Part shown: positions 1 through 34,620 of the stretch, piece after piece | How positions within the stretch are numbered: position 1 is the first letter of the stretch | Layout: every line of letters starts with the position of its first letter | Assembly: GCF_000220985.1 (NCBI RefSeq) | Contig: NZ_AFRW01000089.1 | Span: 1-34,620 of the forward strand | From: Nesterenkonia sp. F | GTDB lineage: Bacteria > Actinomycetota > Actinomycetes > Actinomycetales > Micrococcaceae | Length of the DNA stretch: 34,620 nucleotides | Reading direction: 5' to 3' | The notes under the pieces: generated by a model | Told to the model about the DNA's origin: nothing | The model's input: only the letters and a program-made list of their open reading frames with translations | Database searches by the model: none | Program-made: the position numbers and the translations under genes

Positions 1-599
1 GGATGATGCTGACGACGACCAAGCAGGTAGAGCAGCACCATGGCCACCCACCACCAGTCGGCGAGGACCCGTCGCAGCCCGCGGGGCACGGGCAGCACTC
101 CGTGCTCGATGTTGCGAGCGGTGACCACCACCGTCATCGGGATCACCGCCGCCCAGACGAGCATGCAGTAGGGACACAGCGCTGAGATGGCGTAGACCGC
201 CTGGGACCAGAGCCAGACGCAGAAGCCGAAGGCGAAGAGCACTCCGACCTGCAGTCCGCCCCAGTACCAGCGCGGCAGCCGGATCCCGCCGAGAAGGCTC
301 ACCGCGATCGCCAGGATCAGCGGGAAGCCCACCACTCCGATGAAGATGTTCGGGAAGCCGAAGGTCGCCGCCTGCCAGGACCCCATGACCGCACCGCAGG
401 AGACCCACGGATTCACATCGCAGGCGGTGACATGGTCGGGGTTCTGCCAGATCTGGACGCGCTCGTAGAGCAGCAGCAGCGTAGCCAGCGTCGCGACGGC
501 GCCGGTGGCCAGCAGCCAGACACCCATGCCGCGGTCGCCGAAGCGACGCGGACCGGCGGGGACGGCGGGGGAGCTCTCGACGGAGGAGTCGGCTGTCAT
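1..599 (-). CDS. Vitamin K epoxide reductase (VKOR) family membrane protein, 3' end outside window
   Basis: This is a four-helix VKOR-type membrane protein. In actinobacteria such proteins re-oxidise a DsbA-like thiol oxidase and pass electrons to menaquinone. Reading leftward from the ATG at 599, the frame gives a polar N-terminus, a first helix (about residues 26-45), the paired loop cysteines C60 and C68, and the active-site CPYC at residues 142-145. These are the expected VKOR redox residues. The reading frame stays coherent to about residue 193 (LLYLL) and then becomes basic (GRRQHH), where a hydrophobic helix is expected. Dropping one A at 21-22 restores LVVVSII, so a one-base frame break is likely. 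The start is supported by a -10-like TAGAAT placed for leaderless initiation. Family assignment is firm; the exact partner is inferred. Confidence 0.85.
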   Translation of the reverse strand, partial: MTADSSVESSPAVPAGPRRFGDRGMGVWLLATGAVATLATLLLLYERVQIWQNPDHVTACDVNPWVSCGAVMGSWQAATFGFPNIFIGVVGFPLILAIAVSLLGGIRLPRWYWGGLQVGVLFAFGFCVWLWSQAVYAISALCPYCMLVWAAVIPMTVVVTARNIEHGVLPVPRGLRRVLADWWWVAMVLLYLLGRRQHH

Positions 600-605
600 G
601 CTCCG

Positions 606-611
606 ATTCTA
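606..611 (-). promoter_or_regulatory. -10 element for leaderless VKOR-family gene
   Basis: On the minus strand TAGAAT is followed by six bases and then the ATG at 599. A TAnnnT hexamer this close to a start codon is the typical layout of a leaderless actinobacterial promoter. No good -35 is visible. Confidence 0.5.
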
Positions 612-1161
612 CGTGCCGCAGGTCCGCGGCGCGGCGGTGCGCGGCACGCCGTTCAGAGGGTCCACGATGTGGACCTTGTCGACGGTGTGCGATACTGGGA
701 AGCATCGAGGCGCGGTCCACACCCGGGCCTCGTGGAAGCTTGACAGCCTCCGACAACTGCACAGCTGCACCGCGCAGAGGCCCGGCGACGCCGGCACCCG
801 TCGTGGGCGAGGGCATCAGCGGCGTCCGCCGCGCCCCGAGTCCGCACGGCGCATGACGACGAGCATCTTCGAGCATCAAGATGCCGCCGCCGACACAGGC
901 CTCCGGAGCACTTCTTCGAGCAGGCGGCGCAGCGACAGGACGAGGCCGGCAGGCGGCGCCCCGCCGTGCAGAGCGCACACCATCGACAGGTGTCAGCGCC
1001 CGGCGAGGTGACCACCGGCCAGACGGACCAGCCATGAGGATTCACCTCGGACCGCACCCACCGTGAGAGGGCGGGCGAACGCGGCCCGACGGACGACCGG
1101 ACCGAACAGCCGGCGCGACGGCGAGTGTGGCGTCGTCGGCGACGGCAGGAGCAATCGACCA
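612..1161. other. Long gene-free region upstream of rne
   Basis: About 550 bp separate the divergent VKOR-family gene and rne. Open frames here have no recognisable protein character. What can be seen is a perfect inverted repeat at 660-674 (GTCCAC-gat-GTGGAC), a candidate promoter at 668-696 and a second GGTCCAC at 714-720. If that promoter drives rne, the transcript has a leader of more than 450 bases. In E. coli the rne leader mediates autoregulation; whether the same holds here is only an inference. Confidence 0.5.
660..696 (+). promoter_or_regulatory. Candidate rne promoter with overlapping inverted repeat
   Basis: TGTGGA (668-673), 17 bases, then GATACT (691-696) form a plausible housekeeping promoter. 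The perfect 6-bp inverted repeat GTCCAC-gat-GTGGAC (660-674) overlaps the proposed -35 and could be an operator. No regulator is identified, and the -35 is a weak match. Confidence 0.35.
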
Positions 1162-4100
1162 ATGTCCCACACCGACACGACGCCGACGTCCCAGGACGCA
1201 TCCGACGACCAGGGCGCGGTGAACACGCCGGCGCAGGAAACCGGCACGTCAGCCGCGGAGGAGACTCCGCAGACCCCGGAGGGCGCCGCCCAGCAGCCCG
1301 CGGAGCAGAATGAGGCGGGCGAGACGACCGAGGCGCAGGACGGCGCAGGGGCCGCTCAGGCGGCCGGCGCGCCGGCGGACCCGACCGCAGTGCTCTTCCA
1401 GGCGCCCGATCTCGAGGCCGTCCAGCCCATCCCCGCCGCCGAAGTCGCCCCGGTCGTCACGGCCGGGGAGTCCGAGGACTCGGAGGAGACCGACGGCTCC
1501 GACCCGTCCGACTCCCAGGACCGAGGCTCCGACGGCTCCGACGACTCCGACGACTCCGGGGATTCTCGGGACGGCGGCGACGGTTCGAGCAGCTCCGGCG
1601 ATGAGGGCCGACGCTCCTCGCGCCGGCGGCGCCGCCGCGGCAGCCGCGGCCGGAGCCGGCAGTCCGACCAGGGCGGCGACGGCTCCCGCGGCGCCGGGAA
1701 CGGGCAGGACGATCAGGACGACTCCGCCGACCAGGACGGGCGGGACGAGCAGCACAGTTCGTCCGGCGGCCGAGGCGGCTCGGGAGGATCCGACGGCGGG
1801 GAGGTCGTGCGCAAGCGGCGCCGTCGCCGGCGCGGCTCGGTCGACATGGAGGTCACCGGCGGCGAGGGCGACGACCCCGAGCACACGGTGACCCGGGTGC
1901 GCGCCCCGCGGGAGACCGCCGAGGCCGCCGCGCCGGCCGCTCCGACCAAGGTCACCGGGCTGAAGGGCTCCACCCGCCTGGAGGCCAAGCGTCAGCGCCG
2001 CAAGAACTCCCGCGATGGCGGCCGGAAGCGTCAGGTGATCACCGAGGCCGAGTTCCTCGCCCGCCGCGAGTCGGTGGACCGGAAGATGATCGTGCGCCAG
2101 CAGGGCGAGCGGATCCAGATCGGCGTGCTGGAGGACGGCGTGCTGGCCGAGCACTATGTCTCCAACACCCAGCAGGACTCGCTGATCGGCAACGTCTACC
2201 TCGGCAAGGTGCAGAACGTGCTGCCCTCGATGGAGGCGGCGTTCGTCGACATCGGCCGCGGGCGCAACGCGATCATCTACGCCGGCGAGGTCGACTGGGA
2301 CGCGGCGAACCTCGACGGCAAGCCGCGCAAGATCGAGAACGCGCTGAAGTCGGGCGACTCGGTCCTGGTCCAGGTCACCAAGGACCCGGTCGGGCACAAG
2401 GGCGCGCGTCTGACCAGCCAGGTCTCGCTGCCGGGACGCTACCTGGTCTTCGTGCCCGGCGGATCGATGACCGGGATCTCGCGCAAGCTGCCCGACACCG
2501 AACGTGCCCGGCTGAAGAAGATCCTCAAGGAGCAGATGCCGCAGAATGCGGGCGTGATCGTGCGCACTGCGGCCGAGGGCGCCTCCGAGGAGGAGCTGAC
2601 CAACGACATCAACCGGCTCCGGGCGCTGTGGGAGACCATCCAGTCCCAGGCCGCCGACAAGAAGATCCTCGCGCCCGAGCTGCTGTACTCCGAGCCGGAC
2701 CTGACCATCAAGGTCGTCCGCGACGTCTTCAACGAGGACTTCTCCTCGATGGAGATCCAGGGGCAGGAGACCTGGGACAACGTGGAGGCCTACGTGACCT
2801 ACGTGGCCCCGCATCTGCTCGACCGGCTGCACCAGTGGGACGCGGAGGACCAGAAGGCCGACGACGTCTTCGCCCATCACCGGATCGACGAGCAGCTGGC
2901 CAAGGCCCTGGACCGGAAGGTGAACCTGCCGTCCGGCGGGTCGCTGGTCTTCGACCGCACCGAGGCGATGACCGTCGTCGACGTCAACACCGGCAAGTTC
3001 ACCGGATCCGGAGGCAACCTCGAGGAGACGGTGACGAAGAACAACCTCGAGGCCGCCGAGGAGATCGTCCGCCAGCTGCGCCTGCGCGACGTCGGCGGGA
3101 TCATCGTCATCGACTTCATCGACATGGTCCTGGAGTCCAACCGTGACCTGGTGCTCCGCCGGCTGGTCGAGTGCCTCGGCCGGGACCGGACCAAGCACCA
3201 GGTGGCCGAGGTGACGTCGCTGGGCCTGGTGCAGATGACGCGCAAGCGCATGGGCACCGGCCTGCTCGAGGTCTTCTCCACCGCCTGCGAGCACTGCGAC
3301 GGCCGCGGGCTGCACACCCACGGCGAGCCGGTCGCCCAGACCGCGTCCTACACCTCCGACGGTGAGATGCGACAGGGCAAGGGGTCGAAGAAGCGCCGCA
3401 AGGGTCGCCGCGGCGGCAAGGGCGGCGACGGCGACGGGGGCCAGCAGCCTCAGCAGAAGAAGGACGACCAGGCCGGCGCACAGCAGCAGGCCCAGCAGCA
3501 GGCCGAGGAGAAGGCCAAGCAGGAGCAGGCCCGGCAGGCCCTTGCCCAGGTGGCCGCGGCCACGGCCGAGCAGTCGGAGCAGTCGACGTCGGCGGATTCG
3601 GGACGACGGACCGACCGGACGTCCGGCGGACAGGACCGGCAGGCGGACCAGTCCTCCGGCCAGCGCGACGGCGAGGGCCGCTCCGGTCGCCGCCGGTCGC
3701 GGCGCCCGCGCCGTGCCGCACGCAGCGGCGGAGCTCCGACCCAGGCGGGGGAGGCCGCAGAGTCGGCAGAGTCCGTGTCCTCTGCGGCGGCCGAGGCGTC
3801 GTCCGGAGACGGCTCCGGCGAGGCCCCGGTGCTGACCATCGGCGGCGAGCCGGTGGAGGTGCCCCGCGGCGAGCGGCAGGGCCGCTCCACCGATCAGGGC
3901 GGGGGGCAGGAGTCGCCGGCCGACGTGTCGCTGGACTCGTTGGACGCCGCGCTCGAGTCGCGCAGTCAGGACGACTCCGCCGAGGAGAGTGTCGAGAAGA
4001 GCTCCGGGAAGAGCACCGAGGAGCGCACCGGGCAGCAGGCCTCGGAGTCGACGACGGCGGCCGCACCGGCGGCGGGGCCGAGCTCGTCCTCGTCGACCTC

Positions 4101-4392
4101 CGCCGCCGGATCTGACCGTCCGGCTCGGCGTCGGCGGCGCCGGGCCGCCGGCTCGGCGCAGGGCGCCGGGGGAGAGGTCCACGAGGTCTCCCGGTCGGTC
4201 AGCGGGCCGAGCACGACGTTCTCCGCCTCGGTCGGATCCGTCGCGGCGTCGTCGACGCCGGCGGAGGAGTCCGGCGCCGAGCCCACGATGTTCGGCGTCG
4301 GGGTCTCCGCAGAGAAGCTCGGTCAGAGCGACTCGACGACGGCCGCCGGAACCGACCAGACTGGCGACGAGGCGGCCTCCGGCTCCGTGTGA
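1162..4392 (+). CDS. rne: Ribonuclease E/G
   Basis: Endoribonuclease that starts mRNA decay and processes rRNA and tRNA precursors. The 1076-residue protein has a central catalytic core between two disordered arms. The core begins near residue 305 with an S1 domain ([20 protein letters not shown]) and carries the two Mg-binding aspartates D607 ([11 protein letters not shown]) and D651 (IVIDFIDM). These are 44 residues apart, close to the spacing of D303 and D346 in E. coli RNase E. The Zn-link cysteines are C709 and C712 (ACEHC). The N-terminal arm is rich in D, S, E and Arg clusters; the C-terminal arm is rich in Q, S and Arg. I chose ATG 1162 because AGGAG lies at 1147-1151; a GTG at 1063 would add 33 residues without an obvious ribosome site. 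It stands in its usual actinobacterial place upstream of rplU-rpmA-obg. Confidence 0.95.
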
Positions 4393-4444
4393 GTCCGGGC
4401 CCCGTCGCGGCGCCGTCCGTCGGCGTGTCGCGGCGGGCCTCCAG

Positions 4445-4473
4445 TTGCTGGGGCGGCAGGAATGACGTAAAGT
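4445..4473 (+). promoter_or_regulatory. Promoter of rplU-rpmA
   Basis: TTGCTG (4445-4450), a 17-base spacer and TAAAGT (4468-4473) make a good housekeeping sigma promoter. Transcription would start near 4480, giving a leader of about 195 bases before rplU. Confidence 0.7.
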
Positions 4474-4520
4474 TGATTCCTGGTGTCATCGGCACCAGCA
4501 CGTCTTCTGCGCCCGGTCGC

Positions 4521-4595
4521 ACGGACCCTCTCGGTCCCGTCCGAAGCCGCCGTTCTCCGACGCTCGGTCTCCCCCGCGAGGCCGCGGGGGAGACC
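4521..4595 (+). promoter_or_regulatory. Structured leader of rplU: two hairpins
   Basis: The first hairpin pairs GGACC (4523-4527) with GGTCC (4533-4537) and can be extended outward with a bulge. The second is a perfect 13-bp stem, GGTCTCCCCCGCG (4566-4578) with CGCGGGGGAGACC (4583-4595), loop AGGC. No U-run follows the second stem, so a simple terminator is unlikely. Ribosomal protein leaders often hold binding sites for one of the encoded proteins; a role in L21 autoregulation is inferred only from position and structure. Confidence 0.55.
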
Positions 4596-4676
4596 GCACC
4601 GGCCACGGACCCGCAGTGCAGCCGGCCAGGTCGAGAATTTGAGTCCATATTTGTCATCGAGAGAAGTGAGTCCCAA

Positions 4677-4985
4677 GTGGTGTACGCGATTGTCCGCGCA
4701 GGCGGCCGCCAGGAGAAGGTTTCCGTCGGAGACCTCGTGACCCTTGACCGCGTCCCCGCCGAGGCAGGCAGCACCATCGAGCTGCCGGCAGTGATGCTGG
4801 TGGACGGGGACCAGGTCACCACCGGCGCCGACGACCTGGCCAAGGTCAAGGTCACTGCTGAGGTGCTGGAGAACGTCCGCGGCAAGAAGGTCGTCATTCA
4901 CAAGTTCAAGAACAAGACCGGCTACCACAAGCGTCAGGGTCACCGTTCCGAGCTGACCCGCGTGAAGGTCACCTCGATCGCCTGA
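4677..4985 (+). CDS. rplU: 50S ribosomal protein L21
   Basis: Component of the large ribosomal subunit that binds 23S rRNA. The 102-residue protein starts [19 protein letters not shown], holds the basic loop [18 protein letters not shown] near the C-terminus and ends KVTSIA. All of these are typical of L21. The GTG at 4677 is taken as the start because it gives the [11 protein letters not shown]-terminus usual in Micrococcaceae; the GTG at 4680 would give MYAIV. The upstream GAGAGAAGTGAG is a usable ribosome site. It is followed 73 bases later by rpmA. Confidence 0.96.
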
Positions 4986-5058
4986 GCGACGGCCGATCGG
5001 ACCGACGACGCCGGTTTCCCGTTCATCCAACCATTCCAGCTGAGAGGCAGGCAGACCT

Positions 5059-5316
5059 ATGGCACATAAGAAGGGTGCGAGCTCGACTCGCAACGGCCGT
5101 GATTCGAACGCGCAGCGCCTCGGCGTGAAGCGCTTCGGCGGACAGGACGTCTCCGCCGGCGAGATCCTCGTGCGTCAGCGCGGCACCAAGTTCCACCCCG
5201 GCAGCAACGTCGGACGCGGCGGGGACGACACCCTGTTCGCCCTGTCCGACGGCTCCGTGGAGTTCGGCAGCCGCCGCGGCCGCAAGGTCGTGAACATCGT
5301 TCCAGCCGCACAGTGA
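5059..5316 (+). CDS. rpmA: 50S ribosomal protein L27
   Basis: Large-subunit protein whose N-terminal tail reaches the peptidyl-transferase centre. The 85-residue sequence begins [20 protein letters not shown] and contains [12 protein letters not shown] and the C-terminal RKVVNIVP, all characteristic of L27. There is no N-terminal extension of the type removed by Prp protease in Firmicutes. GAGAGGCAGG upstream is the ribosome site. It is probably cotranscribed with rplU and ends at the hairpin at 5375-5411. Confidence 0.97.
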
Positions 5317-5374
5317 GTGCGGCCCCGGGCGGACCTGGGTGCTGACAGCACTCCACGGCCCGGCCGGACACGAG

Positions 5375-5411
5375 CAGCAGAGGACGGGCCGTCGCGGTCC
5401 GTCCTCTGCTG
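5375..5411 (+). terminator. Hairpin terminator after rpmA
   Basis: A perfect 13-bp stem pairs CAGCAGAGGACGG (5375-5387) with CCGTCCTCTGCTG (5399-5411); three further inner pairs are possible, one of them a wobble pair. TCTTAA follows. It separates rplU-rpmA from obgE or allows partial read-through. Confidence 0.8.
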
Positions 5412-5475
5412 TCTTAACAGCAGGTCCCGGCGACGCATCGCCCCGTCGCCCCGCCCCTCCCGACAGGAGAACCCC

Positions 5476-7124
5476 ATGGCACACTTCGTCGACCGCGTCG
5501 TCCTGCACGCCGCAGGCGGTGACGGCGGCCACGGCTGCGTCTCCGTGCATCGCGAGAAGTTCAAGCCGCTCGGCGGGCCGGACGGGGCCGACGGCGGCGA
5601 CGGCGGCGACGTGGTGCTGGTCGTCGACCCGCAGACCACCACGCTGCTGGACTATCACCACCGCCCGCACCGGTCGGCCGAGAGCGGCGGCGTCGGGGAG
5701 GGGGATCTGCGGCACGGCCGCCGCGGCCCGGCCCTGGAGCTTCCCGTGCCGGACGGCACCGTGGTCAAGGACCTCGAGGGCAACGTCCTGGCCGACCTGG
5801 TCGGCGCCGGTGCCCGCTGCACGATCGCGCCGGGGGGCAGGGCGGCCTGGGCAACGCGGCGCTGGCCTCGAAGAAGCGCAAGGCTCCGGGCTTCGCGCTG
5901 CTGGGCACGCCCGGCGAGCAGGCCGACGTCGTCCTGGAGGTCAAGACCGTCGCGGACATCGCCCTGGTGGGCTACCCGTCGTCGGGCAAATCCAGTCTCA
6001 TCGCGGCGATGAGCGCGGCGCGCCCGAAGATCGCCGACTACCCCTTCACCACGCTGGTGCCGAACCTCGGCGTCGTCGAGGCCGGCGACGTGCGCTTCAC
6101 CGTCGCCGACGTCCCCGGCCTCATCCCGGGCGCAGCCCAGGGCCGCGGCCTCGGTCAGGAGTTCCTGCGCCATGTGGAGCGCTGCGCGGCGCTGGTCCAT
6201 GTGCTCGACTGCGCCTCGCTGGAATCGGACCGCGACCCGATCAGCGATCTGGACGCCGTCGAGGCCGAGCTGGCCGCCTATGCGCCCGACTCGGTCGACG
6301 GCCTCGCCGCCGACTCCGGCGCCACCGTGCCGCTGACCGAGCGGCCGCGGCTGGTCGCGCTGAACAAGACCGACCTGCCCGACGGCGAGGCGATGGCCGG
6401 GCTGGTTCGCGAGGAGCTCGTCGCCCGCGGACACCGCGTCTTCGACATCTCCGCCCTCGACCGCGGCGGACTGCGCGAGCTCGGCTTCGCCATGGCCGAG
6501 CTGGTCGCCGAGGCTCGTCAGCGGCGCGAGACCGCACCGGCCCCGGTGCCGGTGACCGTCCGCCCGAAGGCGGTCGACTCCAAGCCCTTCACCATCACCC
6601 GCGAGGAGAAGAGCGGCGAGCCGCTGTTCCGCGTGCGCGGGGCCAAGCCCGAGCGCTGGATCCTGCAGACCGACTTCGGCAACGACGAGGCCGTCGGCTA
6701 TCTGGCCGACCGGCTCGAGCGCATCGGCATCGAGGACGAGCTGTTCAAGCAGGGTGCTCGTCCCGGGGATGCAGTGGTCATCGGCGGCGACGACGCGGTC
6801 GTCTTCGACTGGGAGCCGACCATGGCCGGCGGGGCCGAGCATCTGGGCGGTCCGCGCGGCACCGACATGCGCTTCGAAGAGCGCAGCCGGCCCACCCGCG
6901 AGGAGAAGAAGGCCGACCAGCAGGCTCGTCGGGACGCGCGGGCGGCCACGCGGGCGGAGATGGCCTCGGAGTACTCGCTGCAGGGCGCCGGCGACGTCGA
7001 GGAGGACCAGGTCGAGATCGTCTACACCGAGGGCGATCCCGACGAGGGGCTGGAGGACGCCGGCGAGGTCCATCCCGAGGACTGGGATGACGAGGCCGAC
7101 GGATCCCGCGGAGACCGCCGATGA
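5476..7124 (+). CDS. obgE: GTPase ObgE, reading frame broken by one base
   Basis: Essential GTPase acting in 50S ribosome assembly and stress signalling. The first part (5476 to about 5835) encodes the Gly-rich Obg fold ([30 protein letters not shown]). It then runs out of frame and stops at 6012 after 178 codons. The rest lies in another frame, starting with [15 protein letters not shown]. It contains the G1 motif [10 protein letters not shown]3 DVPGLIPG, G4 NKTD and a C-terminal OCT domain ([21 protein letters not shown]). The break falls at a run of six G (5832-5837); seven would restore a continuous 549-residue Obg with [10 protein letters not shown]. All conserved motifs are intact, so a sequence error is more likely than a dead gene, but a real mutation or ribosomal slippage cannot be excluded. 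Its stop overlaps the proB start (ATGA). Confidence 0.9.
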
Positions 7125-8305
7125 ACGCCGGCCGGCCCGCAGCTCGGACGGCCGGGCTGACGGCCTCGGTGCTGACCGGACAGGCCGACATCGGCCGCGC
7201 CCGCCGCCTGGTGATCAAGGTCGGCTCGTCCTCGCTGACCACGCTGGACGGCGGGATCTCGGTGGAGGCGCTGCAGCGGCTGGTCGACGACGTGCAGTCG
7301 CTGCGCGCCCGCGGCACCGACGTCGTGCTGGTGTCCTCGGGGGCCATCGCCGCCGGGCTCGCACCGCTGGGGCTGCACACCCGCCCGCATGACCTGGCCA
7401 CCCAGCAGGCCGCCGCCGCCGTCGGGCAGGGAATGCTGCTGGCGCACTACACGCGCGCCTTCGCCGCGCATGCCACCACGGTCTCGCAGGTGCTGCTGAC
7501 GGTGGAGGACCTGATCCGACGCACGCACTACACCAACGCGCTGCGGGCGGTGGAGAAGCTGCTCAGCCTCGGGGCGGTGCCGGTGGTCAACGAGAACGAC
7601 GCCGTCGCCACGCATGAGATCCGCTTCGGGGACAACGACCGGCTGGCGGCGCTGACGGCGAATCTGGTCCGCGCCGACGGGCTGGTGCTGCTCTCCGACG
7701 TGGACGCCCTGCACGACGGCCCGCCCGATCAGGGCGGGCGGCCGATCCCGCGGATCGACGACGCCGCCGACCTGCAGGGCGTGACCCTGGGCCGCCGCGG
7801 CAAGGCCGGCGTCGGCACCGGGGGCATGGTCACCAAGGTCGAGGCCGCCCGGATCACCGCCGACAACGGCATCCCGGCGGTGCTGACCTCGGCCTCGCAG
7901 GCCGGCCGGCTCTTCGCCGGCGAGACGGTGGGGACCTTCTTCACCGCCCGTGGTCGGCGCCGTGGGGCGCGATCGGCCTGGCTGGCGCATCTGGCCCATG
8001 TGAAGGGACGGCTGACGGTCGACGACGGCGCCGTCGCCGCGGTCGTCCGCCGTCGCCGGTCGCTGCTGGCCGCCGGGATCACGGCGGTGACCGGGGAGTT
8101 CGAGCCCTCCGATCCGGTGGAGATCGCCGGGCCCGACGGAACGGTGCACGCCCGTGGTCTGGTGGCCTTCTCCTCGGCCGAGCTGCCGGGGATGCTCGGT
8201 CGGTCGACCGCCGAGATCGTGCGGCTCTACGGAGAGGACCACCAGCGCGAGGTCGTCCACGCCGACGACATGGTCCGGGTGGCCGCCGGGCCCGCCGAGG
8301 ACTGA
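7121..8305 (+). CDS. proB: Glutamate 5-kinase
   Basis: Phosphorylates glutamate to gamma-glutamyl phosphate, the first step of proline synthesis, in the cytoplasm. The 394-residue protein has the amino-acid-kinase start [12 protein letters not shown], the SSGAIAAGL and [17 protein letters not shown] substrate motifs and the [10 protein letters not shown] nucleotide region. A C-terminal PUA domain begins near residue 300 ([13 protein letters not shown]). The ATG overlaps the obgE stop by four bases, so translation is probably coupled. ProA, the next enzyme of the pathway, follows after 85 bases. Confidence 0.95.
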
Positions 8306-8378
8306 GGGAGTCCGTCGTCGGAGATGTCCGCACTGCGGACGTCCTCGTCGCGTCCTCCCGGATTGTTCAACAGTCCAG

Positions 8379-8384
8379 TAGGCT
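8379..8384 (+). promoter_or_regulatory. -10 element for leaderless proA
   Basis: TAGGCT is followed by GGGGGC and then the proA ATG at 8391, with no room for a normal ribosome site. The 18-base string TAGGCTGGGGGCATGAGT recurs exactly at the helicase start near 30801-30818. This suggests that proA can be transcribed apart from proB. Confidence 0.6.
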
Positions 8385-8390
8385 GGGGGC

Positions 8391-9746
8391 ATGAGTGACG
8401 AGACGCACGAATCCGCCGCACAGGGTGCGCAGAGCACGCCGGGCGGCACGTCCGACGTCGGCGCGGCGATCGCCGAGGTCAGCCGGGATGCCCGCCGTGC
8501 CGCCCGCGATCTCGCCCTGCTGGACCGTGAGCAGAAGGACCGCATCCTCGGCGCAGTCGCCGCCGGGCTGCGCGAGTCGGTCCACGGGCTGCTGGCCGCC
8601 AACCAGGAGGACCTGACCCGCGGACGCGAGTCCGGGCTCTCCCGGGCGCTGCTCGACCGGCTGGCTCTGGACGAGGGACGCGTCGAGAAGCTCGCCGGCG
8701 CCGTCGAGGCCGTCATCGGGCTCGACGACCCGATCGGCCGGGTCGTGCAGGGCCGCACACTGCCCAACGGTCTGCGGCTGGCCCAGCAGACTGTGCCGCT
8801 GGGCGTGCTGGGCGTGATCTACGAGGCCCGTCCGAACGTCACCGTCGACATCGCCGCCCTGGCGCTGAAGTCGGGCAACGCCGCCGTGCTGCGCGGGGGA
8901 TCCGCCGCCGCGCGCACCAACGAGACCCTGCTGGCGATCATCCGCACCGCGCTGCGCGACACGGGATCCCCGGCGGAGGCCGTGCAGTCCATCGACCCCC
9001 ACGGGCGTGACGGCGCCACCGAGCTGATGACCTCCCGCGGCTCGGTCGACGTGCTGATCCCGCGCGGCGGCCGCGCGCTGATCCAGCACGTGGTGCAGAA
9101 CGCCCGAGTGCCGGTGATCGAGACCGGCGAGGGCAACGTGCACGTCTTCGTCGACGCCGGCGCGGATCCGCGCACCGCCCGCGACATCGTGCTCAACTCC
9201 AAGACCCATCGCCCCAGCGTCTGCAACTCGGCCGAGACGCTGCTGCTCCATGCCGAGGCCGAGGAGGCCGGCCGCGAGACGCTGCGGGCGCTGCTGCGGG
9301 CCGGCGTGGACCTCCATGTCGACGAGCGCGCCCGGCGGTGGCTTCCCTCCGGGGACCCGACGGACTCCGTCGACGGGCAGCCGATGGGCGAGGTGCATGC
9401 GCTGACGCCGGAGGACTACGGCACCGAGTTCCTGGACCTGCAGATGGCCGTCGGCGTCGTCGACGACGTCGACCGGGCGATCGAGCACATCTCCGCCCAC
9501 TCCACCGGTCACACGGAGGCGATCGTCACCGACTCGGTGGCGCACGCCGACCGCTTCGTCGCACGCGTCGACGCCGCGTCAGTCATCGTCAACGCCTCCA
9601 CACGCTTCACCGACGGAGGGGAGTTCGGCCTCGGCGCCGAGGTCGGCATCTCCACGCAGAAGATGCACGCCCGCGGGCCCATGGGCATGGCGGAATTGAC
9701 GACGACGAAGTGGGTCGTGCGCGGCGACGGCCAGGTGCGTGCCTGA
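8391..9746 (+). CDS. proA: Glutamate-5-semialdehyde dehydrogenase (gamma-glutamyl phosphate reductase)
   Basis: NADPH-dependent reduction of gamma-glutamyl phosphate to glutamate semialdehyde, the second step of proline synthesis. The 451-residue protein shows the ALDH-like motifs PLGVLGVIYEARPNVT and LKSGNAAVLRGGS and the catalytic Cys278 in HRPSVCNSAE. The C-terminal part EFGLGAEVGISTQKMHARGP is also characteristic. It follows proB, forming the usual proB-proA pair, and ends just before a strong hairpin. Confidence 0.96.
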   Translation: MSDETHESAAQGAQSTPGGTSDVGAAIAEVSRDARRAARDLALLDREQKDRILGAVAAGLRESVHGLLAANQEDLTRGRESGLSRALLDRLALDEGRVEKLAGAVEAVIGLDDPIGRVVQGRTLPNGLRLAQQTVPLGVLGVIYEARPNVTVDIAALALKSGNAAVLRGGSAAARTNETLLAIIRTALRDTGSPAEAVQSIDPHGRDGATELMTSRGSVDVLIPRGGRALIQHVVQNARVPVIETGEGNVHVFVDAGADPRTARDIVLNSKTHRPSVCNSAETLLLHAEAEEAGRETLRALLRAGVDLHVDERARRWLPSGDPTDSVDGQPMGEVHALTPEDYGTEFLDLQMAVGVVDDVDRAIEHISAHSTGHTEAIVTDSVAHADRFVARVDAASVIVNASTRFTDGGEFGLGAEVGISTQKMHARGPMGMAELTTTKWVVRGDGQVRA

Positions 9747-9760
9747 CCAGTCGCCCCCCG

Positions 9761-9795
9761 CGTCCCGGTCGGTCCGAGCCCGACGGACCGGGACG
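9761..9795 (+). terminator. Hairpin terminator after proA
   Basis: CGTCCCGGTC (9761-9770) pairs with GACCGGGACG (9786-9795). A single mismatch and three further pairs (GTC/GAC) continue inward to a 7-base loop. There is no T-run, which is common for actinobacterial terminators. Confidence 0.65.
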
Positions 9796-9941
9796 ACGCG
9801 CGGCTGAGCAGGACGTTCCGTCCGAAGAATCTCCTGGAAATGCGTCTTCCATCTGTGGACCCTTCCTCATCAAATGGGTAGCGTGTGTGATATCGGCCAC
9901 GCCGCCGGCGGGCTGAGAAGCGCATTATTGAAGGAGTAATC

Positions 9942-11165
9942 ATGGACTTGGGCAACTACGATTGGCTCGGGCTGGTCGAGAAGATCATCATGGCCGTCGT
10001 CATCCTGCTCGTGACATGGATCATCGCCAGTGTGGTCAAGTGGGCCATCTCCAAGCTCGTCTCCCGTGTGGGCTTCCTGCAGCGCGGCGGCGGAGCTGAC
10101 GGGCAATCGCTGGGCTCGGCGATCGGCCAGATCGCCTCGCTGGTGATCTGGCTCTTCGGGCTGATCGCCGTGCTCCAGCTCTTCGCCCTGGAGCGGGTGC
10201 TGCAGCCGGTGCAGGATCTGCTGGCCGCAGGGCTGAGCTTCCTGCCGAACATCATCGGCGCCGGCTTCGTGTTCTTCATCGGCTTCGTGATCGCGAAGAT
10301 CGTCAAGCAGCTGATCGAAGCGACGCTGGGCCGGGTCAACTTCGCCGGACTGGTGGGCCGGGCGAAGGCCGCCGCTGACAAGACCGCCGAGAGTGCCGGC
10401 GTCGACGATTCGTCGGCCGGGGCGGTGCCGTCGGCCGCGGACGCCGAGGCCAACCGCCGCATCACCGGTGTGATCGGCAACGTCGTCTTCGCGGTCATCG
10501 TGATCGTCGTCGGCATCAGCGCTCTGCAGATCCTGGGCATCGAGGCCGTCTCCGAGCCGGCCACTCAGATGCTGACGCTGATCCTGGACTTCATCCCGCT
10601 GTTCATCGCCGCCGCCCTCATCCTGGCCGTCGGCGTGGTCATCGCGAAATTCGTCGGCGACCTGCTCGGCTCGGTGCTGAGCTCCATCGGCACCGACCGT
10701 GCCGCCGCCAACCTGGGCATCGAGCCCGGATGGACGAGCGTCTCGTCCATCCTGTCGCGGATCGCCCAGGTCGGCATCGTGCTCTTCTTCGGCATCATGG
10801 CCGCCCGCACGCTGAACTTCCCCGAGATCACCGCCATCCTCAACGAGGTCCTGGAGCTCGGCGGCCGGGTCATCTTCGGCGCGGTGATCATCGGTGCCGG
10901 CTTCTTCATCGCGAACCTGCTGGCCCGGCCGGTCGGCGAGGGCACGCCGAGCACGATCATGCGCTACGGCACCCTGGCCCTCTTCGTCGCCATGGGCCTG
11001 CAGTACATGGGCATCGCGGACTCGATCATCAACCTGGCCTTCGGCGCCGTGGTGGTCGGCGGGGCGCTGGCCGCTGCGCTGGCCTTCGGGCTGGGCGGCC
11101 GGGATGCCGCCGCCCGCACCCTCAACAAGGTGGAGAGCGGCTCGAGGGCGGACTCCGCGAGCTGA
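9942..11165 (+). CDS. Conserved-TM-helix membrane protein, mechanosensitive-channel related
   Basis: A 407-residue integral membrane protein with many hydrophobic helices. It has the internally repeated pattern of the conserved TM helix family: SFLPNIIGAGFVFFIGFVIA (about residue 100), DFIPLFIAAALILAVGVVIA (about 215) and ELGGRVIFGAVIIGAGFFIA (about 305). Each repeat is followed by a short amphipathic stretch. Proteins of this family are usually annotated as MscS-related channels; no substrate or gating data can be read from sequence. AAGGAG at 9931-9936 fixes the ATG at 9942. It is a single-gene unit between two hairpins. Confidence 0.8.
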   Translation: MDLGNYDWLGLVEKIIMAVVILLVTWIIASVVKWAISKLVSRVGFLQRGGGADGQSLGSAIGQIASLVIWLFGLIAVLQLFALERVLQPVQDLLAAGLSFLPNIIGAGFVFFIGFVIAKIVKQLIEATLGRVNFAGLVGRAKAAADKTAESAGVDDSSAGAVPSAADAEANRRITGVIGNVVFAVIVIVVGISALQILGIEAVSEPATQMLTLILDFIPLFIAAALILAVGVVIAKFVGDLLGSVLSSIGTDRAAANLGIEPGWTSVSSILSRIAQVGIVLFFGIMAARTLNFPEITAILNEVLELGGRVIFGAVIIGAGFFIANLLARPVGEGTPSTIMRYGTLALFVAMGLQYMGIADSIINLAFGAVVVGGALAAALAFGLGGRDAAARTLNKVESGSRADSAS

Positions 11166-11214
11166 ACCGCCCGGGCCCGCGCGGCGGGCCCGGAGCCCGT
11201 GCACACGCGTCGCG

Positions 11215-11282
11215 ACAGGGGCCCTGTCGCCTCCGGCCACACCGGTCCTCGCCGGTGAGCCGGTGGGCGACAGGGCCCCTGT
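11215..11282 (+). terminator. Large hairpin with self-complementary arms
   Basis: A perfect 17-bp stem joins 11215-11231 and 11266-11282. The loop holds a smaller hairpin, CACCGG/CCGGTG. Each arm is itself nearly palindromic (ACAGGG-G-CCCTGT and ACAGGG-C-CCCTGT), so one long or two short hairpins could form. It follows the membrane protein gene and is read as its terminator. Confidence 0.75.
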
Positions 11283-11288
11283 TTCGCG

Positions 11289-11294
11289 TAGACT
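11289..11294 (+). promoter_or_regulatory. Candidate -10 for the nadD unit
   Basis: TAGACT lies about 35 bases before the small membrane-protein gene, immediately after the terminator hairpin. The -35 position falls in the hairpin arm and is a poor match, so this is tentative. Confidence 0.35.
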
Positions 11295-11328
11295 TGCCCT
11301 GATCCGAGTCGACCGTCGAGGGAGAGGC

Positions 11329-11514
11329 ATGCTGAATACGCCCATCGCCGCACTGCTGGCCGAAGCGTCCGAGGAGCACGGGGGAGAGCTGTTCATGCCC
11401 GCCCCGTGGTTCGGCATCATCATGTTCGCGCTGCTGATGAGCATGCTGCTGATCACGGTGTCCTTCTCCAGCAAGGGACGTCAGTTGCCGGCCAAGGAGC
11501 ACGAGGACCACTGA
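11329..11514 (+). CDS. Small single-helix membrane protein upstream of nadD
   Basis: A 61-residue protein of unknown function: a short N-terminal amphipathic stretch ([19 protein letters not shown]), one clear membrane helix (about residues 27-45, [19 protein letters not shown]) and a charged tail [13 protein letters not shown]. The ribosome site GGGAGAGG directly precedes the ATG. The stop codon overlaps the proposed CTG start of nadD (CTGA), so the two are probably translated together. I know of no assigned role. Confidence 0.75.
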
Positions 11515-12281
11515 ACGCCGCACCGCAGGCCGCCGCCACCGCCGATGCCGGACGTCGTCGACTCCGTCTGGGGATCATGGGCGGCACCTTCGACCCCATC
11601 CATCACGGCCACCTGGTGGCCGCCAGCGAGGTCGCCAGCGAGTTCGCCCTCGACGAGGTCGTCTTCGTGCCCACCGGGCAGCCCTGGCAGAAGGCCTCCC
11701 GCCAGGTGACCCCGGCCGAGCACCGCTATCTGCTGACGGTGATCGCCACCGCGGCGAACCCGCGGTTCACCGTCTCCCGGGTGGACATCGACCGCGGCGG
11801 CAAGACCTACACGATCGACACGCTGCGCGACTTCCGGCGGCTGTACCCGGAGGCGGAGCTGTACTTCATCACCGGCGCCGACGCCATGGCCCAGATCATG
11901 TCCTGGAAGGACGTCGAGGAGCTCTGGGAGCTGGCGCACTTCGTCTCGGTGACCCGTCCGGGCTACGTCTCGGAGGACTTCGGCCGCACAGACCAGATCT
12001 CGTTGGTCGAGATCCCGGCGATGGCGATCTCCTCGACCGACTGCCGCGAACGGGTCAGCCACAGCAAACCGGTCTGGTACCTGGTGCCCGACGGCGTCGT
12101 GCAGTACATCGCCAAGCACCGGCTCTATCAGCAGGACGACGACGGTGCGGTCCGCGGGGCCGCCGCCGACCAGCTCCGCCCCGCCTCGCACGGCGCCGCC
12201 GGACGAGCGCCGGCCCGACGTAGCATGGAGCACAGCCAGGGTCCAGGGACCCCCGAGAGTCCGCAGGAGGCGAGCAGATGA
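11511..12281 (+). CDS. nadD: Nicotinate-nucleotide adenylyltransferase
   Basis: Joins nicotinate mononucleotide and ATP to deamido-NAD, a step in NAD synthesis. The N-terminal [21 protein letters not shown] holds the nucleotidyltransferase motif [11 protein letters not shown], and SSTDCRERV near the C-terminus is the ISSTxIR-type motif. The ATG inside GIMGG (11577) would cut the first beta strand, so translation must start earlier. No ATG, GTG or TTG lies in frame between a GTG at 11406 and this point. CTG 11511 fits best: AAGGAG is at 11494-11499, and CTG overlaps the previous stop (CTGA). From there the product has 256 residues, with a variable tail after about residue 205. The tail end overlaps the next gene (ATGA). 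Confidence 0.92.
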
Positions 12282-13930
12282 GCGCAGAGGACGCGGTCCA
12301 TCCCGAGCCGAGGAGCACCGGTGACAACGCCGAGGCGACGTCGATCGCGGGGGAGGAGCAGTCGGACGATCTCCGCGCCCAGTACCTGCCGGTCTCGCGC
12401 CGGGAGCTCCGGCGTCGACGCGAGGCCCAGCGCAAGGCCCGTCGTGGACGGCCGGGGAGCGGAGCGGCTCAGGCCGCCGCGTCCGAGGGCGCCGCGGCGG
12501 CGCCCCGAGACGACGCCCCCGAGACCGCCGAGACGACGGGGCGTCTCGAGCTGCCTCGCCCGACGCACGCGGCCGAGGACGAGGTGCCCTCTCCGGAGGC
12601 GACCGAGAATTCCGCTGAGGAGGCCGCCGAAGAGCGGGCCGTCGTCGACGCGTCTGCCGAAGCGGGAGAGGAGTCCGCCGCGACTGTCGCGCCCGACGTC
12701 CCGAGCGACGAGGACGTGACAGAGGACGAGGCGGGGACCTCCGTCGACACGGCGGCTGAAGCCTCCCCGTCGGCGACGGCGGCCGAGGATCCGGACGTCG
12801 ACTCCGGCGATGACGCCGAGACCGACACTGATGAGGCCGATGAGGCCGATGAGGCCGATGAGGCACCATCTGATGCGGACGGCGAGGCCGACGACGGCGA
12901 CGAGGACCTTCGTGAGGATCTCGACGTCTCCGACGAGGGTTCCGAGGACGCCGACGAGCTCGAGACGCAGATGGGGGAGGGCCCTGCTGCGACGAGCACC
13001 GAGTCGATGCCCGAGGAGCCCCGGGAGCCCCAGCAGCCCCAGGCGGTCGACGACGCGGACGAAGCCGTCCGGGCTGCTGACACGATCGAGGACGACACGA
13101 CGGAGGACGTGGAGGACGCCGACGACGAGGCGGAGGCGCCTGCCGCCTCCGACGAGGCGACCGACGCCGAGGGCTCGGCCCGCCATGCTGAGTCTGCTGA
13201 GTCTGCCGAATCCGCTGAATCCGCTGAGTCTGCCGAGTCCGCAGAGTCTGCCGAGTCTGCTGAATCCGCCCAATCCGCCGAGTCTGCCGAGGAGCCCGCG
13301 GCAGACTCCGAGGACGTCTCCGACGAGGCCTCTGGCGGCTCGGACGATGCCGAACCTGCCTCGGAGGCGGACTCCGCACAGGACTCGCCGTCGGACGCCG
13401 ACGAGCTGCCCCCCGTGCCCGCCTCCCGCAGGGGTCGTCGACTGCTCCGCGAGACCGGCCAGATGCCGGCGCTGGACGCGGAACGGATCGCCGAGATCGA
13501 CGCGCTGACCGACGAGATCACCTCCCGTGCTCCGAGCGACCCGAATGCTGTCGACCCTGAGCTGCTGAAGAAGCAGCAGGCCATGGCCGCGAAGGCCATG
13601 CAGGCCAATCAGGAACGACGGCGCCTGGAGCTGGCGGAGCAGGAGAAGGAGCAGGAGCGCCGCCGGCAGGAGCGCCCCGAGTCCGAGGTCATCACTCGCA
13701 AGACCCTGCGCGCCTATGCCGAGGCGGATAACCCCGACCCGACCGACGTGGCGACCGGAGAGATCGATCCGGTCGAGGCCAGCGGCGCCCACGGCCTCGA
13801 GATCGACGAGATGGTCGAACAGACCTCTCGTCAGGCGAGCCGCCAGTCCGCGATGCTGTGGCTGGTCATCGCCCTGAGCGTGCTGCTGCTGATCGCCGTC
13901 GGCGTCGTCCTCTACACCGTCCTGTCGTGA
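12278..13930 (+). CDS. Very acidic tail-anchored membrane protein, function unknown
   Basis: A 550-residue protein lying between nadD and rsfS. A short basic segment near residues 40-65 ([20 protein letters not shown]) is followed by about 300 residues made almost wholly of D, E, A, S and T, with [12 protein letters not shown] and a run of AES triplets. Then comes a Q/E/R-rich probable coiled coil (about residues 425-475). One C-terminal membrane helix ([19 protein letters not shown]) ends only four residues before the stop. The layout predicts a long disordered cytoplasmic domain held at the membrane by a tail anchor. ATG 12278 overlaps the nadD stop, and AGGAGG precedes it. Comparable membrane proteins occur at this place in other Micrococcales, but no function is known to me. 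Confidence 0.8.
13187..13285 (+). repeat. Tandem 9-base codon repeat coding for Ala-Glu-Ser
   Basis: Eleven adjacent 9-base units read as AES triplets, one being AQS. Third bases vary (gct/gcc/gca, gag/gaa, tct/tcc). The unit is short and coding and is likely to vary in copy number between strains. Confidence 0.85.
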
Positions 13931-13946
13931 GAGAGAGCTGTACTTC

Positions 13947-14363
13947 GTGACTATCACCGACACCGTCCTCGCCGAACTGCGGACCGCCGCGGCGGCCGCC
14001 TCCGAGAAGCTGGCCACCGACATCGTCGGCCTCGACGTGGGGGAGAGGATCGGCATCACCGAGGCCTTCCTCGTCTGCTCGGCCCCCTCGGACCGCCAGA
14101 TCGATGCGATCGTCGACGAGGTCGAGTTCCGCATCAAGACCGAGCACGGTTCGCAGCCGCTGCGCCGCGAGGGCCGCGAGAGCGGCACCTGGGTGCTGCT
14201 GGACTACGGACATATGGTCGTCCACGTCCAGCATGAGGAGGAGCGTGTGCTCTACGGGCTGGACCGCCTCTACGCCGACGTCGACCATGTCGATCTGGAA
14301 CTGCCCGCCGCCTCGGCCCCCGAAGCCTCCCAGGAGCCGCCAGAGGGGTCCGCCGAGGCGTGA
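13947..14363 (+). CDS. rsfS: Ribosome silencing factor RsfS
   Basis: Binds L14 on the large subunit and blocks subunit joining when nutrients are short. The 138-residue protein has the family motifs DIVGLDV (about residue 26), ITEAFLVCSAPSDRQ and SGTWVLLDYGHMVVHV, plus a C-terminal EERVLYGLDRLYADV. An extra A/P/E-rich tail follows. The start is GTG 13947; the upstream gene ends 17 bases earlier. It sits in the common nadD-(membrane protein)-rsfS order. Confidence 0.94.
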   Translation: MTITDTVLAELRTAAAAASEKLATDIVGLDVGERIGITEAFLVCSAPSDRQIDAIVDEVEFRIKTEHGSQPLRREGRESGTWVLLDYGHMVVHVQHEEERVLYGLDRLYADVDHVDLELPAASAPEASQEPPEGSAEA

Positions 14364-14438
14364 ACTCCCGATGAACGCCCCATGGACTCCCCAGGTCAGC
14401 CCGCCGGGCGACTGTGGCAAGGGCCACAATCGCTCGAT

Positions 14439-14467
14439 TTGCCTCGGCCTGGGGAGGTGGGTAGAGT
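14439..14467 (+). promoter_or_regulatory. Promoter of tRNA-Ala
   Basis: TTGCCT (14439-14444), 17 bases, TAGAGT (14462-14467). Transcription would start about 30 bases before the tRNA. Good match and well placed. Confidence 0.7.
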
Positions 14468-14505
14468 AGAGTGCGTTGCCGCGGCGACAGAGCAAAAAAG
14501 AACAC

Positions 14506-14578
14506 GGGGGTATGGCGCAGCTGGTAGCGCGTCTGCGTGGCACGCAGAAGGTCACGGGTTCGAGTCCCGTTACCTCCA
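14506..14578 (+). tRNA. tRNA-Ala (anticodon GGC)
   Basis: A 73-base cloverleaf: acceptor GGGGGTA pairs with TACCTCC, with the G3-U70 pair that marks alanine tRNAs. The D arm is GCGC/GCGC. The anticodon stem TCTGC/GCAGA has loop GTGGCAC, giving anticodon GGC. The T arm is ACGGG-TTCGAGT-CCCGT and the discriminator is A. CCA is not fully encoded. It is followed by a strong terminator. Confidence 0.97.
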
Positions 14579-14589
14579 CCGGATGGGAA

Positions 14590-14623
14590 GGCCCGTCGAA
14601 CCACATGGTTCGACGGGCCTTTT
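14590..14623 (+). terminator. Rho-independent terminator after tRNA-Ala
   Basis: GGCCCGTCGAACC (14590-14602), loop ACAT, GGTTCGACGGGCC (14607-14619), then TTTT. The preceding AA can extend the stem. Confidence 0.92.
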
Positions 14624-14733
14624 CGCGCGTTCGACGACGGGGCGTCGTCCAGGAGAGGCGGGTGACGGGCGGCACCATGTTTCACCGTCGGACAAAATGC
14701 GTCATGTGCGGCCCTCCGTCCGGGGGACGACTG

Positions 14734-14739
14734 TAGAGT
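14734..14739 (+). promoter_or_regulatory. Candidate -10 of the aldo-keto reductase gene
   Basis: TAGAGT, the same hexamer as at the tRNA promoter, about 100 bases before the gene. The -35 region is GC-rich and weak. It would give a leader of about 90 bases that contains the hairpin at 14791-14820. Confidence 0.4.
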
Positions 14740-14790
14740 GGTCGGAGCGAGAGGTCGGTCACACTCGGTCGACTCTCATCGACGCCATGA

Positions 14791-14820
14791 GGCCGACGCC
14801 GGGGAAGACCGGCGTCGGCC
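14791..14820 (+). promoter_or_regulatory. Perfect hairpin in the leader of the aldo-keto reductase gene
   Basis: GGCCGACGCCGG (14791-14802), loop GGAAGA, CCGGCGTCGGCC (14809-14820). The stem ends six bases before the GAGGAGGA ribosome site and 17 bases before the start codon. Position suggests an attenuator or mRNA-stability element; its action is unknown. Confidence 0.5.
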
Positions 14821-14837
14821 CGCATCGAGGAGGACAC

Positions 14838-15827
14838 GTGGAGCAGCGCATTCTGGGACGGACCGGACGTGAGGTCTCGACCGTCGGAGTCGGCACCTGG
14901 CAGCTGGGCGGCGAATGGGGAGCCATCGACGACGCCTCGGCGATGGGTGTGCTCGACGCCGCGGCCGATTCCGGCGTCACCTTCATCGACACCGCCGACG
15001 TCTACGGCGACGGCCAGAGCGAGCGGCATGTGGGTCGCTGGCTGCGCGAGCACTCGGAGTGGGACGGCTTCGTGGCCACCAAGATGATCCGGCGCGCCGC
15101 CGAGCCCGACCTCGAGCACGCCACGCTGGAGAACTTCCGCGCCTGGACCGATCGGTCGCGGCGCAACCTCGGCGTCGACACGCTCGACCTGGTCCAGCTC
15201 CACTGCCCGACCAGCGACGTCGTCGAGTCCGACCGCGTCTACGACGACCTCGACACCCTCGTCGAAGAGGGCGCGATCTCCTCCTACGGCGTCAGCGTCG
15301 AGACCTGCGAGCAGGCCCTGGCCGCCATCCGCCGTCCGCATGTGGCCAGCGTGCAGATCATCCTCAACGCCTTCCGCCGCAAGCCGCTCGACGAGGTGCT
15401 GCCAGCCGCCCATGAGGCCGGCGTCGGCATCATCGCGCGCGTGCCGCTGGCCAGCGGGCTGCTCTCGGGTCGCTACACGAAGGAGACCACCTTCGCCGAG
15501 ACCGACCACCGGACCTTCAACCGCGACGGCCAGGCCTTCGACGTGGGGGAGACCTTCTCCGGCGTGGAGTTCGCCATAGGCGTCGACGCCGCCGCCCGCT
15601 TCACCGAGCTGGCCCGCGACGCCGGCCTCGCGCCGACGACGGCGGCGCTGGCCTGGGTCATCCAGCAGCCCGGGGTCACCTCGGTGATCCCCGGGGCGCG
15701 GACCGCCGAGCAGGCTCGGTCGAACGCCGAGGCCGCCGCCGTCGGCGCGCTGCCGCAGAGCTTCCTCGACGGCGTCCGTGAGCTCTACGACGACGTGCTG
15801 CGCGAGCAGATCCACCCGCGGTGGTGA
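14838..15827 (+). CDS. Aldo/keto reductase
   Basis: NADPH-dependent oxidoreductase of the TIM-barrel AKR family; 329 residues from GTG 14838, preceded by GAGGAGGA. The catalytic residues are visible: D and Y in FIDTADVYGDGQSE, K in FVATKM and H in LVQLHCPT. The C-terminal VIPGARTAEQARSNAEAA is the coenzyme-phosphate binding motif. The closest general pattern is the YhdN/AKR11-13 type that reduces aldehydes or general-stress carbonyls; the substrate cannot be told. It runs toward the FGGY kinase gene, with 21 bases between the stop codons. Confidence 0.9.
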   Translation: MEQRILGRTGREVSTVGVGTWQLGGEWGAIDDASAMGVLDAAADSGVTFIDTADVYGDGQSERHVGRWLREHSEWDGFVATKMIRRAAEPDLEHATLENFRAWTDRSRRNLGVDTLDLVQLHCPTSDVVESDRVYDDLDTLVEEGAISSYGVSVETCEQALAAIRRPHVASVQIILNAFRRKPLDEVLPAAHEAGVGIIARVPLASGLLSGRYTKETTFAETDHRTFNRDGQAFDVGETFSGVEFAIGVDAAARFTELARDAGLAPTTAALAWVIQQPGVTSVIPGARTAEQARSNAEAAAVGALPQSFLDGVRELYDDVLREQIHPRW

Positions 15828-15848
15828 GCAGAGTGGGATGCGTGCCCC

Positions 15849-17363
15849 TCAGGTGCCGGCGAGCCGGCCGAACGTCGGGGCCAGCGTCGTGTGGAGCTCC
15901 CGGTGGATCTCGCGCAGCCGGGCATGCTCCGCGGCCAGCGACGAGGGCTCGACGACGCTGACCGCCGCGTCGTCATGCCCGGCCTCGGAGAAGTGCGGCG
16001 GCACCCGATGCCCGAGCCCGCCGCCGGCCGCTGCAGCCCGGGCGGCATGGCGGGCCGCGGCGTCGTCGGTCTCCGCGCGGTGCACCACGGTCCTGCCGGT
16101 CGCATCGGCCAGGAGCCGGCGCCAGACGCGGCTCTCCGCTCCGCCGCCGACCACCGGCAGCGTCTGCTGCTCCAGGCCGAGCTCCTCGATCCCCTGGGCC
16201 AGGGCATAGGCGACTCCGGTCAGCACGGCCAGGTGCAGGTCGATCGCCTCGGTCGCCTCGGTGACGCCGATGAACGTCCCGCGGGCTTCGGCGTTGCGCA
16301 CCGGATACCGCTCCCCGCCGAGGCCCGGCAGGCAGAGCGGGCGTTCGGACAGTCGGTCGATCCGCTCCGCGGCACGCTCTTCGACGGCCGCGTGGTCGAC
16401 CTCGTCCAGCAGATGGCGCCGGGACCACTCGGCGCTGCCGCCGGCCGACTGCACGGCGGCGATCCGCAGCAGGTGCTCGCGGCCCATCGCCAGCTGGTGG
16501 ACCGCGGATCGGTCAGCGCCGTCGTCCGGCGGGCCCGGGGTCACCGCCGCGATCCAGCCGGAGGTTCCGAGCGAGGCGTAGGCTTCGCCCGGCACGGAGC
16601 CGACCAGCCCGTCGGTGGTGGCGGCGGCATCGCCGAGCCCCAGCACCACAGGCGTGCCGACCGGCAGTCCCAGCTCTGCGGCCTCGGCCGCCCGCACGCG
16701 GACGACCGGCCCCTCGGCGGCCGGCTCGTCGACCAGTCGCGGCAGGCGGGAGACGCCGATGCCGGCCTCGTCGGCCACTGGAGCCCACCAGTCGCGGGCC
16801 GCGAGGTCGAGCAGCCCGGTGGTCGACGCAGTGGTCAGGTCGCAGGCGCCCTCCGCGCCGAGACGCCGGGCGATGCAGCCGGCCGGCCCGAAGACCAGCC
16901 CGTCGGCCGCGGAGAGGTTCTCAGGCTCGTGATCGGCCAGCCAGCGCAGCGTCGCCGCCACGCTGGTGGCGTCCTGGCGACTGCCGGCACGCCGGTGCCA
17001 GGACGGCAGCCGGTCGAGAAGCCTGTGCTGCTGCGCCGCGGCGCGCTGGTCCGAGTACAGGATCGCCGGCCGCACCGGACGGATCCCGGAGAGCAGGACG
17101 AGATCCTGCATCTGTCCGGTGAGGCCGAGCGCGACGATGCGACGAGACAGTCCCGTCTCCGCCAGGGCACGGGTCAGCGCCTTCCACCAGTCCTCGGGAT
17201 CCTGCTCATGCCGGACGGTGCCGTCGGCGTCTCGTCGTCGGTCAGTGGGATAGTCCGCCTGGGCGGCGGCGACGGTGCGGCCGTCGACGTCGACGAGGAC
17301 CAGCTTCAGCGCCGAGGTGCCGAAGTCTGCTCCGGCGACCAGGGGCGAGGTCGTGGATTCCAT
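15849..17363 (-). CDS. FGGY-family carbohydrate kinase (xylulokinase-like)
   Basis: Sugar kinase of 504 residues. The N-terminal domain has GADFGTSALKLVLVDVDG (phosphate loop) and LTGQMQDLVLL, where xylulokinases usually read GQMHG. The second domain has the ATP-site strands ASLGTSGWI and PVVGGGAESRVWRRLLADATG. The fold is certain; xylulose is only the best guess, since the substrate-loop sequence differs from classical XylB. No sugar transporter or isomerase lies beside it. It is probably leaderless: TAAGCT sits seven bases before the ATG. Confidence 0.82.
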   Translation of the reverse strand: MESTTSPLVAGADFGTSALKLVLVDVDGRTVAAAQADYPTDRRRDADGTVRHEQDPEDWWKALTRALAETGLSRRIVALGLTGQMQDLVLLSGIRPVRPAILYSDQRAAAQQHRLLDRLPSWHRRAGSRQDATSVAATLRWLADHEPENLSAADGLVFGPAGCIARRLGAEGACDLTTASTTGLLDLAARDWWAPVADEAGIGVSRLPRLVDEPAAEGPVVRVRAAEAAELGLPVGTPVVLGLGDAAATTDGLVGSVPGEAYASLGTSGWIAAVTPGPPDDGADRSAVHQLAMGREHLLRIAAVQSAGGSAEWSRRHLLDEVDHAAVEERAAERIDRLSERPLCLPGLGGERYPVRNAEARGTFIGVTEATEAIDLHLAVLTGVAYALAQGIEELGLEQQTLPVVGGGAESRVWRRLLADATGRTVVHRAETDDAAARHAARAAAAGGGLGHRVPPHFSEAGHDDAAVSVVEPSSLAAEHARLREIHRELHTTLAPTFGRLAGT

Positions 17364-17370
17364 CCCGGCC

Positions 17371-17376
17371 AGCTTA
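17371..17376 (-). promoter_or_regulatory. -10 element for leaderless FGGY kinase
   Basis: On the minus strand TAAGCT is followed by seven bases and the ATG at 17363; no ribosome site fits between. It implies transcription separate from the upstream Rho-N gene. Confidence 0.5.
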
Positions 17377-17427
17377 GCGGCGCGGACGGATGCGTCGCCG
17401 CAGGGCGCTGCGCCCTCGCCGCACGGC

Positions 17428-17685
17428 TCAGTGCTCCCGCAGCGCCGCGATCAGCTCATCCTTGGTCATCTGCGAATAGCCGGTGATGCCCAGCTCCTTC
17501 GCCCGGTCCTGCAGCTGGTCGACGGTGCGGTCCTCGTAGGCCGGTGCCTCGCCGCCGCGCTCACCGACCTCGCTGCGCGACTCGGCGGCCGCCGAGTTCG
17601 CGATCCGCGCGGCCTTCTCCTTCGACTCGCCCTCCTCGCGCAGACGTTCGTAGAGCTCCTCGTCCTTGATGCTGCGGTTCGGCAT
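17428..17685 (-). CDS. Small Rho N-terminal-domain protein
   Basis: 85 residues. The N-terminal part SIKDEELYERLREEGESKEKAARIANSAA is a helical stretch common in small actinobacterial stress proteins. The C-terminal part TVDQLQDRAKELGITGYSQMTKDELIAALR is a Rho_N/SAP-like helix-turn-helix module. The ATG lies two bases after the stop of the SDR gene, so the two form one operon. A nucleic-acid-binding role is likely from the domain; nothing more specific is known. Confidence 0.85.
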   Translation of the reverse strand: MPNRSIKDEELYERLREEGESKEKAARIANSAAAESRSEVGERGGEAPAYEDRTVDQLQDRAKELGITGYSQMTKDELIAALREH

Positions 17686-17687
17686 GG

Positions 17688-18572
17688 TCAGAACCCCTTT
17701 CCTCCGGTGACGGGCACGACGGCCCCGGACGTGTAGGACGCCTCGTCGCTGGCCAGGTACACGTAGGCGCCGGCCAGCTCGGCAGGCTGGCCGGGGCGGC
17801 CCAGCGGGGTGTCCCGGCCGAACTGCTCGACGGCCTCGTCCTCGAAGCCCGTCGCGGGGATCAGCGGTGTCCAGATCGGCCCCGGGGCCACGGCGTTGAC
17901 CCGGATGCCCCGATCGCCCAGCTCGTCGGCCAGCGCTTCGGTGAAGGCGACCTGGGCCGCCTTGGTCATCGCATAGTCGAGCAGCGCGGGCTTCGGCTCG
18001 GCGGCCTGGATCGAGGTGGTGGTGATGATCGAGGACCCGGGGGAGAGGTGCGGCACCGCCTCGCGGGCGACCACGAGGTGCCCGACGAGATTGGTGTCGA
18101 CCACGCGGCGGATCTCGTCGACCGAGAGCGTCTCGATGCCCTCGCGACGGCGCTGGTGGCCGGCGTTGAGGACGACGACGTCCAGCCCGCCCAATGCCTC
18201 GGCGGCCTCGGAGACCGCCTCGACGGCCTGCTGCTCGTCACGGATGTCGGCGAGGATCGGCGTGCATCGCCGTCCGGCCTCCTCGACCAGACGGACGGTC
18301 TCGGCGGCGTCCTCGTGCTCCTCGGAGAAGTGCACGATGGCGACGTCGGCGCCCTCCCGAGCGTAGGCCAGCGCGACGGCTCGGCCGATGCCGGAGTCGC
18401 CGCCGGTGATCAGCGCCCGCCGTCCGGCGAGCCGCTCATGCCCGGTCCAGCTCTGCTCGCCATGATCGGGCCGCGGGTCCATGGGACCGGTGAGCCCCGG
18501 CTGGGCGGCCTGCTGCTGGGCACCGACGCTCGTGGGGCGTCCGGTGCGCGGGTCATCGGGGGTCGTGGCCAT
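17688..18572 (-). CDS. SDR-family oxidoreductase (YghA/YhdF type)
   Basis: NAD(P)-dependent short-chain dehydrogenase, 294 residues. After a 45-residue disordered start it shows ALITGGDSGIGRAVALAYAREGADV (cofactor site), NAG in VVLNAG, the catalytic YxxxK (DYAMTKAA) and the C-terminal YVYLASDEASYTSGAVVPVTGG. Proteins with this long polar N-terminus are often general-stress dehydrogenases. ATG 18572 is chosen because AGGAGG lies just upstream; an in-frame start at 18638 has no such site. It is the first gene of a leftward unit with the Rho-N protein. Confidence 0.92.
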   Translation of the reverse strand: MATTPDDPRTGRPTSVGAQQQAAQPGLTGPMDPRPDHGEQSWTGHERLAGRRALITGGDSGIGRAVALAYAREGADVAIVHFSEEHEDAAETVRLVEEAGRRCTPILADIRDEQQAVEAVSEAAEALGGLDVVVLNAGHQRRREGIETLSVDEIRRVVDTNLVGHLVVAREAVPHLSPGSSIITTTSIQAAEPKPALLDYAMTKAAQVAFTEALADELGDRGIRVNAVAPGPIWTPLIPATGFEDEAVEQFGRDTPLGRPGQPAELAGAYVYLASDEASYTSGAVVPVTGGKGF

Positions 18573-18663
18573 CGAGCCTCCTGTCGGACGGTCCCGGTCT
18601 CCTGGTCCATGGACTGTCAGGGAGCCGCGTCCTGTCAAGGCCGCACGGTCCGGACGATGGAGG

Positions 18664-19098
18664 TCACCCGCGGGTGGCGGGGCGGAGCAGTCCGCTCAGC
18701 AGGCGGCGCCCGAGGAGCAGGACGGTGAGCACGACGGTGGTGACCATGATGAAGGAGGCCGGTGCGCCGCCCAGTCCCAGCAGCACGCGCAGCGCCATCC
18801 CGCCGGCGACCGTCGTGACGAGGACGAGCAGGCCGTCGGGCCAGAGCCGCGAGGGACGAGCCAGCGGCCAGAGTGTCGCGGAGACGATGATCAGCGCCAG
18901 GAGGAAGGGCGAGGCGGTGGTCAGCACGTCGAGCGCGGCCAGTCCGCTCTCGTGGGTGCGGTTTCCCGCGGCGGCGAAGATCAGCACCAGCACGACGTCG
19001 GCCACCAGGAGCAGCAGACGAGTCGAGACGGCAGATCGCCTCAGGGCACGGCGGGATGAGGGCGTCGTGGACGGGCGTGGTGCGCGGAGCTCGGGCAT
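18664..19098 (-). CDS. DUF3054-type membrane protein
   Basis: 144 residues with four membrane helices (about residues 28-45, 56-75, 85-107 and 112-130). It has the characteristic D in the first helix (LLLVADVVLVLIFAAAGNRTHE) and a PLARPSRLWPDGLLV loop. This fits the DUF3054 family of small actinobacterial membrane proteins of unknown function. I chose ATG 19098, since TATCCT lies seven bases upstream for leaderless initiation; an in-frame start at 19170 would run into the SatD-side control region. Confidence 0.8.
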   Translation of the reverse strand: MPELRAPRPSTTPSSRRALRRSAVSTRLLLLVADVVLVLIFAAAGNRTHESGLAALDVLTTASPFLLALIIVSATLWPLARPSRLWPDGLLVLVTTVAGGMALRVLLGLGGAPASFIMVTTVVLTVLLLGRRLLSGLLRPATRG

Positions 19099-19105
19099 GT
19101 CGGTC

Positions 19106-19111
19106 AGGATA
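19106..19111 (-). promoter_or_regulatory. -10 element for leaderless DUF3054 gene
   Basis: TATCCT on the minus strand, seven bases before the ATG at 19098. The -35 is weak. Confidence 0.45.
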
Positions 19112-19186
19112 GAGTCGTCGACTGGATGCCGTCTCATCATGAGGGTGTATCGCCAGAAACAACCTTTCAAGGGTGTACTACCTGAT

Positions 19187-19204
19187 ACAACGTGTTACCG
19201 TTGT
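19187..19204 (+). promoter_or_regulatory. Inverted repeat just before the SatD-like gene
   Basis: ACAACG-tgttac-CGTTGT, a perfect 6-bp inverted repeat ending three bases before the ATG at 19208. TGTTAC is also repeated with a 9-base period (19193 and 19202), and the region is clearly more AT-rich than its surroundings. The downstream protein carries a helix-turn-helix, so autoregulation through this site is a reasonable guess. Confidence 0.45.
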
Positions 19205-19207
19205 TAC

Positions 19208-19807
19208 ATGTACGTGCTGACCATGGACCAGAAAGGCTCCCGACGCGGGGGAGACCTCGTCGGCGAAGCGCTGCAGACATTCTCCGCCCTCGCCGGGGCC
19301 GGCGTGGCCCGCCCGTTCCAGCGCACCGCCGGCGACGAGATCCAGGCCGTGCTCACTGATGCCGCGTCCGTGGTGGAGGTGATGCTGCACGCAGCCCGGG
19401 ACGGCCGCTGGAGCGCCGGCCTCGGCGTCGGGCCCGTCGAGCAGCCGATGCCGGAGGAGACGCGAGCCGGTCGGGGACCGGCCTTCGAGCATGCGCGCGA
19501 TGCGGTGACACGCGCGAAGCGGGCGCCCGGCGGCGTCGCCTGCACGGCCGAGCACCCCGACGCCGAGCACGTCGAGGCAGTGCTGCAGCTGCTCGCCGAA
19601 CTCGATCAGCGACGCACCGACTCCAGTCAGCAGGTCGGCGAGCTCATCGCCCAGGGGCGGACGCAGACCGAGGTCGCCGATCGACTCGGCATCAGCCAGC
19701 AGGCCGTCTCCCGCGCGCTGGATCGAGGCCTCTGGCACCAGACTCGGCGCGTCGTCGCCCTGGCCGTGCAGATGCTGGAGACGATGCATGAGGAGGTGAC
19801 CGCATGA
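19208..19807 (+). CDS. SatD-like protein with C-terminal helix-turn-helix
   Basis: 199 residues, cytoplasmic. The start MYVLTMDQKGSRRGGDLV resembles SatD-family proteins, in which an Asp is followed by an S-R pair. Further conserved-looking parts are RTAGDEIQAVL (residues 39-49), WSAGLGVGPV and GPAFEHARDAVTRAKR. Laid out this way, D7 and the GDE at 42-44 occupy the places of the two metal-binding sites in nucleotide-cyclase/GGDEF-type palm domains; this comparison is my own reading, not established. Residues about 151-175 (TEVADRLGISQQAVSRAL) form a helix-turn-helix. The stop overlaps the start of a membrane-protein gene (ATGA), giving a two-gene module. SatD was first named from the Streptococcus mutans acid-tolerance locus; its biochemical role is unknown to me. 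Confidence 0.75.
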   Translation: MYVLTMDQKGSRRGGDLVGEALQTFSALAGAGVARPFQRTAGDEIQAVLTDAASVVEVMLHAARDGRWSAGLGVGPVEQPMPEETRAGRGPAFEHARDAVTRAKRAPGGVACTAEHPDAEHVEAVLQLLAELDQRRTDSSQQVGELIAQGRTQTEVADRLGISQQAVSRALDRGLWHQTRRVVALAVQMLETMHEEVTA

Positions 19808-20364
19808 TCGTCCTGACCTTGATGCTCACCGCGGCAGCGGCGGCGCCCGCGGCGCTCTCCATGCTGCCTCAGCATCGTCGGCCGCGCCTGCTGATCAAGA
19901 ATCTCGCCGCCGTCGCCCAGCTGGTCCTCCTGGCCGCCGCTGCTCTCTGCGCGCTGGCCGCCGAGCAGACGGCGACATCGGTGGTCGGACTGGCACTCAC
20001 CGTCCTCATCACGGCGGCGGCCGCCGCCGTGGGAGGCTCCGGAGTCTCGACGGCCGTGCTGGACAGTGCTGCGCGGGAGCACCGCGAAGACCCGGCGGAA
20101 CAGGTGAGCGACCTTCCGCCCGACGATCGCCCCGTGCTCCGCGGGGGAGCGTGGATCGGAGTTCTGGAGCGGCTGGCCGCCGTCGTGACCCTGCTCGCCG
20201 CATGGCCCGAAGGGCTGGCCGTGGTGCTCGCGGTCAAGGGCTTGGCGCGCTACTCGGAGCTGCGGCGGCCGAACGGCGCGGCGGAGCGGTTCATCATCGG
20301 CACCTTCTGCTCCGTGCTCTGGGCTTCGGCCTGCGCCGGGATCGCGATGCTGGTGACGGCGTGA
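19804..20364 (+). CDS. Membrane protein paired with SatD (DUF3307-like C-terminal half)
   Basis: 186 residues with about five hydrophobic helices. The C-terminal half (about 115-185) has the pattern GAWIGVLERLAAVVTLLA, then VLAVKGLARYSELRRP, then AERFIIGTFCSVLWASA. It closely follows the GxWIGxLER, AxKSxxRF and EYxxIGTxxS motifs I associate with DUF3307 proteins beside SatD in Firmicutes and Bacteroidetes. The N-terminal half is a poorly conserved Ala/Leu membrane region. Translation is coupled to the SatD gene by the ATGA overlap, so the two products probably act together at the membrane. No transport or enzymatic motif is seen. Confidence 0.7.
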   Translation: MIVLTLMLTAAAAAPAALSMLPQHRRPRLLIKNLAAVAQLVLLAAAALCALAAEQTATSVVGLALTVLITAAAAAVGGSGVSTAVLDSAAREHREDPAEQVSDLPPDDRPVLRGGAWIGVLERLAAVVTLLAAWPEGLAVVLAVKGLARYSELRRPNGAAERFIIGTFCSVLWASACAGIAMLVTA

Positions 20365-20850
20365 GCGGTGGGCGGCGAGGAGCGCGAGCCCCACATAAAC
20401 CTGACATAACCCTTAGGCGAGTCCGCGAGCCGAGGGAGGAGGAACAGCTGCCCGCAGTGACCTCCCGCGTCGTGGCGGCGCGTGCGTGCTGACGTCACGA
20501 GCCGCTCTGGGGAGGCGGGACCCGTCGGTCAGCATCCCGCCGTCGTCGCATCGTTCACGAGGGAGGCGGCGCCGACTTCGCAGGGCGTCGAGAGCTGTTC
20601 GACGAGAGCCAGTCACCGAGGCGGCGACTCGCGAGTCGTTGAGCGTCCGTCCGGCCACGTGCCGACCAGCCTGACCCGAAGCCTGAAGGCCGGCGGCAGA
20701 TGCCGTGTGCGCGACTGCGTGCCGCTGCAGGGGCGGCCGGACGAGAGCCGGCGCGGCATCGCACATCGATGATCCTCAGGGCCGCATCACGACCCATGGG
20801 GCAACAGCGTCGACCGACGATCATCGGGGGAGGAGGCGTCCAGAACCACA

Positions 20851-20878
20851 AGTTGACATAATGCAGATTATCGGACAA
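20851..20878 (-). other. dif: dif site (XerC/XerD chromosome-dimer resolution site)
   Basis: Read on the minus strand the 28 bases divide into an 11-base XerC arm TTGTCCGATAA, a 6-base centre TCTGCA and an 11-base XerD arm TTATGTCAACT. This is the 11+6+11 architecture of bacterial dif sites. The XerD arm differs from the B. subtilis arm (TTATGTAAACT) by one base, and CCGATAAT with ATTATGTCAA is the form expected in actinobacteria. It lies in a gene-free gap, as dif often does. Genes to the left run mainly rightward and genes to the right mainly leftward, that is, toward dif, as expected at a terminus. Confidence 0.85.
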
Positions 20879-21186
20879 TCACGAGGAGGCTCGGAAAGGG
20901 CCTGCGGCTCGTCGTCAGCCGGCCTCACCGCCGTGAGCACTCCTGCGTGGACAGCCGGCCCGACTGTGCTCTTCCAGGCCGCGACACCGCCGCGCCCCGG
21001 GTGCTTCAGCGCTGTCCGCCCCCTGGCGCCTCGTTCGGCCGGCACTGCGGTTGACTCGGGACGGTCTGGAGGGGCCGGCCGCGGCGACAGGGCGACGCAT
21101 GCAGCCCTGCTGCACGTCGCCGCGGCACCATTCGCATCTGTGACCGCTCCCCGCCGAGCAGCATGTCGCGTCCGCCTCTGCGAGAA

Positions 21187-21198
21187 CAGTTGACATAA
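21187..21198. repeat. Exact 12-bp copy of the dif XerD-arm side
   Basis: AGTTGACATAAT is identical to 20851-20862 and in the same direction, 336 bases away. The rest of the dif sequence is missing here. It may be a relic of Xer-dependent integration or a chance partial match. Confidence 0.55.
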
Positions 21199-21215
21199 TC
21201 GTGGCCGTTGCGCCC

Positions 21216-22130
21216 TCAGCCGTTCCCGTGCCCGGCGGCGCGCAGGTGGTCCTCCAACCGATGCGTCCCGGTGCGTTCGCCCACGCCGTCGCCGGAGAAG
21301 CCGTCCAGGAAGAACTGGGCCAGATCGTGGACCCGAGCCGCCGGCCGCAGAAGCGGCAGCCCTGCGCGCAGCAGCCCGGTCGGCACATCCACGATGCGGG
21401 CCGGCAGATCGCACACGGCGAAGCACAGCTGCAGGATCTCACGCAGCGTGAAGACCTCCGGGCCGCCGACGTCCCAGGCGCGGTGCCGATGTCCGAGCTC
21501 ATCCCGCACCGGATCCTCCGCGTCCGTCGAGGTGAGCTGATCGACCAGGAAATCCGCGAGATCCTGTCCATGGATCGGATTCAGTCGCACCGACCCGTCT
21601 CCGATGCTGAGCGCGACTCCGCGACGGGCCATCGCCAGGAGCTCCTCCATATCCGAGAAGTACCCGCTGGGGTTCACCACTGCCGACGGCACGGGACTGC
21701 GCCGCAGCGCGGCCACGAAGGCACGCTTGGCCCGCACCAGCTGCGAGTGACTGCGCTCGGCGTGCATCACATGCACGTAGCCGAACTGCCTCGCCGACGA
21801 CCGCTCGGCCTCGGCCAGCAGTGCCAGGTTCGCCGCGAAGTCCACATCCCAGGGGTCGGCCTTCTGCCTGGTCACGCCCAGAGCGGAGAGCACCGTCTCC
21901 CCGGGCCGCACGAGCCCGTCGAGTGGTCCGGCGACGATGTCGCATTCGACCCATTCGTCGACCAGCCCCTCCAGCGCCGGCGCGCCATGGGCCCCCGGGC
22001 CGCCGGCGCGGCCGACGTCGCGGACCACAGCACGCACCCGGAATCCCCGTCGATGCAGAGTCCTGACCAGGTGCCGCCCCAGATAGCCGCTCGCGCCCGC
22101 CACCAGCACGTCGTCTCGAGGGTCCGCCAT
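21216..22130 (-). CDS. NAD(P)-binding atypical SDR (NmrA / NDUFA9-like)
   Basis: 304 residues. The N-terminal VLVAGASGYLGRHLVRTLHRRGFRVRAVVRD is the GxxGxxG dinucleotide-binding fold of extended atypical SDRs. VVNPSGYFSDMEELL, NPIHGQDLADFLVDQL and WDVGGPEVFTLREIL match the isomerase/reductase-like members related to complex I subunit NDUFA9. The usual catalytic YxxxK is not present. Substrate unknown. It is divergent from the methyltransferase gene with only 24 bases between the two start codons, and both appear to be leaderless. Confidence 0.85.
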   Translation of the reverse strand: MADPRDDVLVAGASGYLGRHLVRTLHRRGFRVRAVVRDVGRAGGPGAHGAPALEGLVDEWVECDIVAGPLDGLVRPGETVLSALGVTRQKADPWDVDFAANLALLAEAERSSARQFGYVHVMHAERSHSQLVRAKRAFVAALRRSPVPSAVVNPSGYFSDMEELLAMARRGVALSIGDGSVRLNPIHGQDLADFLVDQLTSTDAEDPVRDELGHRHRAWDVGGPEVFTLREILQLCFAVCDLPARIVDVPTGLLRAGLPLLRPAARVHDLAQFFLDGFSGDGVGERTGTHRLEDHLRAAGHGNG

Positions 22131-22138
22131 GGCGTCAG

Positions 22139-22148
22139 ACTATAGGCT
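22139..22148. promoter_or_regulatory. Overlapping divergent -10 elements
   Basis: Plus strand: TAGGCT (22143-22148), six bases before the ATG at 22155. Minus strand: TATAGT (22144-22139), eight bases before the ATG at 22130. The two hexamers share bases 22143-22144, so polymerase could hardly occupy both promoters at once. Each -35 would lie inside the opposite gene. Confidence 0.55.
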
Positions 22149-22154
22149 GGCTCC

Positions 22155-23087
22155 ATGACTGGGGAGATCTCCGAGGCCGCGGGCGCGGATCCATGGCCGG
22201 TGCGCTGCCCGCACTGCGGGCGCGCCCTGCGCGTCGACCGTCGCCCGCCCGACCAGCACGTCGGAAACGACGCCGGGCAGCACGCCGGGCAGCACGCCGG
22301 CCGGCCGACGACGATCCGCGCGCTCTCCTGCGACGGCGGCCACCGGTTCGACGCCGCGCGCCAGGGATACGTCAATCTGCTGGTCGGCCGCGGCAGCTCC
22401 GCCACGCCCGACGACACGGCGATGATCATGGCTCGTGAACGAGTCCAGGACGCCGGGATCCTGCGCAGCGTCACCGAGGCTCTGACGGCGATCGCCGCCC
22501 GGACGACGGCGCCGCGCCAGGTGCTCGACTGCGGCGCCGGCACCGGTCATCATCTCCATGCCCTGCTCGAGGCGCTGCCGGCGGCGTCCGGGATCGCCCT
22601 CGACCTGTCCCCCGCGGGACTCAAGCGTGCCGCCAAGCACCCGCGGACGCTCGCGCTGGCCTGGGACCTCTGGCGCCCTCTGCCGGTGGCCGACGCATCG
22701 ATCGACCTGCTCGTCGACGTCTTCGCACCCCGCAGTCCCGCCGAGTACGCCCGCGTGCTCTCCCCCGGCGGGCGCGCGGTCGTCGTCACGCCGCGCCCCG
22801 GCCACCTGCATGAGCTCGCCGCCCATGGACTGCTCGGCATGCGCGAGGGCAAGCATCGTGAGCTGCTCGCGCGGATGGGCGAGGCGCTGGGCGATCCCGA
22901 GGAGCATCGCCGTATCGGCGAGACGATCGACCTCGACGCCGAGCAGGCGGCGGATCTGATCATGATGGGCCCTGCGGGTCATCACCGTCATCGGGATCAG
23001 GTCCTGCACGATGTGGGCCGCGAAGGCACCCGGAGGGCGACTGTCGACGTCGATGTCACCACCTGGCGACGTCATGCTGGTGACTGA
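22155..23087 (+). CDS. RlmA-like 23S rRNA (guanine-N1) methyltransferase
   Basis: SAM-dependent methyltransferase of 310 residues. A zinc site is formed by C18, C21 (CPHC), C59 and H63 (CDGGH), the order seen in RlmA. HRFDAARQGYVNLL follows as in that family. The SAM motif is VLDCGAGTGHH (about residue 118), with DVFAPR in the place of the catalytic DxFxP loop. RlmA/TlrB enzymes methylate G745 or G748 of 23S rRNA, and some give macrolide or tylosin resistance; which base is modified here is unknown. The segment between the zinc pairs is longer than usual and holds a DAGQHAGQHAGR repeat. Confidence 0.85.
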   Translation: MTGEISEAAGADPWPVRCPHCGRALRVDRRPPDQHVGNDAGQHAGQHAGRPTTIRALSCDGGHRFDAARQGYVNLLVGRGSSATPDDTAMIMARERVQDAGILRSVTEALTAIAARTTAPRQVLDCGAGTGHHLHALLEALPAASGIALDLSPAGLKRAAKHPRTLALAWDLWRPLPVADASIDLLVDVFAPRSPAEYARVLSPGGRAVVVTPRPGHLHELAAHGLLGMREGKHRELLARMGEALGDPEEHRRIGETIDLDAEQAADLIMMGPAGHHRHRDQVLHDVGREGTRRATVDVDVTTWRRHAGD

Positions 23088-23183
23088 TTCTGTCATCTGG
23101 GGCACAATGGGAAGTCACAGCACGTCTGGCCGGACGGCCGATGGCCCGTCCGGCGACTCCGACACGGACGACGAGGGGGCATC

Positions 23184-23669
23184 GTGATCGAGTGGTTCTC
23201 CGAGAACCTCTGGGCCGCCTGGATCGGGCTGACCCTGGTGCTGCTGGTGCTCGAGCTGATGATGCTCGATCTGCTCTTCCTGATGCTCGCCGCCGGATCG
23301 GCCTCGGCGACGACGGTCGCGCTGGCCGGCGGCCCCGGCTGGCTGCAGGTGGTCGTCGGCTCGGCCACCGCGCTGCTGATGCTCGGTGCGGTCCGCCCGG
23401 TGGCCCTGCGGCATCTGCGCCGCACGCCGGAGCACCAGCTGACCAACGTGGACCGGATGGCGGGCATGGAGGCCCACCCGCTTGAGACCGTCACCGAGCA
23501 CGACGGGCTGGCCGAGGTCGACGGCGACACCTGGACCGCACGCACTGTGGCCGGCGCGACGATCGAACCGGGCATGGCCGCCGTCGTCGACTCCGTCGAC
23601 GGAGCGACGGTCTATCTGCGTCCGGCGGCGAGCATCGACTGGCACGACCCCGATGAGAGAGAGGCCTGA
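23184..23669 (+). CDS. NfeD-like membrane protein
   Basis: 161 residues: about three N-terminal helices (LWAAWIGLTLVLLVLELMML; LFLMLAAGSASATTVAL; GWLQVVVGSATALLMLGAV) and a C-terminal OB-fold-like domain (GLAEVDGDTWTARTVAGATIEPGMAAVVDSVDGATVYLRPA). This is the short NfeD type that partners SPFH proteins. The start GTG follows AGGGGG. The SPFH gene begins six bases after its stop, so they form one operon. A weak promoter (GTGACT, 17 bases, CACAAT) may lie around 23081-23108. Confidence 0.88.
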   Translation: MIEWFSENLWAAWIGLTLVLLVLELMMLDLLFLMLAAGSASATTVALAGGPGWLQVVVGSATALLMLGAVRPVALRHLRRTPEHQLTNVDRMAGMEAHPLETVTEHDGLAEVDGDTWTARTVAGATIEPGMAAVVDSVDGATVYLRPAASIDWHDPDEREA

Positions 23670-23675
23670 GAAGCC

Positions 23676-24926
23676 ATGGATGTCGCACTGATGATCATTC
23701 TGGTCGTCCTGGTGGTGCTGGTGGTGGTGATCCTGTCCAAGAGCGTCAAGATCGTCCCCCAGGCCCGGGCCGGCATCGTCGAGCGCCTGGGCAAGTTCCA
23801 GCGGGCCCAGACCCCGGGCCTGACTCTGCTGGTGCCGTTCATCGACCGGATGCTGCCGCTGCTGGACATGCGCGAGCAGGTCGTCTCGTTCCCGCCGCAG
23901 CCGGTGATCACCGAGGACAACCTGGTGGTCTCCATCGACACGGTCGTCTACTTCCAGATCACCGATCCGAAGGCCGCCAGCTACGAGATCCAGAACTACA
24001 TCGTCGCCGTCGAGCAGCTGACCACCACCACGCTGCGCAACGTGGTCGGCGGCATGCACCTGGAGGCGACGCTGACCTCGCGCGACCGGATCAACGCCCA
24101 GCTGCGCGGCGAGCTGGACAAGGTCACCGGACGCTGGGGCATCCGCGTCGCCCGCGTGGAGCTGAAGGCGATCGAGCCGCCGCACAGCATCCAGGAGTCC
24201 ATGGAGAAGCAGATGCGCGCCGAGCGCGACCGGCGCGCCGCGATCCTCACCGCCGAGGGCACCAAGCAGTCGGCCATCCTCACCGCCGAGGGCGAACGGC
24301 AGTCGGCCATCCTCGCCGCCGAGGGTGAGGCGCAGGCGCGCATCCTGGGGGCCAATGCTGAGGCCCAGGCGATCGAGACGGTCTTCCAGGCCGTCCACGA
24401 CTCGGAGCCGAGCCCGGAGCTGCTCTCCTACCAGTACCTGCAGACGCTGCCGGACCTGGCCAAGGGCGATTCGAACACCATGTGGGTCATCCCCGGCGAG
24501 TTCGGCGAGGCGCTGAAGACCTTCTCCCGCGGATTCAGCGACGACGGCGGCTCGGGCGACGCCGGATCCGCCGAGGAGCGCGACGCCGAGCGCGCCGCCC
24601 GCGCCGAGCGGATGCGCGCCCGCCGCGCGCAGAAGGAGGCTGATCGGGCCGCCGGCCGGGCCGGCCCTCCCGGCATCTCCGAGGCGATCTCCGACCTCGC
24701 CGATTCGGCGCGCTCCACCTCGGTCACCGACGACGACCCGCACTACCAGAGCGCCGAATCGCTGGAGGACGAGGCCAGGCGGGCCGAGACCAGCAATGCG
24801 CAGACCTCCGCCCCGGGCGTCGGAGCGACTGATCCCGCCGAGGATCCGCAGGAGCCGAGCGCCGGCGACGCGGCCGAGGGTCCTGATGCGGAGGCGGATC
24901 GGGAGGACTCCGCGGGCCCGGCATGA
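23676..24926 (+). CDS. SPFH/band 7 membrane scaffold protein (QmcA/paraslipin type)
   Basis: 416 residues. One N-terminal membrane helix (VALMIILVVLVVLVVVIL) is followed by the SPFH domain (VKIVPQARAGIVERLGKF; EDNLVVSIDTVVYFQITDP; LRNVVGGMHLEATLTSRDRIN). Next comes a heptad/11-mer helical repeat (AILTAEGTKQS, AILTAEGERQS, AILAAEGEAQA), then a disordered acidic tail from about residue 285. Such proteins oligomerise in the membrane and organise lipid domains or proteases, with NfeD as partner. The tail is longer than in E. coli QmcA and rich in Ala, Asp and Glu. Confidence 0.9.
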   Translation: MDVALMIILVVLVVLVVVILSKSVKIVPQARAGIVERLGKFQRAQTPGLTLLVPFIDRMLPLLDMREQVVSFPPQPVITEDNLVVSIDTVVYFQITDPKAASYEIQNYIVAVEQLTTTTLRNVVGGMHLEATLTSRDRINAQLRGELDKVTGRWGIRVARVELKAIEPPHSIQESMEKQMRAERDRRAAILTAEGTKQSAILTAEGERQSAILAAEGEAQARILGANAEAQAIETVFQAVHDSEPSPELLSYQYLQTLPDLAKGDSNTMWVIPGEFGEALKTFSRGFSDDGGSGDAGSAEERDAERAARAERMRARRAQKEADRAAGRAGPPGISEAISDLADSARSTSVTDDDPHYQSAESLEDEARRAETSNAQTSAPGVGATDPAEDPQEPSAGDAAEGPDAEADREDSAGPA

Positions 24927-24945
24927 GACCATGGACGGCCGGATC

Positions 24946-24971
24946 GGAATAACCGACCCCGTGCCGATGTT
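24946..24971 (+). promoter_or_regulatory. Sigma-R/sigma-H-type promoter of rbpA
   Basis: GGAAT (24946-24950), exactly 18 bases, GTT (24969-24971). This is the consensus of the thiol-oxidative-stress ECF sigma factors (SigR in Streptomyces, SigH in mycobacteria). rbpA is a known SigR target in Streptomyces, which strengthens the call. The transcript would start close to 24978, leaving a leader of about 40 bases. Confidence 0.75.
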
Positions 24972-25016
24972 GAGTCCACTTGAGAGAGTCTGTCCCACCA
25001 CTGGAGGAGAACGCCG

Positions 25017-25358
25017 ATGAGCGATCGCAGTCTGCGCGGAATGCGCCTGGGTGCGCAGTCCATGGAGACCGAGCAGGGCGTGGAGCCGGCCCCGCGGCAG
25101 GAGGTGCAGTACGTCTGCGAGGACGGCGAGAAGATCTCCGTCACGTTCGCCGCCGAGGCCGAGGTGCCCCCGACCTGGACGTCGCCGACCGGCAAGGAGG
25201 GCGTCCTCGTCGACGGCTCCAAGCCGGACGACACGCCGGACAAGCCGGTCCGCACCCACTGGGACATGCTCCTGGAGCGCCGGTCCACCGAGGAGCTCGA
25301 GGACATCCTCACCGAACGGCTGAAGAAGCTGCGGGAGCGCCGCGGCGAGACCGTCTGA
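25017..25358 (+). CDS. rbpA: RNA polymerase-binding protein RbpA
   Basis: Actinobacterial transcription factor that binds the principal sigma factor and stabilises the open complex. The 113-residue protein has the core VQYVCEDGEKISVTFAAEAE, a linker and the sigma-interacting helices THWDMLLERRSTEELEDIL with a basic end LKKLRERR. Only the first zinc cysteine is present: the expected H is E, and the CxxC is SPTG. It therefore belongs to the zinc-free kind, as in M. tuberculosis. GGAGGAG precedes the ATG. It faces the Ppm-type gene, the same convergent rbpA/ppm1 arrangement known in mycobacteria. Confidence 0.95.
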   Translation: MSDRSLRGMRLGAQSMETEQGVEPAPRQEVQYVCEDGEKISVTFAAEAEVPPTWTSPTGKEGVLVDGSKPDDTPDKPVRTHWDMLLERRSTEELEDILTERLKKLRERRGETV

Positions 25359-25433
25359 GCCTCGGCCTCCTCTCCCCCGTCGCCGGAAGGTCGTCGAGGG
25401 GCGGCCGGCGTCGGGGACGTGCGCCTGGATACC

Positions 25434-25473
25434 AGAGGGCCCGCCGCGGAGGATGCTCCGCGGCGGGCCCTCT
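25434..25473. terminator. Bidirectional terminator between rbpA and the mannosyltransferase gene
   Basis: A perfect 18-bp stem (25434-25451 with 25456-25473), loop GATG, extendable by one pair. It lies between two convergent genes and can serve both. Confidence 0.88.
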
Positions 25474-25541
25474 GCTGTCCGGGGCCGTCCGATTCGATCC
25501 GGAACCGGCTCTGCCGGCTCTGACGAACGGCCCCTCGACGA

Positions 25542-26285
25542 TCAGCGGCCGAACGCGCGGCCCAGCCTGCGTCCCAGCGTCTCCGCCCGGGCGGTCAGCC
25601 CCCAGCGGGTGACGTTGAGCATCGCCTCGACCACGATGTCGCCGCTCATCTTCGATGCCCCGAGAGTGCGCTCGACGAAGGTGATCGGCACCTCCACGAT
25701 GGTCCGGCCCTGACGGGCCAGCCGGAAGGTCATGTCGACCTGGAATCCGTAGCCCACCGACTCGACGTCGTCGAAGTCGACGCTCTCCAGCGCCTCCCGG
25801 CGGAAGACTCGGTAACCGGCGGTGATGTCGCGCACCGGCAGTCCGAGCAGCGTCCTCGAATACAGGCTTCCCGCACGGGAGATCAGCTTCCGATGCAGCG
25901 GCCAGTTCACCACGCCCCCGCCGTCGACCCAGCGCGACCCGATCACCAGATCCGCCCGGTCGAGGGCGGCGAGCAGGTCGGGCAGCTGCTCGGGCTGGTG
26001 CGACCCGTCGGCGTCGAGCTCGATGAGCGCATCGTAGCCGCGCTCCAGCCCCCAGCGGAACCCGGCGATATAGGCGCCGCCGAGTCCGTTCTTCGCCGTG
26101 CGGTGCAGCACGTGGATCCGGGAGTCCTTCGCCGCCAGCTCGTCGGCGTAGTCGCCGGTGCCGTCCGGGCTGTTGTCGTCGACGACGAGCACGTCGGTCT
26201 CCGGCACGGCGGCCTGCAGGCGATCCAGCGTGATGGGCAGCGCCTCGATCTCGTCATAGGTCGGGATGATCGTCAGGATCTTCAC
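25542..26285 (-). CDS. Polyprenol monophosphomannose synthase (GT2)
   Basis: Transfers mannose from GDP-mannose to polyprenyl phosphate, giving the donor for lipoglycan and protein mannosylation on the outer face of the membrane. The 247 residues show ILTIIPTYDE, VLVVDDNSPDGTGDYAD, KNGLGGAYIAGFRWGLE, the metal-binding LIELDADGSHQPEQLP and DITAGYRVFRREAL, all typical of DPM1/Ppm. There is no fused apolipoprotein N-acyltransferase domain as in M. tuberculosis Ppm1, and no membrane anchor. The start codon is GTG. It is convergent with rbpA. Confidence 0.92.
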   Translation of the reverse strand: MKILTIIPTYDEIEALPITLDRLQAAVPETDVLVVDDNSPDGTGDYADELAAKDSRIHVLHRTAKNGLGGAYIAGFRWGLERGYDALIELDADGSHQPEQLPDLLAALDRADLVIGSRWVDGGGVVNWPLHRKLISRAGSLYSRTLLGLPVRDITAGYRVFRREALESVDFDDVESVGYGFQVDMTFRLARQGRTIVEVPITFVERTLGASKMSGDIVVEAMLNVTRWGLTARAETLGRRLGRAFGR

Positions 26286-26471
26286 GAGCAGCTCTGCGCC
26301 CCTTCTTCGCTCCGGCGTCCAGGTCTTCGGCCGTCTGGGCGGCCGGCCCGGGCCGGCCTCGCGGCCCGGTGCACGGCAAGTCTATGGCCGCCGATGATCA
26401 TGCGTCCGGCACCGCGCCGGGCATGACGATCGGAGACGGTGCGCGCGCCGCGGCGCGACGGCCACCGCGTG

Positions 26472-27752
26472 TCAGAGCTGCGCGCGGTGCAGCTCCTGTC
26501 CGTCGACGACGAGCGCGACGAGCCCCGGCAGCGTGACGCCGTCGAGGTAGGGCAGCAGCGGAGTGCGTGCCCGCACATCGGTGCTCCAGGCCGCAGTCCG
26601 CGCATCGGGGGTCTGCACCGCCAGCGAATCGACCTGCCAGATCGCGTAGGTCGCCGCCGATCCGGGGTTGAGCTGACCTCCTCCGCCGGGACCGGCCTGG
26701 CCCTGCTCGCCAGCCAGCGACCGGAATGCTCCGCGGGACTGGGCATTGAACCCCGCCCGGACGGAGACGCCGGCCTCGGGGTGATGCACATGGGCGGAGA
26801 TGAGGGACCAGGGGTTCTCCCCCTCGGCCGGCACGGCGCTGATCGGCACTCCGGTGCTCAACGCCGGGGCCAGATGGCCGGGCCCGCGGAGGACCACGTG
26901 GGCGGCGGTGTCCAGCACACGGCGCCAGAGCTCGGGCGCGGAGGTGTCGAAGCCCAGCAGCAGCAGAGGGCGATCGGGGCGCGGCGAGGCGCGCAGCTCG
27001 CGCAGCCTGCTCCGCAGGCCCTCGAGCCGCTCGACGACGACCGAGGCGGAGGACGTCGAGGCCCCTTCGGGCAGAGTGAGCACCGGCTGACGTCCGGCCT
27101 GCACGATCGCCGCGACGGCCTCGGTCAGCGCCGCATCGGCCTCAGCCATGTCCGCGGACCCGCCATCGGGCCACAGTCCGGTGAGCTCGACGCCGACGGG
27201 ACGACCGGCGATCCGGTCGACGTCGTCCAGCGCGACCTGCAGCAGGGACTCCAGCGCCGCGGCCGTCTCGGTCGCCGTCTCGGGTCCGGCGTCCACGGCG
27301 ACCAGCGGGTGCACGTCCAGCGGGTGCGCGGCCGCGGCCGTGAGCACCGGCTCGAGACGCGCGCGCAGACGCCTCGCATCGGCGAGTTCCTCGGGCCCGA
27401 CGGCCAGACTCAGCCGCAGCGTGCCCGCTCCCTGGGCGGCCTGCGCGGAGAGCACCGTGCTGGTGGCTGCGGCGACATCATCGACGTCGGCGAGCTCGGT
27501 CAGCGGGCGGCGGGCCCAGCCGACGAAGGCCGGGGCCGCCAGCGCACGGTCGAGCTCCTCGACGACGTGCTGCTCGCCGCGCAGATGCTCGGCGGTCTCG
27601 TCCGATCCGACCCAGGCGACCAGCCCGTCCTCGACGATCATCGCCTCGGCGTAGGGCTCGGTGGTCGAGTGGACGGTGCCGTCGCGCAGCAGCCGCGGGG
27701 CTGCCGAGGCCACAGGCGAGGCGTCGAGGGCGGAGTCAGGGGTGTCAGGCAC
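26472..27752 (-). CDS. Amidohydrolase-like protein without metal-binding histidines
   Basis: 426 residues. The N-terminus (RDGTVHSTTEPYAEAMIVEDGLVAWVG) and C-terminus (GSAATYAIWQVDSLAVQTPD; LPYLDGVTLPGLVALVVDGQELH) have the small beta-sandwich signature of amidohydrolases. However, the segment where PGFVDxHxH should stand reads LAAPAFVGWARRP, and the TIM barrel lacks the usual H, K and D ligands. It is thus probably not a metal hydrolase. Whether it has another activity or is a binding protein cannot be said. GTG start; next to the helicase gene (81-base gap) and likely cotranscribed with it. Confidence 0.7.
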   Translation of the reverse strand: MPDTPDSALDASPVASAAPRLLRDGTVHSTTEPYAEAMIVEDGLVAWVGSDETAEHLRGEQHVVEELDRALAAPAFVGWARRPLTELADVDDVAAATSTVLSAQAAQGAGTLRLSLAVGPEELADARRLRARLEPVLTAAAAHPLDVHPLVAVDAGPETATETAAALESLLQVALDDVDRIAGRPVGVELTGLWPDGGSADMAEADAALTEAVAAIVQAGRQPVLTLPEGASTSSASVVVERLEGLRSRLRELRASPRPDRPLLLLGFDTSAPELWRRVLDTAAHVVLRGPGHLAPALSTGVPISAVPAEGENPWSLISAHVHHPEAGVSVRAGFNAQSRGAFRSLAGEQGQAGPGGGGQLNPGSAATYAIWQVDSLAVQTPDARTAAWSTDVRARTPLLPYLDGVTLPGLVALVVDGQELHRAQL

Positions 27753-27833
27753 GGAGGATCATTCTCTCTGAGGGTCGGACGGGATGACGGGCAAGCCTGG
27801 TCGAGGCAGTGAGGACGGCGACGATCGGCGAGG

Positions 27834-30806
27834 TCATTCGCCGGCCGGGGCGTCCTCCTCGGTCAACGTCGTGCCGGGGGCGGCCGATTCCGTCGGTTCG
27901 GCGATCCCCGGCACGGTGCTGACGGCGGAATAGGCCACCACTCCCCGACCGATCAGCTCGACGGCCTCCTGGCATCGCGCGGCCAGCTTCGCGGCAGTGT
28001 GCGGCGCTCGCCCCAGCTGGTCGAGCACGTCGATGGACTGCTTGGCCCAGCGCACGAAGTCACCGGCGGCCAGCGGCGAATCCATCAGCGCCTCGCGCAG
28101 GCTGCGCCCGCTCGCCCAGGCGTGCATCGGCGGGGCCAGTCCCATCTCCGGAGCCGGCGTCGGGTCGACATGGTGCTGCTTCTCCAGCGCCTCCAGGTCG
28201 GCATGGACGTCGACGGCGGCGCGGACGGCCTCGCCCAGGCGCACAGTGGGCATCATGGGCATCGCGCCCTCATCGTCGCGCTTGGCCTGATAGATCAGCA
28301 CTGTGGAGAAGGCGGCGAGCTCGGCGGCGTCGAGCCCGCGGAGGACGCCCCGATGCTGCAGCAGCTCGGTGAACAGGTCACGCTCTCCGTAGATCCGACG
28401 CAGCCGCTGGCCTCGCTCGGTGACCGTCAGCTCCGCGCGGTCCCAACGACGCTGACCATCAGAGCCGTCGGCCGCCTCCTCCAGCGGGCCGCCGTGCTCC
28501 GGGTCGACCAGCTGCAGGTGGCCCAGGTCGGAGAGCACCCCGCAGATCCGGTCGAAGGTCTTCGCCAGCGACCCGGTGCGCCGCTCGATCTTCTGCCGCA
28601 GCTGGTCGGTCTCGCGGCGCAGCGTCCACCAACGCTCGGCCCACCGGGCATGATCTTCCCGATCCGAGCATCCATGACAGGGGTGACGACGCATCTGTGC
28701 CTGAAGGTCGGAGATCTCCTCCTCGTCGGGCTGGTCGGCGAAGCCGAAGCCGGGCGCCGGCGCGTCGTCCCGGGGAGGCGTGCGGTCCTGCAGAGCCGCC
28801 CGCATCGAGGAAGCCAGGTCACGACGCACCTTGGGAACTTTCACCTGAGGCTTGCGCGGCAGCCGGATGCTGGAGAGCACCTCCGGCGGCTGGGGGAAGT
28901 CCTCGACATGCACCTTGCGCAGCTGACCGCGTTCGGTGATCACCCCGGGGCGCGGGTCGTGCTCCGGCGCGCTGTGCACCACCAGACAGGTCCCCAGGCC
29001 GCGCCGCCCCTCGACCTCGATGACGTCGCCGGGGCGCAGCCCCGCGAGCACACGCGTCAGCTCGCGCCGCCGCTGCCGGTTGCGGGCCTTCGCCTGCCCC
29101 TTCTCCAGCTCGGAGATGCGTCGGCGCAGCTGGGCGTATTCGGCGAAGTCGCCCAGGTGGCACTGCATCGCCTCGTGGTACCCCTGCAGCGAGGACTCCC
29201 GCTGGGAGACGTCGCGGGCCAGACCGACCACCGAGCGATCGGCCTGGAACTGCGCGAAGGAGGACTCCAGGATGGTCCGCGCCCGCTCCCGGCCGAACTG
29301 GGCGGTGAGGTTGACCGCCATGTTGTAGCTGGGTCGGAAGCTGGAGTTCAGCGGATAGGTGCGCTTCGAGGCCAGACCGCCCACTTGGCGCGGATCCATG
29401 CCCGGCTGGTGGACGACCACCGCGTGGCCTTCCACGTCGATGCCGCGCCGCCCGGCGCGGCCGGTGAGCTGGGTGAACTCCCCGGGCGTGATGTCGACGT
29501 GCTGCTCGCCGTTGAACTTGTCCAGCTTCTCCAGCACCACGGTGCGCGCCGGCATGTTGATGCCCAGCGCCAGCGTCTCGGTGGCGAAGACGACCTTGAG
29601 CAGGCCCTCGGCGAAGAGGTCCTCGACCAGCTCCTTGAACGGCGGCAGCATGCCGGCGTGATGGGCGGCGACGCCGTGGACCAGCGCCTCGCGGAAACTG
29701 TCGAAGCCCAGCACCGCCAGATCCTCGGCGGGCAGCTCCCAGCCCATGCGCTCCACGCGTGAGGTGATCTCCTCGGCCTCGGCCGGCGTGGTCAGCCGGA
29801 TGCCGCCGGTCAGGCACTGTTCGACGGCGGCCTCGCAGCCGGCGCGGGAGAAGATGAAGGTGATGCACGGCAGCAGTCCGTCGCGGTCCAGCGCCCGGAT
29901 CAGCCGCGGCCGGTTCAGCCGGCTCCCGCCGACCGGTGAGCCGGAGACCCCCGAGACGGAGCCTCCGGCGCCGCGCGGACGGCTCCCCGCACCGCGGCCT
30001 CGACCCCCCTTGCCGCCCTTGGCGTGCGGCCCGCCGCGACGGGAGGCCGGAGACTGCTGCTGGTGGGCCAGCCGCTGCAGGTCAGGATTCACCAGGGCGG
30101 CGGAGACGGCGTCGTCCTCGTCGCCGTCGGTGACGAAGAGATCATGGATCTGGCCGTCGACGTACATGTGCTGCCACAGCGGCACGGGACGATGCTCGGA
30201 GACGACGACGGCGGTCTCGCCGCGGACGGTGTCCAGCCAGGCGCCGAACTCCTCGGCGTTGGAGACCGTGGCGGAGAGGGCGACCACCTGCACGCTCTCG
30301 GGCAGGTGGATGATGACCTCCTCCCAGACGGCGCCGCGGAAGCGGTCGGCGAGGTAGTGCACCTCGTCCATCACCACGTAGCCCAGATCACGCAGCGGCT
30401 CGGCGTCGGTGTAGAGCATGTTCCGCAGGACCTCGGTGGTCATCACCACGATCTGCGCGTCGGCGTTCACCGAGGTGTCGCCGGTCAGCAGTCCGACCCG
30501 CTCGGGGCCGTGCTGCTCGGCGAGCTCCTGATACTTCTGGTTCGACAGCGCCTTGATCGGCGTGGTGTAGAAGGTCTTCGTCCCGCGGGCCAGCCCCAGG
30601 TGCACGGCGAACTCGCCGACGACGGTCTTGCCCGCGCCGGTGGGAGCGGCCACCAGCACCGCCTCGCCGTCCTCGAGGTGCCGGCAGGCCTCGGCCTGGA
30701 ACTCGTCGAGGTCGAAGCCCTGCTCCGCCCGGAAGGCCCCGAGCTCGGTCTTCGCCTCGGCCGCTCGACGTCGGAACTGGGCGTATCGCTCGGCCGGTGA
30801 ACTCAT
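27834..30806 (-). CDS. helY: HelY-type DExH-box RNA helicase (Ski2/Mtr4-like)
   Basis: 990 residues. Motif I is AAPTGAGKT (53-61), Ia is TTPIKALSNQK, II is DEVH (147-150), III is SAT in VVALSATVSN and VI is QLTGRAGRRG. Between motifs III and IV is a long G/R-rich insert (about residues 260-300). Then come a middle region with a KOW-like segment (GDVIEVEGRRGLGTCLVV) and a C-terminal helical Ski2-type domain. It has CHGCSDREDH, a possible metal site, in the latter part. Such proteins are conserved in actinobacteria and are thought to unwind RNA during decay or processing. It appears to be leaderless (TAGGCT six bases upstream). Confidence 0.9.
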   Translation of the reverse strand: MSSPAERYAQFRRRAAEAKTELGAFRAEQGFDLDEFQAEACRHLEDGEAVLVAAPTGAGKTVVGEFAVHLGLARGTKTFYTTPIKALSNQKYQELAEQHGPERVGLLTGDTSVNADAQIVVMTTEVLRNMLYTDAEPLRDLGYVVMDEVHYLADRFRGAVWEEVIIHLPESVQVVALSATVSNAEEFGAWLDTVRGETAVVVSEHRPVPLWQHMYVDGQIHDLFVTDGDEDDAVSAALVNPDLQRLAHQQQSPASRRGGPHAKGGKGGRGRGAGSRPRGAGGSVSGVSGSPVGGSRLNRPRLIRALDRDGLLPCITFIFSRAGCEAAVEQCLTGGIRLTTPAEAEEITSRVERMGWELPAEDLAVLGFDSFREALVHGVAAHHAGMLPPFKELVEDLFAEGLLKVVFATETLALGINMPARTVVLEKLDKFNGEQHVDITPGEFTQLTGRAGRRGIDVEGHAVVVHQPGMDPRQVGGLASKRTYPLNSSFRPSYNMAVNLTAQFGRERARTILESSFAQFQADRSVVGLARDVSQRESSLQGYHEAMQCHLGDFAEYAQLRRRISELEKGQAKARNRQRRRELTRVLAGLRPGDVIEVEGRRGLGTCLVVHSAPEHDPRPGVITERGQLRKVHVEDFPQPPEVLSSIRLPRKPQVKVPKVRRDLASSMRAALQDRTPPRDDAPAPGFGFADQPDEEEISDLQAQMRRHPCHGCSDREDHARWAERWWTLRRETDQLRQKIERRTGSLAKTFDRICGVLSDLGHLQLVDPEHGGPLEEAADGSDGQRRWDRAELTVTERGQRLRRIYGERDLFTELLQHRGVLRGLDAAELAAFSTVLIYQAKRDDEGAMPMMPTVRLGEAVRAAVDVHADLEALEKQHHVDPTPAPEMGLAPPMHAWASGRSLREALMDSPLAAGDFVRWAKQSIDVLDQLGRAPHTAAKLAARCQEAVELIGRGVVAYSAVSTVPGIAEPTESAAPGTTLTEEDAPAGE

Positions 30807-30812
30807 GCCCCC

Positions 30813-30818
30813 AGCCTA
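30813..30818 (-). promoter_or_regulatory. -10 element for leaderless helicase gene
   Basis: On the minus strand TAGGCT, GGGGGC, then ATG at 30806. The 18 bases TAGGCTGGGGGCATGAGT are identical to the proA start region (8379-8396). Confidence 0.6.
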
Positions 30819-30915
30819 TGGCATCGCCGCGGGCGCAGCCTCGAGACCACGGGCGCGCCGAGACCCGCACCGCGACCGGCGCCGACGCATGCTGCCGGGC
30901 GCGGCCGCGGCGTCG

Positions 30916-31302
30916 TCACATCCAGCTGATGCCGTGATCCTCGTGCTCCTGGATCCGGTGCTCGATCATCCGGCGGAGGAAGGCCTCGGGCAGCTCGTGC
31001 TCGTAGATCAGCTGCACCGACCCCTTGCCGGTGCGGTAGCCGGCCAGCTCCACGTGGAAGTGCTCGCGCGTCGTCGGGGTGAAGACGATGTTCGCGTGGC
31101 GGGCATGTCCGCTGAACATGAAGAGGATCACCCCGCACTCATGGACGTAGGCCGGCTGATTCCATTTCATGGTCTCCTCGGCATCCGGGGCGGACTCGCG
31201 ACAGATCCGGCGCAGCTCGGCCAGCCGCTGCGCGGCCAGCCCGTCGAATCCTGCCAGGTACTCGTCGACTGTGCTCGGCTTCTCGCTGGTCTGCACTGCC
31301 AT
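30916..31302 (-). CDS. DUF1801 (YdhG-like) protein
   Basis: 128-residue cytoplasmic protein. STVDEYLAGFDGLAAQRLAELRRICRE, then PDAEETMKWNQPAYVHECGVILFMFSGHARHANIVF and the C-terminal YEHELPEAFLRRMIEHRIQEHE match the DUF1801 fold, sometimes linked to iron or stress but of unknown activity. GGGGAGG precedes the ATG. It lies between the helicase and the divergent MFS gene. Confidence 0.85.
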   Translation of the reverse strand: MAVQTSEKPSTVDEYLAGFDGLAAQRLAELRRICRESAPDAEETMKWNQPAYVHECGVILFMFSGHARHANIVFTPTTREHFHVELAGYRTGKGSVQLIYEHELPEAFLRRMIEHRIQEHEDHGISWM

Positions 31303-31481
31303 GATCGCCTCCCCGGTGTCTGCTGCCGTCTCGGCACGCCCCGGGCGTCACCCGGGCTCGCCCTCCGGACCGCCCGGAGAGCCGGTGCTTCGAGGGTAGA
31401 TCGCCCCGATCGGTGCCGACCAGACCCGGCGACCCCGCAGGGCTCTCCCGACGCTCCCCCGTCCTCCCCTCGTCCCCCGGG

Positions 31482-31541
31482 GATGACTCCGTGGCTCGGG
31501 TGGGAATGGGCGCTCATTCCCACCCGAGCCACGGAGTCATC
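31482..31541. repeat. Perfect 27-bp inverted repeat with 6-base loop
   Basis: The left arm 31482-31508 (starts GATGACTCCG, ends GGGAATG) and right arm 31515-31541 are exact reverse complements around GGCGCT. It lies between divergent genes, so it is not in terminator position. Its right edge is 13 bases from the -10 of the MFS gene and overlaps the place of the -35. It may be an operator, a cruciform or a small repeated element. Confidence 0.9.
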
Positions 31542-31554
31542 ACGGCCGTCGGAG

Positions 31555-31560
31555 TAGGCT
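31555..31560 (+). promoter_or_regulatory. -10 element for leaderless MFS gene
   Basis: TAGGCT, CGGGGC, then the GTG start at 31567: the same hexamer and distance as at proA, the helicase and the RlmA-like gene. Confidence 0.5.
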
Positions 31561-31566
31561 CGGGGC

Positions 31567-32913
31567 GTGTCCGATCGATCCTCCTCCGATTCCCGCGCCC
31601 CGGTCGAAGCCGCCGGCGAGACGCCGGGCCGGCCGAGGCCGCGGCATCCGCTCGCCGATCCGCACATCCTGGTCGGCGCGCTGCTGCCGGCGCTGCTGTT
31701 CAGCCTCGGAGTGGGCGCGATGCTGCCGGTCATCGCCTCCTTCGCCGTCGAGCGCGGCGCCTCGCTGGCGACGGCCGGCGCGATCGCAGCGATGCTTCCG
31801 GTCGGCCAGATCCTGGCCGACATGCCCGCCGGCTCGCTGACCGCCCGGATCGGCGATCGCCGCGCGATGCTGCTGGCCGGCCTGCTCGGAGCGCTCGGGT
31901 TCCTCGGTGCGGCTCTCTCCCCCGGCCCGCTGCCGCTGGCCGCCGCCGTGCTGCTCGTCGGCGGGGCCAACGCCGTCTTCCACCTGGCCCGGCATGCGCA
32001 TCTGACCGCCGTCACCCCGCCGCAGCACCGGGCCCGGGTGCTCTCCACGCTGGGCGGGATGAACCGCATCGGACAGTTCCTCGGCCCGTTCCTGGGGGCG
32101 GCGGTGCTGTTGGTCGGCGAGCTGCCGCTGGTCTTCGTCGTCGCCGCCGTCACCGCCCTGGCGGCCTCCGCGACAGTGGCGATGACCCGGGAGGATCCGC
32201 GGACCGTCGACGACGACGGCGCGGCCGGCGTCGGTGCCGCACAGTCCGGACGGGCCGGACGGGCCCAGTCGGCGGAGGCCTCCCGGGCTCCGCGGATGCT
32301 CGAGGTGCTGCGCGACCATCGCCGGCTGCTGATGACGCTGGGGGTTCCGGTGCTGCTGGTGGGATCCGTCCGCGGGGCGCGCCAGCAGGTGCTGCCGCTG
32401 TGGGGCGAGCACCTCGGGCTGGATCCGGCGACGATCTCGCTGCTCTTCGGCCTGGCCGCCGGCGTCGACATGCTGCTCTTCTATCCGGCGGGCAAGATCA
32501 TGGACCGGATGGGGCGACTGTGGATCGGCGTGCCCTCGATGACGCTGCTGGGCCTCGCGATGGCGCTGGTGCCGCTGACCTCCGGCGAGAGCCAGCTCGC
32601 CGCCGCGGCGGTGCTGATGGGGCTGGGCAACGGCCTCGGCTCGGGGATCATGATGACCATCGCCTCCGACGTCGCCCCGGAGCGCGGGCGTCCGCAGTTC
32701 CTGGGCGCCTGGCGCCTGCTGCAGGACGTCGGCGTCGCCTCCGGGCCGCTGATCGTCTCGGCCGGTGCGGCCCTGGGCTCGCTGGCGGCCGGCATCTGGA
32801 CCGCCGCGGCCATGGGACCGGCGGGCGCGGCCGCCCTGCGCCGCTGGCTGCCGCGCTGGTCGATCCACGCCACCCGGGCCACGCGTCGTCGGGTGGAGCA
32901 GTCGGCCCCATAG
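31567..32913 (+). CDS. MFS transporter
   Basis: 448 residues with about 12 membrane helices in two halves joined by a polar segment near residues 212-240 (EDPRTVDDDG...RAGRAQSAEASRAPRM). The intracellular loop ADMPAGSLTARIGDRRAML after helix 2 is the MFS motif A, repeated in weaker form as YPAGKIMDRMGRLWIG in the second half. The type resembles drug or metabolite exporters; the substrate cannot be named. The 30-residue N-terminus is polar. It starts at GTG without a ribosome site, and just upstream is the long perfect inverted repeat, which may control it. Confidence 0.88.
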   Translation: MSDRSSSDSRAPVEAAGETPGRPRPRHPLADPHILVGALLPALLFSLGVGAMLPVIASFAVERGASLATAGAIAAMLPVGQILADMPAGSLTARIGDRRAMLLAGLLGALGFLGAALSPGPLPLAAAVLLVGGANAVFHLARHAHLTAVTPPQHRARVLSTLGGMNRIGQFLGPFLGAAVLLVGELPLVFVVAAVTALAASATVAMTREDPRTVDDDGAAGVGAAQSGRAGRAQSAEASRAPRMLEVLRDHRRLLMTLGVPVLLVGSVRGARQQVLPLWGEHLGLDPATISLLFGLAAGVDMLLFYPAGKIMDRMGRLWIGVPSMTLLGLAMALVPLTSGESQLAAAAVLMGLGNGLGSGIMMTIASDVAPERGRPQFLGAWRLLQDVGVASGPLIVSAGAALGSLAAGIWTAAAMGPAGAAALRRWLPRWSIHATRATRRRVEQSAP

Positions 32914-32959
32914 CCGGCCCCAGGGCCGGCATCGGAATCGGCGCCCGGGACGGCGCCGG
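32913..32959. terminator. Terminator region between MFS and LacI genes
   Basis: Two GC-rich inverted repeats: GCCGGCCC (32913-32920) with GGGCCGGC (32923-32930), and GGCGCC (32940-32945) with GGCGCC (32952-32957) around CGGGAC. They lie between convergent genes. Confidence 0.55.
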
Positions 32960-32964
32960 ACTGA

Positions 32965-34017
32965 TCAGACGGGCCGAGGCGCGGCGGTGCTGCTGCGCAC
33001 CACCAGCTCGTACGGAAGCTCGTCGGCGCTCTCCGCCGCCTCCGAAGCGCCCCTGGCGGCGTCCGTCCCCGCGTCGCCGCCGGGCTCTTCGCACATCGCC
33101 AGGATCCGCTGCGCCGCCAGCGTGCCCTGGTCGAGCGGATGCTGGTCCACTGTCGTCAGGCCGATGAGTTCGCCGAGGTCATGGCCGTCGATGCCGATCA
33201 CCGAGACGTCCTCGGGCACTCTCAGACCCAGTTCCCGCGCTGCCAGCGTGGCCCCGACGGCCATCTCGTCGGAGAAGGCCAGCAGCGCGGTCGGCGCCGC
33301 CGCCGACCGGCCCAGGATGCGTTTGGCCGCCTGGTGGCCGCCCTCGATGGTGAAGTCTCCGGGGACGCAGAGCGTCGGGTCGACCGCCGCCTGGGCCATG
33401 TCCATCGCCTCGCGGAAACCCGCCTCGCGCCGGGCGGGGATGTGGAAGTCCCGGTCGAAGGACTCGAGAGCCCCGATCCGCCCGATGCGCTCGTGGCCCA
33501 GACGCAGCAGATGCTCGGTCGCCAGTCGGGCGACGGCGTGGTCGTCGATCGCCAGCCCCGGCAGCTGGTCGTTGGCACCGCCCAGCGTGATCACCGGAAC
33601 GTCCAGCTGCTGCAGCTGGGAGATCTCTGCGCCGCTGAGCTCCATCGCGACCACGATCAGCCCGTCGACGCGGCGGCGTCGCAGATAGGATCCGAAGATC
33701 TCGGCCCGCACGGAGTCGTCGTCGGTGACGTTGTAGAGCATCAGGTCGAAGCCCCGCCGGCTGAGCTCCTCGGAGATCCCGGTGAGCACAGTGGAGAAGA
33801 ACCAGCGGTGCAGGTCCGGAACCATGACTCCGATGCTGCGCATGCGCCCCGAGGCCAGGCTGGAGGCCGCCGAGGAGACCACATAGCCCATCCGGGCGGC
33901 GGCCTCCTCGACGCGGGTGCGGGTGGCGGCCGAGACATGGCCGCGGCCGCTCAGCGCACGGGAGACCGTGGCGGAGGATACCCCGGCCGCGCGGGCGACC
34001 TCGTCGATGCTGACCAC
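32965..34017 (-). CDS. LacI-family transcriptional regulator
   Basis: 350 residues. The N-terminal helix-turn-helix and hinge read VSIDEVARAAGVSSATVSRALSGRGHVS. The sugar-binding domain has IGVMVPDLHRWFFSTVLTGI, DGLIVVAMEL, FSDEMAVGATLAARELGLRVPEDVSVIGIDGHD and QHPLDQGTLAAQRIL. I chose GTG 34017: AAGGA lies nine bases upstream and overlaps the stop of the glucosidase gene. It follows that gene after 13 bases, so it very likely controls alpha-glucoside use; an effector such as maltose or trehalose is inferred only from the neighbour. Confidence 0.93.
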   Translation of the reverse strand: MVSIDEVARAAGVSSATVSRALSGRGHVSAATRTRVEEAAARMGYVVSSAASSLASGRMRSIGVMVPDLHRWFFSTVLTGISEELSRRGFDLMLYNVTDDDSVRAEIFGSYLRRRRVDGLIVVAMELSGAEISQLQQLDVPVITLGGANDQLPGLAIDDHAVARLATEHLLRLGHERIGRIGALESFDRDFHIPARREAGFREAMDMAQAAVDPTLCVPGDFTIEGGHQAAKRILGRSAAAPTALLAFSDEMAVGATLAARELGLRVPEDVSVIGIDGHDLGELIGLTTVDQHPLDQGTLAAQRILAMCEEPGGDAGTDAARGASEAAESADELPYELVVRSSTAAPRPV

Positions 34018-34030
34018 GGGTGCTCGTCCT

Positions 34031-34620
34031 TCAGCGGGTCTCGGGGACGTCGGGCGAGTCCAACCATACAACGGCGTCGCCGCCCAGCATCCGCCCGGGC
34101 GTCGGCGCGCTGGCGACCAAGATCTCCCCCGCCGCGCGGATCGGCCGCGGTGCGGCGCCCAGGTTGGCCAGCACCACCACGTCGCCGACCTGCAGCGCCA
34201 GCGCGTCCCGAGCCGCCGCGGCGTCTCCCGCCTCGCCGCCCTCTCCGGCGTCCGCTCGCTCCGGCTCCTGCCGCGGGCCGAGCAGCCCGGCGGGGTCGAG
34301 CCAGCGCAGCCGCCCGGTGCCGAGCCCGTGCTCGCGCCGCAGGCTCAGCAACCGGCGGTAGAGGGAGAGGGTCGAGTCCGGGTCGTGCTGCTGCCGGTCG
34401 CGGGCATGCCGTCCCCAGTCGTCGGGCAGCGGCAGCCAGCTGCGCCCCGACGGGCTGAAACCGGCCGCCGGAGCCCCGGCCTCCCAGGGCAGCGGCACGC
34501 GGCAGCCGTCCCTTCCGTAGCGCGCGCCGCCGGTGCGGAACCACGTCGGGTCCCGCCGGGCGTCGTTCGGGATGTCCAGCACTTCGGGCAGCCCCAGCTC
34601 CTCCCCTTGGTAGAGATAGG
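34031..34620 (-). CDS. GH13 alpha-glucosidase, C-terminal part (5' end outside window)
   Basis: The visible 196 residues start with YLYQGEELGLPEV, the conserved late block of GH13 oligo-1,6-glucosidase / alpha-glucosidases. Then come DIPNDARRDPTWFRTGG, DGCRVPLPWEAG and WLPLPDDWGRHARDRQQHDPDSTLSLYRRLLSLRREH, and a C-terminal beta domain. These motifs fit enzymes hydrolysing maltose, isomaltose or sucrose-type bonds. The catalytic residues lie outside the window. It precedes the LacI gene in one leftward operon. Confidence 0.9.
   Translation of the reverse strand, partial: YLYQGEELGLPEVLDIPNDARRDPTWFRTGGARYGRDGCRVPLPWEAGAPAAGFSPSGRSWLPLPDDWGRHARDRQQHDPDSTLSLYRRLLSLRREHGLGTGRLRWLDPAGLLGPRQEPERADAGEGGEAGDAAAARDALALQVGDVVVLANLGAAPRPIRAAGEILVASAPTPGRMLGGDAVVWLDSPDVPETR

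Follow-up and report, generated by a model that had tools for sequence, protein, structure and literature searches.

Introduction

The dif site is where FtsK and the XerC and XerD recombinases act, and it coincides often, not always, with the replication terminus; the same accessible part of that source lists FtsK-orienting motifs that switch at dif as a structural hallmark of the system (PMC13342612). A dif site has been suggested for Frankia alni, CACGCCGATAATGCACATTATGTCAAGT, in the available portion of one report (PMC3025954). XerD has been reported to unload SMC at the Bacillus subtilis terminus (accessible excerpts of PMC12322038, PMC8669397, PMC8523169 and PMC13342612), and dif has been proposed more widely as a site of SMC unloading (excerpt of PMC13342612). 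RipX, the B. subtilis homologue of XerD, favours the right half-site, according to the accessible text of a further paper (PMC5357621). The literature that we searched describes, for B. subtilis, a terminus activity of XerD that is separate from dif recombination.

Here we describe a dif locus in a 34,620-nucleotide stretch of DNA from Nesterenkonia sp. F, referred to as the window. As a dif, the site in the window is ordinary. The unexpected part of the locus is the presence of solo XerD half-sites beside dif.

The chromosomal dif site

The original prediction placed a chromosomal dif with an 11+6+11 layout in the window, and the XerD and XerC arms as first quoted are read there on the minus strand.

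20851..20878, minus strand: chromosomal dif, 11+6+11 layout, DNA matches to relatives
20868-20878, read on the minus strand: dif XerC arm, TTGTCCGATAA
20862-20867, read on the minus strand: dif centre, TCTGCA
20851-20861, read on the minus strand: dif XerD arm, TTATGTCAACT

A degenerate dif pattern allowing up to three mismatches matched 20851-20878 and nothing else in the window, and gave no match in 100 shuffles. A search of the whole genome had been expected to return the 28-mer once; with up to three mismatches, it occurs in one place in the draft assembly (2.81 Mb, 138 contigs, 93% complete). Comparison with the dif sites of related genomes likewise gave agreement: the dif core was matched with up to two mismatches in 28 of 30 Nesterenkonia genomes, and the two genomes of the genus that gave no match have a completeness of 65% and 82%. 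Five relatives have a main contig long enough for dnaA and dif to be compared, and the two are separated by 0.484 (G002), 0.490 (G003), 0.506 (G013), 0.499 (G021) and 0.512 (G023) of its length; the draft under study carries dnaA on another contig (C21). For the relative G017, which is 62% complete and has dnaA in two pieces, the distance is approximately 0.507.

The site shares with actinobacterial dif sites the 11+6+11 layout, the XerD arm TTATGTCAA, a XerC arm with CCGATAA, and its single copy, as well as a position nearly opposite dnaA in relatives and a switch of polar motifs, whereas the outer bases and the centre differ between lineages. Read on the plus strand, the centre is TGCAGA in the window and TGTAGA or TATAGA in most of the Nesterenkonia listed. 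The genome encodes two full-length members of the XerC/XerD family, scoring 315 and 247 bits. The best XerD-family match, at 315 bits, falls below the TIGR02225 cut-off of 329.6, a score that was reached in only 4 of 14 control genomes. Contig C38 of the same genome holds partial matches to one more recombinase.

By sequence, position and polarity, 20851-20878 is almost certainly the chromosomal dif site, an identity supported by the single match in the genome, the dif sites of relatives, the distance from dnaA and the flip in GGGGGAG orientation that is described below. XerC and XerD would bind the arms of this site, and the arrival of FtsK, guided by polar motifs that perhaps include GGGGGAG, would lead to the resolution of chromosome dimers.

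Genome G007 (loci L028 and L058) has a diverged dif-like site and, approximately 1.2 kb further on, a XerC arm beside an N; this second site, rather than the diverged match, may be the main dif of G007. Dif-like sites TGACATAAGATAGATTATCGG are also borne by the further contigs G021:C2, G023:C2 and G018:C31, and these are perhaps plasmid dif sites.

Polarity of GGGGGAG at dif

A repeat in the gap around dif prompted a trial by hand of GGGGGAG and four other words in the relative G002, after which all 7-mers were ranked. GGGGGAG came first, with 103 copies pointing toward dif and 7 pointing away. The E. coli KOPS, GGGNAGGG, differs from this motif; it shows only mild polarity in G002 (51 toward, 28 away) and was rejected, as were GGGAGGA (61/41), GAGGAGG (207/90) and GGGCAGG (76/80).

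In the window, GGGGGAG occurs 13 times on the plus strand and once on the minus strand to the left of dif, and 0 and 6 times, respectively, to the right. The motif count gives these nearest copies:

20826..20832, plus strand: nearest GGGGGAG on the left, pointing toward dif
22760, minus strand: nearest GGGGGAG on the right

Across the 27 dif loci of the window and 26 relatives, G002 not being among them, the counts on the plus and minus strands are 136 and 3 on the left and 3 and 129 on the right; within 500 bp of dif they are 6/0 and 0/2. The same switch is seen in 69 dif loci from 30 other genera of the family (164/1 left, 0/142 right) and in 40 loci from across the class (219/5 left, 6/199 right), with locus L199 counted in both of these sets. 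The weakest polarity by family is that of f33, at 32/3 and 5/18.

KOPS and architecture-imparting sequences, as the accessible parts of two papers present them, likewise point to dif on both arms and flip there (PMC13342612, PMC5993296). GGGGGAG, with its polar orientation and its switch at dif, is perhaps a KOPS candidate, with a hypothetical recognition by FtsK. Searches with blunt words, in a literature from which most subscription journals fall outside, found no report of GGGGGAG as a KOPS. The motif provides a sharp marker with which to locate dif in actinobacterial drafts that have weak GC skew.

Gene content and GC skew around dif

The dif site lies in an 851-bp gap (20365-21215) between the stop codons of two converging genes. 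The genes that bound the gap, and the one that follows on the right, are:

19804..20364, plus strand: gene of unknown family, left bound of the gap, relatives in 2 of 28 loci
21216..22130, minus strand: NAD(P)-binding (SDR/NmrA-like) gene, between dif and rlmA
22155..23087, plus strand: rlmA-like 23S rRNA methyltransferase gene (Pfam Zn_ribbon_RlmA, NCBIfam relatives)

Pfam and NCBIfam gave no match for the left-hand gene, and the SDR gene has no relative among the 28 compared loci. The gap was said to be free of genes. Rfam gave no match in it at gathering scores, and the compared loci contain no relative of any of the 13 open segments (at least 50 amino acids each) that it holds. A non-coding RNA around the gap was rejected as well, with 19000-23500 free of Rfam matches at gathering scores. 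Every match between the DNA of the gap and that of relatives overlaps dif. To the left of dif, the gap contains three 12-mers resembling CGAGGGAGGAGG, at 20431, 20558 and 20825.

Profiles confirm genes elsewhere in the window that are rne-like, proB-like and proA-like, as well as nadD, a helicase of the helY type and, as in ppm, a glycosyltransferase of family 2. Of the gene blocks named at the outset, rne, proA, nadD, helY and ppm are thus backed by profile matches, and obg and rbpA are unconfirmed. The assigned open reading frames, judged without a count, agree with the statement that genes mostly point toward dif; rlmA and a Band_7 gene, both to its right, point the other way. The change in the sign of GC skew expected at dif is seen there, but it is weak. 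Skew is +0.0124 to the left and -0.0176 to the right of dif, with a cumulative maximum at 20,900; an equally high peak arose in 7.3% of block permutations, and 2.8% placed a peak no more than 500 bp from dif. Skew is weak in the relative G002 as well: among 20 sampled stretches, it was positive in 9 of 10 on one arm and negative in only 5 of 10 on the other.

Solo XerD half-sites near dif

Two solo XerD half-sites, neither of them part of the original prediction, flank dif within the window.

21188..21198, plus strand: solo XerD half-site, AGTTGACATAA, 337 bp from the dif XerD arm on the XerC side
20399..20409, plus strand: weaker solo XerD half-site, ACCTGACATAA, 452 bp from dif on the XerD side

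The half-site at 21188 has the same orientation as the dif XerD arm and lies 17 bases past the SDR stop codon. With up to one mismatch, AGTTGACATAAT occurs in two places only in the draft, namely dif and 21188 (as AGTTGACATAA and the T that follows it), against 0.00024 such copies expected per genome under an order-2 Markov model. TGACATAAC occurs in one place in the draft, at 20402, within the weaker half-site; in several relatives, dif starts with ACCTGACATAAT. The half-sites of the window and of two relatives (L055 and L056) form direct repeats 757-789 bp apart with dif between them.

We compared the window with 28 relatives (27 Nesterenkonia and one from another genus), most of them represented by approximately 10 kb on each side of dif. 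These 29 dif loci contain 21 solo copies of the core TGACATAA, all between -496 and +1070, and the fetched stretches contain none beyond 1.1 kb. The Markov model predicts 0.15 copies within 1.1 kb and 1.15 elsewhere for the same loci. At least one solo copy is present in 18 of the 28 Nesterenkonia loci, and 10 of the 28 have none within 1.1 kb; chromosomes that keep solo arms have one or two of them. The solo sites lie mostly 200-600 bp from dif on the XerC side and have no XerC arm; 17 of the 21 are on the XerC side, away from the XerD arm of dif itself, and 18 of the 21 are opposite to dif in orientation. Across 30 whole Nesterenkonia genomes, TTGACATAAY is found in 40 places, of which, as sorted by hand, 13 are the arm of dif itself, 18 lie within 1.1 kb of dif and 9 are elsewhere; the backward control of the motif is found in 11 places in all.

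Helical phasing of the distances between dif and the half-sites was considered and rejected as unconvincing across periods and sets (p from approximately 0.005 to 0.67, the sets being chosen by hand). Solo XerC-type arms, GATTATCGG, occur in four places in three Nesterenkonia loci, including L043 at +91 and L061 at +79 and +112, and once, far from dif, in the outgroup locus L069; these places are too few for solo XerC arms to be taken as a general feature.

Codon usage in rlmA

A protein match to rlmA is found in the dif locus of 15 relatives, and all 15 write the half-site as GGT TAT GTC within the GYVN motif of the protein. From codon use in four neighbouring gene families, these three codons would be expected in approximately 1.65% of cases per genome, and the synonymous positions that flank them differ freely. 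This choice of rare codons points to selection that would act on the DNA itself.

Where rlmA lies farther from dif, the codons read GGA TAC GTC (the window) or GGC TAT GTC (G012 and G018). GGT TAT GTC is retained in G028, in which rlmA is 1.07 kb from dif. Of the four rlmA genes whose displacement exceeds 1.2 kb, three (those of the window, G012 and G018) lack these codons, and that of G019 keeps them approximately 13.5 kb from dif. G026 has a more distant rlmA homologue, with these codons outside the comparison. In the window, the SDR gene separates dif from an rlmA that lacks the codons, and a half-site with a perfect arm stands at +337, within the range of most relatives' rlmA sites (+230 to +489) but in the other orientation. 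The displaced rlmA and the perfect half-site together suggest, from this one case, that nearness to dif outweighs host sequence or orientation.

In other genera, none of the 12 rlmA genes with a readable GYVN motif carries GGT TAT GTC (L112 dropped); two more genes read GHIN, and in the remaining loci the pattern found no motif. The codons are absent from L116, L096 and L117, in which rlmA is approximately 0.8-1.0 kb from dif, and neither L096 nor L117 has any half-site. The dropped locus L112 comes from a record (WNZI01000004.1) whose title is Vibrio cholerae; its rlmA contig resembles Arthrobacter, and it is probably a case of contamination or mislabelling.

Half-sites in other genera

Among 33 named dif loci of other genera, a non-random set that was chosen via rlmA, may overlap the set of other-genus genomes below and has Nesterenkonia L109 dropped, a solo T[GT]ACATAA is present at +246 to +585 in 26 and absent from 7. 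In many of these loci the host gene is one that we take, from its sequence and with no profile search, to be a type III polyketide synthase. In this PKS-like gene the half-site is written in very rare codons, mostly as TTA CTT GAC ATA ACT; multiplied together, the frequencies of TTA, CTT, ATA and ACT give approximately 1e-5 in 20 loci that were chosen for the motif. Matches to the PKS-like protein were found in 31 loci, in 21 of which dif lies 458-519 bp from the position of the half-site. In these Arthrobacter-group genes near dif, TGACATAA is kept in 20 of 21, with one change in L092. Five aligned loci have no dif in their stretch, and their dif may lie outside it; three of these keep TGACATAA (L114, L107 and L087), one has one change (L080) and one has lost it (L118). 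Of the rest of the 31, four have no aligned position and L188 is a remote homologue.

In 70 genomes from other genera of the family, T[GT]ACATAA is found at +150 to +1000 in 17 (10 of 30 genera) and on the left of dif in 2, and it is found nowhere else within 5 kb in the sequence fetched (approximately 1.5 kb per side for 29 loci). Orientation is the same as that of dif in 20 of 21 other-genus sites, and 19 of 21 are on the XerC side.

When 18 of the other-genus sites are aligned on nothing but the 8-mer, they resemble the XerD arm at its remaining positions too, with R at -3 (17/18), S at -2 (18/18), T at -1 (17/18) and Y at +8 (17/18), and show only milder signals beyond the width of a XerD arm (T in 12/18 at -5, C in 11/18 at +18). 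This strongly conserved width equals that of a XerD arm and argues against binding by some other protein with a XerD-like motif, for example a sigma factor or a different tyrosine recombinase. The -35 box has the sequence TTGACA, and TTGACATAA does start with this hexamer; the partial recombinase matches on contig C38 also favour such a protein. However, the site lies within coding sequence in rlmA and in the PKS-like gene, and a promoter reading was rejected because 20200-21400 contains no promoter-like, sigma-70-like pair. We consider binding by another protein unlikely.

The same 18 sites have no XerC arm and no shared flank, features that count against a reading of the half-sites as scars of mobile elements, that is, half att sites left after imperfect excision from dif. 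Mobile elements that integrate at dif exist, and the direct repeats that bracket dif in the window, L055 and L056 would fit them. However, the recurrence of the same codons in the same gene in many species makes the half-sites look maintained rather than left over, and such an origin seems to us very improbable.

Among 40 loci from across the class, the exact 8-mer TGACATAA is present in 7 (including L199 of the same family), always between +404 and +2362 on the XerC side, and solo copies are absent from the other 33. Across the wider class, no general pattern emerged when the XerD arm was varied by lineage. Four of the six loci fetched for family f35 carry the motif +1.56 to +1.94 kb from dif, in a host gene that, as recognised by sequence, presumably has a UvrA-like signature. 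Outside these host genes, the half-site is intergenic.

The absence of exact half-sites from 33 of 40 wider actinobacterial dif loci would fit a reading in which the window holds a plain dif and the nearby half-sites reflect chance or the ordinary conservation of genes with GYVN or LLDIT. The retention of the rlmA codons in G019 and of the motif in PKS-like genes of three of the five loci with no detected dif are also consistent with this explanation. Against it, the motif is confined to the neighbourhood of dif in three nearly separate locus sets, rare codons are used at the motif while neighbouring synonymous sites vary, the hosts differ by lineage and are various genes or intergenic DNA, and the codons are missing from three of the four rlmA genes with a displacement above 1.2 kb. 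Chance or gene conservation is, in our estimation, quite unlikely.

Possible functions of the half-sites

We consider it probable, from these sequence comparisons, that the solo XerD arms near the dif at 20851-20878 are extra docking sites for XerD alone. Both the binding of XerD at the half-sites and the consequence of that binding are inferred; the positions, sequence limits and recurrence of the half-sites are observed. The docking reading is held less firmly because rlmA lacks the codons in L116, L096 and L117 and because three PKS-like genes keep the motif with no detected dif. RipX prefers the right half-site, so a solo XerD arm could hold XerD without recombination. At such an arm recombination would be impossible, and XerD would be held next to dif. 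Docked XerD might form a block that unloads SMC running into the terminus, as XerD is reported to do in B. subtilis. Alternatively, it might serve as a store of XerD and make contact with FtsK that arrives from the XerC side.

Karaboja et al. reportedly described XerD-dependent SMC unloading at the Bacillus subtilis terminus in 2021. The likeness to that system, as far as the accessible accounts describe it, is a XerD at the terminus that acts apart from recombination; by comparison, the half-sites described here are sequence features that mostly lie no more than 1.1 kb from dif.

The plasmid Xer site cer offers a further likeness, in that extra DNA adjoins a Xer core site. The accessory DNA of cer, approximately 180 bp long, binds PepA/ArgR, whereas the extra element here is a XerD arm (accessible portion of PMC5357621). 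This precedent favours a narrower version of the docking reading, in which XerD docks solely to help dif recombination, through supply, synapsis or FtsK contact, and SMC is not unloaded. The short distance to dif and the strong bias to the XerC side (17/21 in the 29-locus set and 19/21 in other genera) also favour this version. The orientation of the half-sites is not conserved, however, and helical phasing of their distances is unconvincing, and we regard a role limited to recombination as somewhat unlikely.

The half-sites have no fixed geometry, since their orientation is opposite to that of dif in 18 of 21 Nesterenkonia sites and the same in 20 of 21 sites from other genera. Neither are they universal: a number of relatives keep them and many do not. 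We tentatively propose that a subset of the Micrococcaceae keeps a second terminus element, consisting of solo half-sites that would dock XerD, be selected even inside genes and be re-created after displacement, as in the window. The role of this second element would most likely be SMC unloading or FtsK reception. Blunt word searches of a literature that leaves most subscription journals outside found no solo XerD half-sites beside an actinobacterial dif. If the proposal is true, a recurrent XerD-only site some hundreds of bases from dif shows itself through the rare codons that it imposes on unrelated genes, and synonymous recoding of a small number of codons, in either rlmA or the PKS-like gene, would be a simple actinobacterial test of SMC unloading versus dimer resolution.

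In five genomes of other genera (G319, G330, G343, G352 and G305), a copy of TTGACATAAC with the same orientation lies approximately 245-285 kb away from dif, and these distant copies possibly belong to a conserved gene or are further XerD sites.
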